Origin: Phycisphaerae bacterium
GTDB lineage: Bacteria > Planctomycetota > Phycisphaerae > Phycisphaerales > SM1A02
Length of the DNA: 54,208 nucleotides
Direction of reading: 5' to 3'
NCBI GenBank assembly: GCA_002709755.1
Contig: PAQN01000012.1
Location: forward strand, 1 to 54,208
The notes under the pieces are model-generated. The model was not told the origin of the DNA. It did no database searches and worked only from the letters and a program-made list of their open reading frames with translations. Below are positions 1-54,208 of this stretch, one piece after another; position 1 is the stretch's first letter, and each line of letters begins with the position of its first letter. Made by a program: the position numbers and the translations under genes.

Positions 1-1080
1 CCACTGCGCCGATCTGCATCACCGGCACCTGACGGGCTCGCGGCCATCCTCTACACATCAGGAACGTCCGGTCGACCCAAAGGGGTCATGTTGACGCATG
101 CGAATCTGTCGGCGAACGTCGAGCAGGTCCGTGAATGGGCGAGTTTCACCCGTGAAGACACGCTCTTCGGTGTGCTGCCGCAGTTCCACTCGTTCGGGAT
201 GACGGTGCTGACGCTGATGCCGCTCGCCACCGGATGCCATGTCATCTACTCGGCGCGTTTCATTCCAAAGAAGGTGCTCGACAAGATCCGCACGCATCGT
301 CCGACGGCGATGCTCGGAATCCCGTCCATGTACAACGCGCTTCGCATGCAGAAGAGTCTCTGCGAGGACGACGTCTCGTCATTGCGCTACATCGTCTCCG
401 GGGCCGAGCCTCTCAGTGACGATGTCTACGAGGGATTCAAGAAGAAGACCGGCCGAGAGATCACCGAGGGGTACGGCCTGACCGAAACGGCGCCTGTGAC
501 CAACTGGTGCATGCCCGAAGACAATCGCAGGGGCACGGTCGGTCGTTCTCTTCCCAGGATAGAGACACGAATCATCGGTGAGGATGGGGCCGTTCTCGGG
601 CCCAATCTGGATGGTGAAGTCAGGCTTCGAGGGCCCAACGTCATGAAGGGCTACTTCAATCTTCCTGACGAGACGGCCGCCGCCTTCGACGAGGACGGCT
701 TCTTCCGCACCGGGGACATGGGACGTCTCGACGAAGACGGCTTCCTTTCGATCACCGGGCGGATCAAGGAGATGCTGATCATCGGCGGAGAGAACGTCTT
801 CCCTCGCGAAATCGAGGAGGTGCTCAATGCGCACCCATCGATTCAGGAATCCGCCGTGATCGGACAACCCGACCCGAGCCGAGGTGAGACCGCGCTCGCC
901 TTCGTCGAGCTGGCCGAGGGCTGCACCTTCGATGACACCCAGTTGAGAGCCCACTGCAGGGACGGTCTTCCGCAGTTCAAGGTTCCTCGTGAAATCCGCA
1001 GACTTGATCAACTGCCCCGAAATGCCACGGGGAAAATCGTTCGACGTAAACTGTCACCCGACACGCCCGCTTCCGAATGA
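1..1080 (+). CDS. AMP-dependent acyl-CoA/acyl-ACP synthetase, 5' partial
   Basis: The frame is open from the first base, so the start lies outside the window; about 359 residues remain. This is an adenylate-forming ligase, which activates a carboxylic acid with ATP and transfers it to CoA or a carrier thiol. Seen in order: the phosphate-binding loop YTSGTSGRPKGV at visible residues 18-29, GYGLTETAPV near 157, FFRTGDMG near 235, the hinge GRIKEMLIIGGENVFP near 253, and the C-terminal NATGKIVRRKL carrying the expected catalytic lysine. Everything downstream of the P-loop is intact. The substrate cannot be read from the sequence; the style of the motifs fits fatty-acyl ligases. An N-terminal partner domain, as in Aas-type acyltransferase-ligase fusions, could sit upstream of the window. 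A 52-base gap separates it from the next gene on the same strand. Confidence 0.9.
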   Translation, partial: PLRRSASPAPDGLAAILYTSGTSGRPKGVMLTHANLSANVEQVREWASFTREDTLFGVLPQFHSFGMTVLTLMPLATGCHVIYSARFIPKKVLDKIRTHRPTAMLGIPSMYNALRMQKSLCEDDVSSLRYIVSGAEPLSDDVYEGFKKKTGREITEGYGLTETAPVTNWCMPEDNRRGTVGRSLPRIETRIIGEDGAVLGPNLDGEVRLRGPNVMKGYFNLPDETAAAFDEDGFFRTGDMGRLDEDGFLSITGRIKEMLIIGGENVFPREIEEVLNAHPSIQESAVIGQPDPSRGETALAFVELAEGCTFDDTQLRAHCRDGLPQFKVPREIRRLDQLPRNATGKIVRRKLSPDTPASE

Positions 1081-1132
1081 CCGCGACCCGGCATCGGATC
1101 CCATTCACGACCAGCAAACGAGGACTCAAACG

Positions 1133-1615
1133 ATGACACTCAAGATCAATGACAAGGCGCCCGTATTCGAACTCCCTGAAGGGCCCGGGCAGATGGTCGA
1201 CATCGGGGCCGAGATCCAGTCGGGACCGATCGTCCTCCTTTTCTTTCCACTGGCATTCAGTTCCGTGTGTGAAGAGGAGTTCTGCACCATCCGGGATGAC
1301 TGGTCCGCATGGACGAGGCTGGGGGCTCGTGTGTTCGGCATCTCCGTCGACTCGCCCTTCGTGGTTCAGAAGTTCAAGGAGGAGACCGAACTTCCGTTCC
1401 CGCTTCTCTCCGATTTCAACAAGGACGTGTCGATCATGTACGGCGCCTTCCATGAGGAGTTCATGGGTCTCAGGGGAATCGCCAAGAGGGCGGCCTTCGT
1501 CATCGATCGAAACGGTCTCGTCACTTACGCGTGGGTCAGCGATGATCCGGGCAACATGATCGAGTTCGATTCCATCAAGGCTGCCGTGTCCGGCTGCCGG
1601 GCCACGACTGAGTGA
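1133..1615 (+). CDS. Peroxiredoxin, AhpE/AhpC-TSA family
   Basis: A 160-residue thiol peroxidase expected to reduce hydrogen peroxide and organic peroxides in the cytoplasm. The thioredoxin fold is recognisable, with the peroxidatic cysteine in LLFFPLAFSSVCEEEFC (about residue 46). The PLAF(T/S)xxC form resembles the AhpE / 1-Cys-like branch more than typical AhpC. A second cysteine five residues later is unusual in position and may or may not act as resolving cysteine. I chose ATG 1133 because AGGA at 1121-1124 gives an 8-base spacing and the family starts at this point; the frame is open further upstream to 989 but that part overlaps the preceding ligase. The stop codon TGA (1613-1615) overlaps a GTG of the next frame. 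Confidence 0.88.
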   Translation: MTLKINDKAPVFELPEGPGQMVDIGAEIQSGPIVLLFFPLAFSSVCEEEFCTIRDDWSAWTRLGARVFGISVDSPFVVQKFKEETELPFPLLSDFNKDVSIMYGAFHEEFMGLRGIAKRAAFVIDRNGLVTYAWVSDDPGNMIEFDSIKAAVSGCRATTE

Positions 1616-1641
1616 GTCAGGATCTCGAAGGCAACGAACGC

Positions 1642-2409
1642 ATGAGCACGACTCCAGGACGGCATTGTGGAAACAAGGCTTCCAGGGTGGTCATCACGAT
1701 ACTCATCATCGTGGTTTCCGCGGGAGTCGGGATCTGGACCGGCCTGATGCTTGGCGGGCTGCGGGAGCTGAAAACCATTTCAGCGCTTCGTTCCGATCCC
1801 ATCGACCTCCTCAATCTGACCGACCGGGCCACGGCAAGTGACACGGAATTCCTGTTGATGGGCGATTCACGGGTCGCACGATGGGATCCGGTTCCAGAGC
1901 TCGATTCGATTCCGTTCGGACTGGTCGGATCGGCAGGCATGACGGCCGTGCAGATGGAGCTTGCAACACGAGTCATCGCTCCGCGGCTTGCGGGCAAGAC
2001 CGTCATCGTGCAGATAGGAATCAACGACCTCAAGGCCATCGGCTACATGGACAGGGATCCCGATGAGATCATCTCCGAGACGAAGCGATCGCTCACCGCC
2101 ATCCACCGGACCCTGAAAAAGAATGAAGTGAGGGTCTTCGTTTCGACGATAGTGCCGCCAGGTCCGGTGGGGCTGTCCAGGCGACCGATCTGGGACGACC
2201 GAATCCGTGACGCGGTCGTCTCGGTCAATGAGGCCCTGGTGTCAGGCCATCTGATGGCGGTGGAGGATGTACTTGATTTCGGGAGACTGCTTGGCTCCCC
2301 GCGCAAGACGGATTCCGTCTTCAGCGCCGACGCACTGCATCTCAATCGGTCGGGATACGAGGTACTCGACGCCTGCCTTATTGAGCGACTTCTCAAGCCG
2401 ACCGGATGA
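1642..2409 (+). CDS. Membrane-anchored SGNH/GDSL-like hydrolase
   Basis: A 255-residue protein with one N-terminal transmembrane helix (about residues 15-37) followed by an SGNH esterase domain, presumably facing the periplasm. The blocks are visible: block I FLLMGDSRVARWD with the catalytic serine, block III VQIGINDLKAIG with the oxyanion Asn in GxND, and block V DALHLNRSGYEVL with the DxxH dyad. The start at ATG 1642 has GAAGG at 1627-1631; an alternative GTG at 1612 would overlap the peroxiredoxin stop but lacks a ribosome binding site. It lies 3 bases before an MBOAT acyltransferase, so the pair probably attaches or removes O-acyl groups on an extracytoplasmic glycan. The exact substrate is unknown. 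Confidence 0.8.
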   Translation: MSTTPGRHCGNKASRVVITILIIVVSAGVGIWTGLMLGGLRELKTISALRSDPIDLLNLTDRATASDTEFLLMGDSRVARWDPVPELDSIPFGLVGSAGMTAVQMELATRVIAPRLAGKTVIVQIGINDLKAIGYMDRDPDEIISETKRSLTAIHRTLKKNEVRVFVSTIVPPGPVGLSRRPIWDDRIRDAVVSVNEALVSGHLMAVEDVLDFGRLLGSPRKTDSVFSADALHLNRSGYEVLDACLIERLLKPTG

Positions 2410-2412
2410 ACG

Positions 2413-4077
2413 ATGCTCTTCAATTCAATCGAATTTCCCATCTTCTTCCTGGTCATCTTCACAATCTATTCGTTGCTCCGTCGCCGTTTCAGGGCCCAGA
2501 ATGTTCTGCTGCTCGTCGGTAGTTACGTTTTCTACGGCTGGTGGGACGTCCGATTTCTCTTTCTCATTGTGCTTTCCACGGCGATCGATTACGTCGCCGG
2601 GCTGCTCATCGACAGGGGGACCGTCGCGCCCCGGAAACGGGTCGCTGTCAGCGCGTTCGTGCTCGTCTCCGCCGCCCTGTTTCTCGTCCCTGACTGGAGC
2701 GCGATCGATTTCCGTCTCACCGAGCTTCCCTCGCTCGAAGACGGGAGCCTGCCTCTGGCATCGAACGGAGCCTGGTATTTCATCGGGGCCTGTCTCGCTG
2801 TTCTCATGCTCAACGGACTCGTTTCGGCGCTTCAGAACGCAAATGAGGGGACGAGGCGGAGGATCGGCGTCTTCGCGAGCGTCGCGGTCAATCTGACGAT
2901 TCTGGGCTTCTTCAAATACTACGACTTCTTCGCCGACAGTTTCGCATCGGCCTGGGGTCAGTTGACGGGGAGTCAGCCGAGTGATTTCACTCTCGGTTTC
3001 GTCCTGCCGGTGGGCATCTCCTTCTACACCTTCCAGACGATGAGTTACACCATCGATCTGTATCGAAACAAGACGCGGGCGACCGATCGGTTCATCGATT
3101 TCGCCGCCTATGTCGCGTTCTTCCCCCAGCTGGTGGCGGGCCCCATCGAACGTGCCAGCAAGCTTCTTCCGCAATTCGGACAGGTTCGTCCCGCGTTGAC
3201 CATGGCCATCGTTCGTTCGTCCCTGTGGTTGATCGTCTGGGGACTGTTCAAGAAGATGTTCGTGGCGGACAACATGGCGACGGTCGTCAATGCGACCTTC
3301 GGCCCCTTCGACGATCCTTCGGGTGCGTTCGCCGTCCCCCAGGACGGTCTCACGCTTCTGGTGGGCGTCTATGCCTTCGCGTTTCAGATATACGGCGATT
3401 TCAGTGGTTACACCGACATCGCCCGCGGGGTCGCGAGACTGCTGGGCTTCGATCTGATGCTCAACTTCAGACTGCCGTATTTCGCGACCAGTCCGTCCGA
3501 TTTCTGGCGTCGTTGGCACATAAGTCTCTCCACCTGGCTTCGCGACTATCTGTACATCCCGCTTGGAGGGAACCGGGCAGGGGGATTGGGCACCTACAGG
3601 AACCTGACGATCGTCATGCTTCTTGGGGGACTCTGGCATGGTGCAGGCTGGAATTTCGTGCTGTGGGGCGCGTATCACGGCCTTCTGTTGTGCGCCTATC
3701 GCGCCCTTGGCATTCGAACCGAGCAGAAGGAGATCTCATTTCCCAGACAGATCTTCCTCGGGTTGGTGATGTTCAATCTGACCTGCATAGGCTGGATGCT
3801 CTTCAGGGCGCAGAACATCCAGACGATCGGAGTCTTCTTCGAAGGGATCTTCACCTCTCCGGTCGCATCGATGCAGACATGGTTTGATCTGAAGCACATC
3901 TTCTTCTTCGGCTGGTTCCTCGTGCTGTTCCAGATCGGACAGGGCCTGACCGGCGAGCTGGATCTCATGAGGCGTCTCCACTGGTTCGTTCGCTTGAACA
4001 TCTGGATCTACATCATCATGTCCATCGCGGTCTTCGCGGACAGGAGTGGAAAGGAATTCATCTACTTCGCATTCTGA
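2413..4077 (+). CDS. MBOAT family O-acyltransferase, AlgI-like
   Basis: A 554-residue multi-pass inner-membrane protein of the membrane-bound O-acyltransferase family. Proteins of this kind (AlgI, DltB, PatA) pass an acyl group across the membrane for O-acetylation of polysaccharides. The family signatures are clear: RRWHISLSTWLRDYLYIPLG with His 369, and GLWHGAGWNFVLWGAYHG with the presumed catalytic His 409. The N-terminus MLFNSIEFPIFFLVIF is the classic AlgI beginning. The ATG is 3 bases after the stop of the SGNH gene, and another SGNH gene follows 9 bases downstream, matching the usual partnership of an MBOAT with periplasmic SGNH proteins (AlgJ/AlgX type). No alginate polymerase genes are in the window, so the acylated polymer is unknown. 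Confidence 0.93.
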   Translation: MLFNSIEFPIFFLVIFTIYSLLRRRFRAQNVLLLVGSYVFYGWWDVRFLFLIVLSTAIDYVAGLLIDRGTVAPRKRVAVSAFVLVSAALFLVPDWSAIDFRLTELPSLEDGSLPLASNGAWYFIGACLAVLMLNGLVSALQNANEGTRRRIGVFASVAVNLTILGFFKYYDFFADSFASAWGQLTGSQPSDFTLGFVLPVGISFYTFQTMSYTIDLYRNKTRATDRFIDFAAYVAFFPQLVAGPIERASKLLPQFGQVRPALTMAIVRSSLWLIVWGLFKKMFVADNMATVVNATFGPFDDPSGAFAVPQDGLTLLVGVYAFAFQIYGDFSGYTDIARGVARLLGFDLMLNFRLPYFATSPSDFWRRWHISLSTWLRDYLYIPLGGNRAGGLGTYRNLTIVMLLGGLWHGAGWNFVLWGAYHGLLLCAYRALGIRTEQKEISFPRQIFLGLVMFNLTCIGWMLFRAQNIQTIGVFFEGIFTSPVASMQTWFDLKHIFFFGWFLVLFQIGQGLTGELDLMRRLHWFVRLNIWIYIIMSIAVFADRSGKEFIYFAF

Positions 4078-4086
4078 GCAGTCGAC

Positions 4087-5154
4087 ATGCCTTCGATCAT
4101 CAAGAAAATCCTTCTGTCATGTTTCGCGGTCGTCTGGTCCCTTCTGGCGGCCGAGGCCTATCTGCGTGTCTTCGCTCCGGTCGGCATGCTTCCTCGTTTC
4201 ATCGAGGAGGGCGAGCACGGCATACGGCGGAACATTCCCGGGGAGCGCTACGTTCACAGTTCCGCGGAATATCGCGTCGATTTCAGCATCAACTCCCAGG
4301 GGATCCGCGACCCGAGGGAGTTCGAAACGCCCAAGGCCGATGACGTGTTGCGCATCGTTCTTCTCGGGGATTCATTCGCGATGGGGTACGGAGTGTCGTA
4401 CGAGGATTCAGTTCCAGCACGTCTGGAACGCGCACTCAGCGCCAGGTACGCTCGTCCCGTCGAGGTCGTGAATCTCGGTGTTTCCGGGTTCGGCACGGCT
4501 GAAGAGTTGATCGTGCTCGAGAACGAAGGCTTGTCGTTCGAGCCCGATCTCGTCATCGCATACTGGCATGCGAGTGACCCGAGGGACAACGTCCGTTCGC
4601 AGTTGTACGAGCTCGCAGGTGACGTTCTCGTACGGGCGAACGACACCTATCTGCCTGCAGTGGCCATCAGGACCTGGCTGTTCTCGTTCCCCGCCTACCG
4701 CTGGATCGCCGAGCATTCACAGTTCTACAACTGGATACGTGGCGATGGGGGGAGGCTGGCGCGACAGCTTCTTTTCACGTTCAATTCGATGCGAGCAGGG
4801 GATTCCGGGAAGCAGGGCGAACATTCGGATGAGGTCCCGAGGAACATCAGGCTCAGCCTCGCACTGTTGAATCGGATGCGTGAGTCGTGTGCCGAGCGCG
4901 ACATCGATTTTCTCGTCGTCGAAGTGCCGACCAATCCGGACCCCGGTGAATACAAGTCGACCTTCCCGTACGAAGCCGCGAGTGAGTTGGGATACCACTT
5001 CGATGTCGTGAACCCGATCCAGATGTTCGAGCGCTCGCGTGAAACGAACAACGGTGTTCTGATCTACTGGCAGAGGAGCGCCGGTCACTGGACGCCGTAT
5101 GGGACGGCCGCGGTCACGGAAGCGATCGTCGAGCGTCTGACGCCATCTCCATGA
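4087..5154 (+). CDS. SGNH-fold protein, AlgJ/AlgX-like partner of the MBOAT
   Basis: A 355-residue protein with an N-terminal signal or anchor helix (residues 6-24), then an SGNH-type domain. Block I is clear (RIVLLGDSFAMGYGVSYEDS, serine in GDS), and block II-like VNLGVSGFGT follows. Block III reads YWHASDPRDN, where the expected Asn of GxND is a serine. The end, SAGHWTPYGTAAV, keeps the histidine but shows no aspartate at -2 or -3, so the usual DxxH dyad is not visible. It may be a transferase-type SGNH with a different dyad, or a non-catalytic partner. It follows the MBOAT by 9 bases and completes an SGNH-MBOAT-SGNH unit. The next gene is convergent. Confidence 0.8.
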   Translation: MPSIIKKILLSCFAVVWSLLAAEAYLRVFAPVGMLPRFIEEGEHGIRRNIPGERYVHSSAEYRVDFSINSQGIRDPREFETPKADDVLRIVLLGDSFAMGYGVSYEDSVPARLERALSARYARPVEVVNLGVSGFGTAEELIVLENEGLSFEPDLVIAYWHASDPRDNVRSQLYELAGDVLVRANDTYLPAVAIRTWLFSFPAYRWIAEHSQFYNWIRGDGGRLARQLLFTFNSMRAGDSGKQGEHSDEVPRNIRLSLALLNRMRESCAERDIDFLVVEVPTNPDPGEYKSTFPYEAASELGYHFDVVNPIQMFERSRETNNGVLIYWQRSAGHWTPYGTAAVTEAIVERLTPSP

Positions 5155-5163
5155 GTTCCCAGC

Positions 5164-6093
5164 TCACCGTTCGACCGGGTCTCGGGTGGATCCACGCCCG
5201 TCACTCAGAAGGATCGTCACCAATATGCCGGTGAGCATCAAGGCGCCTCCGAGACTCTGACGCAGTGTGAAGGCCTCGCTCAGAAGCAACGCGCCCGCGG
5301 CGGCGGCGAAGAGCGCCTCCATGCTCAGGAACACGGCGGTTCTGGTGGGTGAGGCGACTTTCTGAGCGACGGTCTGGAGTCCGAACGCCACGGCGACCGC
5401 GAGGATTCCGCTGTAGAGAATGGCCGGGGTTGCGCTGACGACTGCCGTGAGCTCGACCTTCTCGCGCAGCAAGACCACCACGAGCGCGAGCGCCGCAGTC
5501 ACTGAAAACTGCACCACGTTCAGAGTCAGAGCGGGAACTCGCGGGGCGAGCTGGCCGATGATCAGCACGTGCAGAGCCCAGAAGACGGCGGAGATCAGGA
5601 CCAGGATGTCACCACGGCCCATGGCGAAGCCGCTCTTGATGCTCAGAAAATACAGACCTGCCAGGGCGATGAGCGCGCCAGCGACGGCCGCCTTGTCGGG
5701 GAACCTTCCGATCAGCACGCCGAGCGCGGGGACGATGACCACATACAAGCCGGTGATGAATCCCGCATTTCCGGCCGTCGTTTCCGCGATGCCGAACTGC
5801 TGGAATCCAGCCGCGAAGAACAGCGTCAACCCGGCCAGGGTCCCACCGATGATGATGGTTCTGAGATCCGCGCCCGACCTGTCGGATTCGCTCCGCCCGC
5901 GGATGAGCCTGAGACCAAGTGCGAAAAGAGCAAGGGCCATCGCGCCGAGGCCGAATCGTGCGGCAGTGAACTGCATGGGTGTCACATGGTCCATGCCAAG
6001 GCGTTGGGCGACGAACCCCATTCCCCATATCGCCGCCACGAGCATGAGGCAGGCATCGGCCTTGAAGGGAGTCATGCGATGAAGGGCGACCAT
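5164..6093 (-). CDS. EamA/DMT family transporter
   Basis: A 309-residue polytopic membrane protein of the drug/metabolite transporter superfamily, with two EamA halves and about ten predicted helices. The first half opens with a helix ending AAIWGMGFVAQRLG, and the second carries the matching ILVLISAVFWALHVLI, both typical of EamA proteins. Such proteins usually export amino acids, metabolites or small toxic compounds; the substrate is not deducible. The reading frame is open upstream to 6168, but ATG at 6093 has AGGA five bases ahead and starts just before the first helix. It stands alone between the acylation cluster (convergent) and the tRNA-Gly gene (divergent). Confidence 0.88.
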   Translation of the reverse strand: MVALHRMTPFKADACLMLVAAIWGMGFVAQRLGMDHVTPMQFTAARFGLGAMALALFALGLRLIRGRSESDRSGADLRTIIIGGTLAGLTLFFAAGFQQFGIAETTAGNAGFITGLYVVIVPALGVLIGRFPDKAAVAGALIALAGLYFLSIKSGFAMGRGDILVLISAVFWALHVLIIGQLAPRVPALTLNVVQFSVTAALALVVVLLREKVELTAVVSATPAILYSGILAVAVAFGLQTVAQKVASPTRTAVFLSMEALFAAAAGALLLSEAFTLRQSLGGALMLTGILVTILLSDGRGSTRDPVER

Positions 6094-6322
6094 TGGAATC
6101 CTGTGAGTGGGTGATGGGGGGGCGGCGAGAAAACCGACGACACTACTCACGGCCGTGTCGGCTGGCAAGGTGATGATTTTCCGCCCTCAGTTCCCGTGAA
6201 GGGGTATGGCTCGATTGGTGGAAGCGCGTCGAGGCGAAACTTCCAAGAGAGCTCCGGGAAGAGGAGACAAACCCGGAAATGCCTGCTAGATTACCTGACC
6301 TCTGTTCGATCAGCAGGCTTTT

Positions 6323-6395
6323 GCGGGTGTAGCTCAGTTGGTAGAGCGTCAGCCTTCCAAGCTGAATGTCGAGGGTTCGAGCCCCTTCGCCCGCT
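6323..6395 (+). tRNA. tRNA-Gly(TCC)
   Basis: A complete 73-nt cloverleaf. The acceptor arms GCGGGTG (6323-6329) and CGCCCGC (6388-6394) pair with one G-U. The D arm GCTC...GAGC spans 6332-6347. The anticodon stem TCAGC/GCTGA encloses loop CTTCCAA with anticodon TCC at 6356-6358. The T arm GAGGG TTCGAGC CCCTT is at 6371-6387. The discriminator base is T, as usual for bacterial tRNA-Gly. The 3' CCA is not encoded. A strong hairpin terminator follows at once. Confidence 0.95.
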
Positions 6396-6400
6396 TCAAA

Positions 6401-6430
6401 GGCACCTGGCTTCCATGCCAGGTGTCTTTT
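6401..6430 (+). terminator. Rho-independent terminator of tRNA-Gly
   Basis: GGCACCTGGC (6401-6410) pairs with GCCAGGTGTC (6417-6426) over 10 base pairs with one G-U, around the loop TTCCAT, and is followed by TTTT. It lies 5 bases after the tRNA and isolates it from the efflux operon downstream. Confidence 0.8.
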
Positions 6431-6522
6431 CACATGCTCATTGACGGTGGGTCCGATTCCGAATGCCTCACGCACCTGCGGCCCGTGTCACGAGGCCCCC
6501 TCGGTCTGGCAGGGCGGATACA

Positions 6523-8028
6523 ATGACCGTTTCAATTCTTGTTTTCCGGAATTCTCTCTCAGGCAGATCAGGCAGGCATCACGTGCTGAAGACAGTGACA
6601 GGCATTCTCTTGACGGGTCTGATTCTGGGGGGATGCACACCCTATGAATTGAAGAATCTGCAGGAACCCAATGTCTCGATTCCGGAGTCGTTCGACGCAC
6701 CGCTTGCCCGAGTCGAACCCCCTGAACGATGGTGGCTGGCGTTCGAGGATCCCGACCTCGATCGAACGGTGCTGGAGGCCTTCGGAGCCAATCTGGATCT
6801 GAAGCAGGCGTGGGCCAGGCTCGATCAGTCGCTCGCCACCGCGACGATCGTCGGAGCCCCTGTGCTGCCTGATGCGACTCTGGATGGTTCCGGTTCTCGC
6901 CAGCGAATCGACGCGTCCGGCGCAAGGACGTATTCGAATCGATTCAGATTGGGCCTGGCGCTGACCTGGGAACTTGATCTCTGGAAGAAGATCTCCAATC
7001 GCGCCGAGGCTGCGACACTGCTGGCCACGGCGAGCCGTGATGATGTCGAACAGACCGCGCTGCTTCTGTCAGGAACGGTCGTCGACCTCTGGTTCACGAT
7101 CCAGGAGCAGGAACAACTTCTTCGTGTCTTGAAGGAGCAGATCGAGTCCTCGACGAACCAGCTCGAAGTGATCGAGCACCGATACGGGCAGGGAGTCGGA
7201 AGCGCGCTTCAAGTGCTCCAGCAGAGATTGCAGCTTGCGCAGGTCCAGTCCCAGGTGCCTGCGGTCGTCTCATCGCTCGAACTGAGTCGAAACAGGTTGT
7301 CCGTCGTCCTCGGTCGCGCCCCGCAGTTTCCGATCGAAGTCGCCCCCAAAGCCGTGCTTCCCCCTCTGCCCCCATTTCCGGACCTGCCTGCGCCACGTGA
7401 GCTTCTGGACACCCGTCCCGATCTGCGAGCCGCCTACAAGAGGCTCTCCGCGGCCGATCTCGAGGTCGCCGCCGCCGTCGCGGACATGCTTCCGACCATT
7501 CGGATCTCTCTGGACGCCTCCTTCAACTCACCCAGCCTCTCCAGTCTGTTCGATGACACTCTGGCCAGCATGGGGGGCAGCCTGTTCCAGCCTGTCTTCG
7601 ATGGAGACCGTCGAGGCGCCGAGGTCGACCGGCGCAAGGCTCTGATGCAGGAACGGATGGATGCGTTCAGTGAGAAATTCCTCGTCGCACTTCGTGAGAT
7701 CCAGGATGCGATCGATCAGGAGGCCAGCCAGGTCGAACTGCTTGACGACGTCATCGCACAGATCTCGATCGCATCCGCGACGCTTGCCGAAGCTCGATTC
7801 AGTTATGCCAACGGTCAGAACGAGTACCTGGATGTCATCTCCGCCTTGCAGGCTCTCCAGGGCGTTCAGCGGCAGGAAGTGACCGTGCGCAAGCAGCTTC
7901 TCAGCATTCGCTCGAATCTCTATCTCGCCTTGGGCGGTGAATGGCTTGATGAACTCGAGCCTTTGCAGGAGACCGGGCGCACGAGCCCTCGAAACTCCGA
8001 CATGTCAACAGGGAATTCAAGTACATGA
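6523..8028 (+). CDS. RND efflux outer-membrane factor lipoprotein, TolC/OprM family
   Basis: A 501-residue outer-membrane channel of tripartite efflux systems. A lipobox LILGGC places the acylated cysteine at residue 38; the mature part begins with the OprM-type region PPERWWLAFEDPDLDRTVLEAF and contains the two repeated OEP domains, with long coiled-coil helices around residues 170-240 and 370-440 and the LDTRPDLRAA motif between them. ATG 6523 has AGGG at 6511-6514; a GTG at 6583 would give a shorter, tidier signal peptide (cysteine 18) and cannot be excluded. Its stop overlaps the start of the membrane fusion gene by 4 bases (ATGA), so all three pump parts are translationally coupled. Confidence 0.9.
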   Translation: MTVSILVFRNSLSGRSGRHHVLKTVTGILLTGLILGGCTPYELKNLQEPNVSIPESFDAPLARVEPPERWWLAFEDPDLDRTVLEAFGANLDLKQAWARLDQSLATATIVGAPVLPDATLDGSGSRQRIDASGARTYSNRFRLGLALTWELDLWKKISNRAEAATLLATASRDDVEQTALLLSGTVVDLWFTIQEQEQLLRVLKEQIESSTNQLEVIEHRYGQGVGSALQVLQQRLQLAQVQSQVPAVVSSLELSRNRLSVVLGRAPQFPIEVAPKAVLPPLPPFPDLPAPRELLDTRPDLRAAYKRLSAADLEVAAAVADMLPTIRISLDASFNSPSLSSLFDDTLASMGGSLFQPVFDGDRRGAEVDRRKALMQERMDAFSEKFLVALREIQDAIDQEASQVELLDDVIAQISIASATLAEARFSYANGQNEYLDVISALQALQGVQRQEVTVRKQLLSIRSNLYLALGGEWLDELEPLQETGRTSPRNSDMSTGNSST

Positions 8029-9322
8029 CCATGAACCATGATGCATCGGAAACGTCCAAGGACCCCGTGGCCAGCTGCGCGGGAGACCAGTCGAGCATGA
8101 AGGGGGAACCGCCTGCCTTTCTTCAGGCGAGCGTCGCGGTGTTTCGCTTCATGCTTCCGGTTCTGGTGATCGCCGTGGCGGGGTACGGCAGTTTCGTGCT
8201 GATCGGCGCTCGTCCCACACCCGATCGGGTCGATCTGCCGCAGAGGGCCACGATCGTCGAGACGATCCAGCCGTCACTCATGAACGACCGCATCCGGGTC
8301 ACGGGATTCGGCACGGTCGAGGCGCATCGTCTGTTGCGGATCCAGCCACAGGTCTCCGGTGAGGTCGTCGGTCTCAACGATTCCCTGATGGTCGGGGGGA
8401 CGATCGCGCGTGGAGACGTTCTGCTGAACATCGACCCCCAGGATTACGAGATCACGGTGGGGCAGCGACAGGCCGATGTCGTGAATGCGGAAGTCGATCT
8501 TCAGATGGCGGAAGCGGGCAGTCTCGTCGCGCAGCGTGAGTGGGAACTGCTTGGTGAGACGATCGAGACCACGGAGATCGGTGAGAGGCTGGCTCGGAAG
8601 GAACCTCAGAGGCTTGAAGCGGAGGCCATGCTCGCGGCCACCAAGGGCAGGTTGAAGCTCGCACAGTTAAACCTTGAGCGAACGACGATCAAAGCGCCGT
8701 TCAACGGTCTGGTTCTCGATGACAACGTGGAGATCGGGCAGGTGGTCTCCCCGTCGAGTTCCATCGCGACGATCGTCGGCACTGATGAATTCGAGATCGT
8801 CGTCTCCATCCCCTTGTCGAAACTGGAGTGGATCATCATCGACTCCGAGCGCCCTGAATTGAATTCCAGAGCGACGATCACGCTCGAACTGGGGGATGGC
8901 AGGACATTGGTTCGTGAGGCCGTGGTCGCGAGGCTCTCGGGGCAGGTCGAACGATCTGGGAGGCTTGCCAAGGTGATCCTCACGGTGGCAGACCCTCTGA
9001 ACCGGGAGAACGTGCCAGGACGAGGTGCGCTGCTGCTTGGCAGTTACGTCAGAGTGGACATCGAGGGGCCCCGGGTGAGCGGCGTGGTCGAGATCCCGAG
9101 ATCCGTCCTTCAGGAGAACGACACCGTGTGGGTCATGGATGCAGAGGACACGCTCGCAGTTCGACGCTGCGACATCGTGGTCGGCAGGTCCGACACCGTG
9201 CTTGCGAAGATCGCATTCGAACCCGGTGACACGATCATCACCAGTCCGATGGGAATGGCCGTCGAAGGGATGCTCCTGAAGCGCCTGTCCGATCTCGATG
9301 GAGATGGTGATGGAGAGTCCAG

Positions 9323-9326
<4 letters not shown>
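8025..9326 (+). CDS. RND efflux membrane fusion (periplasmic adaptor) protein
   Basis: A 433-residue HlyD/AcrA-type adaptor that links an inner-membrane RND pump to the outer-membrane channel. It has an N-terminal membrane anchor (about residues 40-62). The lipoyl half-motifs follow: RIQPQVSGEVVGLNDSLMVG before, and TTIKAPFNGLVLDDNVEIGQ after, a helical hairpin of about 90 residues. Beta-barrel and membrane-proximal domains follow, including LLLGSYVRVDIEGP and VVEIPRSVLQEND. Two closely spaced ATG codons start the frame (8025 and 8031); the first overlaps the stop of the outer-membrane factor (ATGA). The C-terminus is unusually acidic (DLDGDGDGE). The stop overlaps the GTG start of the pump gene. 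Confidence 0.92.
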
Positions 9327-12517
<3,191 letters not shown>

Positions 12518-12614
12518 GCCGGCCTCCGATGTGATGCGTGAAACGACGACCCACCACGGGTTGAATGATCAGCGTGTCTCGTCAGGGGCCACGAGGGCAG
12601 GAGATGGCAATCGC

Positions 12615-12836
12615 TCAACCGCCCTGGGGGCGGTGCATCGCGGGCGTGGTTCCTCGAGCATGCTGGCGACCGCCCTGCGGGGTCGCGGCGAATCCCGGCC
12701 GGCTGCCTCCGCGGGGAAGGACCGGACCCTTGGCATCGGATTCCTCTTGAGCCGCCTTGCGGCGCGCCTCGGCGGACTTCTTGATCCGTACGTCTCGCAT
12801 CTTCTTCTTCCGCTGCTGCTGTTTCTTCTTACTCAT
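12615..12836 (-). CDS. Small lysine/arginine-rich protein, function unknown
   Basis: A 73-residue basic protein that I do not recognise. It begins MSKKKQQQRKKKMRDVRIKK, continues as a charged helix to about residue 35, and ends in a Gly/Arg/Pro-rich, probably disordered tail. ATG 12836 has GGAG six bases upstream, which supports real translation. It lies 93 bases downstream of the MATE/ANK-like gene on the same strand and converges on the efflux operon. The composition suggests nucleic-acid or ribosome binding, but this is inference only. A GC-rich hairpin (CCGCCC..GGGCGG on the coding strand) overlaps its last codons. The main doubt is whether this is a real gene or fortuitous. Confidence 0.6.
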   Translation of the reverse strand: MSKKKQQQRKKKMRDVRIKKSAEARRKAAQEESDAKGPVLPRGGSRPGFAATPQGGRQHARGTTPAMHRPQGG

Positions 12837-12929
12837 CACGTGCTCCGGTGTCGAAAGGTGGTCTTCACTCAGAGACTATCGTCAAACCGGGAGCGTTTCA
12901 TCAGTTTTCATGGGTTGATCCCGCCTCGT

Positions 12930-14240
12930 TCACATTCCGAGCTTCATTTTGCATCTGGCCCACAGCCACAGGGTCTGAATGAGGTTGCCTGTCGTCGTGG
13001 CAACGACAACCGCACTGATCCCGTGTTCGGGCTGAACGATGACACCGAGGATGATGATCAGTGTCGTGGTGATGAAGAATGCGATGACTGACTCGGTGAT
13101 GTACCTCGTCCTGTGCGCGTCGACGATCGCTCCCTGATAGAAGGATTGCAGGAATGTGAGCAACGGAATCGGAATCGTCATCCATAGAATGAGCGTGCCG
13201 ACATCGATGAGATCGCGCTCGAGCCCGATGATCTCTCCAAACCAGAGATCCGCCACGGGTGGGAGGGACATCAACGCCAGAAACAGCGAGAAGCATCCTC
13301 CGACGATCCATGCGAATCGACTCAGTGATGCACGGGCACCGGGCTCTTTGTAGTGTCCGATCACCACCTCGTTGAAACCGACGCCGGCGCTTCTGCACAG
13401 AAACACGAGGCCGTTCAAGGGCGCCCAGACTGCGAGTGATTCGATCGGATTCGCCATCCGGTCGATTCCAGCCGCTCCGATGGGTTGCATGGCCAGAACT
13501 AGAAACGGTGTCATGGCGAGCGGCACGTAGAAGGAGAGGAGTTTCGTCCCGCGTACCACCACGTCGTTCACCGGAGAGTCGCGGAGAGGGCCGGCGATGA
13601 CCTTCCTGCTCTTGAGCCTCGCATAGACCGCTTCGGAGATGGTGCTGATCGAAAGGGCGGCTCCGGCGACGACCGCTCCCTGGAATTCAAGGAGCGCTCC
13701 AGCCCCCAGCACGAGGATCGTCGCACAGAGCCTCACGCCGGTTCCGATGGCCACCTCGTTGCGTTGTCCGAAACGGATGAGCAGGCCCTGGTGGAATCTC
13801 CGGTCCGCGATCGCCCAGGTCCACGGGAGCATGATCATGAATCCGACCCGTGCGGGTTCGACGACCGCAGCGGGAATGTCGAGAAGCGGAACCACCACGA
13901 TGTCGTAGAGAGGTGTGAACCCGAACAGGACGTGAATGAGCGTCATGATCAGCGCCGTCCGTCCCATGAACCGCTTGAGCACCTTGAACGCCTCGGAATT
14001 CGTGCTCAGGGCGGTGGAGGCTGCCAGCATCATGATCACCGGGGCTTCGACCAGCAGGGCGAGCGGAAACACCACTCCACCGAATGCCGCGAGTTGGACC
14101 TGCTGATCGGGCAGTCTCGCCACGACCGAACTGATCATCGGAAGCTCTATCCCCATCAACAGCCAGCTCAGTGCAAGCGGCCACCATGCGGTGAGAATCC
14201 GAGTGAAATCCAGTGGGGATTGTGAGGCGTTCGAGGTCAT
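12930..14240 (-). CDS. MOP-superfamily membrane transporter (MATE/ANK-like)
   Basis: A 436-residue membrane protein with about twelve helices in two related halves, as in MATE and polysaccharide flippases. Marks include PLALSWLLMGIELPMISSVV at the start, an internal RRFHQGLLIRFGQRNEVAIG segment that resembles the ANKH (progressive ankylosis) branch, and the half-repeat SFYQGAIVDAHRTRYITESV near residue 365. ANKH-type proteins export pyrophosphate, ATP or small carboxylates in animals; bacterial members are uncharacterised. The start ATG 14240 has no evident Shine-Dalgarno sequence. It is divergent from the ABC-F gene across 147 bases. A MATE-type drug exporter is the alternative reading. Confidence 0.75.
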   Translation of the reverse strand: MTSNASQSPLDFTRILTAWWPLALSWLLMGIELPMISSVVARLPDQQVQLAAFGGVVFPLALLVEAPVIMMLAASTALSTNSEAFKVLKRFMGRTALIMTLIHVLFGFTPLYDIVVVPLLDIPAAVVEPARVGFMIMLPWTWAIADRRFHQGLLIRFGQRNEVAIGTGVRLCATILVLGAGALLEFQGAVVAGAALSISTISEAVYARLKSRKVIAGPLRDSPVNDVVVRGTKLLSFYVPLAMTPFLVLAMQPIGAAGIDRMANPIESLAVWAPLNGLVFLCRSAGVGFNEVVIGHYKEPGARASLSRFAWIVGGCFSLFLALMSLPPVADLWFGEIIGLERDLIDVGTLILWMTIPIPLLTFLQSFYQGAIVDAHRTRYITESVIAFFITTTLIIILGVIVQPEHGISAVVVATTTGNLIQTLWLWARCKMKLGM

Positions 14241-14387
14241 GTGGAGCGACGCATCCTACTCAGTGTCAGGGGCCACGTACCCGGTTCTGTGAAGGGATGC
14301 GCGACATTTGATGAATCCACTCGGGTTCGTGGTACCGTGTGCGTCGCGACAGACCAGATCCACGACTCGAAACGAGACTAAGCCGCG

Positions 14388-16238
14388 ATGGCGACGCTCC
14401 TCACTGCACGAAATCTCGAAAAATCCTTCCCCTCGAACATGCTTTTCGAGGGTGTGGGTGTTCACATCGAATCCGGTGAACGTCTCGGCATGATCGGCCC
14501 CAATGGTGCGGGGAAGTCGACCCTGCTCAAGATCATCGCCGGACTCGAGTCTCCTGATGATGGTGAGATCGTCCGCAAGAAGGGCATCGTGATGCGATAC
14601 GTCGCACAGGATGATGACTTCTCCGGGTTCGAGTCACCGCTTGAAGCAGTGACAGGCGGACTCGAATCTCTGATCGATGACGATATTGAGCGAACCACTC
14701 GTGCTTCGATCTCGTTGTCGAAACTCGGCTTCACCGATTTCACTCGTGCCATCACATCGCTCTCCGGTGGATGGAGGAAACGACTGTCCCTGGCCTGTGC
14801 ACTCGCGGCTGATCCCGATGTGATTCTGTTCGATGAGCCGACCAATCACCTCGATCTGGAGGGCGTTCTCTGGCTCGAACGTTTCGCGATCCAGTCGAAG
14901 GCGGCTCTGGTCTTCATCACCCATGACCGGCGGTTTCTGGAGAACACCGCACAGCGGATCATCGAGTTGTCCGACGCCTATCCGGGAGGAACCTTCGAGG
15001 CCGTCGGAAACTACACCGAGTTCCTGAGACGCAAGGATGACTTTCTCGAATCCCAGCGTCAGGCGGAGTCTGTCCTGGCAAACAAGGTCAGACGAGACAC
15101 CGCGTGGTTGAAGCAGGGGATCCAGGGTCGGCAGACCCGAAACAAGACGCAGGTCAATCAGGCCGCCGAACGTCGGGCGGAATTGAAGGGGACGCGCAGT
15201 CGGAATCTCGCCCCGGAAAAGACCACGGAAATAGACTTTCAAGCGACGGAGAGAAAGACCAAGCGCCTCGTGGCGCTTCATTCGGTCGGGAAGACCATGG
15301 GCGAGAAGAAGTTGTTCGACTCGCTCGATCTCGTGTTGACGCCGGGCCAGCGAATCGGTCTGCTTGGTGTCAACGGGTCTGGGAAGACCACGTTGCTCCG
15401 GTTGATCTCCGGTGATCTCGAGCCGGACACCGGGACCATCAAGCGTGCGAGCGAACTTCGCACGGTCGTCTTCAGCCAGCATCGTGGCACGCTGCAGCCC
15501 AAACAGACCCTTCAGGAGGCACTGTGTCCTGTTGGAGACACCGTCGATTATCTCGGGAGAATGATTCACGTCACCGGCTGGGCGAAGAAATTCCTGTTCC
15601 GGCCCGATCAACTCTCGACGAGAGTCGAACTGCTTTCAGGAGGCGAGCAGGCCCGTCTCCTGATCGCGAATCTCATGCTGGAGCCGGCGGATGTCCTGTT
15701 GATGGACGAGCCGACGAACGACCTCGACATACCCTCTCTTGAGGTCCTCGAGGAGGCGATGCTCGAGTTTCCAGGAGCGCTCGTGCTCGTGACACACGAT
15801 CGATTCATGATCGAACGAGTCGCCACGGAATTGGTCGGACTGGATGACATGGGAGGGGCTCGACATGTCGCCGACATGACCCAGTGGATGAATCACCTCA
15901 AGAAGATCGATCGGTCGGACAAGTCTCGAAACTCCGGCTCGGTTCAGATCTCTGGCACGACTGCCAGGAAGTCGGGTCGGCCCCGACAAGCGACGAAGAA
16001 ACTCGGCTATCTTCAACAACGGGAGTACGATGGGATGGAACAGTCCATTCTGGAAGCGGAGGATCGAGTTGAACGCCTCGAGGTCGAAGCGAATGATCCC
16101 GCCACACTGGCCGACCATGTCAGATCATCACAGGCATTCGCCGCGCTGAGCGCGGCTCAGCAGGACGTGAAGGCGCTCTATGATCGATGGGCGGAACTCG
16201 AGACACTCAAGTCCGGAGACTCTGTGAACAATTCATGA
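14388..16238 (+). CDS. uup: ABC-F family ATPase, Uup-like
   Basis: A 616-residue soluble protein with two ABC nucleotide-binding domains and no membrane segment, the ABC-F layout; these proteins act on the ribosome or, for Uup, in DNA and translation maintenance. Domain 1 has Walker A GPNGAGKST, signature LSGGWRKRLS and Walker B ILFDEPTNHLD. The linker near residues 215-285 is basic. Domain 2 has GVNGSGKTT, LLSGGEQARL and LLMDEPTNDLD. The C-terminal 80 residues form a coiled coil (LGYLQQREYDGMEQSILEAE ... DRWAELETL) typical of Uup. ATG 14388 is the only good start; no strong ribosome binding site precedes it. The last codons overlap the next gene (ATGA). Confidence 0.92.
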   Translation: MATLLTARNLEKSFPSNMLFEGVGVHIESGERLGMIGPNGAGKSTLLKIIAGLESPDDGEIVRKKGIVMRYVAQDDDFSGFESPLEAVTGGLESLIDDDIERTTRASISLSKLGFTDFTRAITSLSGGWRKRLSLACALAADPDVILFDEPTNHLDLEGVLWLERFAIQSKAALVFITHDRRFLENTAQRIIELSDAYPGGTFEAVGNYTEFLRRKDDFLESQRQAESVLANKVRRDTAWLKQGIQGRQTRNKTQVNQAAERRAELKGTRSRNLAPEKTTEIDFQATERKTKRLVALHSVGKTMGEKKLFDSLDLVLTPGQRIGLLGVNGSGKTTLLRLISGDLEPDTGTIKRASELRTVVFSQHRGTLQPKQTLQEALCPVGDTVDYLGRMIHVTGWAKKFLFRPDQLSTRVELLSGGEQARLLIANLMLEPADVLLMDEPTNDLDIPSLEVLEEAMLEFPGALVLVTHDRFMIERVATELVGLDDMGGARHVADMTQWMNHLKKIDRSDKSRNSGSVQISGTTARKSGRPRQATKKLGYLQQREYDGMEQSILEAEDRVERLEVEANDPATLADHVRSSQAFAALSAAQQDVKALYDRWAELETLKSGDSVNNS

Positions 16239-17494
16239 GCAGTCAGTCGCATCAGGTCATCATCATCGGCGCAGGCCTCTCGGGCCTTTCCTGTGCTCGG
16301 TCTCTCCATGAGCACGGCATCGACTTCGAGGTTCTCGAATCCACCTCAAGGGTCGGCGGTCGCCTCGGCAGCGACATCATGGACGGTGTCACATGCGATC
16401 GGGGGTTTCAGGTGTCGATGTCGAATTACGACGCGCTTGAACGACCCGTGCCCCGATGCGTCCTCCCGAGATTCGGCTTCACTCGAGGTGCCGTGCTCGT
16501 TTCCGGGTCCAGAAGAGTGCGTGTGATCGACCCGAAAGCGGACCCCATCAGCGCCGTGAGGCTTCTGTTCTCCGGCATCGGCGGTTGGCGTGACTTGAGA
16601 GCCGCGAACCGTTGTCGCACGCTTGCCGCGAAAGTCCGAGGCGGTCATTCCGTGGGTGGTTCCGCTCGGACCCTCATCGAATCGGTCGGATTCACGTCCC
16701 GATTCTTCGAATCGTTTCTCAAGCCGTTCTTTTCGGGCGTGCTGCTCGATGAGGATCTCGAAGTACCAGCAGAGCGTTTTCTCGCGACACTCGACCGATT
16801 CGCACATGGCCGCGCCGAGCTTCCCGAGGGGGGCATGCAGCAGATCGCTGAAGTGATGGCGCAACCGATTCGATCGGCCATCTCGTTCGATCGGACCGTG
16901 ACCGCCGCTGGTGATGGCTGGGTCGAACTCGACGATGGTTCGCGACTGACATGCGAACATGTCGTTCTCGCCGTGCCATTCGATGTGCTTGCCAGGCTCG
17001 TCGGTCATGACGGCCAGGATCAGGCCGGCGCCTGGAGTGCGACCGGAGCGGTGCATTTCGCGACCACGGACAAGATTCCCACCGAGCCCATCATCTATCT
17101 GAATGCCATGACTGACGGACGCCTCAATCTGGTCTGCGTGCCAAGTGCAGTGGCCGAAGGCTACACCGCCGAAGGCGCCCATTCGATCATTGCAAGCATG
17201 CGACCGTGGACCGGGGGCCACCAGGCCCCGGTGATCTCCGACTCTGATCTGCATGGCATCCGCAAGGAAGCCGGTCACCTCCTGGGCGTCGATTCCTCAT
17301 CATGGCGACATGTGCACACGAACCTCATCGCGAGAGCGCTGCCAGCGCAGAAACTTGCCTCGCCGTTTCCCGAGAAATCGTCGCGTCTTCATGCGACAGG
17401 GGATTGGCTTCGATGGCCTTCGATCGAATCCGCCGTCGAGAGTGGTCTCGAACTGGCCGAAACACTGGCCGGACAGCTTCGTCGCGATGCATGA
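16235..17494 (+). CDS. FAD-dependent amine oxidase/phytoene desaturase-like oxidoreductase
   Basis: A 419-residue flavoprotein. The N-terminus carries the dinucleotide fold VIIIGAGLSGLSCARSL (residues 8-24), followed by EVLESTSRVGGRLGSD, the second FAD-contacting motif of the flavin amine oxidase / protoporphyrinogen oxidase / carotenoid desaturase superfamily. Near the end, LHATGDWLRWPSIESAVESG is the C-terminal FAD motif. There is no signal peptide. ATG 16235 sits in an ATGA overlap with the ABC-F gene, so the two are probably co-translated, although their functions do not obviously relate. The substrate is not deducible; many homologues are annotated only as NAD(P)-binding or FAD-dependent proteins. 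Confidence 0.87.
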   Translation: MSSQSHQVIIIGAGLSGLSCARSLHEHGIDFEVLESTSRVGGRLGSDIMDGVTCDRGFQVSMSNYDALERPVPRCVLPRFGFTRGAVLVSGSRRVRVIDPKADPISAVRLLFSGIGGWRDLRAANRCRTLAAKVRGGHSVGGSARTLIESVGFTSRFFESFLKPFFSGVLLDEDLEVPAERFLATLDRFAHGRAELPEGGMQQIAEVMAQPIRSAISFDRTVTAAGDGWVELDDGSRLTCEHVVLAVPFDVLARLVGHDGQDQAGAWSATGAVHFATTDKIPTEPIIYLNAMTDGRLNLVCVPSAVAEGYTAEGAHSIIASMRPWTGGHQAPVISDSDLHGIRKEAGHLLGVDSSSWRHVHTNLIARALPAQKLASPFPEKSSRLHATGDWLRWPSIESAVESGLELAETLAGQLRRDA

Positions 17495-17510
17495 ATCACC
17501 TGCCACTCAA

Positions 17511-17545
17511 TGAAAAAGGGTCCCTGGCGATGCCAGAGACCCTTG
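17511..17545 (-). terminator. Rho-independent terminator of the dockerin-tailed protein gene
   Basis: On the minus strand a 13-bp stem (AAGGGTCTCTGGC with GCCAGGGACCCTT, one mismatch) encloses loop ATC and is followed by TTTTT (complement of 17514-17518). It lies 26 bases after the stop codon of the gene at 17571-18476. Confidence 0.8.
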
Positions 17546-17570
17546 AACGATCATTGGATGCCCTGTGACA

Positions 17571-18476
17571 TCACGGTGTGGCGCAGAATCCCCAGCTGCC
17601 AAGCAGAGTGGCAAGGTCCTGACCGTCGACGATTCCATTTCCGTCGAAGTCCGAATCAGGATCATCGGAACCCCAGACGGCGAGAAAGGCCGCCAGATCC
17701 GCACCATCGACAAGGCAGTCGCCGTCGAGGTCGGGGCAGTCGGGACAGGGGTTGCTTTCGATCGGAGCGAACGTCGCGATGAAACCGCAACGGTTGAAGT
17801 TGTCAGCGCCGTCGTTGCTTCCATCGGCGTTGGTGTCGCCATTGATGAGGAAACCCCAGGCAAACGTGAATCCGCCGTCCTCCAGAACCGCCGCGGGGGC
17901 GTCACCTGTTTCGTACAGTTCGGTTCCGTTGAGCTTGGTGTGGAAATAGTCGACCGAGATGATTCCGAGATCACCAGCGTCACCGCAATCGTTGGCGCCA
18001 TTGACCGGGAATGCGGCATTGGCGTACCCGTTTCCGAAATCGACGACGAAGCGATTGGCCGGTTGCGGACCGGCCAGCGTCTGGACCGTGAGAGGTGTCG
18101 CCGCGGTGACGAACGGCTGCCCATCGGTGGTCTGCATGATGCAGCTCACAGTGATCGTGCCGTCGCTGTTGACGGTCTTCCCGCCAGTCATGATGACGTT
18201 CGTCGGTGCCGGAGAGCCTGCAATGAGGCTGGTGGCGTCGTAGAGTGGGACAGGATCGCCATTCAGGATCGGAACATACGGATTCCCGGGGAAGGGCAGG
18301 TTCGCACCAAGGACGTTCGCACCCGCTGGGGGCGAGAAACTGTCAGTCAGAAGGACCACTGCCGTACCGCCGACATAGTCATCCGAATCACCTGCTGATG
18401 CAAACGAGTGTGTGGATGAAACCGTCGTGGCCAGCGCCGCCGACAGGAGGCCGGCTGTCAATGAACTCTTAAGCAT
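17571..18476 (-). CDS. Secreted protein with C-terminal dockerin-like calcium-binding domain
   Basis: A 301-residue exported protein. Residues 1-27 form a signal peptide (LTAGLLSAALATTVSSTHSF..., cleavage near AFA/SA). The central part of about 200 residues is a probable beta-rich domain I do not recognise. The last 60 residues are a Phycisphaerae-type dockerin-like pair of EF-hand loops: DLDGDCLVDGADLAAFLAVWG and, about 25 residues on, DFDGNGIVDGQDLATLLGSWG (each split into shorter pieces here only for reference). A CPDC pair precedes the first loop. Such tails occur on many secreted proteins of this group and may serve surface attachment or sorting. A ribosome binding site GAGAGG lies about 10 bases before ATG 18476, and a terminator follows the gene. 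Confidence 0.85.
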   Translation of the reverse strand: MLKSSLTAGLLSAALATTVSSTHSFASAGDSDDYVGGTAVVLLTDSFSPPAGANVLGANLPFPGNPYVPILNGDPVPLYDATSLIAGSPAPTNVIMTGGKTVNSDGTITVSCIMQTTDGQPFVTAATPLTVQTLAGPQPANRFVVDFGNGYANAAFPVNGANDCGDAGDLGIISVDYFHTKLNGTELYETGDAPAAVLEDGGFTFAWGFLINGDTNADGSNDGADNFNRCGFIATFAPIESNPCPDCPDLDGDCLVDGADLAAFLAVWGSDDPDSDFDGNGIVDGQDLATLLGSWGFCATP

Positions 18477-18792
18477 GATTAGAAACCTCTCTGTGGTGCA
18501 GCCACTTCCTTGACAGGGGATGCGTGAAAATGAGCTGCAGGACGTGATTTATGCTTTTACCGTAATCTCGCAAGCAGACCTGATCCAGCATTGTCATCAA
18601 AAGAAGTGATTTATCCCGATTCACGCGGTGTTCTACTCGGTTCTGAATTGATCTCGCGTTCAGAACATCGAGTTTCTCGGTCTGTGTGATTCACTGTAGA
18701 CTGTTCTATGAAGAGATCCCGGGTCAAATCAGCTCGAATTCGCCTGTCATGCCCCATCTGTGTCCAACGCGATTCCTCAATTGGAGAAAACC
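18477..18792. other. Intergenic region between divergent genes, promoter region
   Basis: A 316-base gene-free interval between the divergent dockerin-tailed protein and glycine-zipper lipoprotein genes. It must hold both promoters; I cannot fix their hexamers with confidence. It contains a perfect 8-bp inverted repeat at 18640-18666, listed separately. No open frame looks coding. Confidence 0.6.
18640..18666. repeat. 8-bp perfect inverted repeat, possible operator
   Basis: GTTCTGAA (18640-18647) and TTCAGAAC (18659-18666) are perfect reverse complements separated by 11 bases. It lies 127 bases before the lipoprotein start. The size and spacing would suit a dimeric regulator, but there is no T-run for a terminator and no direct evidence of function. 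Confidence 0.4.
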
Positions 18793-19032
18793 ATGCCTCT
18801 GAAGACTCTGAAGTCCGTTTTTCTGACCGGTGCATGTGCATCCCTGGTCGCCCTCACCGGATGTGAAACGCACACGGAGACCGATGCTCTCGTCGGAGGC
18901 GGTGCCGGCGCCACTGCGGGTGCGATCATCGCAGGACCCGTCGGCGCGGTCGTTGGTGGCGCCGGCGGCGCGGCCACCGGGGCGCTCATTGGAAACACGC
19001 AGGATCGGGACGAGGAGAATCGGGAAGACTGA
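18793..19032 (+). CDS. Glycine-zipper outer-membrane lipoprotein
   Basis: A 79-residue lipoprotein. The signal sequence ends in a lipobox (LVALTGC, cysteine near residue 21). The mature part begins ETHTETDALVGGG and then carries two glycine-zipper helices, GAGATAGAIIAGPVGAVVGG and GAGGAATGALIG, of the kind seen in OsmB/SlyB-like and YMGG-type lipoproteins that insert into or stiffen the outer membrane. It ends in a short charged tail. ATG 18793 has GGAG at 18783-18786; the frame is open upstream to 18760, but the lipoprotein signal fixes the start. It stands alone as a short monocistron; its role is probably envelope integrity or stress. Confidence 0.88.
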   Translation: MPLKTLKSVFLTGACASLVALTGCETHTETDALVGGGAGATAGAIIAGPVGAVVGGAGGAATGALIGNTQDRDEENRED

Positions 19033-19586
19033 TTCGACTCATCCACGCCCCAATGGCTGAACATCGGGGAAAACCTTTTGTTCGACTCCGGCATGAAGAA
19101 ATAGGTTCGCTCCTCTTCGGCACTTTTCCGGACGGCTCCTGCGGAAGCATGATCTGGGGGGCAGCACATCCTGTAGGGCCGGGGCATGGCTTTGCAGAGG
19201 AGTCAGGATGGCCAGAATGACATTGGATCAGAGTCATGAGTTCACTCTTTGAATACGCAGGACGTTTTCAACTCTTGCGCGTCGCGACCGTTCCTCCAAA
19301 TGGATGGTGATCGACGAGCGGGGTGAACGATATGGACGATATCGGCAGGTGGCTGAGGCAAGGTCCCAGAATGAGAAGTCGGCAGTGCTGAGAGCTGGTG
19401 ATGCGAGCCAGGTTGCAATCAAGGGGAACTATTTAAAAGATTCCTCTGGCATTGCTTACCGATCCATACTAGCTTTGGGGGGTGCTCCCTACGGAGCTTG
19501 TGTTGATGTTTTTGCAAACGAATGTCACCACATACCTTGCTGTACAGTTTTTTATTCGACACCAAAGAGTTGACTCGGAGGATTAC
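19033..19586. other. Long upstream region of the LNR-repeat protein, no gene seen
   Basis: A 554-base interval without a convincing gene. The half nearest 19587 is richer in A/T and has small structural elements: GCTCC-CTAC-GGAGC (about 19487-19500) and the palindrome CTGTACAG followed by TTTTTT (about 19542-19555). These could be leader-RNA structures or a weak terminator. A 89-codon frame at 19304-19573 (+) and an 82-codon frame at 19419-19667 (-) have no coding character. Confidence 0.5.
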
Positions 19587-21797
19587 ATGACTTTTACCAA
19601 GAGAATTGCTCTCGCTGGAATCACGGCTGCGGCCGCTCTGGTGTGTAGCAATGCCGCACAGGCACAACAGGAGTGCGTCGATTCATTCGTCGTCGCTGGC
19701 TCCAATGACACCGGCCCCTGTTGGACAGACGGCTCCGGCTATTTCGACATTTCCTGGACTGGTGGTTGCCTTGCAACCAACATCAACTACTCCGGTGGTG
19801 ACATCGACATCACGGCAAACGGTTTCACCGAAGGCTTCGTGTTCTTCGGTTTCGATCCCGGCGCATGTGAGACGATCACCATCACCTTCGAAGACGGCAG
19901 CATCGCTGGCGGCGTCGAAGTCTGCAACGACTGTGTTCCCGCCGAGTGCGGAAACGGTGTCTGCGAAGCAGGCGAAGATGCCACCACCTGCCCGGATGAC
20001 TGCACCGCTGGTGAATGTCCTGCAGGCCAGGTCGCTGACTGTGACGGATCTGGCGAATGCTGGACCGAAGCATGGATCGCCGACGGCTTCTGCGACGGTA
20101 CCGCTCAGCAGTACGGCGCTGACCTTTGTTGCTACGACAACGACGGTGGCGACTGTACTGAAGAAGAGTGCGCACCCATCGCAGGTGCTTGCTGCACCGA
20201 CGGAGCCTGCACCGAAGTTCTCCCCGACGACTGTGAAGCCAATGGCGGCACTTTCGTTGGTGGAAGCTGCGAAGCATTCCCCTGCGGCAGTGAGTACGAA
20301 GACTGCGGCGATCCCGCTGCAGGAAGCTGCTTCGAAGAGAACGGCTCAGCTGGTTGTGACAACGAAATTTGCTGCGCAACCGTCTGCGAAGTCGACGATG
20401 CATGCTGCCTCGCCGAATGGGACGCAATCTGCGTCGAGTACGCCAACCAGTTCTGCAACCCCAACCAGGGCAACTGCGCAGCTGGCGAAGTCGAGGACTG
20501 TGACGGCTCCGGCGAATGCTGGACCGAAGCATGGGTCGGCGATGGTTACTGTGACGGTACTGCTCAGCAGTACGGCGCAGACCTTTGCTGCATCGACAAC
20601 GATGGTGGCGACTGTACTGAAGAAGAGTGCACCCCCAACGTCTGTGGCGATGGCGAATGCTCACCTGGTGAAACTGCAGAGTCCTGCCCCGAAGACTGTA
20701 ATGCAAGCGATTGCCTTACCGTCACCGGTACCAGCGGCGAAACTGACAACGATGGTGATGGCAACCCTGATGACTGCTTCACTGATCCCAACACCGGCGC
20801 TGGCACTGGCTACGTCGTTCTTGAATGGGAAGGCGGATGCACCGCATCGACCATCGAATTCGTCGGTCTCGGAACCCTCGGTCCCGGCGCGTACGCCAGC
20901 GGCGTTCTCGTCTACGGCCTGGGTGATGAACCCATCTGCTACGACATCATCGTGACCTTCGATGATGGCTCAGTCGCCGACACCATCAATGTCTGCACCG
21001 TCTGCGGCGACCCCGCCGTCTGTGGTGATGGCGTGTGCTCCGCAAGCGAAAGCTTCGACACCTGCCCTGAGGACTGCGAAAAGGGTGGCTGCCCAACTGG
21101 CGAAGTCGCTGACTGTGACGGCTCCGGCGAATGCTGGACTGAAGCATGGATCGCCGACGGCTTCTGCGACGGCACCGCTCAGCAGTACGGAGCTGACCTT
21201 TGCTGCTACGAGCTTGATGGTGGCGACTGTACTGCAGAAGAGTGTGCTGAAGCCTCTTGTGGCGACGGCGTCTGCGGTGCTGACGAAACCATCGACTCAT
21301 GCCCTGAGGACTGCGATGTCCCCTGCGGAGCTGGTGAAGTCGCTGACTGTGACGGTTCCGGCCAGTGCTGGACCGAAACTTGGATCGGTGACGGCTACTG
21401 TGACGGTACTGCTCAGCAGTACGACGCAGACCTCTGCTGCTACGACGGCGGCACTCCTGGCGCCTTCGACGGTGGTGACTGTACTGCCGAAGAATGCGGT
21501 GGAGCCGGCGATCCCACTGGCGCATGCTGCGTCGGCGACACCTGCTCCATCTCGACCGAAGCTGATTGCTCCGGCGAATGGCAGGGCGCAGACACCGCCT
21601 GTGACACCGACACCTGTGGCAGCGACTGCCCCGGTGACTTCAACGGTGACGGCGAAATCGGTGGTGGTGACCTCACCATCCTCCTCGCTGCTTGGGGCAC
21701 TGATGATCCGGCCATCGATCTGAACGATGACGGTATCATCGGCGGTGGTGACCTCACCATCCTCCTCGCTGCCTGGGGAACCCAGTGCGGCGGCTGA
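19587..21797 (+). CDS. Secreted cysteine-rich protein with four LNR-like repeats and dockerin-like C-terminus
   Basis: A 736-residue exported protein. Signal peptide 1-26 (cleavage AQA/QQ). The rest is a mosaic of small disulfide or calcium modules. Four units of the type CG(N/D)GxCxxxExxxxCPxDC start at residues 121, 353, 479 and 558. Four Notch/LNR-like units (DCDGSGECWTEAW... ending GGDCT(E/A)EEC) lie at 151-195, 304-348, 509-553 and 587-637, the last with a six-residue insertion. GACC-type knots lie near 200-235 and 645-675, and a GCDNEICCATVC / WDAICVEYA module near 245-300. The C-terminus (680-736) is a dockerin-like double calcium loop with GGGDLTILLAAWG twice. GGAGG at 19576-19580 fixes ATG 19587, and a very strong terminator follows. 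It has an atypical, highly biased composition (Asp, Gly, Cys). It is likely a surface or matrix protein; an enzymatic role is not visible. Confidence 0.88.
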   Translation: MTFTKRIALAGITAAAALVCSNAAQAQQECVDSFVVAGSNDTGPCWTDGSGYFDISWTGGCLATNINYSGGDIDITANGFTEGFVFFGFDPGACETITITFEDGSIAGGVEVCNDCVPAECGNGVCEAGEDATTCPDDCTAGECPAGQVADCDGSGECWTEAWIADGFCDGTAQQYGADLCCYDNDGGDCTEEECAPIAGACCTDGACTEVLPDDCEANGGTFVGGSCEAFPCGSEYEDCGDPAAGSCFEENGSAGCDNEICCATVCEVDDACCLAEWDAICVEYANQFCNPNQGNCAAGEVEDCDGSGECWTEAWVGDGYCDGTAQQYGADLCCIDNDGGDCTEEECTPNVCGDGECSPGETAESCPEDCNASDCLTVTGTSGETDNDGDGNPDDCFTDPNTGAGTGYVVLEWEGGCTASTIEFVGLGTLGPGAYASGVLVYGLGDEPICYDIIVTFDDGSVADTINVCTVCGDPAVCGDGVCSASESFDTCPEDCEKGGCPTGEVADCDGSGECWTEAWIADGFCDGTAQQYGADLCCYELDGGDCTAEECAEASCGDGVCGADETIDSCPEDCDVPCGAGEVADCDGSGQCWTETWIGDGYCDGTAQQYDADLCCYDGGTPGAFDGGDCTAEECGGAGDPTGACCVGDTCSISTEADCSGEWQGADTACDTDTCGSDCPGDFNGDGEIGGGDLTILLAAWGTDDPAIDLNDDGIIGGGDLTILLAAWGTQCGG
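20037..21497 (+). repeat. Four LNR-like coding repeats of 135, 135, 135 and 153 bases
   Basis: Repeat units lie at 20037-20171, 20496-20630, 21111-21245 and 21345-21497, all in frame within the cysteine-rich protein. They are nearly identical at the nucleotide level, for example GACGGTACTGCTCAGCAGTA-type segments recurring with few changes. The fourth unit has 18 extra bases. The spacers between units are unrelated in length (324, 480 and 99 bases), so this is not a simple tandem array or a CRISPR. Confidence 0.85.
21657..21781 (+). repeat. 44-base direct repeat inside the dockerin-like domain
   Basis: Bases 21657-21700 and 21738-21781 differ at only a few positions and encode the two calcium-loop helices IGGGDLTILLAAWGT. 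The offset is 81 bases (27 codons). The near identity at synonymous positions suggests recent duplication or gene conversion. Confidence 0.8.
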
Positions 21798-21843
21798 TCA
21801 AGGATGAGCCTTCGGGCTGTTCTTGAGATGACAATTCACATTC

Positions 21844-21881
21844 GCCCCCCGCTCGTTTTCGAGCGGGGGGCTTTCTTTTTT
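21844..21881 (+). terminator. Strong rho-independent terminator of the LNR-repeat protein gene
   Basis: GCCCCCCGCTCG (21844-21855) pairs perfectly with CGAGCGGGGGGC (21860-21871) around TTTT, followed by TTTCTTTTTT. It ends 17 bases before the next start codon, so the M28 peptidase gene must have its own promoter inside or just after this element. Confidence 0.92.
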
Positions 21882-21884
21882 GCC

Positions 21885-21890
21885 TATCAT
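21885..21890 (+). promoter_or_regulatory. Candidate -10 element of the M28 peptidase gene, leaderless
   Basis: TATCAT is followed by 7 bases (CTCCCCC) and then ATG 21898. There is no Shine-Dalgarno sequence, and the preceding 40 bases are the terminator of the upstream gene. A transcript starting at the usual distance would begin at the ATG. No clear -35 is seen. Confidence 0.45.
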
Positions 21891-21897
21891 CTCCCCC

Positions 21898-23214
21898 ATG
21901 AGATTCCACCACACAATCGTCGTTCTCGCCTGGCTCACACTGACACCACTTCACGGTCAGGACACCCCATCTGATCAACCCAATCTCGTCGCGATGACGG
22001 CGCAGGATGAGGCCATCGACACGTATCGGGAGCATCTGATCTTTCTCGCTCATCCAGCGCTTGAAGGCCGCCTTCCCGGCGAGCGAGGATGCGCCATCGC
22101 CGAGGAGATGATCTCAACGACGTTCCGGCAGTTGGGGCTAGATTCACCTGAGTCTCTCACCGACTACCGGGATTCCTTTGAATTCAGGCAAGGTGGCCGT
22201 TTCGGATCGAACGCCGATTCTAAGGTCGTGACGGGCAACAACATCTGCGCCGTCCTGCCCGGCCAGGGTGGACTTGAGGATGAATGGGTCATTCTCGGCG
22301 CCCACCACGATCATCTCGGGCGAGGCGAGTTCGGCTCCCGTTCACCGGATGGTCAGATCCATGAAGGTGCCGATGACAACGCATCAGGCACGGCCGCGGT
22401 GCTTCTTGCGGCAGGACTTCTCAGAGACATCTTCATCGACGATGGGGGCCCGAGGCGTTCGATTCTCTTCATCACGTTCAGCGGCGAGGAGAGCGGCTTG
22501 AACGGCTCAAGGCATTACGCCGAAGACCCGGTCGTTCCACTCTCACAGACGACTGCGATGATCAATCTCGACATGGTCGGACGTCTGGTGGATGATGAGA
22601 TTCAGCTCACCGGTCATGGTTCCGGGAAGGGTTTCAACCAGATCGTGACAGGTGTGGATGCTGATTCCACGCTGAAGATCCGCAAGGGTGAGTCACTCAC
22701 TTCTCGAAGCGATCACGCCTCGTTCTACGACAAGGGTGTTCCCGTCCTGTTTCTGACCGCGACGGTCTTTTCCGATGACTATCACACCTCGCGGGATGAT
22801 GCCTCGAGGATCAACTTCGAGGGCGGTGCCAATGCCGCGATACTGGCGGCTGAACTGGTCCGGCGACTTGCCGTGAGCTCCGATTCTCCCGTGTTCACCG
22901 AAATCGAAGGCATGACATCGGCCGGGGACGGCCCCTCGTTCTCCGACATCAAGATCAGATTCGGAATCAAGCCCGGCAACTACGGCGATCTCGAGCCCGG
23001 GATTCTCGTCTCCGGGGTGTCACCGGGCACCAGTGCGCAAGACGGGGGCGTCCTGACCGGCGACATCATGGTCAGATGGAATGGTCGCGCCATCGACGAT
23101 GTCCGTGCATGGATGGGAATGATGGCGGAGCATGAACCAGGGGATGTCGTGACCGTCACCGTTCTCAGGGATGATTCCGAAATCGATCTTCCGATCATGC
23201 TCAAGCCGAAATGA
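21898..23214 (+). CDS. Secreted M28 family metallopeptidase with C-terminal PDZ domain
   Basis: A 438-residue exported zinc aminopeptidase-like enzyme. Signal peptide at residues 1-20 (VVLAWLTLTPLHG/QD). The M28 catalytic domain shows the co-catalytic zinc ligands in order: LGAHHDHLG (His 136, with Asp 138), EGADDNASGTA (bridging Asp), FSGEESGLNGS (catalytic and ligand Glu), INLDMVGR (Asp) and SDHASFYDKGVPVLFL (His near 270). A PDZ domain follows from about residue 350 (GILVSGVSPGTSAQDGGVLTG), which may regulate or target the peptidase. The start at ATG 21898 gives a good signal peptide; a TTG at 21880 lies in the terminator and is unlikely. It could degrade peptides in the periplasm or outside the cell. 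Confidence 0.9.
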   Translation: MRFHHTIVVLAWLTLTPLHGQDTPSDQPNLVAMTAQDEAIDTYREHLIFLAHPALEGRLPGERGCAIAEEMISTTFRQLGLDSPESLTDYRDSFEFRQGGRFGSNADSKVVTGNNICAVLPGQGGLEDEWVILGAHHDHLGRGEFGSRSPDGQIHEGADDNASGTAAVLLAAGLLRDIFIDDGGPRRSILFITFSGEESGLNGSRHYAEDPVVPLSQTTAMINLDMVGRLVDDEIQLTGHGSGKGFNQIVTGVDADSTLKIRKGESLTSRSDHASFYDKGVPVLFLTATVFSDDYHTSRDDASRINFEGGANAAILAAELVRRLAVSSDSPVFTEIEGMTSAGDGPSFSDIKIRFGIKPGNYGDLEPGILVSGVSPGTSAQDGGVLTGDIMVRWNGRAIDDVRAWMGMMAEHEPGDVVTVTVLRDDSEIDLPIMLKPK

Positions 23215-23330
23215 CGGTTCACTCGACACCCTGACGGTGTTCTCCAGCGACATGACCAGTCATCCACCGTCCCGGTCGGCCGTTGCGGGGATGAACGTCG
23301 TGTACAGGTCCATGTTTTCGCCCTCAATGG

Positions 23331-23652
23331 ATGATTCGTGGTGAGACGAACAGCCACGTCATTCTGGTGATCGGCGCCATGTTTCTCAGCACGGCATGCC
23401 TCGAGGTTCACCATGATCTGGTTCGATGTGACGGCGAGATTCATCCAGGATCGCCTGGAGCGGTCATGACGCATCAAGACGGATCTCAACGTAGGCATAG
23501 ATCAGGATGACTTCGGTCAGTGCATGCGCTTGCCGCGAGATGACATGGGTCCGAGCATGCGAGCATTCCCCATCGAGGCGATCAAACGTCACAACTCGAT
23601 GATTCAGAGTATTAGCCGAATCTCGAAACGGATGGACACGCTCGAATCATGA
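23331..23652 (+). pseudogene. Possible frameshifted remnant of a small membrane protein gene
   Basis: A 59-codon frame from ATG 23331 encodes MIRGETNSHVILVIGAMFLS and continues with a hydrophobic segment, then ends at TGA 23508-23510. An overlapping +1 frame, open from 23470 to TGA 23650-23652, reads RIKTDLNVGIDQDDFGQCMR then FPIEAIKRHNSMIQSISRIS and KRMDTLES. Both have third-position G/C enrichment like real genes here. Joined by one frameshift near 23470-23507 they would give a protein of about 105 residues. No family is recognised, and no good ribosome binding site precedes 23331. It may equally be chance. Confidence 0.3.
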
Positions 23653-23863
23653 AGGTGACCATTCCCGGTTTCGCACAGCGTACCTGCTGCCTTTGCTTCC
23701 TCCGGGCATGGCATGAATGGGGGGGGAGCGTCCTGGCCGGATCGGTCTTCACATTGAATACCGGTGGCGTGTGTTCATTCTCACCGAGACCGCCTCTCCA
23801 GTGGCGGGATGGGTCGGGAGGCGTGTGGTGAGTTCACGCATCATCTCGAGAGCCATGAATGAA

Positions 23864-23894
23864 AGCGGGCCGCCCTTGGAAGGGACGGCCCGCT
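23864..23894 (-). terminator. Terminator-like hairpin after the zincin metalloprotease gene
   Basis: AGCGGGCCG (23864-23872) pairs with CGGCCCGCT (23886-23894), extended by an inner CCTT/AAGG-type stem with a small loop. On the minus strand it is followed only by TTTC, so it is a strong hairpin with a weak T tract. It lies 33 bases after the stop codon. Confidence 0.6.
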
Positions 23895-23926
23895 CGGGAG
23901 AATCGTCATGGTTGGTCGGGATTCGA

Positions 23927-26767
23927 TCAGTTCGAGGAGTCCGTCTCCAAGCCGAACAGCAGCATTCCACCGCCGCCGCCAGATGCCATGTCGGAAGCGT
24001 TGTAGATGTACTGTGAATCCATGGCTCTGCCGATGATTTCATGCATGTTGCTCAAGTGAGCGACACTGTAGTCATCCAGCCGCGAGCGACGGTCGAGCAT
24101 GGTCCCGATATCGTCGTGCAGACCTGAAAGCTGCATGCGGGCGAGTGATGAGACCGTGTTGGATGATGCACCGAAACCGTTGTCGGGCGCAGCCATCTGG
24201 AGAAGGCGCTCCATGTGGGCTCTCTGGAGATCTCTGCGCAAGCTTGAGATGTATGGCTTCGAAGCGGTGTATGAGCCTTCGACGTCTTCGTTGAGTTCGC
24301 TCCAGATCGATGAGCGGACGGTGTTCATGACTTCCGCAACGGTCAACAGGTCATCAAGGTCCGAGTCACGGAGTTCGTTGTCATAGACGCTGTTGATCGT
24401 GCCTGGATTGGTGACCATCAGCAAGGCTGATTTCTGCATGCCACCGATCCGGTCATGAATCGTGAAGACACCCGAAGAGGTGAGGGCACGCATGCCGCCT
24501 TCGTCGTACCACTTGTCGACCGGCATCTTTCGGAGAAGCTCCGGAGTGAGACCGTAGTTCTCATCGTGCATCATGTTGTCAAGGACAAATGCGAGGGCCG
24601 CTCTCTGCTGATCGGCATCGATGGGAACGATGGGCTCGCGTTCGCCAGGATCGCCACGTCTGTCACGGTTGAGAGTCGAACCTCCGACCCAGTTCGCCGC
24701 GATGCTGCTGCTCGACATCTGAAGGTTGAGCAGCATCATGTAGCCATTTCTCGCCTTCGCCCAACCATCGCCATCTTCGACCATTCTGTCCAGCAGATCC
24801 TCTCTGAGCATCTTGATCAGACGGATCTGGTTCTCCGCGTAATCGAGGGGGTTCTTGCCGTTGTCGAATCGACGCGCCATGGGGTCTGCCCCATAGCTGT
24901 CTTCATCGGTTGCGTAGGCGAGCATCGGATCGGCGCAACGTGAGGCGACTTCGGAGGGGTCGCCGAATCCGTAGCCGAATTCGATCGCCCAGTAGTCGTA
25001 TGGCCCGAGCGTTTCCATGGCGAAGGGGCCTTGGGCCTCTCCAGCACCCACGTTGATGTTGACCGGAAGGTAGTCCATCACGCTGCCCGCGATGGGCTTT
25101 CCTGCCATGCCTTCGCTGTTCATCTCCGAGAGGTCATAGATGCCGGAGGCCTTGAAGTTGTGCCTAAGGCCGAGCGTGTGGCCGACTTCGTGCATGATGA
25201 CATCTCTGAGCAGAGGCCCGATGTACCACTCGGGGACACCGTCGAGCTGCTGCCCTTCCGAAGCGTCGCGGCCAAAAGCCTCTGAGAGAATCTTAGGACT
25301 TGTCTTCATGAGCGCGATGCTCATCGACTTCGTGGCACGATTCGTGCACACGGGGGAGATTCGCTCGACTTCATGCTCGACATCACCGTCACCTGCCACG
25401 AGAGTCGTGGGATTCTGCAGTACAGCTGGCGTCGGTGCGATACCTCGTGCCCGACGTTCAGCGGCGTCACGGAGGAGTGAGCGCGCCGTGGTCTCGCGCT
25501 CAGCAGGCGCGGACAGGAGGACCCTTGGGTCGAGATGGGGGCGAGTTTCAAGCCAGGCAAGGGTGTCGGGGGAAAAGCCTTCCATCGCCTGCTCGGGGAG
25601 CTGTCTTTCCCAGGTCTTCACCCAGCTGTTGACGAAACCTTCATCCATCACGATGTCTGCGTCGAGAATCTGACCGGTTTCAGGGTGCACACGGCTGGGG
25701 CCGATGGCAAATCCCATGTTCGAATTGGTCCAGACGATGAAGTTGTAGCGTGCATCTTCCGGATCCTTCTTCATGTGCATCCCGGTCACGGCATCCTGCT
25801 GATAGACCTCGATGGCGTTGAAGATCCCGATGTTCTCGAAGGCCTTGTTCCATTCGAGGACGCCTTCACGAACCCATCTGCGGTAACGCACTGGGATCTT
25901 GCTTTCCAGGTAGAAGACGATCGGTTCCTTGGGGGGACTCAGTTCGAGGCTCTTGTCTGCCTTTTCGACGTGCCATCGGTTAATCAGACGATTCCAGGGT
26001 GAATCAGCCGAGGCGTCGCCGACATCCTGAAAGCTCGTCGTGAAGTATCCGACTCGCTGGTCGGCGGCCCTAGGCCTGTAACCGGATGACTTTGGGAGAT
26101 CCCGCATCGAATAAGCCAGTGTGATGAAACGCCCCCGCCTGTCGGGCATTTCGAAGGCAAGCTCCGTGTTCTCCGGGAATGCCTTGGCTTTCTTGATCAC
26201 GGCAAGATTGGTCTTCGCGCCGGAAGTCGTCGAGCCGAAGAAGTTGCTCGCGCCTCTGACGAAGAGGTTGGTCGCATTGATCACCGGGCCTCCGTTGGGT
26301 CCCATGGCGATGATGGGAACGTCGAGGACGACCCGATCGGTGTTCACGCGGGCTGATGCGGACCGACTTTCCCGGTCACCGGTCGTCCTGACCGCGAGAT
26401 TGGGCTCGACCAGAGCGATGCGCTTGCCGAACTTCTTCCACTTCGCATAAAGCAGGCCGTTCTGGACGGCGGACTGGCTGATTCCACTGGACACGGTCCA
26501 TCCGAGGAATATGTTTCGCTTCGCGTAATCGCGGGGCAGTTCGGCCAGAACCTGCTGGGTCTTGTTGTTGATCCAGAGGTGGTACAGAGGGCGTTCACCG
26601 TCTTCGGTGGACTTCACCTGGGTGAATCCCTTGGAGACATCCGCGAATGGGGGGTAGTCGGGAGCATTCTGTGCCGCTGTCGACGAGGATGCGGTCGCTT
26701 GCGCCGAGAGCAGGGGCATGACAAGGGCGGTTGCCATCGTCATGAGAAGAACGGTTGTCTTTGACAT
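23927..26767 (-). CDS. Secreted zincin metalloprotease with DUF5117/DUF4953-type architecture
   Basis: A 946-residue exported protein. The signal peptide covers residues 1-26 (LLMTMATALVMPLLSAQATA). The zinc site is MHEVGHTLGLRHNFKAS near residues 522-538, an extended HExxHxxGxxH zincin motif followed by NFKAS, which is typical of the large bacterial DUF4953/DUF5117 proteins. The methionine turn is probably SVMDY near 560. Upstream, residues 40-330 correspond to the beta-rich DUF5117-like part (LSPPKEPIVFYLESKIPVRY). The C-terminal 350 residues are mostly helical. AGGAG precedes ATG 26767 by 8 bases. Residues near the C-terminus are glycine-rich (MASGGGGGMLL). It is monocistronic. The natural substrate is unknown; a role in degrading extracellular protein is likely. 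Confidence 0.88.
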   Translation of the reverse strand: MSKTTVLLMTMATALVMPLLSAQATASSSTAAQNAPDYPPFADVSKGFTQVKSTEDGERPLYHLWINNKTQQVLAELPRDYAKRNIFLGWTVSSGISQSAVQNGLLYAKWKKFGKRIALVEPNLAVRTTGDRESRSASARVNTDRVVLDVPIIAMGPNGGPVINATNLFVRGASNFFGSTTSGAKTNLAVIKKAKAFPENTELAFEMPDRRGRFITLAYSMRDLPKSSGYRPRAADQRVGYFTTSFQDVGDASADSPWNRLINRWHVEKADKSLELSPPKEPIVFYLESKIPVRYRRWVREGVLEWNKAFENIGIFNAIEVYQQDAVTGMHMKKDPEDARYNFIVWTNSNMGFAIGPSRVHPETGQILDADIVMDEGFVNSWVKTWERQLPEQAMEGFSPDTLAWLETRPHLDPRVLLSAPAERETTARSLLRDAAERRARGIAPTPAVLQNPTTLVAGDGDVEHEVERISPVCTNRATKSMSIALMKTSPKILSEAFGRDASEGQQLDGVPEWYIGPLLRDVIMHEVGHTLGLRHNFKASGIYDLSEMNSEGMAGKPIAGSVMDYLPVNINVGAGEAQGPFAMETLGPYDYWAIEFGYGFGDPSEVASRCADPMLAYATDEDSYGADPMARRFDNGKNPLDYAENQIRLIKMLREDLLDRMVEDGDGWAKARNGYMMLLNLQMSSSSIAANWVGGSTLNRDRRGDPGEREPIVPIDADQQRAALAFVLDNMMHDENYGLTPELLRKMPVDKWYDEGGMRALTSSGVFTIHDRIGGMQKSALLMVTNPGTINSVYDNELRDSDLDDLLTVAEVMNTVRSSIWSELNEDVEGSYTASKPYISSLRRDLQRAHMERLLQMAAPDNGFGASSNTVSSLARMQLSGLHDDIGTMLDRRSRLDDYSVAHLSNMHEIIGRAMDSQYIYNASDMASGGGGGMLLFGLETDSSN

Positions 26768-27018
26768 TCAGAAAACTCCTGATCTTGAGTCTGTTACTTG
26801 CTTCTTGGGGGGCTCTTGTCGAGCTCTCATGTAAGTCGCGATATGGTCAAGGGGTACAAACTAACACGACATAGAGTCGCAATAAGTTCATCGTTTTTCC
26901 ACGAATATTGGGCCTGAGTCCACACTTAAATCGGCATTATTCACATTCGTCCTATAACGGCTTCTGGGGATTTTCATGGATCATTTCAGCATGCCGGCTC
27001 CATCGGTTCGGGCATCCT

Positions 27019-28437
27019 TCAGGGTGACTGCTCCATACTCGTCCTGAGAACCTTCAAAAGTGCCGCTGGCGGGCTTGGATCAAGTCTTTTGAGAGTTTCA
27101 AGCTGCGGTTCAAGTCTTCCTGAATCGAGTCCCTCCTGAATCATGTTCAGCCAGATGTGTCGATCATCTGGGCCAAGCAGTTGCTCCCATCCCACGACCA
27201 CGGCCAGGTCGGCTCCTTCGAGTACGACGTCACCAAAAAGGGCCATCTGGACACCGGTCTTCGGTGAGGCCCAGAAAGCATAGGCAGGCGGGGCGCCGAA
27301 AAGCGGGCCACCTTCGTCTCTGAACTCGAGCTTGAATTCAACTGGGATCGCATACGAATGGCCCGCGGCCTCAGGCCGAGAGGGGGCGACCGCCATGCGT
27401 CCATTGGTCAGATAGGGTTTGGAGGTGGGCTCGAGTTCGATGGTGGCCGTGCTGTCGATTCCGCCACCGAGGATCTGGACTCCGAATGGAGATGGGGGGA
27501 ACACGACACCACCGGAACGGATGGTTTCCTTTTCAGACTCGGAGATTGCAGGCGAGTCGAGGAGAAGATCTTCGTATCTGGGAGACTGAGCCGCGAACAG
27601 GAGAAGAGAAAGTCCCCATCCACGGATCTCGGACCAGTCAAGGCGTTCGCGCTCGGGATCCATTTGTTGGACGAATCGCAATGCGACCCTCTCGCCCGAT
27701 TCTCTCCAGGCCCGTTCACGTTCCGCTCTGCTTGAATTCCCATCAAGGCCAAGAATGAATCCGAGATGCAGTTCATCGGTTTCCAGCGGCGCATCATATG
27801 CAATCGAAATCAGAATCGGCAGCAGGATCTCGAGCCTGAAGCGTTCGTCACCGTCGAGAGGTGTTCCATCATCCGATTCCCGAACTCGAAAACCAACACG
27901 TTGCGCGCTCATGATCGAACCCGCGCCGGTGAATCTCAGGTAGGCATCCACTGCGGCTGGAATGACCTTGTCTTCAAAGAGCCGTTCGATCCTTTCGGCG
28001 TTCTCTCCACCGAACTCACGGATCGACCAGCGCTTGGCGATCCTCAGCCAGAGTATTCCTGATTCGACCCTCTGGACCAGATCCGGCCAGACCCCCCGCA
28101 CTGGTTTCGGCTCCTCGAACCAGAAGGTGGATGACCCAAGCGCGCCGTTCAGGCGACTCCAGCCATTGTGGCCTGAGAGCTCATCGGGGAGATCGGATTC
28201 GAACTCAGCCTGAAAACTGAGCTCTCCCGACTCGTCACGCATCGGCTCGCCGCCGTAGGCCTCTTCGAGATCTCTGAGTTCACCACGTGATGGCGCGCTG
28301 TCGCTGAAGGTTCGCTGGGGCCCGCTTTCGTTCTCCTGCATTCTGATTCGAAACTCACGCCTGGCACATCCGACCAAGATTGCCGTGGACAAGCCACTCA
28401 GGGCGAGCATGTGAAGGCATTTGAGTGAGGTCTTCAT
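27019..28437 (-). CDS. Hypothetical lipoprotein
   Basis: A 472-residue protein that I cannot assign to a family. It has a lipoprotein signal with lipobox AILVGC (cysteine 24), so it is anchored in the envelope. The mature N-terminus is acidic and probably disordered to about residue 85. After that there is a mixed helical and strand region with a helical core around 120-300 and a beta-rich C-terminal part (VEFKLEFRDEGGPLF, YAFWASPKTGVQMALFGDVV). No catalytic motif is visible. The ATG overlaps the stop of the NUDIX hydrolase gene by 4 bases (ATGA), so the two are translated as a pair, although nothing links a cytoplasmic NUDIX enzyme to an envelope lipoprotein functionally. Confidence 0.82.
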   Translation of the reverse strand: MKTSLKCLHMLALSGLSTAILVGCARREFRIRMQENESGPQRTFSDSAPSRGELRDLEEAYGGEPMRDESGELSFQAEFESDLPDELSGHNGWSRLNGALGSSTFWFEEPKPVRGVWPDLVQRVESGILWLRIAKRWSIREFGGENAERIERLFEDKVIPAAVDAYLRFTGAGSIMSAQRVGFRVRESDDGTPLDGDERFRLEILLPILISIAYDAPLETDELHLGFILGLDGNSSRAERERAWRESGERVALRFVQQMDPERERLDWSEIRGWGLSLLLFAAQSPRYEDLLLDSPAISESEKETIRSGGVVFPPSPFGVQILGGGIDSTATIELEPTSKPYLTNGRMAVAPSRPEAAGHSYAIPVEFKLEFRDEGGPLFGAPPAYAFWASPKTGVQMALFGDVVLEGADLAVVVGWEQLLGPDDRHIWLNMIQEGLDSGRLEPQLETLKRLDPSPPAALLKVLRTSMEQSP

Positions 28438-28964
28438 GAGAGATCCCCGATCAGGTGCGATGCCAGCCTGACCTTGAAATCGACCAGACCGCCCGCCTGT
28501 TCGAAGTCCGTGATGAATGCCCCGAGCGACCGTACAGGGACCACATGAACGGTGATCGACTCGCCCTCGACGCCACCGCCTGGATGGTTCCTGACCAGCC
28601 CTCTGGCCTGGACGAGCTGAATCACTTCATCCGTGAGTCCGGCGCTGGTCGGCCCGGCGAAAAGAGGGGTGATGCTGTCTGCCTCGTAGCCGGTCTCCTC
28701 GAGAAGCTCCCTGTGCGCGGCTTGTTCCAACGTCTCATCGCCACGATCACCAATCAGACCCGCAGGCAATTCGAGCACTCTGCCTGAGAGCGGAAGGCGA
28801 AACTGTTCGACAAGAACCAGCTGATGGTCCTCGGTCATCGCAATGATCCCGACCACCCCCGTGCAGTTGGACCGGCTCACGTACTCCCACCCGAGTTTCG
28901 AGTGAAAATCGAGGTGTCGGCCTTTGTATTCGAGGTTGGTGGGGTGTTCGGTATTTTCACTCAT
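28434..28964 (-). CDS. NUDIX hydrolase, ADP-ribose pyrophosphatase-like
   Basis: A 176-residue cytoplasmic NUDIX enzyme. The N-terminal region LEYKGRHLDFHSKLGWEYVS matches the ADP-sugar pyrophosphatase subgroup (NudF-like), and VEQFRLPLSGRVLELPAGLI leads into the Nudix box. The box reads GDRGDETLEQAAHRELLEET, with RELLEETG intact and two more residues than usual between the first glycine and glutamate. The likely reaction is hydrolysis of ADP-ribose or a related NDP-sugar to AMP and a sugar phosphate. ATG 28964 lacks a Shine-Dalgarno sequence, but TATTCT lies 8 bases upstream, suggesting a leaderless start. It is divergent from an aminotransferase gene only 20 bases away. Confidence 0.9.
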   Translation of the reverse strand: MSENTEHPTNLEYKGRHLDFHSKLGWEYVSRSNCTGVVGIIAMTEDHQLVLVEQFRLPLSGRVLELPAGLIGDRGDETLEQAAHRELLEETGYEADSITPLFAGPTSAGLTDEVIQLVQARGLVRNHPGGGVEGESITVHVVPVRSLGAFITDFEQAGGLVDFKVRLASHLIGDLS

Positions 28965-28971
28965 GCTGAGC

Positions 28972-28978
28972 TAGAATA
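28972..28978. promoter_or_regulatory. Overlapping divergent -10 elements
   Basis: On the plus strand TAGAAT (28972-28977) lies 7 bases before ATG 28985. On the minus strand TATTCT (28978-28973) lies 8 bases before ATG 28964. The two hexamers share five base pairs. Neither gene has a Shine-Dalgarno sequence, and only 20 bases separate the start codons, so both mRNAs would be leaderless and the two promoters could not be melted at once. Confidence 0.45.
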
Positions 28979-28984
28979 TCGTCC

Positions 28985-30175
28985 ATGGATGCAGCGCATG
29001 ATCGAAATCCCCGTAATCGAACCGGTTCCAGGCTGGTTCCGTACGGCACGACGATCTTCTCCACGATCACCGCCAGAGCGAATGCCGCAGGAGCGATCAA
29101 TCTCGGTCAGGGTTTTCCGGACAGCGACCCGCCTCGTGAGCTGATCGAAGTCGTCTCGGACATGCATCTCGCGGGACGGAATCAGTATTCCCCGATGCCC
29201 GGACTTCCGTCCCTGAGAGGGGCTGTTGCCGAGGACAGGGAGGGCCGTGGACATGTCCACTGGAATCCGGACTCCGAGGTCACGATCACCAGTGGAGCGA
29301 CCGAGGCGCTTGCCGCGGCTTTTCTGGGGCTTCTCGAAATAGGTGATGAAGTCATTCTGTTCGACCCGGCATACGACGCGTATCCGGCTGGCATATCGAT
29401 GGCCGGAGGGACTCCGGTCCGTCTTTCGATGGAAGATGACGACTTCGCCATCACACGTTCCACCCTTGAAGCGGGCATTTCTTCACGGACAAGAATGCTC
29501 GTCCTCAACTCTCCATGGAACCCCGTCGGGCGCGTGCTCTCGGCCTCCGAAATCGCGATCGTGGCTGACGTCTGCCGGCGCCATGACCTGATCTGCATTA
29601 GTGACGAGGTCTATGAAAGGCTCATCTTCGACGGCAGCCACCGTTCGATAGCGGACCTTCCCGACATGAGGCACCGAACCGTGGTCATCTCGAGTCTCGG
29701 AAAGAGGTACTCCTGCACCGGCTGGAAGATCGGCTGGGCGTGCGCCAGCGAGGCGATCACTGCGGCGATACGAGCGGCTCATCAATTCCTAGTCTTTTCA
29801 GTTCCCGAACCCCATCAGCATGCCGCACACCACGCATTGAGCAGGCTCGATCAATCGTGGGAGCATGAGCTGCATGAGACCTATCGAAAGCGCAGATCTC
29901 TGCTGTTCGAGGGGCTTCGTGGCTCCGGACTGAACCCCCGGCACACCGAGGGGAGTTATTTCATCCTCGCCGGAATCGGCGATCATCAGGATTCGGATGA
30001 TGTGTCCTTCTGTGATCGGATGCTGCAAGACTCGCGTGTGGCGGCCATTCCAGCCAGCATCTTCACCGAAAGAGGGCAGGGCTGCACGAGGTACGTTCGG
30101 TTCGCATTCTGCAAGGCGGAACGTGATCTGAACGAGGCCGTGGCGCGTATCTCTCGCATGAGCACAAATGTCTGA
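28985..30175 (+). CDS. PLP-dependent aminotransferase, class I/II
   Basis: A 396-residue fold-type I aminotransferase. The N-terminal signature INLGQGFPDSDPP is typical of the methionine/kynurenine aminotransferase group (YbdL, KAT). Further marks are SGATEALAAA for phosphate binding, NSPWNPVGRV (the Asn that contacts the PLP ring), CISDEVYERLIFDG (the Asp that pairs with the pyridine nitrogen), SSLGKRYSCTGWKIGW with the Schiff-base lysine, and RYVRFAFCKAE with the carboxylate-binding arginine. The likely reaction is transamination of Met or aromatic amino acids with a keto acid. The start is ATG 28985, leaderless by inference. The divergent NUDIX gene is 20 bases away. The next gene is 45 bases downstream. 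Confidence 0.9.
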   Translation: MDAAHDRNPRNRTGSRLVPYGTTIFSTITARANAAGAINLGQGFPDSDPPRELIEVVSDMHLAGRNQYSPMPGLPSLRGAVAEDREGRGHVHWNPDSEVTITSGATEALAAAFLGLLEIGDEVILFDPAYDAYPAGISMAGGTPVRLSMEDDDFAITRSTLEAGISSRTRMLVLNSPWNPVGRVLSASEIAIVADVCRRHDLICISDEVYERLIFDGSHRSIADLPDMRHRTVVISSLGKRYSCTGWKIGWACASEAITAAIRAAHQFLVFSVPEPHQHAAHHALSRLDQSWEHELHETYRKRRSLLFEGLRGSGLNPRHTEGSYFILAGIGDHQDSDDVSFCDRMLQDSRVAAIPASIFTERGQGCTRYVRFAFCKAERDLNEAVARISRMSTNV

Positions 30176-30220
30176 TCAGCCCCTCTTCCACTCAGGGAAC
30201 CATGTTTCGGAAAGGATGCC

Positions 30221-30805
30221 ATGAATCGAGTCGTACTGCTGTCTGATGGTGGTCCCGAGTCGCTGGTGGCCTCCTTGCTGCTGCTCGAGGATCAACGCAG
30301 CCGAAACACCAGTCTCGGCCGCTTCACGCTGGGTTGTCAGATTGACCATTCCGTGAAACCTCCTCACTTTCATTCATCACGCAGGGACTGCATCGAGGCG
30401 CATTCGAATCTCATCGACTCCCAGGGGGTCGAGTTCATGCCTGAAGGGTGCTCATTGCTTCTGATTCTTGCCCGGGCCATTGAACTCGCCGGTCCCGACG
30501 GACGCATCTTCTGGCCGGTTCGATGCGGCGACGATCTTGATTTCATGAAGAGAACGATGGAAACGTCGCTTGATCTGGTCCGTATGAACACGACGATCAG
30601 CGGGCACGCCGGACCCGAGCTCATGCTGCCCTTGCTCGATCTCGAACACATCCAGGTCGCAGAGCTTGCCGGTGAACTGGATGCGCCGATCCAGTCAGGG
30701 TGGCCATGTCGCAGCTCGTCGGTCACTGCGTGCGGTCATTGTTTGAGCTGTCAGGCATGGGAATCGGCGCTAACCGCCACGGGGGTCATCCCCGGTTCCG
30801 CCTGA
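30221..30805 (+). CDS. QueC-like PP-loop protein with altered P-loop
   Basis: A 194-residue protein related to QueC, which makes 7-cyano-7-deazaguanine (preQ0) from carboxydeazaguanine, ATP and ammonia. The C-terminal zinc site is conserved: GWPCRSSSVTACGHCLSCQA has C-x7-C-x2-C-x2-C as in QueC. The N-terminal PP-loop is changed: LLSDGGPESLVASLLL has DGGPES where QueC has SGGxDS, so both the first serine and the aspartate are replaced. The protein is slightly shorter than usual (QueC about 220-230). AAAGGA 6-10 bases before ATG 30221 supports the start. It may be a paralogue with a different role, a preQ0-related enzyme with unusual chemistry, or an inactive relative. A gene for a QTMAN-like glycosyltransferase lies 14 kb away. 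Confidence 0.72.
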   Translation: MNRVVLLSDGGPESLVASLLLLEDQRSRNTSLGRFTLGCQIDHSVKPPHFHSSRRDCIEAHSNLIDSQGVEFMPEGCSLLLILARAIELAGPDGRIFWPVRCGDDLDFMKRTMETSLDLVRMNTTISGHAGPELMLPLLDLEHIQVAELAGELDAPIQSGWPCRSSSVTACGHCLSCQAWESALTATGVIPGSA

Positions 30806-30942
30806 AAACCCCACCTGAGGGGTCTGGAAGGCATTCTTTTGGCGAATTCGAGAATGTCTTCCCGTGGTCGCCTCTTGAGTCCGGGCTCATTTCCCTGTAG
30901 TCTTCTCGATTCTCCCGCAACTGCCAGGAAACGGAGCACACC

Positions 30943-31263
30943 GTGTACGCGATCATTGAAGACAGTGGAACCCAGATCAAGGTCTCTGAAGGAGACGTCA
31001 TCGACGTCGACCTGCGCGAACGAGATGATGATTCACCCATCAAGTTCGAACGAGTGCTTGCGATCGGGGACACGTCCAACGACGAGGCAGCGCGGGTCGG
31101 CATGCCTTATCTCGAAGGTGCCTCGGTCACAGCCGAAGTGCTCGAAGAGATCAAGGAAGACAAGATCCATGTGATCAAGTTCAAGCGCCGCAAGGGATAT
31201 CGACGCAAGATCGGTCATCGCCAGCGAATGCTGCGAATCAAGATCGGTTCGATCTCGGGCTAG
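30943..31263 (+). CDS. rplU: 50S ribosomal protein L21
   Basis: A 106-residue ribosomal protein of normal length. It starts MYAIIEDSGTQIKVSEGDVI and has the L21 core KIHVIKFKRRKGYRRKIGHR with the basic KxRRKxYRR(K) segment that contacts 23S rRNA, then QRMLRIKI. The start is GTG 30943 with GGAG at 30933-30936 (6-base spacing). In most bacteria rpmA (L27) follows immediately; here a terminator follows instead and the next gene is on the other strand. A 137-base leader precedes it after the QueC-like gene; its own promoter there is probable but I cannot identify it. The gene may be regulated apart from L27. Confidence 0.97.
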   Translation: MYAIIEDSGTQIKVSEGDVIDVDLRERDDDSPIKFERVLAIGDTSNDEAARVGMPYLEGASVTAEVLEEIKEDKIHVIKFKRRKGYRRKIGHRQRMLRIKIGSISG

Positions 31264-31289
31264 AGACGAAGTCCATCAAATGAAGCTTC

Positions 31290-31321
31290 AGGAGCGCCGG
31301 AAACGGCGCTCCTGTGCTTTT
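31290..31321 (+). terminator. Rho-independent terminator of rplU
   Basis: AGGAGCGCCG (31290-31299) pairs perfectly with CGGCGCTCCT (31304-31313) around the GAAA tetraloop, then GTGCTTTT. It lies 26 bases after the rplU stop and 10 bases before the stop codon of the convergent gene. Confidence 0.88.
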
Positions 31322-31330
31322 GGCATTTCT

Positions 31331-32329
31331 TCATGTCCTGCCCAGCAGATCGCGGACCTTGTCTGGTGATTCCGGAGCGCGGGTACGGCAGCTGAGACGG
31401 GCCGCTTCACAGCAGGCCATGATCGATTCGATCCGTTCGGGTTGAAGTTGCAGTTCGGAACTGCCGGTGGAATTCGAGATCTCCTGGGCCAGACTCATGC
31501 AATGGAATGTGAAGGGATCCTCGAGGGGCTCGCCGACATCGAGCAACGTGCCATCCGGCTTGCACCATGTGATCGTGTTTTCCATCACGTCGATGATTCC
31601 CGACGGCCCCATGATCCGGAGGCTTCTTTGCCAGTCCAGCTGGTCACTCACGGAAATCGTCGCGGTCGCACGGGGCACGCATCGGATCAACGCGGAAAGA
31701 TACCCTGTGATTCCAAAGAGGTCGTCAGAGACCTTGTCGGCATGATGATGACCAGGCTGACTGGATTGGACGTCCAGTGCGCCGACCAGCATCGCATCGA
31801 TCATCTCCGGAGTGCCGAGCAGGGCGTGGATCACACAGAAGGCATCGTGAAGTCGCCCATGAAGCGTGCCCTGGCCCTCGGAACAATGAGCCGTGAAGTG
31901 CACTGATGATATGGGTCCGAAATCCTGAAGCACCTGCTCCAAGGAACGGAACCCCGGTGAATGGGTGAACAGTCCAAGGATAGTGGTCGTCTTGAAATCC
32001 GCTGACCTCAGAGCCCCGGGTTCGAGACTCAGGATCTCTCTCGGGCCCTGCAACAGGTCCGGTGTGAACCCGGGATCACCCGCGACGAGGGCGAAGCAAT
32101 CGGTCGGGTTGATTCCATGGCGAATGTCATCCGCTGGATCCAATTCGAAGGCGTCTGCAAGATGCCTGGCGATGACTGGGTCCGAACTTCCCACGAAGGC
32201 GATGTCATCGTCTGTCTTTCGTCCTATGCCGAGCAGAAGCTGCAAGGTGTGAAGTGATCCCCAGAGGCCGATCGCCTGTCGGTTCTGTTGATCATCACTG
32301 AGGTTGTTTTCCGTCCCGGATGTGTCCAT
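31331..32329 (-). CDS. Hypothetical protein, weakly Gfo/Idh/MocA-like
   Basis: A 332-residue soluble protein. The order of elements loosely resembles Gfo/Idh/MocA sugar oxidoreductases: an N-terminal region with DDDIAFVGSSDPVIARHLAD and FALVAGDPGFTPDLL, a middle part with HDAFCVIHALLGTPEMIDAM, and a C-terminal tail with RIMGPSGIIDVMENTITWCK and ESIMACCEAARLSCRTRAPE. The glycine-rich Rossmann loop (GxGxxG) and the EKP motif are not clearly present, so it may be a scaffold or a divergent member. ATG 32329 follows TAAAAT by 6 bases and there is no ribosome binding site, suggesting a leaderless mRNA; an in-frame GTG at 32335 is the alternative. It is convergent with rplU and divergent from rnpB. 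Confidence 0.7.
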   Translation of the reverse strand: MDTSGTENNLSDDQQNRQAIGLWGSLHTLQLLLGIGRKTDDDIAFVGSSDPVIARHLADAFELDPADDIRHGINPTDCFALVAGDPGFTPDLLQGPREILSLEPGALRSADFKTTTILGLFTHSPGFRSLEQVLQDFGPISSVHFTAHCSEGQGTLHGRLHDAFCVIHALLGTPEMIDAMLVGALDVQSSQPGHHHADKVSDDLFGITGYLSALIRCVPRATATISVSDQLDWQRSLRIMGPSGIIDVMENTITWCKPDGTLLDVGEPLEDPFTFHCMSLAQEISNSTGSSELQLQPERIESIMACCEAARLSCRTRAPESPDKVRDLLGRT

Positions 32330-32335
32330 GATCAC

Positions 32336-32341
32336 ATTTTA
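32336..32341 (-). promoter_or_regulatory. Candidate -10 element of the Gfo/Idh/MocA-like gene, leaderless
   Basis: On the minus strand TAAAAT (32341-32336) is followed by GTGATC and ATG 32329. A transcript would begin at or near the ATG. It lies 25 bases from the opposing rnpB -10 element. No Shine-Dalgarno sequence is present. Confidence 0.45.
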
Positions 32342-32366
32342 ACCTCATACGGCTGGTTCGGCCGTA

Positions 32367-32372
32367 TATAAT
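32367..32372 (+). promoter_or_regulatory. -10 element of the RNase P RNA gene
   Basis: A consensus TATAAT lies 7-8 bases before the expected 5' end of RNase P RNA at about 32380. No strong -35 hexamer is visible at the matching distance; the GGCCGTATATAATG context may be enough. Confidence 0.6.
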
Positions 32373-32379
32373 GCGCGCG

Positions 32380-32768
32380 GAAAGGTGATCGCTTCGAAGA
32401 CTTCCGTCTTCGGGGAGGAAAGTCCGAGCACGACAGGACACGGTGGTGGGTAACGCCCACCGACTTCTGGTTGCAAGTCAGGGAAAGTGCCACAGAGAAC
32501 AGACCGCCAACCCCGTCTCTACGGGCGGCAAGGGTGAAAAGGTGCGGTAAGAGCGCACCGCTCGCACGGTGACGTGCGGGGCACGGCAAACCCCACCGCG
32601 TGCAAGCGCAAGCAGCTCCAGTTCGGCATGCCGAACACCCGTTGTCCGCGGGATGGAGCGGGTCGCGTGCTCGATGCATGTCATGCATCGGAGGTCGTCG
32701 GCAACGGCGGCTCCAGAGAAATGATCACCACGACGCTGGCGTCGTACAGAACTCGGCTTATCTCCAAT
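32380..32768 (+). ncRNA. rnpB: RNase P RNA, bacterial class A type
   Basis: The catalytic RNA of RNase P, which cuts the 5' leader from tRNA precursors. Conserved parts are present in order: a P3 hairpin GAAGAC-TTCC-GTCTTC (32396-32411), the P4 strand GAGGAAAGTCCG (32415-32426), the ACAGAGAACAGACCGCC segment near 32490, the specificity-domain segment GGTGCGGTAAGAGCGCACC (32541-32559), and the 3' strand ACAGAACTCGGCTTA (32746-32760) that closes P4 and P2. Length is about 390 nt. The ends are inferred from the promoter upstream and from the last conserved bases; P1 appears short and imperfect. A terminator hairpin follows. Confidence 0.95.
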
Positions 32769-32779
32769 GCAACCACATT

Positions 32780-32816
32780 CATGACGGCCTCCTGACGGGG
32801 GCCGTCATGTCCTTTG
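32780..32816 (+). terminator. Terminator of rnpB
   Basis: CATGACGGCC (32780-32789) pairs perfectly with GGCCGTCATG (32800-32809), loop TCCTGACGGG, followed by TCCTTTG. The T tract is weak, but the 10-bp stem just after RNase P RNA makes termination the best reading. Confidence 0.7.
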
Positions 32817-32877
32817 TCAGGTCGATGTGATCTTGATCTTCGGAGACGGATCGGGGTTCGAACATGACTGCGAGGTG

Positions 32878-33201
32878 TCATGACAGTACCGCGAGGATCC
32901 TGTTTCGCAGTTCCTCGATCTCAACGAGTTCATCGACTCCCGGATCGAGGCGAGCCACCGCCTTGTCGAAGAGACTGGGGACCAGTAGCAGGGAACTTGT
33001 GTCTGGAAGCTCTGCCGCGTGTGCGAGCTTTCTCAGGAGTGACCTGTGCCTGGTTCTCAATCGGAACGAGCGTTCTATTGATCTGGTGAAACGGTTCTGG
33101 GATGTGTTGTGAATCCGCAGGGCGATGATGACAAGGACAGCGCCAAGGATTGCGGCACCGCCGATGAGAATGGTTGCGAAGAATGGACTCGTTGCACTCA
33201 C
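32878..33201 (-). CDS. Small single-pass membrane protein, function unknown
   Basis: A 107-residue protein, not recognised. It has one N-terminal transmembrane helix (residues 6-29, FFATILIGGAAILGAVLVII), then a basic stretch and a helical cytoplasmic tail (LLRKLAHAAELPDTSSLLLV ... ELVEIEELRNRILAVLS). The start GTG 33201 overlaps the stop of the upstream gene (GTGA), which is a better choice than the ATG at 33225, because the membrane helix then begins near the N-terminus as usual and the overlap matches the style of the other operons here. It is the second gene of a two-gene unit with the HEAT-like protein, so the two probably work together at the membrane. Confidence 0.72.
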   Translation of the reverse strand: MSATSPFFATILIGGAAILGAVLVIIALRIHNTSQNRFTRSIERSFRLRTRHRSLLRKLAHAAELPDTSSLLLVPSLFDKAVARLDPGVDELVEIEELRNRILAVLS

Positions 33202-35090
33202 ACTGCCACCTGTCCCCTGGAACATTCGATCCAGGGTCCGTTACGGGCATGCAGCATTCGAAGGACGAAGGGTCCCGAGGCCCGGACCGACTCCTCGTTC
33301 GTCTTCTCCAGAAGACGAAGGATTCTCGAGGCGATAGGACGCTTGCTGTGTAGCGCGGCATCAAGGACCAAGCCCAGATCATCTCCTGAATCATCGTTGA
33401 GCAGGGTGTCCATCAGGGATTCGAACGAAGCTCTGGATCGAGCACGAAGTGCTTTGAGTGCGGCTTTCCGCACGGTCGACTCGGCCGTGCAAGCGACTCT
33501 CTTGAGAAGCTCCGTCATCATGGAACCATCACCAACCGAGCGGGTCTCGGGCGAGCTGAGAACCTGAAAGACGGATTCCTGAACGCGAACATCGGCGTCA
33601 ACCATGGAGCGGAAAACGTAGGCAGCGCCGCGACTCGACCCTGTGGTGGCGAAGAGGCGTACGAGTTCGCGACGGTGTTCTGCTGTGAGTTCGCTTCCCA
33701 CGTCTTCGGCGATCTCGAGAAGCTCAGGTTCGAGTTTCGAGGCAAGTCGAGCTCTGCCGATCACTTGAAGAATGACGAGCCTCTGTTCGGCGAACTCGTC
33801 GGACAGGTAACGACGCAGGAGTGCGATGAAGGCGTCTGGGTGTCGATCCATGAGAATCCTGGCTCGAGCGCCCAGCAACCAGATGGGGTGTTCGTGGAGT
33901 GTCGCCCCGAATTCCTGAAGATCATCAACCATGCTTCGGGAGGATGATCGACTCCTGCCTGCCGAGCGCCTCGACATCTCGAGTTCACTCTTCCATTTGA
34001 GAAAGGGTGAGTCGGCCTTCGAGGCGAGAGAGAGTGCGGACTCGAGTTGCACATCATCAACCGTGCTTCGAGTCAGGCATGAGGCAAGGAACAGGGAGGC
34101 ACTCCGGTCGTAGGGCGTCATGGTCTTGAGCGCCGAGATGAATTGCAACGCGATGGCGGAGTTGGCGAGCAGAGAGAGACGATTGCCGATGTGGATGCGG
34201 TGGCCCGCGTGTCTGCAGGCGGATTCGATCACAGTGGGGGAGCAACGCTCGAGAGATGCCCGTGCGGACCGCCTCAGAGAGGGCACCGAGAGCAAGGGGA
34301 TCAGACGCTCCCGCACCCGTCGATCGGAGGATGAAATGATCAGCCGGTCAAACTGCCTCCTGACAGATGAGTGAGATCCCTCGAGGGCCTCGAGGAGACA
34401 TTTGCGACCCTTTTCATGGTGAATGGGCGCGCAAAGCTGAATGATGGTCGCGACAAGCAGGTCCGAGTGATTGGCGAATGTCGGTGATGACAGCCCAGCG
34501 GCGAGCAGGAGGGCATTGAATCCACGCCTGACTCCCCTGATTGATTGAGTGTCGATGGATTCAGTGAGAAGCGCACGAGCGCACAAGCCGGCATGGAGGC
34601 CATTGGAACGGATTTCATCGAGGACCAGGGTGGCGGAGGTGGAATCAGAGCCCGTCGCGGCGAGGCAGAGCAGGTCCCCCTTGTACTGGGGGGGGGCATG
34701 GGCGATCAGGGTGCGTAAAAGGGGGCCAAGCCTCAAGTCATCCGGATACTGCGCCATTCTGGATCTGACCTGCTCGGCTGTTGCATTGGCTCGTAATGGG
34801 TCAGACTTCGTGTGTTCATGCAGCAGCGTGAAGGCCAGAACAAGGACATTGGGCTCCGGCCTGCTCAGCATTGCTTGGAGCAATTGCCGCTGCTCCATCT
34901 CATCGGCAAGCCGGAATGACCTTCTCAGCAGGGATTTAAGAGTTCCGGCGTCAGCCGCTTTCGCGGATTGAACGAAATGATCCAGGCGAGCTCGCCATTG
35001 TGACTCTTCGGCGAAGAGACAAGGCTCTTCCCAGGAGGCTGGGAGCTCTGTCGATTTCACATCTAAGGAATGGGTTGATGCGGACAACAT
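33198..35090 (-). CDS. Alpha-solenoid (HEAT-like repeat) protein, function unknown
   Basis: A 630-residue, almost entirely helical protein without signal peptide or membrane helix. Repeated pairs of amphipathic helices run through the whole chain, for example EQRQLLQAMLSRPEPNVLVL near residue 70, RRELVRLFATTGSSRGAAYV near 480 and STVRKAALKALRARSRASFE near 545; the last has the spacing of HEAT repeats. Such solenoids serve as protein-binding scaffolds. No enzyme motif is seen. ATG 35090 has GGGGAG only 3 bases before it, a weak spacing. The stop overlaps the start of the small membrane protein gene. Upstream lies the inverted-repeat patch. Serine and arginine are frequent. Confidence 0.8.
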   Translation of the reverse strand: MLSASTHSLDVKSTELPASWEEPCLFAEESQWRARLDHFVQSAKAADAGTLKSLLRRSFRLADEMEQRQLLQAMLSRPEPNVLVLAFTLLHEHTKSDPLRANATAEQVRSRMAQYPDDLRLGPLLRTLIAHAPPQYKGDLLCLAATGSDSTSATLVLDEIRSNGLHAGLCARALLTESIDTQSIRGVRRGFNALLLAAGLSSPTFANHSDLLVATIIQLCAPIHHEKGRKCLLEALEGSHSSVRRQFDRLIISSSDRRVRERLIPLLSVPSLRRSARASLERCSPTVIESACRHAGHRIHIGNRLSLLANSAIALQFISALKTMTPYDRSASLFLASCLTRSTVDDVQLESALSLASKADSPFLKWKSELEMSRRSAGRSRSSSRSMVDDLQEFGATLHEHPIWLLGARARILMDRHPDAFIALLRRYLSDEFAEQRLVILQVIGRARLASKLEPELLEIAEDVGSELTAEHRRELVRLFATTGSSRGAAYVFRSMVDADVRVQESVFQVLSSPETRSVGDGSMMTELLKRVACTAESTVRKAALKALRARSRASFESLMDTLLNDDSGDDLGLVLDAALHSKRPIASRILRLLEKTNEESVRASGPFVLRMLHARNGPWIECSRGQVAV

Positions 35091-35330
35091 GACTCCCCAG
35101 GGAATCAGAACGATGCATTCGATTCATCGGCGGTCCAGCATCAATGGCACCAATAATGCTCGAGCTGGAGAAAGATCGAAAACTCTCACCGAATTCCCCT
35201 TTTAGACTTGTTTCGCCACGGAATATCGCGATGATGATGCGATTGACATCACACGCGGTGTCGATAATAGGGCGGTTTCTTGGCCATAAGAGGAGGTTGG
35301 CCGCTGTCCGTAAGCAAGCACTTGATTCGA

Positions 35331-35370
35331 TAAGTTCAGGTCATTCAAACTCCTGAAAAATCTGAACTTA
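35331..35370. repeat. 9-bp perfect inverted repeat
   Basis: TAAGTTCAG (35331-35339) and CTGAACTTA (35362-35370) are perfect reverse complements with a 22-base spacer. The spacer contains a second possible pairing (TTCAGG with CCTGAA). It directly abuts the MITE-like element. Confidence 0.6.
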
Positions 35371-35372
35371 GA

Positions 35373-35488
35373 AGGACCAAATGCAGAGAAGGCGCGAATC
35401 ATAGCTGAGTTAAGGACAGCATTGAGCTCGCAAGATTTAGTAGTGAGGGCGCTGAGCTTTTTGTGCAGCGTCATTGGCATTTGGTCCG
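35373..35488. mobile_element. MITE-like element or structured RNA with 11-bp terminal inverted repeats
   Basis: GGACCAAATGC (35374-35384) and GCATTTGGTCC (35477-35487) are perfect reverse complements at the ends of a 114-base, AT-richer segment. One base further out on each side, the pentamer TTAGA occurs as a direct repeat (35368-35372 and 35489-35493), as a target duplication would. It has no coding capacity. Alternatives are a folded regulatory RNA or coincidence; only one copy exists in this window. Confidence 0.4.
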
Positions 35489-35597
35489 TTAGACAGGTGT
35501 CGAGTCGTTGAGCTCCCACGCCGGGTGGGTGCCAACAAACCCGACAAACGCAGATGCGTGCGAATCACACGCTCTTCGTCGGGCTCATACTTCATCA

Positions 35598-35639
35598 CCG
35601 TCAGGAGACGGACGTCAGGCTTTATTTGCCACCTGACGG
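35598..35639 (+). promoter_or_regulatory. Alternative-pairing hairpin in the leader of the DUF2617 gene
   Basis: CCTGACGG (35632-35639) can pair with CCGTCAGG (35598-35605, 8 bp) or with the second copy CGTCAGG (35613-35619, 7 bp). It ends 24 bases before the AGGG ribosome binding site of ATG 35674. A further 6-bp pairing, CCCGAC/GTCGGG, lies at 35540-35583. Confidence 0.35.
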
Positions 35640-35673
35640 AATAGGGCCATGGAAGTACGGCCAGGGAATCATC

Positions 35674-36249
35674 ATGACAGTTCCATCAAGAAGCACATCT
35701 CTCCAGTCATATTCGATGCTGGTGTATCGCAAGGCACTTCATCCTGAATTCTTCGGAATTGAAGGCAGGTGCCAGCTTTCGCACGACAACATGGACTTTG
35801 AAGGCTGGATTTTCCGAGGCGGGCACGTCGCCCGTTTTCAGATCGACGGGCAGTGCGTCTGCGAAGTACTCATCGAGAACACCGATCCGCTCCCGGACCG
35901 TGGCCTTGTGACCACGTTGCCATGTGCGGGGGAGAAGGATTTCGAGGAACAGTTCTCGAAGCGCCTGGTCTACATGACCAGCATGCAGACCGAAACACTG
36001 TCCGAGCACCTCTTTCTGAGCACATACAAGGAGATGATCGAGCACGCTCGCGAATCAGATGCCATCATGTCCGCATGGACCGATGAACTCGGCCGACCGA
36101 ACCTCTCCCTCATGGACATGCAGCGGTATCGCAACGAGGTTCATCTGCAGGGCTACCATCTCCGTTCGGATTGCGGCCTCGTGCTGCGAACGCAGACACT
36201 CTTCCAGGTCGATCCAAAGCCCGCAGATGACAAGTCAGCCGACGATTGA
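35674..36249 (+). CDS. DUF2617 family protein
   Basis: A 191-residue soluble protein that fits the DUF2617 family, whose function is not known. Family features visible are SMLVYRKALHPEFFGIEGRC near the start, FRGGHVARFQIDGQCVCEVL, DPLPDRGLVTTLPCAGEKDF, and VYMTSMQTETLSEHLFLSTY. The conserved His/Glu residues and the GGH motif suggest a defined fold, but no reaction is known. ATG 35674 has AGGG at 35663-35666 and agrees with the family start; an in-frame ATG at 35554 would add 40 residues with poor coding character that overlap a hairpin leader. A perfect terminator follows 49 bases after the stop. The C-terminus is acidic. Confidence 0.82.
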   Translation: MTVPSRSTSLQSYSMLVYRKALHPEFFGIEGRCQLSHDNMDFEGWIFRGGHVARFQIDGQCVCEVLIENTDPLPDRGLVTTLPCAGEKDFEEQFSKRLVYMTSMQTETLSEHLFLSTYKEMIEHARESDAIMSAWTDELGRPNLSLMDMQRYRNEVHLQGYHLRSDCGLVLRTQTLFQVDPKPADDKSADD

Positions 36250-36297
36250 CCACGCAGGCCCGGGAAGGGCCTACACTCAACATCTCGTTTGATTCAC

Positions 36298-36324
36298 GCA
36301 GGCGACTCGGTCGCCTGCTTTTTT
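36298..36324 (+). terminator. Perfect rho-independent terminator between the DUF2617 gene and the EamA gene
   Basis: GCAGGCGAC (36298-36306) pairs perfectly with GTCGCCTGC (36310-36318), loop TCG, followed by TTTTTT (36319-36324). The T tract ends only 18 bases before the likely TTG start of the next gene on the same strand, so it may act as an attenuator for that gene. Confidence 0.92.
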
Positions 36325-36342
36325 CATTCCCGGGGGTGCTCT

Positions 36343-37434
36343 TTGCTTCTCCTTGCAAGTGCCAATGAATTGATACCCCTCCCTTCGGATCCATCCACCA
36401 GGCTTCTGGTTGGAATCCTGACGGCATTCGGGTCGATGGCCTGCTGGGTGATCACGTCCCTCTCCTTCACGACCGCAGGCAAGCGTTTCGGTTCGACCTC
36501 CGTGAACGTCGTTCGCAGTGTTCTGGCCGCCATCTTCCTGCTCCTGCTCGTCGCCCACCTCTCGGGGTCCTTTTTTCCATTTCAATTCAGTCTTGAAATC
36601 ATTCTTCTCGCCGTTTCCGGAATCCTTGGCCTCGCCGTGGGTGATCAATTGATCTTCGCCTCATTCAACCGCGCCGGTCCGAGACTGACGCTGCTGGTTC
36701 TCAACCTGGTCCCAGTCGCCACGGCTTTTCTGGCGTGGCCACTTCTGAACGAACCGCTGAATCCCTACGGATGGACAGGGATGCTTCTCACCATCGTCGG
36801 CGTCGCATGGGTGGTCGTGGATCAGCCCGGCGATCGCGATGAGATCCTGAAAGTCGATGGAAACTACAGTCCTCGCCTTGGTGTGATTCTGGCTTTGATG
36901 GGTGTCGTCTCTGTCTCGATAGGTAACGTGCTGGCCAAGCAGGGGATGGCCCCCGGTGACGGGCCCGATCGAATCGGCGCGCTTGTCGCCCAGGATGTCA
37001 GGATGCTCGCAGGCGCACTGGCCATTCTCGTGATGGCCGCCATCGCGGGTGCGTGCTCGAAGAGAATCGGAACACCTCCACTCCCGGACCCATCACAACG
37101 TCCGGGGATGGCGCTCGCGACAGGCACGCTTCTCATCGGGACCGCCCTTGGCCCGATCCTCGGAATCATCCTCTTTCTCTACTCGGCCGCTTTGATAAAG
37201 CTTGCCGTCACCACCACGATCGTGGCCCTGACGCCAGTCGCTATTCTGCCTTTCAGTCATCTCGTCGAACACTCCCCGGTCACCCGAAAAGCTGTTTTGG
37301 GAGCAATGCTCGGGGTGGCGGGGGTGGTCCTGCTGACATTTTCAGAACCAGCAGCCATCGAGGAGTCTCAGTGGACCGATCCTCCGGGCCAGAAAGAGTC
37401 ACCCGACACGTTACACTCGACCACCAATGAGTGA
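36343..37434 (+). CDS. EamA/DMT family transporter
   Basis: A membrane protein of about 363 residues with roughly ten helices and two EamA halves. Visible marks are GSMACWVITSLSFTTAGKRF in helix 1, GDQLIFASFNRAGPRLTLLV in the first half, and VVSVSIGNVLAKQGMAPGDG opening the second half. The start is uncertain: TTG 36343 has GGGGGTG 6 bases upstream and is my choice; the frame is open further back to 36289 but that part lies in a terminator. A later TTG at 36370 would also precede the first helix. The end overlaps the uracil-DNA glycosylase gene by 8 bases. The substrate is unknown. It is only distantly similar to the EamA protein at 5164-6093. Confidence 0.82.
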   Translation: MLLLASANELIPLPSDPSTRLLVGILTAFGSMACWVITSLSFTTAGKRFGSTSVNVVRSVLAAIFLLLLVAHLSGSFFPFQFSLEIILLAVSGILGLAVGDQLIFASFNRAGPRLTLLVLNLVPVATAFLAWPLLNEPLNPYGWTGMLLTIVGVAWVVVDQPGDRDEILKVDGNYSPRLGVILALMGVVSVSIGNVLAKQGMAPGDGPDRIGALVAQDVRMLAGALAILVMAAIAGACSKRIGTPPLPDPSQRPGMALATGTLLIGTALGPILGIILFLYSAALIKLAVTTTIVALTPVAILPFSHLVEHSPVTRKAVLGAMLGVAGVVLLTFSEPAAIEESQWTDPPGQKESPDTLHSTTNE

Positions 37435-38266
37435 AGAACGCCAACCATCAGACCGAGCCGCGCTCATGGCAGTCAGAACCGATGCCATGCTTGGAATCGA
37501 TCTGATTCTGGTGACCGATGATGGCGCCGCTCAGATGCCGGGAGATTCGTCCGAAATCCAGAGCCGTTCCTCCGAGCCTGTCCGAGCGTTCACGGCTCAG
37601 TCGCACTCGAAGCCGCCCCGGGAATCCACTCGACACGTCGGCACGCCACCTGTCATTCCAGACTCGTTCTTCGATGAACACGAACCGCAAGCATCGCGTC
37701 TCTCGAATCTCCAGGACCATCACGCCCGTTCATGTTCCAATTTGCTGGACAACGTCCCGGATCATCCGATGGTCTTCGGTGAAGGCGATTCGAATGCCTC
37801 GTTGATGTTCATCGGAGAGGCGCCGGGAACCGAAGAGGAGCGGCATGGAAGACCCTTCGCAGGACGCGCCGGGGTGAAACTCGACGAGATGATCAAGGCG
37901 ATGGGGCTTCAGCGCGAGGATGTCTACATCACGAACGCCCTGAAATTCCGCCCTCCCGGAAACCGGCCATCTGAACCTGGTGACTTCGAGTGGTGCGGAC
38001 CGTATCTTGCAGCACAGGTTCGAATCATCAGACCCGATGTGATCGTGGTCCTCGGCGGACCGGCCTCGAAACTGATCCTCGGATCACCCCTTGGAATCAC
38101 GAGCCTGCGGGGAAAGTGGGCGTCATACAACGATGTCGACCTGATGCCGACGTTTCATCCCGCATACCTGCTGCGCAACCCGACCCTCGAGGTGAGGGGG
38201 CAGGTGTGGAAGGATCTTCAGGAAGTGATGAAGCGTCTCGGATTGCCTCTGCCCGCCCGTGGCTGA
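37427..38266 (+). CDS. Uracil-DNA glycosylase, family 4-like
   Basis: A 279-residue DNA repair enzyme expected to remove uracil from DNA. Residues 1-95 are a variable, probably disordered extension. The catalytic core starts near 110: MFIGEAPGTEEERHGRPFAG (motif 1, GEAPG), then VYITNALKFRPPGNRPSEP, IVVLGGPASKLILGSPLGIT, and motif 2 FHPAYLLRNP. Family-4 enzymes normally hold a [4Fe-4S] cluster with four cysteines. Here KCRPP is KFRPP and the first CxxC pair has only one cysteine (ARSCSNL), so the cluster is probably lost, as in the WRPPGNR type of some alphaproteobacteria. It overlaps the EamA gene by 8 bases. The convergent dtd gene ends one base away. Confidence 0.88.
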   Translation: MSEERQPSDRAALMAVRTDAMLGIDLILVTDDGAAQMPGDSSEIQSRSSEPVRAFTAQSHSKPPRESTRHVGTPPVIPDSFFDEHEPQASRLSNLQDHHARSCSNLLDNVPDHPMVFGEGDSNASLMFIGEAPGTEEERHGRPFAGRAGVKLDEMIKAMGLQREDVYITNALKFRPPGNRPSEPGDFEWCGPYLAAQVRIIRPDVIVVLGGPASKLILGSPLGITSLRGKWASYNDVDLMPTFHPAYLLRNPTLEVRGQVWKDLQEVMKRLGLPLPARG

Positions 38267-38267
38267 C

Positions 38268-38720
38268 TCAGCGTGACTGCGTGTCCAACTGAAGAGTGAC
38301 GGGGCCATCATTCGCCAGTTCGACGCTCATGGAGGCTCCAAAATGACCTTCTTCAACGGTGATGCCATGCTCTTCGCGAAGTCTGCCTGAAAAACGCTGC
38401 AGAAGCGGTACCGCCTCTTCCGGCCTGGCGGCACGGATGAAGCTCGGCCTGTTTCCCTTGGTGGCATCCGCGGCGAGGGTGAACTGACTCACCAGCAGCA
38501 CCTCTCCTCCGATGTCCCCGAGAGAATGATTGAATCGGCCCTGGTCGTCCGAAAAGATGCGAAGTCGGGCGATCTTGTCAGCAAGCCAGTCCGCATCATC
38601 ACCGACGTCGCCGACGACGACGCAGAGAAAGACACAAAGACCGTTCCCAATCGAGCCGGTCTCCCCGACATCCTCGACCTCGACGCGTGCCGAACTGACT
38701 CTTTGAACCAGAGCGATCAT
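38268..38720 (-). CDS. dtd: D-aminoacyl-tRNA deacylase
   Basis: A 150-residue cytoplasmic enzyme that hydrolyses D-aminoacyl-tRNAs (and Gly-tRNA-Ala) as proofreading in translation. Length and motifs are standard: start MIALVQRVSSARVEVED, the active-site strand LLVSQFTLAAD (family motif SQFTL), TKGNRPSFIRAARPEEA, and the cross-subunit motif NDGPVTLQLDT (family NxGPVT, here NDGPVT). It follows the MEMO-family gene by 6 bases on the same strand with GAGG upstream of ATG 38720, so the two form an operon. Its stop lies one base from the stop of the convergent uracil-DNA glycosylase gene, leaving no room for a separate terminator. Confidence 0.96.
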   Translation of the reverse strand: MIALVQRVSSARVEVEDVGETGSIGNGLCVFLCVVVGDVGDDADWLADKIARLRIFSDDQGRFNHSLGDIGGEVLLVSQFTLAADATKGNRPSFIRAARPEEAVPLLQRFSGRLREEHGITVEEGHFGASMSVELANDGPVTLQLDTQSR

Positions 38721-38726
38721 GGTGCC

Positions 38727-39968
38727 TCACTCGACCGCGAATGCAGCAGCGGTCACCATCCACTGTTCTGATTCGTCGTAGGCCTGACGATAGTCGAGCA
38801 GTTCGACCGTGGAGTCCGATCCCATCAGCGAAAGAAAGACGGACATGTTCCCGATCGAACACCATCGCGTGGGATTCTTGCACCATTCCATGGCTTCGAT
38901 GAAAGCCGAGGACTCGCCCTGCATGAACTTCGAAATCAGGTCACGATCATGCTGCTCGATCTCGCCCCGCCTCTGTTCGTCAACCGCGGCGGGTTCACCG
39001 AACTGCGGCCCGACATGACTCAGATCGCTCGATGCGATGATCAGGGACCTGCCTCCGAGCGCCTGAAGATGATCCTGGAGTGCCTGGGCGAAGTCCTCCA
39101 TGAGCACACGTTCTCCATCATCGGCGATCATCGGAACCAATGGATCGGGAATGAGAAAACCACTGATCGGAACGTCGCCCAGGACGTGTTGAATCCAGGG
39201 GAGATGCAGCTGAATGGAATGTTCCGCGACATGATCCAGCTGATCGATGCACAGCTCGTCTCCGAACTGATCCTGCAATCGCTGCATCAGGGGTTCGTCG
39301 CGTACGGTGGCGCCGAATGGTGATTCCCACGCCCAATCGGTTCCGGTGACTCCGTCTCCGATGCCGTGGTGATTGGTCCCCAGCACGATCACTCGATCCG
39401 GTGGATCTGATCCGACGAGCGCTTTGTATCCCGTGGCGAACAGCGGCCATCCTCGGTTGTAGTCGAGGTGGGGAAGGACAAGACCCCGTGGAACTTCATC
39501 GAGCTCTGGATCTTCCGCCTGCTCAAGCCATTGCTCGAATTGTTCCTTCAAACCAATGGCATCCAGATTCATCATGAAGGCCGCCCCTTTGGGCATGACT
39601 CCCAGTTCGTTCAATTCAGCTTTTCGCTGGGCTTCCCGATCTGAAAAACGTGGCCCCCAGAGCAGATAATGCTCTTCCAGAACCTGGGCGAGCTGAACCA
39701 GGACCTCTTCCGGCATCTTGAATTGCTCGGAAAGTTCTTTGATCGTCTTCACCCCCTGGAACTGGGCGATGACCTGGACTGCAGGTCCGGGAAGGGCGAT
39801 TTGTTTTTCGTGGAGACGTTGAGGATCGACGAGAACCGCGACAGGCGTTCCGTTTTCAGGGTTCTTGGTCATCTGCGGGATGAAACTGCGCACATGAGGG
39901 GTCTGGATGTGCGCCTGGGAAGGGTCGTGATGGGGAAGGGGCTGGTTTGGGGTTTTATCGTCGGGCAT
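38727..39968 (-). CDS. MEMO family protein (AmmeMemoRadiSam system protein B-like)
   Basis: A 413-residue protein. The C-terminal 270 residues are the MEMO domain, a dioxygenase-like fold: GLVLPHLDYNRGWPLFATGY, VIVLGTNHHGIGDG, VAEHSIQLHLPWIQHVLGDV and SLIIASSDLSHVGPQFGEP, with the conserved His, Asp and Ser residues. The N-terminal 130 residues contain a PqqD-like winged segment (VAVLVDPQRLHEKQIALPGP ... EVLVQLAQVLEEHYLLWG). In many bacteria this protein occurs with a radical SAM enzyme and an AMMECR1 protein; neither partner is in this window. ATG 39968 follows TATCAT by 6 bases with no Shine-Dalgarno sequence, suggesting a leaderless start. It is first in an operon with dtd. Confidence 0.9.
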   Translation of the reverse strand: MPDDKTPNQPLPHHDPSQAHIQTPHVRSFIPQMTKNPENGTPVAVLVDPQRLHEKQIALPGPAVQVIAQFQGVKTIKELSEQFKMPEEVLVQLAQVLEEHYLLWGPRFSDREAQRKAELNELGVMPKGAAFMMNLDAIGLKEQFEQWLEQAEDPELDEVPRGLVLPHLDYNRGWPLFATGYKALVGSDPPDRVIVLGTNHHGIGDGVTGTDWAWESPFGATVRDEPLMQRLQDQFGDELCIDQLDHVAEHSIQLHLPWIQHVLGDVPISGFLIPDPLVPMIADDGERVLMEDFAQALQDHLQALGGRSLIIASSDLSHVGPQFGEPAAVDEQRRGEIEQHDRDLISKFMQGESSAFIEAMEWCKNPTRWCSIGNMSVFLSLMGSDSTVELLDYRQAYDESEQWMVTAAAFAVE

Positions 39969-39974
39969 GACCAG

Positions 39975-39980
39975 ATGATA
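39975..39980 (-). promoter_or_regulatory. Candidate -10 element of the MEMO-dtd operon, leaderless
   Basis: On the minus strand TATCAT (39980-39975) is followed by CTGGTC and ATG 39968. A transcript starting at the usual distance would begin at the ATG. No ribosome binding site is present. Confidence 0.4.
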
Positions 39981-40205
39981 CAGAGGCCGAACCGGGGAAT
40001 TTATCACCGGAAGGTTTGAAATCCGGCAATCCCTGTGAAGTTTTACACGTAACTACCCGATGCGAAATGCGACGGAACGCTCACTGGGGCGTATATGATG
40101 TCGTCCGGGGTCCGTTTGATCCGTGTATCCTTGACTGGACCATTGTTTGAAAAAGTGACCAACTCAACCCCAATTCATTGAGATGATCTTCGGAGCTTGG
40201 AAAAA

Positions 40206-41939
40206 ATGACTGCGATTGACTCGAACAGAAAGAACACCCACTTCGGCCTCCTTGGCGCATGCCTGATCGCCATCCCTCTGTGCCTGGTCGGGTGCGGGGA
40301 TTCCGGGGCCTCAAAGGCGGCCACCACGAGTGAATCAACGACATCCAAGGACCAGTCCATGACGAAGCCCGCCGCTTCGCCCAATGTTTCAGTTGAAGCT
40401 GGCAAGAAACTCGACCTGTCCAAGACCGATTCCAGCACTCTGGCGGTCGCGCCTCAGACGAAACCAGGTGACAACGCCTCGGATACGCCTCTCGGCCTGA
40501 CCGGAAGCCCCATTCGTTTCGAACCCGATCCTCTCGACCTCGGTGAGATGACCGCGGACATCGCCAAGACCGGAAAGGTGACGTTGGTGAACGTCACGGA
40601 TCAGCCCGTCACGATCACCAAGGCGATTCCGGGATGCGGCTGCACCACCCTTGGCTGGCCAAAAGAACCAATCATGCCGGGTGAAAGCGCCGATATCGAC
40701 ATCACTCTCAAGCCCGGTGCGAAGCAGGGGGTCAAGCTCCGCAAGCGCGTGACCTTCCAGATCGAAGGACATCAATCGCAGATTCTCCAGGTCGTCGGCG
40801 ATGTCGCAGAGTACGTCTCGATCGAACCCGCGATTGTTCCAGCGCGTGTCGAGGAAGCCGCCATGAGTGACTCGATCGTCCTCACATCGGCTGATGGCGA
40901 GCCCTTCTCGATCGTGGGCGTTCGTCCGGAGGTCGTCGGCGACTATTCGGCCGAACCCGCCCTGGAGCACACTCTCCAGATCGACTGGAACGCATGGGAG
41001 AGCGAATCCCGCCCTGTGAAGGTCACTTTCCTTCTCGATCATCCAAAGTCGTCGCAGGTCTCCACATTGGTCAAGCGACGTGCATCCAAGCGGCCGCCAG
41101 TGGCCCCCGGTCTTGCAAACACTCCGGGCGCCTCCGGCATCAATGATCTCAGCGGTGCCGCACGATCGGGTGATGCCGCACGGGTGAAACTCCTGCTTGC
41201 CGAAGGCAAGGATCCGAACGTCGCCGACTCAAACGGCCGACGGACCCCTCTGCACTGGGCGGTCCGTGGAAACCATCCGGAGGTCGTGAAGGCGTTGATC
41301 GAAGGAGGGGCGAACCCCGACATCGGAGATCAGGCCGGCAAGACGGCCCTCGAGCACGCCGCTGAAAACGACATGGTCGAGATGACGGCCATGCTGATCG
41401 AGGCCGGCGCTGACGTCAACAAGCGCGATCTCGTCGGCGGAAACGCGGTTCTCTGGGCCGCCGGACTTGGTTCGCCCGAGACGCTCAAGCTCGTGGTCGA
41501 CGCAGGAGGTGAGATCGAAGTCAAGGACATCAATGGTCTGACACCGCTCACCTGGGCCGCTCAGACCGGCAAGACCGCATCGATGAAGATTCTCATCGAC
41601 GCAGGCGCTGATGTGAACTCCGTCGACGGTCTCAATGGAGAGTCCGTTCTGATGCGTGCGGCGCGAAGTGGGAAGATCGAGTCGGTCGAACTGCTCTTCG
41701 CGTCGAATGTGGACACTTCAGCCAAGACGAAGACGGATGCCGATGCGCTGCACATCGCTTCGGAATTCAGCAATGCTGAAATCGTTCAACGTCTCATGGA
41801 TGCCGGCATGGATCCCAACGCCACCGACGTCCGAGGTCGCAACGCATTGGACTACGCCAGAAACAGGGTCGATGATTCACGATTCGCCGTGATCAAACTG
41901 CTGGAACAAAAGATTTCCAAGCCAGCGGCGGGGGAGTGA
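40206..41939 (+). CDS. Lipoprotein with DUF1573 domain and ankyrin repeats
   Basis: A 577-residue envelope protein. The lipobox LCLVGC marks the acylated cysteine near residue 30. After a Ser/Thr/Lys-rich linker to about residue 95, a DUF1573-like Ig-type domain runs from FEPDPLDLGEMTADIAKTGK through AIPGCGCTTLGWPKEPIMPG to about residue 200; the GCGCT motif is its hallmark. A second beta domain follows to about 290. The C-terminal half (about 315-570) is a stack of ankyrin repeats, for example RTPLHWAVRGNHPEVVKALI, KTALEHAAENDMVEMTAMLI and LTPLTWAAQTGKTASMKILI. GGAG lies 10 bases before ATG 40206. A strong terminator follows. It is likely a periplasm-facing scaffold; the combination is unusual. 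Confidence 0.88.
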   Translation: MTAIDSNRKNTHFGLLGACLIAIPLCLVGCGDSGASKAATTSESTTSKDQSMTKPAASPNVSVEAGKKLDLSKTDSSTLAVAPQTKPGDNASDTPLGLTGSPIRFEPDPLDLGEMTADIAKTGKVTLVNVTDQPVTITKAIPGCGCTTLGWPKEPIMPGESADIDITLKPGAKQGVKLRKRVTFQIEGHQSQILQVVGDVAEYVSIEPAIVPARVEEAAMSDSIVLTSADGEPFSIVGVRPEVVGDYSAEPALEHTLQIDWNAWESESRPVKVTFLLDHPKSSQVSTLVKRRASKRPPVAPGLANTPGASGINDLSGAARSGDAARVKLLLAEGKDPNVADSNGRRTPLHWAVRGNHPEVVKALIEGGANPDIGDQAGKTALEHAAENDMVEMTAMLIEAGADVNKRDLVGGNAVLWAAGLGSPETLKLVVDAGGEIEVKDINGLTPLTWAAQTGKTASMKILIDAGADVNSVDGLNGESVLMRAARSGKIESVELLFASNVDTSAKTKTDADALHIASEFSNAEIVQRLMDAGMDPNATDVRGRNALDYARNRVDDSRFAVIKLLEQKISKPAAGE

Positions 41940-41978
41940 CTCGAAGCGAGTCGACTTTCGAACACTGAACACTTTCAG

Positions 41979-42010
41979 GCCCTCCTCGATCTTCCGAGGA
42001 GGGCTTTTTC
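41979..42010 (+). terminator. Rho-independent terminator of the DUF1573-ankyrin gene
   Basis: GCCCTCCTCG (41979-41988) pairs perfectly with CGAGGAGGGC (41995-42004), loop ATCTTC, followed by TTTTTC. It lies 39 bases after the stop codon. Confidence 0.92.
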
Positions 42011-42038
42011 TTTGATCCTAAGGCCATGGACAGGGCGC

Positions 42039-42044
42039 TATATT
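42039..42044 (+). promoter_or_regulatory. Candidate -10 element of the M32 carboxypeptidase operon
   Basis: TATATT lies 31 bases before ATG 42076 and 29 bases after the terminator of the previous gene. Unlike the leaderless cases it leaves a short leader that contains GGAG at 42062-42065. The -35 region is not clear. Confidence 0.45.
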
Positions 42045-42075
42045 GATCGAAGATCATTTACGGAGAACCACAGCC

Positions 42076-43593
42076 ATGACCACTACCGCCACGTCGAGTC
42101 CCTACCAACGCCTCATCGAATTGACTCAGGAAGGCTCGCTCATCGGAGCCACTGGATCCATACTCGGATGGGACCATGAAACGATGATGCCGGAAGGGGG
42201 GCTTGAGTATCGAAGTCGCCAGATGGCGCAGCTTGCCCGTCTCGGCCACGAGATGCGAACCGCATCCGAGATCTCGGATCTCCTTGAATCATCCGCAGAG
42301 GAATGCGCGGACGATCCCGCTCGTTCCGCCAACATTCGAGAGATCCGACGCGATTACGAACAGGCGACCAGGCTTCCGTCCGAACTTGTCGAGGAGTTCG
42401 CCCGTGCCTCGTCGATCGGACAGCATGAGTGGGCGGCTGCCCGCAAGGCGGATGACTTCGAGCATTTTCGACCACATCTAGAAAAGCTGATCGAACTGAA
42501 TCGCAGAAAGGCCGACTGCCTGGGCGTTCCGGAAGGGGGAGAGCGCTGGGACGCTCTCGCGGACACCTACGAACCGGGCATGCGAGCGGCGGACGTCGCC
42601 GAAGTATTCACGCCACTTCGGGACTCGCTCGCCTCACTCATGGCCGAACTGAATGACGGGCCCTCCACGCCCAGCAATCGCTTCAATGAAGCGGTCGTCC
42701 CGATCGAGTCACAGGAGGCCTTCGTTCGTGAAGTCGCCCGGACCCTTGGGTTCGACTTCAGCCGAGGACGTCTCGACCGATCCGTTCATCCTTTCTGCGG
42801 TGGGAGCCATTGCAATGATGTGAGAATGACGACGCGGTTTCAGGACACCGAGGTCAATGATGCACTCGGTTCCACGATGCATGAAACTGGTCACGGTCTC
42901 TACGAACAGGGTCTTCCTTTCGAGCACGTCGGGACACCTCTCGGCGAAGCCATCTCGCTGGGCATTCATGAGAGCCAGAGCCGCATGTGGGAGAATCAGG
43001 TGGGAAGAAGCCGTGAGTTCTGGACATGGTGCGGTCCCATCGCACGCAAGATGCTTGGAAAGGATGTGGCGGACCTGTCCGATGACGAGCTGTATCAGGG
43101 CGCGAACATCGTCCGGCCCGGATTCATTCGGGTCGAGGCGGACGAAGCCACCTACAACCTCCACATCATGATCCGTTTCGAACTCGAACGTGGGATGATG
43201 TCGGGCGACCTTGAAGCCCGTGACATTCCCAGCGAGTGGAACAGGATGTACAAGTCATATCTCGGACTTGATGTTCCGAATCACGCGAACGGTTGTCTGC
43301 AGGACGTGCACTGGTCCATGGGTGCAATCGGATACTTCCCGACATACACCCTGGGCAATCTCTATTGCGCTCAATTCTTCGAAACGGCGTGCGAACAGGT
43401 TCCTGGCATGGTCGCCGGTTTCGAGAAGGGGGAGTTCGCACCTCTGCTCGACTGGTTGCGCTCCAACATACATTGCCACGGTCGTCGCTACGGCGCGGCG
43501 GAGCTCTGCCAGAGGATCACGGGCAAGCCACTCAGCGCACAGCCACTGCTGAACTATCTGGAAGGGAAGCTTCGGCCCCTGCATGGAATCTGA
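42076..43593 (+). CDS. Carboxypeptidase Taq, M32 family metallopeptidase
   Basis: A 505-residue cytoplasmic zinc carboxypeptidase of the usual length. The active site is MHETGHGLYEQGLP with HExxH at residues 269-273, and the downstream glutamate ligand lies in SLGIHESQSRMWENQV, as in M32 enzymes. The family signatures DWDHET-like ILGWDHETMMPEGGLEYR near the N-terminus and HPFCGG (residue about 240) are present. It removes C-terminal residues from peptides with broad specificity, excluding proline. GGAG at 42062-42065 supports ATG 42076. Its last 11 bases overlap the CPBP protease gene. Confidence 0.95.
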   Translation: MTTTATSSPYQRLIELTQEGSLIGATGSILGWDHETMMPEGGLEYRSRQMAQLARLGHEMRTASEISDLLESSAEECADDPARSANIREIRRDYEQATRLPSELVEEFARASSIGQHEWAAARKADDFEHFRPHLEKLIELNRRKADCLGVPEGGERWDALADTYEPGMRAADVAEVFTPLRDSLASLMAELNDGPSTPSNRFNEAVVPIESQEAFVREVARTLGFDFSRGRLDRSVHPFCGGSHCNDVRMTTRFQDTEVNDALGSTMHETGHGLYEQGLPFEHVGTPLGEAISLGIHESQSRMWENQVGRSREFWTWCGPIARKMLGKDVADLSDDELYQGANIVRPGFIRVEADEATYNLHIMIRFELERGMMSGDLEARDIPSEWNRMYKSYLGLDVPNHANGCLQDVHWSMGAIGYFPTYTLGNLYCAQFFETACEQVPGMVAGFEKGEFAPLLDWLRSNIHCHGRRYGAAELCQRITGKPLSAQPLLNYLEGKLRPLHGI

Positions 43594-44317
43594 TTCGATC
43601 AATCAATCCAGGGATCAGCTCGAGACGAATGCTCGTGCCAGACGGGATCTCTGGCTTCTTATTCCTGTGGTTGCGGCACCGTCCATCGGAACCTTGAGTG
43701 CGCTCTGGTTCTGGCCGGGACCGGTCGGAAGCGCCGTCTACGCAGGCTGCAAACTCGTCCTCTACGGACTGCCATTTCTGCTGTTGCTGAAGATGTCACG
43801 GTCGCAGCGTCCGTGTTTTCGAACGGATCTTCGCGGAGTGACGGGCGGTCTTTTCAGTGGAACGGTCATCGGATCCTTCATACTCGGCCTGTGGTTCATT
43901 GTTCTCGCGGACAAGACGGATACCGGACCTTTGCTGGCGGTGATCACCGAGAACGGTTTGGGCGCACCTGTGAAGTTCTGGCTGTTCGCGGCATGGTTGT
44001 GCATCGGGAACAGTCTGCTCGAGGAATTCGTCTTCCGCTGGTTCGTGGATGGAAGACTTCGAAATCTCGGCCTCCAAACCACCTGGATACTCCCGGTCTC
44101 GGCGGCAATCTTCACGCTTCACCACATTTTCGTGCTGGGCGCGTACTTCGGCCCGACATTGACGATCGTCGGGGCATCCGGTGTCTTCATCGGCGGGGTT
44201 CTATGGTCCATTCTTCACCTCAGGAGTTCGAGCTTGACGCCCGGATGGATCAGCCACGCGCTCGTCGACCTTGCGATCGTCGTGGTCGGAGCCTCGATGA
44301 TGGCGCCCACCACTTGA
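43583..44317 (+). CDS. CPBP family intramembrane metalloprotease
   Basis: A 244-residue membrane protein with about seven helices. The CPBP (CAAX protease and bacteriocin-processing) motifs are visible: LLEEFVFRWFVDGRL with the EExxxR core (about residues 146-152), the histidine motif in IFTLHHIFVLGAYF, and the last motif in WISHALVDLAIVV (about 225). In bacteria such proteins mature prenylated-like peptides, process bacteriocins or act in envelope stress; the substrate here is unknown. The start ATG 43583 overlaps the end of the M32 gene by 11 bases, with AAGGGAAG-type purines upstream. The next gene is convergent after 95 bases, where only a weak hairpin is seen (about 44334-44360). Confidence 0.88.
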   Translation: MESDSINQSRDQLETNARARRDLWLLIPVVAAPSIGTLSALWFWPGPVGSAVYAGCKLVLYGLPFLLLLKMSRSQRPCFRTDLRGVTGGLFSGTVIGSFILGLWFIVLADKTDTGPLLAVITENGLGAPVKFWLFAAWLCIGNSLLEEFVFRWFVDGRLRNLGLQTTWILPVSAAIFTLHHIFVLGAYFGPTLTIVGASGVFIGGVLWSILHLRSSSLTPGWISHALVDLAIVVVGASMMAPTT

Positions 44318-44412
44318 TAAGACGAGCCCAAGAAGGGGCCTGAAGATCCGAAGGGCCTTTCATCGCCAATGCGCGATTTAACGTAACACCCATTATGGGA
44401 CATTGGGCTGGC

Positions 44413-45498
44413 TCAAGGGGAGGGCCCAAGAAGCTGGTCGAGCCTGGAAACGGCGTTCGGGGCCAGCGCGGGCTTCAGGTGATCCATGATCATCCGCCTT
44501 GTCTCATCCGGGTCCTTCGGTGGATTCATCGGACTCAACAACCGGTTCGCTTCAACTGGCAACAGCTCCGGGTAGCTCAGTCGTTCAGGAAGCCACGGCA
44601 GACAACCGCACATCAGCGCCTCGGCAACAGCCATTCCGAAGAATTCATGTCGTGCCGTCGAGAGCACCCACCCGCAACGTGCAAGATTCATCAGATAGGA
44701 CTCCCGGTCCTCGAACCACCGGTCGCATTCGATTCTGTCTGAATGATCCATACGGATCACCTTCAACTCATGCGGAGTCTTCTCGTATCTCTGTCCAAAC
44801 AGACTGAATCGCATCCCGTCGTTCTGACGCCTCGATTCGATGATCTGCAACAATTCGTCAGGTCCCTTGTCATGCTCGAACCGATGCGGCCACGCGACGA
44901 GATCCATGTCCCGATAATCGCGAATCCCCGTGTTACGTAAAACCGTCTCGGGAATCGGCTCCACCGGAGGCCAGCAGATACATGACCTTTCCCTGATCTG
45001 GTGGGTCCATTCGGCGACCGGATGCCTGGTTCTCGATCGACTGAGAAATTCCGGCAACGCTTCGAGGCACGATCTCATGTTGAAGTCGCTGTTGAAGATC
45101 ACCCGATCCGCCGCAAGCAGGCTGCTGATGTTGGTCGCCGCAAGATGGCCGTCTCTCGCAACCTCTTCCTCGGTCATTCGGGGACCAGTCGGATAGATCA
45201 ACTGATTTTCATGCATGTAGAGAATGATCGGCAGCTCACGGCGACGTCTCGGAAGCAAAGCGCGAAGTTGTGCGACGTCAAGCAGGCCGGTACAGAAGAT
45301 CGCATCGATTTCACCATTCAATGCATCCGACCGTGAGACCTCCTCCATCAAGCAGGCCGCTCCCAGTCTCATCCGCCACCTGACCTCTCTTCCCGGCAAG
45401 GAGAACCAGGTCCAATCGTGCTCAGAATGTCGGTCAATCGACTGTCGCACCGACTTGTGGGAGCCGTCATCCCAGGGTTGAAAGGCAAGTATTCTCAT
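44413..45498 (-). CDS. Glycosyltransferase, tRNA-queuosine mannosyltransferase (QTMAN/GTDC1, DUF3524) homologue
   Basis: A 361-residue GT-B glycosyltransferase. The N-terminal domain is the DUF3524 type: RILAFQPWDDGSHKSVRQSI, SLPGREVRWRMRLGAACLME, IFCTGLLDVAQLRALLPRR, and the hallmark YMHENQLIYP, followed by NISSLLAADRVIFNSDFNMR. The C-terminal part holds the nucleotide-sugar site, WPHRFEHDKGPDELLQIIES and HEFFGMAVAEALMCGCLPWL. Animal homologues attach mannose to queuosine in tRNA-Asp; bacterial ones are largely untested, so the tRNA role here is inference. ATG 45498 is chosen because MRILAF matches the family start and AGGAG lies upstream; the frame is open to 45555. It is divergent from a Fur-type gene. 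Confidence 0.85.
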   Translation of the reverse strand: MRILAFQPWDDGSHKSVRQSIDRHSEHDWTWFSLPGREVRWRMRLGAACLMEEVSRSDALNGEIDAIFCTGLLDVAQLRALLPRRRRELPIILYMHENQLIYPTGPRMTEEEVARDGHLAATNISSLLAADRVIFNSDFNMRSCLEALPEFLSRSRTRHPVAEWTHQIRERSCICWPPVEPIPETVLRNTGIRDYRDMDLVAWPHRFEHDKGPDELLQIIESRRQNDGMRFSLFGQRYEKTPHELKVIRMDHSDRIECDRWFEDRESYLMNLARCGWVLSTARHEFFGMAVAEALMCGCLPWLPERLSYPELLPVEANRLLSPMNPPKDPDETRRMIMDHLKPALAPNAVSRLDQLLGPSP

Positions 45499-45528
45499 GC
45501 TCCTATTCTCTCCTGTTCGGTGAGGAAG

Positions 45529-45534
45529 TACACT
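45529..45534 (+). promoter_or_regulatory. Candidate -10 element of the Fur-family gene, leaderless
   Basis: TACACT is followed by CTTGAC and ATG 45541. There is no Shine-Dalgarno sequence, so a transcript starting at the ATG is the best guess. The divergent glycosyltransferase start is 42 bases away on the other strand, so a regulator bound here could act on both. Confidence 0.4.
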
Positions 45535-45540
45535 CTTGAC

Positions 45541-46050
45541 ATGGCCAACACACAAGAATCAACACGGCAGGACCTCCCTCAGCTGATGGCACCGATCTGT
45601 TCGGTGTTTCGTCGATACCTGAAGTCGAAAGGCCTGAAATACACGCCAGAACGAGCTCAGATTCTCGACGCGATCATCGATCGTGACAACGTCTTCGAAG
45701 TCGAGGAGCTTCTTCTCGACATGCGCGGCTCGAATCATCGTGTCTCCAAGGCGACGATCTACCGCACCATCAGTCTCCTGGTCGAGGCTGGAATCATCAC
45801 CCAGGCCCTGTTCGACTCGAAGCAGGCGCATTACAGACTCATCTACGGACTCGAGCCCCGCGACCACATGGTGTGCATGCGAACGGGACGACTGGTCGAA
45901 TTCTCCAACAAGGAGATCACGAAGCTTCGTGACAAGATCTGCCGTGAACTCGGCTGGGAACCGACGGGCCATCGCTTTCAGATCTACGCACTCAGTCCCG
46001 TCGAGGAGCACGAGGACGGCGAAGAGACATCGGAACCGGACGCCAGCTAG
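45541..46050 (+). CDS. Fur-family transcriptional regulator without the C-terminal zinc cysteines
   Basis: A 169-residue DNA-binding protein. The winged-helix domain is typical: GLKYTPERAQILDAIIDRDN, VFEVEELLLDMRGSNHRVSK, ATIYRTISLLVEAGIITQ. The dimerisation domain has RDHMVCMRTGRLVEFSNKE, where Fur normally has HHDHLxCxxCG: only one cysteine remains (C then T), and the C-terminal second CxxC is absent. The structural zinc site is therefore probably missing, while some metal ligands (His/Asp) remain. The regulated metal or signal cannot be named. The start ATG 45541 is leaderless by inference; the open frame upstream to 45418 overlaps the divergent gene. Its last 4 bases overlap the stop of the convergent tsaE-yacG gene. 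Confidence 0.85.
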   Translation: MANTQESTRQDLPQLMAPICSVFRRYLKSKGLKYTPERAQILDAIIDRDNVFEVEELLLDMRGSNHRVSKATIYRTISLLVEAGIITQALFDSKQAHYRLIYGLEPRDHMVCMRTGRLVEFSNKEITKLRDKICRELGWEPTGHRFQIYALSPVEEHEDGEETSEPDAS

Positions 46051-46700
46051 GCGAGATCAGGGTCGAAGAGATCATCCTCCTCGATCTCTCGGGAGACCGA
46101 ATAGCTTCCGTCGAACCAGTTTCCAAGATCCGCCATCCTGCATTTGTTTCCGCAGAATGGAAACGATCCGACACCTGCATGGATCTGCTTTCCACATCCC
46201 CTGCACTTCGTGAACAACTTATTCATCAAATCGGACGAAAGAGACGAACCGAACACGATCTCTCTGCCCGGAACTTCACCACCTGACGATGACGAGTGAA
46301 AGAGTTCCAACTCGAGGACGTTCTCTCCCAATGCTCCGCCAAGCCTGTCCGGCCATTCCACGACGATCACGTTTCGCCGGTCACGAACGATCTCGTCCCA
46401 GCCAAGTTCCATCAGTTCGGCTGGATCTTCGAGGCGATAGGCGTCGACATGGACGAGACATCTTCCTGATTTCTGATCCGACGGCTCATGCACATGCATC
46501 ACCGTGAACGTCGGACTTGATATCTCCTCTTCAGGGACACCAAGGCCCGAAGACATGCCTCGGACGAAGGTCGTCTTCCCAGCGCCCAGATCACCGGTCA
46601 ATGCGATGCGTTCACCACCCTTGCAGAGCAGGCCGAGCGCCCGGGCGAAGGACTCGGTCTCATGCGAGTCGCGAAGAAATGCTGATGGCTTGGGGCTCAC
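46047..46700 (-). CDS. tsaE: TsaE-YacG fusion protein
   Basis: A 217-residue protein joining two known small domains in one frame. Residues 1-150 are TsaE, the ATPase of the t6A (threonylcarbamoyl-adenosine) tRNA modification complex: Walker A TGDLGAGKTT (35-44), switch region SSPTFTVMHVHEP, and VHVDAYRLEDPAELMELGWD. Residues 159-217 are a YacG-type zinc ribbon: CRGCGKQIHAGVGSFPFCGN with KCRMADLGNWFDGSY, giving cysteines 166, 169, 183 and 187. YacG binds and inhibits DNA gyrase in E. coli. The start GTG 46700 overlaps the thiL stop (GTGA). An ATG at the domain junction has no ribosome binding site, so I read it as a true fusion. It is the last gene of the operon and ends in an acidic tail. 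Confidence 0.87.
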   Translation of the reverse strand: MSPKPSAFLRDSHETESFARALGLLCKGGERIALTGDLGAGKTTFVRGMSSGLGVPEEEISSPTFTVMHVHEPSDQKSGRCLVHVDAYRLEDPAELMELGWDEIVRDRRNVIVVEWPDRLGGALGENVLELELFHSSSSGGEVPGREIVFGSSLSSDLMNKLFTKCRGCGKQIHAGVGSFPFCGNKCRMADLGNWFDGSYSVSREIEEDDLFDPDLA

Positions 46701-47659
46701 CGGAACCCTCCTTCCGAGTCGGAACTGTCCCGGGCCGCCGGTCGTGTCTGATGCTCCCATCCTGAGGCCTCGAGCGGGGCCTGATCGCCACTCGAATCCA
46801 GAAAGACCCCCTCCCCATGCTCGACCCTTCCGATCACAGTGAGCGGCACCTCCGCGATGCACGCGGGGAGTTCGGCGGTGGCGGACACGGTGAAGCACAA
46901 CTCGTAATCCTCACCATCACAAAGCGCCTGTTCCAGTTTCGAGTCGTGACGCCTGGGGATTCGTTCGCCCTCAATCACGATTCGGACTTTCGACTCTCGT
47001 GAGAGATGCGACAGTTCTGAACTCAGTCCGTCAGAGACGTCGATCATGCTGGTGAGGCAATTCCCAAGCGAGCGATGAAGACTCCGCGCCACGTCGATGC
47101 GAGGCATGAACTCCTGATGGTGTCCGCCACCATCGGAATCCAGGGAAGCTCCGAATTCACCGCTGACGCAGACAAGATCACCCGGACGGGCTTCGCTGCG
47201 GAGGACCAGACGATGTCCGGCTTCTGGATCGGGTGTCGCCAGCACGGTCGACGAAAAGACCATCGAGTCGCCAACGGCCGGAAGGACGGCGATGTCCCCA
47301 CCGATGAGCGGGCACTCGAACATGGAGCCTATTCTTTGCAACTCCGAGGCAAAGCGGTTGGCCCATTCCGTCTCGATGTCGGGTGACAGGGCTGCGGCGA
47401 CGACCATGCCGGCGGGGCAGGCCGCCATCGCGGCGACGTCGCTGAGCGAGCGGGCGGCGACCTTCCAGGCGAATCTCTCCGGTGCGGCGCTGTCTGCAAG
47501 ATGCACACCTGCGATCACCTGGTCGACACCGGCGAGGACCACCCCCCCGCTTTCGGCCAGCCTAACCTCCCCGAGATCGTCACCCGGAGGGACCTCCACC
47601 CGATCACCCAGTGAGGGGTTTTCTTGTCTTATTCGTCTGATCACTTCGAATTCCCGCAT
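46697..47659 (-). CDS. thiL: Thiamine-monophosphate kinase
   Basis: A 320-residue enzyme that phosphorylates thiamine monophosphate to thiamine pyrophosphate. The AIRS/ThiL family motifs are present: VPPGDDLGEV (metal and ATP binding), VDQVIAGVHLA, PLIGGDIAVL, SMIDVSDGLSSELSHLS and LCDGEDYELCFTV. The start ATG 47659 shares one base with the waaA stop (TGATG), and the stop overlaps the tsaE start, so waaA, thiL and tsaE-yacG are translationally coupled. The C-terminus is extended by a short Ser/Asp-rich tail (RPAARDSSDSEGGFR). Essential for thiamine cofactor synthesis unless another kinase exists. Confidence 0.96.
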   Translation of the reverse strand: MREFEVIRRIRQENPSLGDRVEVPPGDDLGEVRLAESGGVVLAGVDQVIAGVHLADSAAPERFAWKVAARSLSDVAAMAACPAGMVVAAALSPDIETEWANRFASELQRIGSMFECPLIGGDIAVLPAVGDSMVFSSTVLATPDPEAGHRLVLRSEARPGDLVCVSGEFGASLDSDGGGHHQEFMPRIDVARSLHRSLGNCLTSMIDVSDGLSSELSHLSRESKVRIVIEGERIPRRHDSKLEQALCDGEDYELCFTVSATAELPACIAEVPLTVIGRVEHGEGVFLDSSGDQAPLEASGWEHQTRPAARDSSDSEGGFR

Positions 47660-48924
47660 CAATCCACGCTCCCAACGGAAATCGGATCATCAAGGAGCGA
47701 TTCAAGGATCACACGAGTCCGTTCAGTGGCGCCCTGCTGGGCCCGAACGACGGCATGTGCATTGCCGGCGAGGCGCTCTCGGCGTTCGGTCGATTCCAGA
47801 AGTCCATGAAGCACGTCCCGAAGCCCAAGGGCGTCGGTGACGATGATGCCATCGCCTTCGACGAGTTTTTCAACGGTGTCGGCGAAGTCGGAGGTTGATG
47901 GTCCGACCACGACGGGCTTTCCAAGAGCGCACGGCTCCATCATGTCACTTCCATGCAGCCCTCCGAAACTCCTTCCGATTATGACCACGTCGGCCAGTCG
48001 ATAGGCGGCGCCGAGCTCTCCGATGGTGTCGAGCAGAAAAAGACCGGTCTCACTGCCCGGCCGACCGCTGCTTCTTCTGGCGCAGCCCTGCAGGACCTCC
48101 GCCGCCTCATCGAACCACTCAGGACGCCTCGGCGCACAGAGAAGTTGCACGCCCCGTGGGATCGAATCTAGAAGGAGCCGATGTTCTTCGGGGGCGGTGG
48201 AACCCGCCACGATGAGTGGCTTCTCGGAATCGATGCCTAGAGCGGCCGCCAGAGCCACCGCCTCATCGGCTCGGTTTGAATAGGATGCCGCATCCCATTT
48301 CATCGTTCCTGTCACCGTCACTCCTGAATGAGGCGCCCCAAGAGCACGGAACCTCTCCGCGTAGACATCGGTCTGAGCGGCGACGACATCGACACGCTTG
48401 AACATGTGCCTGACCAGCCAGGAGACCCTTGAATAACCGCGAAAACTGCGCTCGCTCAAGCGACCGTTCACCACAGCGATCGGAATTCCTCTGCGACGGC
48501 ATTCACTCGTGAAATTGGGCCAGAGCTCCAACTCGACCATCACGGCGACATCCGGCCGGACGGCATCGAGAAAACGGCGGACACACCAGCCCAGATCGAC
48601 TGGATACCGAATCACGCTGCATCGTGCTCCATACAACGCCGAGGCACGGGCGAATCCGGTTTCAGTGGTCGTCGCGATGACGACGTCGTACGGATCCGCC
48701 CTGTCGAGCAGCTGCGAGACGAGGGTCTTGATCGCATTCGATTCTCCCACGGACACGGCATGGATCAGAACTCTGGGCCTGCCAGGTGCATCAAGTCCGG
48801 ATACCTGACCGAGCCTCGAGCGGAGGTCGTAGCCACGCTTCGAGCGGATGATGAGCATGGGCACCAGGAGTGGCGATGCGATCAGAAGAAATGCGAGATA
48901 GATGAGATCGACGAGGATGCTCAT
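47659..48924 (-). CDS. waaA: 3-deoxy-D-manno-octulosonic acid transferase
   Basis: A 421-residue, membrane-associated glycosyltransferase (KdtA/WaaA) that adds Kdo to lipid A precursors. It has an N-terminal membrane helix (residues 5-27), then VLIHAVSVGESNAIKTLVSQ (the acceptor-side motif), TTTTETG-type IATTTETGFARA, MVELELWPNFTSECRRRGIP (the conserved ETELWPN appears as VELELWPN), and the C-terminal CMP-Kdo site with GRSFGGLHGSDMMEPCALGK. It shows that the organism makes a Kdo-bearing lipopolysaccharide core. ATG 48924 lies 6 bases after the stop of the TlpA-like gene, and its stop overlaps thiL by one base. Confidence 0.95.
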   Translation of the reverse strand: MSILVDLIYLAFLLIASPLLVPMLIIRSKRGYDLRSRLGQVSGLDAPGRPRVLIHAVSVGESNAIKTLVSQLLDRADPYDVVIATTTETGFARASALYGARCSVIRYPVDLGWCVRRFLDAVRPDVAVMVELELWPNFTSECRRRGIPIAVVNGRLSERSFRGYSRVSWLVRHMFKRVDVVAAQTDVYAERFRALGAPHSGVTVTGTMKWDAASYSNRADEAVALAAALGIDSEKPLIVAGSTAPEEHRLLLDSIPRGVQLLCAPRRPEWFDEAAEVLQGCARRSSGRPGSETGLFLLDTIGELGAAYRLADVVIIGRSFGGLHGSDMMEPCALGKPVVVGPSTSDFADTVEKLVEGDGIIVTDALGLRDVLHGLLESTERRERLAGNAHAVVRAQQGATERTRVILESLLDDPISVGSVD

Positions 48925-48930
48925 GATGGT

Positions 48931-49533
48931 TCAACCGCGTGCTCCTGCCGAAGAGAGCGCCTTCAATCGGTTCAAGACCCATTCTCGATCAGGAATGCCG
49001 TATTCGATGTCAACGATTCTCCCTCGAGCATCGACGAAAATGAGCTTGGGAATCGTGGCACGCACATCATGAGGGCCGATCACCGAGCGAAAGCGAGGGT
49101 CGTCGGCCATCAGATCGACCCATGGCGTCGGTGGCTCCTTCTTCTTAGCGAGATGGTCCCGCACGACCTTGGCGCCACCACGATCGACCGAGAGAGCCAC
49201 AAGACCGGCATACGGCTCAGCTTCGGCCGCGAGTGCATGCAGTTCCTTGCGCGCCTTCACGCAAGGCCCGCACCATGTCGCCCAGATCTCGACGAGCATC
49301 GGCTTGCCGAGGTATCGGGACATCGGAACCGAGGCGCCATCCAGCGAGGTGAAGGTGAGAGAACCGAATGATCCGGGAGTCACAGAGACTGGAAGCTGTT
49401 TCGAGTTGGAGGCTGGACCGGGGTACTGTGAGACGGCAACGACCACGATGACGGCCACGATCAGGAGGACAGTCACGATCCAGGCTTTCACGACACCTGA
49501 GTGTTTCGACGTATTGAGTGCTGAGTGCGTCAT
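48931..49533 (-). CDS. TlpA-family thioredoxin-like protein, membrane anchored
   Basis: A 200-residue protein with one N-terminal transmembrane anchor (about residues 17-37, IVTVLLIVAVIVVVAV) and a periplasmic thioredoxin domain. The redox motif is IWATWCGPCVKARKEL (CGPC, the classic CxxC). The cis-proline region IPKLIFVDARGRIVDI is typical of TlpA/ResA. It would reduce or exchange disulfides in exported proteins, for example for cytochrome c maturation. GAGGA lies 5-6 bases before ATG 49533; an in-frame ATG/GTG further upstream at 49557 is unlikely. It leads the waaA operon but its job is not obviously tied to lipopolysaccharide or tRNA modification. Confidence 0.9.
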   Translation of the reverse strand: MTHSALNTSKHSGVVKAWIVTVLLIVAVIVVVAVSQYPGPASNSKQLPVSVTPGSFGSLTFTSLDGASVPMSRYLGKPMLVEIWATWCGPCVKARKELHALAAEAEPYAGLVALSVDRGGAKVVRDHLAKKKEPPTPWVDLMADDPRFRSVIGPHDVRATIPKLIFVDARGRIVDIEYGIPDREWVLNRLKALSSAGARG

Positions 49534-49574
49534 GGGTTCCTCGACTTCGACACACATGGTAGCCTCAGGAAGCC

Positions 49575-52500
49575 ATGAATTGCTCGATGAGGAACCCTGA
49601 ACGCCCCTGGTTGATTGCGATCGACACCGGTGGCACCTTCACCGATGCGGTGGCACGAACCCCGACTGGGGAGCAACGGCGCACGAAGGTCCTCTCCAAT
49701 GGGTCGATTCGTGCTCGAATCGTCGAGATCCTGGGCCCACGGCGTTGCCGACTCGACTTCCACGGCCTTGCGATCCCCGAGGGTCTTCTCACCGGGTTCT
49801 CCCTCAGGTCGGCTGAGTCGTCGGCAACGCCCATCGTCTGCGACGTGAACGATGGAGTCCTCGTATTCGATACCGATGTCAAGGCATCGATGGGTGCCGT
49901 GATCGAACTCAAGGCCCCCTTCGACGCCCCCAGATTGGCCTTGCATCTGCTCGTGGGAACCCTGCCGGGCCAGAGCCTTCCTCCAATCGATCTTCGAGTG
50001 GCGACGACACGAGGGACCAATGCACTGCTGGAGAACAAAGGGGACTCATTCGCACTCGTCCTCAACGAAGGCATGAAGGATCTTCTCGAGATAGGAGATC
50101 AGAGCAGGAGGGACATCTTCGCACTGGAGACTCATCGCGAGTCCCTCACGGCGAAGGCGACGCTCGAAACCTCCTCACGGCTGGACAACAAGGGCGAACG
50201 ACTCTCCCTCGCACACGACCGGGAACTTGATCTCATCGCGGAAAGGTTGAAGGAAACCCAGGTCGATGCATGCGGGATCAGTCTGATTCACGCACATCTG
50301 GATCCCGACTTCGAGAAGAACATCGCAGAGCAGCTTTCGCGTCGTGGCGTTGAGAACATCATACGTGCCACCGAGCTCTCGAAGTCTCACGGACTGGGCG
50401 CCAGAACGGAGACGCTTGCGGTCGAGGCTTCGCTACACGGGATCATGAAATCCTTCGTCGACGAGTTGCTTCCCACGACGATGAATCATCGAAACATCTC
50501 CGTTATGACGAGTTCAGGGGGACTGACCGGGGAAGGGGCATTCAAGGCGAAGGACGGACTTCTCAGCGGCCCGGCAGGGGGCGTGGTTGGTGCGTCTCTG
50601 GCGGCGACACGCTGCGACGAACCGAGAATCCTGGGGTTCGACATGGGAGGGACGAGCACGGATGTCTCTCGATGGGACCGAAGGATGCTCTATCGGTTTG
50701 AAACGAAAGTGGGACCGGCACGAATACAGTCACCATGCCTGGCGATCGAGACGGTGGCGGCCGGGGGCGGCTCGATTTGCTCCTTCGGATCCGAGGGTCT
50801 CAAAGTCGGTCCGGAAAGCGCCGGCGCCAGTCCGGGACCGGCTTGTTACGGGGCCGGTGGGCCACTCACCGTGACCGATGTCAACCTGCTCGCCGGCCGT
50901 GTGTCCGCCGAGCGTTTCGGCATCCCGGTCGACTTCGGGGCGGCCGAGCGAGCGCTTGAATCACTCATGATTTCGATGATCGACGCCGGCCGAGAAAGAA
51001 CATCCCGGGAGAATCTTCTGCTCGCACTGATTGACATCGCCAATGAACGCATGTCAGAAGCGATGCAGTCGATCTCACTCCGAGAGGGTGCCGATCCTGC
51101 GGCACACACGCTCGTCCCCTTCGGCGGGGCTGGTGGGCAACATGCCTGTGCGATTGCGGATCGACTTGGCATCGAGCGCATTCTGTTCCCACCAGGAGCC
51201 GGGCTTCTCAGCGCACATGGCGTTCTCGGCGCTCCGGAACAACGGTTCGAACAAAGGGAGCTGGATCTCGAACTCAGTGAGGCGATGTGTGTTCTTCCAC
51301 GATTGATGGAGTCTCTGGAGCAGTCGGCACACTCGGCTCTATCGAAGAACGTCACCGAGAAGGAGACGCGTCGCATTCTCGCTCTGAGGCTTCTCGGCCA
51401 GGAAGACGTCATTCAGATCGACCATCATCCACACTGCGACCTTGAATCGATCTTTCATGATCGATTCACACGACTGTACGGATACCCACCACCTCGTAGA
51501 GAGATCGAAGTGGCCTGGGTACGGGTCGTCGTGACTGAGAGACTCATCTCAACGACCGGATTAGATGATGCGAACGATGCCGTTCACGGAAACGCGCCTT
51601 CGCCGACGAACACGGCGCACAGGATGCTCACGAGGGAAGGCTGGATCGATTCGAACCTTCATCATCGCACGGATCTCGCACCCGGCGACCGGCTTGCCGG
51701 TCCCGTCGTCATTGATGACGACGGGGCGACCTTCGTGATGGAGTCGGGTTGGGCGCTTGAGGTTCTTGCCGATCGAAGTCTCATGATCACAAGGACGAAT
51801 TCGACTGCATCTGAACTCGACGTGACAGGTCCCGCAGCATCCGAGCTCGTCAGCGCCCGCATCGGCGACATTGCCGTCGGCATGGGGCGACTCCTGCAGC
51901 GAACCGCTCTGTCAGTGAACGTCAAGCAGCGGCTTGATTTCTCTTGCGCGATTCTCGACAGGCACGGCAGACTGCTTGTCAACGCCCCGCACATGCCGAT
52001 TCACCTCGGTTCGATGGGCCCCTGCGTGCGAGAGACGATCAAGCAGATTCAACCCGCGCCCGGAGACGTCATCGTCACAAACCACCCTGCATGCGGTGGA
52101 TCCCATCTGCCCGACGTGACATTGGTGGCCCCGGTGCATGATGACGCCCTGAGACTTCTCGGATACGTCGCGGTCAGGGCCCATCACGCCGAGATCGGGG
52201 GCTCGAGACCGGGATCGACCCCCCCATTCTCCGCTCGACTCGAAGAAGAGGGCGTGATCATCCCCCCGATGCACCTGGTTCGTGGTGGCATCGAGTGTTT
52301 CGAGGGAATTCGCCGAGCTCTGAATGAGTCGTTGTTTCCAAGCAGGCGCTCGGAGGAGAACATCGCGGATCTGCGAGCCCAACTCTCCTCGGTTCGTCAT
52401 GGATGTTCCAGGTTGACGGAACTTGCAGGGTCGATCGGGTCCGATGCGTACATCGATCTGGCTGATGGAGTCAGAGTTCGTGCCATGAACGCAGCGAGAC

Positions 52501-53360
52501 GCGCGATCCGCAGTATCGGCGATCTAGACACCATCGTCGAACAACGCCTGGATGATGGGACATTGATCCGACTTCACGCGCTCTCGGACGGAGAACGACT
52601 CTCACTCGACTTCAGTGGCACCTCGCCCCGCCATCCGATGAACTTCAACGCTCCGCTCGCGATCACGCTCGGAGCGACCGTCTACCTGATGCGTGTCCTC
52701 GCCCATGAAACACTGCCGATGAACGAAGGGTTGCTCGAACCAATCGATCTTCACGTCCCTGAATGCTTTCTCAATCCCAGTTTCACAGGAGATCCTCACC
52801 GGGACCCCGCTGTCTGCGCGGGAAACACCGAGACATCACAGCGTGTCACCGACACGCTCATGCTCGCCTTCGGACTGGCGGCATGCAGTCAGGGAACGAT
52901 GAACAATCTCCTGTTCGGCGATGACTCCTTCGGCTACTACGAGACCATCGCGGGTGGCTCAGGAGCCACGAAGCGGTCCGACGGCACCCACGCGGTGCAC
53001 ACCCACATGACGAACACCCGGATCACCGACCCTGAAACGCTCGAGTCACGCTATCCCGTCATGTTGCGGCGATTTGAAATCAGACGGGGCTCGGGAGGCG
53101 AGGGGCTCAGGCGAGGCGGCGATGGGGTCATCAGGAGCATCCAGGCCCGGAAGCCGCTTGAGTTCAGCTTCATCGGTCAGCATCGGAAGGAACGCCCTTA
53201 CGGACTGCACGGCGGAGGCGCCGGAGTCTGTGGCCGCCAGTACGTCGAGAGAGCCGACGGCAGCGTTCACGAACTTTCCGGAAGCGAGGAATTCAGCCTC
53301 GAGCCGGGCGACATCATCACCATTGAAACACCAGGCGGTGGCGGCTGGGGATCGGCCTGA
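49575..53360 (+). CDS. Fused hydantoinase A/B protein, 5-oxoprolinase-like
   Basis: A 1261-residue soluble enzyme joining both halves that are separate in some bacteria. Residues 1-700 are hydantoinase A-like: PWLIAIDTGGTFTDAVARTP (ATP-binding), ATTRGTNALLENKGD, VMTSSGGLTGEGAF, ILGFDMGGTSTDVSRWD and VPFGGAGGQHACAIADRLGI. Residues 745-1255 are hydantoinase B-like: LQRTALSVNVKQRLDFSCAI, GDVIVTNHPACGGSHLPDVT, YETIAGGSGATKRSDG and RRGSGGEGLRRGGDGVIRS. The length matches ATP-dependent 5-oxoprolinase (about 1250-1290), which opens pyroglutamate to glutamate; acetone carboxylase or N-methylhydantoinase activity is possible. AGGA lies 4 bases before ATG 49575. It is divergent from the TlpA-like gene across 41 bases. 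Confidence 0.93.
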   Translation: MNCSMRNPERPWLIAIDTGGTFTDAVARTPTGEQRRTKVLSNGSIRARIVEILGPRRCRLDFHGLAIPEGLLTGFSLRSAESSATPIVCDVNDGVLVFDTDVKASMGAVIELKAPFDAPRLALHLLVGTLPGQSLPPIDLRVATTRGTNALLENKGDSFALVLNEGMKDLLEIGDQSRRDIFALETHRESLTAKATLETSSRLDNKGERLSLAHDRELDLIAERLKETQVDACGISLIHAHLDPDFEKNIAEQLSRRGVENIIRATELSKSHGLGARTETLAVEASLHGIMKSFVDELLPTTMNHRNISVMTSSGGLTGEGAFKAKDGLLSGPAGGVVGASLAATRCDEPRILGFDMGGTSTDVSRWDRRMLYRFETKVGPARIQSPCLAIETVAAGGGSICSFGSEGLKVGPESAGASPGPACYGAGGPLTVTDVNLLAGRVSAERFGIPVDFGAAERALESLMISMIDAGRERTSRENLLLALIDIANERMSEAMQSISLREGADPAAHTLVPFGGAGGQHACAIADRLGIERILFPPGAGLLSAHGVLGAPEQRFEQRELDLELSEAMCVLPRLMESLEQSAHSALSKNVTEKETRRILALRLLGQEDVIQIDHHPHCDLESIFHDRFTRLYGYPPPRREIEVAWVRVVVTERLISTTGLDDANDAVHGNAPSPTNTAHRMLTREGWIDSNLHHRTDLAPGDRLAGPVVIDDDGATFVMESGWALEVLADRSLMITRTNSTASELDVTGPAASELVSARIGDIAVGMGRLLQRTALSVNVKQRLDFSCAILDRHGRLLVNAPHMPIHLGSMGPCVRETIKQIQPAPGDVIVTNHPACGGSHLPDVTLVAPVHDDALRLLGYVAVRAHHAEIGGSRPGSTPPFSARLEEEGVIIPPMHLVRGGIECFEGIRRALNESLFPSRRSEENIADLRAQLSSVRHGCSRLTELAGSIGSDAYIDLADGVRVRAMNAARRAIRSIGDLDTIVEQRLDDGTLIRLHALSDGERLSLDFSGTSPRHPMNFNAPLAITLGATVYLMRVLAHETLPMNEGLLEPIDLHVPECFLNPSFTGDPHRDPAVCAGNTETSQRVTDTLMLAFGLAACSQGTMNNLLFGDDSFGYYETIAGGSGATKRSDGTHAVHTHMTNTRITDPETLESRYPVMLRRFEIRRGSGGEGLRRGGDGVIRSIQARKPLEFSFIGQHRKERPYGLHGGGAGVCGRQYVERADGSVHELSGSEEFSLEPGDIITIETPGGGGWGSA

Positions 53361-53365
53361 AGGTT

Positions 53366-54187
53366 TCATCGGAATGGTGATCGCGAGAGATCCGCATCGT
53401 ATTGAATCCGCTCGATCGAGATGCCGAGGCCGGTCTCCGGCCGGATTCTGACCACGCAACCACACATCGATTCGCCACCCGAAGCCATGTCGAAGGCGGC
53501 ATGCATGTTGGTTCTCATGTGGTGCAGCACCGCTTCCTTGCGACGGCCGATCACCGAGTCATACGGGCCGCACATTCCCACATCCGTCATGAAGGCCGTG
53601 CCGCCCGGCAGAATTCGTGCATCAGCGGTCGGGACATGGGTGTGCGTCCCAAGCACGGCTGCCACTCTTCCATCCAGGTGATGACCGATCGCGATCTTCT
53701 CACTGGTGGCTTCGGCATGGATCTCGACCAGAACGAGTGGATTCTTCTCAGGGATCGAATCGAGCATTTCGTCCGCGACCGCGAACGGATCGTTCGCGGG
53801 AAGGTTCATGAAGATTCTTCCGAGCAGCGTGAAAACCCAGAGATTTCTTCCATTCGGAAGCGGAAGTTTCATCATGCGCTTGCCTGAGGCGAGTGAGGAA
53901 AGATTCGCAGGACGGGAGATCGGAGCCTCAGGATCCTCCAAATGGGGAAGAATCTTCTGATCTCTGAAGACATGATCTCCGAGGGTGACCGCATCGACGC
54001 CGTTCGACATCAGCCAATTGAAGAGATCGGGTGAGATCCCACTCCCGTTTCGGATGTTTTCACCATTGGCGACGACGAGATCCGGGTCATGATCCGACCG
54101 GAGATCGCTCATACGCTGAAGAAGCACGTTGCGGCCGGGTACGCCGTTGACATCACCCAGAAACGCGATGGTGATGGGTTGATCCAC
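53366..54187 (-). CDS. ymdB: YmdB family metallophosphoesterase
   Basis: A 273-residue binuclear metallophosphoesterase of the YmdB type (2',3'-cyclic nucleotide phosphodiesterase in Bacillus). Motifs are ordered as expected: FLGDVNGVPGRNVLL, VVANGENIRNGSGIS, VTLGDHVFRDQKIL, LLGRIFMNLPANDPFA, LVEIHAEATSEKIAIGHHLD and GTHTHVPTADARILPGGTAF. In most members the third motif has GNH; here it is GDH, so a metal-ligand asparagine is replaced by aspartate. The start is a GTG at 54187; the frame stays open to the window edge, but the family begins at this point. It is convergent with the oxoprolinase gene with only 5 bases between the stops. Confidence 0.92.
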   Translation of the reverse strand: MDQPITIAFLGDVNGVPGRNVLLQRMSDLRSDHDPDLVVANGENIRNGSGISPDLFNWLMSNGVDAVTLGDHVFRDQKILPHLEDPEAPISRPANLSSLASGKRMMKLPLPNGRNLWVFTLLGRIFMNLPANDPFAVADEMLDSIPEKNPLVLVEIHAEATSEKIAIGHHLDGRVAAVLGTHTHVPTADARILPGGTAFMTDVGMCGPYDSVIGRRKEAVLHHMRTNMHAAFDMASGGESMCGCVVRIRPETGLGISIERIQYDADLSRSPFR

Positions 54188-54208
54188 GGGTCTTCTCTCT
54201 TTGTCTGG

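Follow-up and report, generated by a model that had tools for sequence, protein, structure and literature searches.

The window, by which is meant the whole 54,208-nucleotide stretch that was analysed, comes from a Phycisphaerae bacterium genome of 2.6 Mb in 59 contigs that is 92% complete, and carries a single minus-strand gene in which a TsaE domain is followed by a YacG domain (Table 1). The frame is open from the GTG at 46700 to the TAG at 46047. The first-pass annotation of this DNA had given that interval correctly without naming the strand, and its central claim, that a full TsaE and a YacG with all four zinc cysteines share one uninterrupted frame, is borne out by the open frame and by the Pfam domains. 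It had also described the start as coupled to thiL through a GTGA overlap, which is the case: the GTG overlaps the thiL stop in this way, with the strong ribosome site GGAAGGAGGG before it. The identity of thiL is given by TIGR01379 (202.7 bits, cut-off 184.15). A waaA-like gene (KDO-transferase-like), thiL and tsaE-yacG lie in close succession on the minus strand (window 46697-48924) and probably form one operon. At its other end, the stop codon of the fused gene overlaps by two bases that of a convergent Fur-family gene (45541-46050, plus strand; window 46047-46050).

Table 1. Features of the fused gene and its surroundings; positions are those of the window.
Feature	Position	Strand	Description or basis
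tsaE-yacG fusion gene	46047..46700	minus	217 codons plus stop, GTG start; open frame, Pfam domains
Shine-Dalgarno region GGAAGGAGGGTTCCG	46701..46715	minus	directly 5' of the fusion GTG, inside thiL
thiL (thiamine-phosphate kinase), upstream partner	46697..47662	minus	TGA stop overlaps the fusion GTG (GTGA)
TsaE domain, aa 10-136	46293..46673	minus	Pfam PF02367, TIGR00150, fold match, invariant columns
Linker, aa 137-164, with short helix 156-162	46209..46292	minus	length varies among fused relatives
In-frame ATG (M159), the only one near the YacG domain	46224..46226	minus	unconserved, without ribosome-binding sequence
YacG domain, aa 165-210	46071..46208	minus	Pfam PF03884, alignment to 1lv3/4tma, column counts

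The N-terminal part of the protein matches PF02367 (E 1.4e-33, 116 bits, cut-off 26.6) and passes the TsaE equivalog model TIGR00150 (85.2 bits, cut-off 60.1). In an alignment of 22 fused proteins, residues G36, G39, G41, K42 and T43 of the Walker A motif GDLGAGKTT are invariant, as are D86, E115 and W116; fused relatives are 31-50% identical (A1 alignment). An AlphaFold2 model of the window protein, made with a 36-row alignment, has a mean pLDDT of 91 and a pTM of 0.83, and its TsaE part superposes on Thermotoga TsaE (6s84_B) with Z 20.7 and an rmsd of 2.4 Å over 156 residues, and on 6n9a_E with Z 20.4. The protein thus shares with known TsaE (YjeE/YdiB; TsaB2D2E2 t6A complex; PDB 6n9a, 6s84, 5np9, 1htw) the full domain, Walker A and the invariant residues, with fold matches of Z 17-21 and rmsd 2.1-2.6 Å over 144-160 residues, and differs from it by the extra C-terminal domain. 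The TsaE partners are likewise present, as the genome encodes TsaD, TsaB and TsaC/Sua5; it holds a single GyrB match, one TsaE match over the cut-off and hence no second bona fide TsaE, and a search of the genome gave no match to a second YacG. The short helix in the linker is probably the C-terminal helix of TsaE, which is present in the T. maritima and E. coli proteins and absent from that of A. aeolicus (PMC11648230).

The C-terminal part matches PF03884 (E 2.2e-10, 40.5 bits, Pfam gathering score 25.5). All four zinc ligands, C166, C169, C183 and C187, are present, and W195 aligns with W40 of E. coli YacG (alignment to 1lv3/4tma). The domain has in common with E. coli-type YacG (PDB 1lv3, 4tma; PMC10886550) the four zinc cysteines, the PF-C-x3-C motif, the D-L-x2-W core with its W40 equivalent, and an acidic tail. 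Unlike known YacG, it is fused to TsaE instead of being a free 65-residue protein, and it does not reach the NCBIfam "DNA gyrase inhibitor" YacG equivalogs NF002362 and NF001638 (35.5 against 79 and 28.3 against 83); the stand-alone YacGs of the order also fall below the equivalog cut-off (48-56 against 79). The label of zinc ribbon previously given to this domain does not hold, as YacG belongs to the treble-clef/TRASH group (PMC4999995). In the model, the YacG part has a pLDDT of 78-92, and the fold-search list was filled by TsaE matches, with no YacG structure among them. The pTM of 0.83 together with a confidently modelled YacG part may indicate that this domain packs on TsaE in a fixed way and is not just loosely tethered.

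The fusion is not confined to the window. A sample of 150 tsaE/yacG loci of Phycisphaerales, together with outgroup loci, was scored with profiles built for the analysis, to which the window was added; among the resulting 151 loci in Phycisphaerales, 88 are fused, 40 carry the two as separate genes in immediate neighbourhood, two have them further apart (one on the same strand with 800 bases between, and G482, where yacG lies away from tsaE), and 21 have TsaE without YacG. The states are unevenly distributed over the families: f1 has 25 fused loci and 20 without YacG; f2 has 39 fused, 8 adjacent and 1 without YacG; the 8 loci of f3 are all fused; f4 has 9 fused, 32 adjacent and 2 apart; f5 has 6 fused; and f101 is represented by a single, fused locus. 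In genomes of the same class outside the order, tsaE and yacG lie apart. When 392 genomes of the phylum were searched with a two-domain profile, a stop-free match to both domains was seen only within the order among the best-scoring matches, which alone were listed and near the top of which a fusion would rank. The wider contig scan relied on one TsaE peptide pattern, and other phyla may hold fusions of their own. The search for this architecture in planctomycetes that the first-pass annotation had proposed is thus answered by 88 fused loci. That annotation had named relatives with separate genes as evidence against a fusion; such relatives exist in 40 loci, yet they do not make the fusion false, and what does change is the picture of the order, which the fused form shares with split neighbours and with YacG-less forms. 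The 40 split neighbours show a pairing that predates the fusion or is less tight than it. The presence of TsaE without YacG in 21 genomes, and of the two as separate genes in 40, indicates that each part can stand alone. This is seen most closely within one genus, where G295 (L066) is fused and G499 (L101) has no YacG: in the latter tsaE comes to a stop at the linker, YacG is cleanly missing, and the next gene is apparently a protein-kinase frame, indicating that the YacG domain is dispensable to TsaE.

Comparison of these loci suggests where the fusion came from. Of 156 TsaE loci, class outgroups included, 132 have thiL as the immediate upstream neighbour of tsaE. Adjacent tsaE-yacG pairs of Phycisphaeraceae (for example in strain ZRK32, L308, and isolate OFTM326, L298) have the same gene order behind thiL and both domains intact, and differ from the window in being two genes, often with a 4-base overlap, instead of one; 17 of all 40 split pairs show such a 4-base overlap between the tsaE stop and the yacG start. 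The architecture of TsaE with a C-terminal YacG is an order-level (Phycisphaerales) fusion from a conserved tsaE-yacG pair behind thiL. It most likely arose when co-translated genes, often overlapping as ATGA or GTGA, lost the stop and start between them. Between fused and split states, 9 changes are needed on a thiL+TsaE tree of 136 rows, on which their direction (gain or loss) is not readable; this tree serves better than one of TsaE alone, which has too few columns for counting origins. Sister pairs in opposite states occur on it, such as G458 and G479 with a support of 98. The linker of fused relatives is 12-120 residues long, with a median of 29. In the fused loci of f2, thiL was not found near tsaE in 17 of 39 and lies elsewhere in the locus in 4 more; the fusion thus outlives the loss of its thiL neighbourhood.

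An internal start that would yield free YacG from the fused gene was considered and rejected. The ATG at residue 159 (46226-46224) has no Shine-Dalgarno sequence before it (the upstream letters are GTCCGATTTG), as the first-pass annotation had also read it. Across the order, 19 of 88 fused genes have an ATG no more than 75 bases away from the first cysteine, as against 33 of 40 split ones, a strong Shine-Dalgarno sequence occurs in 1 of the 88 fused genes, and the start is unconserved.

The zinc site has a history of its own in family f2 (loci L166-L213). Four zinc cysteines are found in 51 of the 88 fused proteins; in 37 of the 39 fused proteins of f2, ligands 2-4 are gone, the four cysteines being replaced by C-T/S-x-A/E, and these domains differ in this respect from known YacG. 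The named example L302 reads C-T-A-A, and L297, with C-S-A-C, is an intermediate. All other fused and all split YacGs keep four cysteines (the split G410 and G416, with a longer first spacing of C-x4-C, fall outside the column count), so that zinc loss is seen in fused forms only. In all 37 zinc-less domains the first cysteine is retained, as are P-F, D-L and the W40-equivalent tryptophan, the latter being invariant in 131 of 131 YacG domains counted in the order and outgroup, these 37 among them. The YacG part of the model of L302 is fairly confident (84-90 over most of it), and the linker is disordered. Decay of the zinc-less domain can be rejected: in three clades of zinc-less fused proteins, the YacG part gives pooled dN/dS values of 0.26, 0.06 and 0.26, where the TsaE part of the same genes gives 0.31, 0.09 and 0.26 (simple Nei-Gojobori estimates; in one of the clades, synonymous sites approach saturation). 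The zinc-less YacG domain is thus under purifying selection despite its lost metal site, and purifying selection is found in fused, split and zinc-less forms alike. The loss of three zinc ligands could reflect a changed task in this family. Ribosomal protein S4 offers a parallel, being a zinc-binding protein with cysteine-less relatives; in S4, the zinc and zinc-free forms come from distinct genes that horizontal transfer has spread (PMC3087516), whereas the YacG loss is found only in a fused domain.

In other bacteria, TsaE is established to reset TsaB-TsaD using ATP (PMC11648230). According to a review (PMC10886550), a YacG tryptophan inserts into GyrB while the C-terminal region obstructs the DNA site; the contact in E. 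coli is between YacG residue 40 and GyrB F513 (PMC5507300, which prints F40 where the PDB sequence has W). The best explanation of the fused protein, to which a probability of about 0.5 may be given, is that it is modular, an ordinary TsaE with a YacG that has been kept as a protein-binding module, most probably for GyrB. The N-terminal domain would be an ordinary ATPase resetting the TsaD-TsaB t6A enzyme, and the YacG domain, tethered to its C-terminus by a linker whose length varies, would keep its ancestral protein-binding role. Judging from conserved residues, its docking partner is most probably GyrB, contacted by way of the acidic tail and of the tryptophan that never varies (W195 in the window protein); the invariance of this contact residue makes gyrase the best candidate. 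The effect of the fusion would then be a fixed 1:1 production and co-localisation of the two domains, without either needing the other, and in f2 the fused domain would later have lost zinc binding while the presumed partner-contact residues stayed under selection. The gyrase side of the contact is uninformative in this respect: F513 is kept in GyrB of the window genome and also in 12 of 13 YacG-less genomes, the one F513L being in the YacG-less G376, and since this region is conserved in every genome examined, with or without YacG, F513 does not discriminate and co-variation of the GyrB site with YacG state was set aside as a line of evidence.

It is possible, if rather unlikely, that the fusion is neutral, a harmless by-product of an overlapping gene pair that leaves both functions unaffected and the role of YacG independent. 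The repeated switching between fused and split states, the unconserved linker and the loss of YacG in 21 genomes are what such a history would leave behind. That every sampled YacG-bearing locus of f1, f3 and f5 and the single one of f101 are fused is rather a persistent pattern for a neutral state, and the confinement of zinc-ligand loss to fused forms likewise speaks against it. A less probable alternative, which the first-pass annotation had also raised, is that the YacG of this order no longer acts on gyrase and has become an accessory of the t6A complex, contacting TsaB, TsaD or the tRNA. The fusion partner is indeed a t6A protein, and ligands 2-4 were lost in f2 fused proteins and never in split pairs, but that loss is limited to one family, fused proteins in the remaining five having kept their zinc ligands, the tryptophan that contacts gyrase does not vary even in the zinc-less domains, and TsaE occurs alone in 21 genomes of the order and in the class outgroup.

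Both gyrase and TsaE are ATP-driven, and the pairing is retained order-wide, whether as a fusion or as a tight operon. Together with the high pTM of the AlphaFold2 model, which suggests a defined two-domain arrangement, this leaves some room for the more doubtful idea, akin to the link proposed by the first-pass annotation, that TsaE and YacG regulate each other within one molecule, for example by TsaE bound in TsaB2D2E2 withholding YacG from gyrase, so that t6A synthesis or ATP state would set gyrase activity. In its most far-reaching form, which is equally doubtful, TsaE-YacG would link t6A modification to supercoiling, with TsaB-TsaD binding or ATP state gating the block of gyrase by YacG, and the zinc-less family would keep the link by means of a metal-free YacG; if this were true, that family would hold a zinc-independent gyrase-binding YacG. 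The tenfold variation in linker length, the persistence of split pairs with about 9 changes of state on the thiL+TsaE tree, and the clean absence of YacG from a member of the genus of a fused genome all stand against such coupling, as a variable linker, changes of state and YacG loss are not expected of an obligate switch. An assembly or sequencing error that joined two genes, for which only the 59-contig state of the window's assembly could be cited, can be dismissed, since independent relatives share the fusion (88 fused loci in independent assemblies, including the single-contig G368 and G429 and the named records L295, L296 and L299) and a read error at the junction is thereby excluded for practical purposes.

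The modular reading and its rivals bear on a combination that appears to be new. TsaE and YacG are each known families; the novelty lies in their fusion and its order-wide spread, in split pairs whose genes overlap, and in a zinc-less form that is still under selection. None of these was found described in the searchable literature, although the architecture may figure in automatic domain databases. In the literature searched, TsaE and YacG were named together only in Vibrio genome work, and no report was found tying TsaE to DNA topology. To our knowledge, little is known of the role of YacG outside proteobacteria. That the two proteins are paired across most of the order, and fused in over half of the loci sampled, suggests a context common to both, and makes for a testable link between two processes thought unrelated, tRNA modification and the control of DNA gyrase; if the gyrase link is true, translation fidelity and supercoiling would be physically and directly connected. 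The zinc-less YacG domains, being still under selection, set the metal site apart from the retained portion and so show which residues matter.

Elsewhere in the window, a plus-strand frame of 1261 codons (49575-53360) resembles, from its translation read by eye, a hydantoinase/oxoprolinase A+B fusion.
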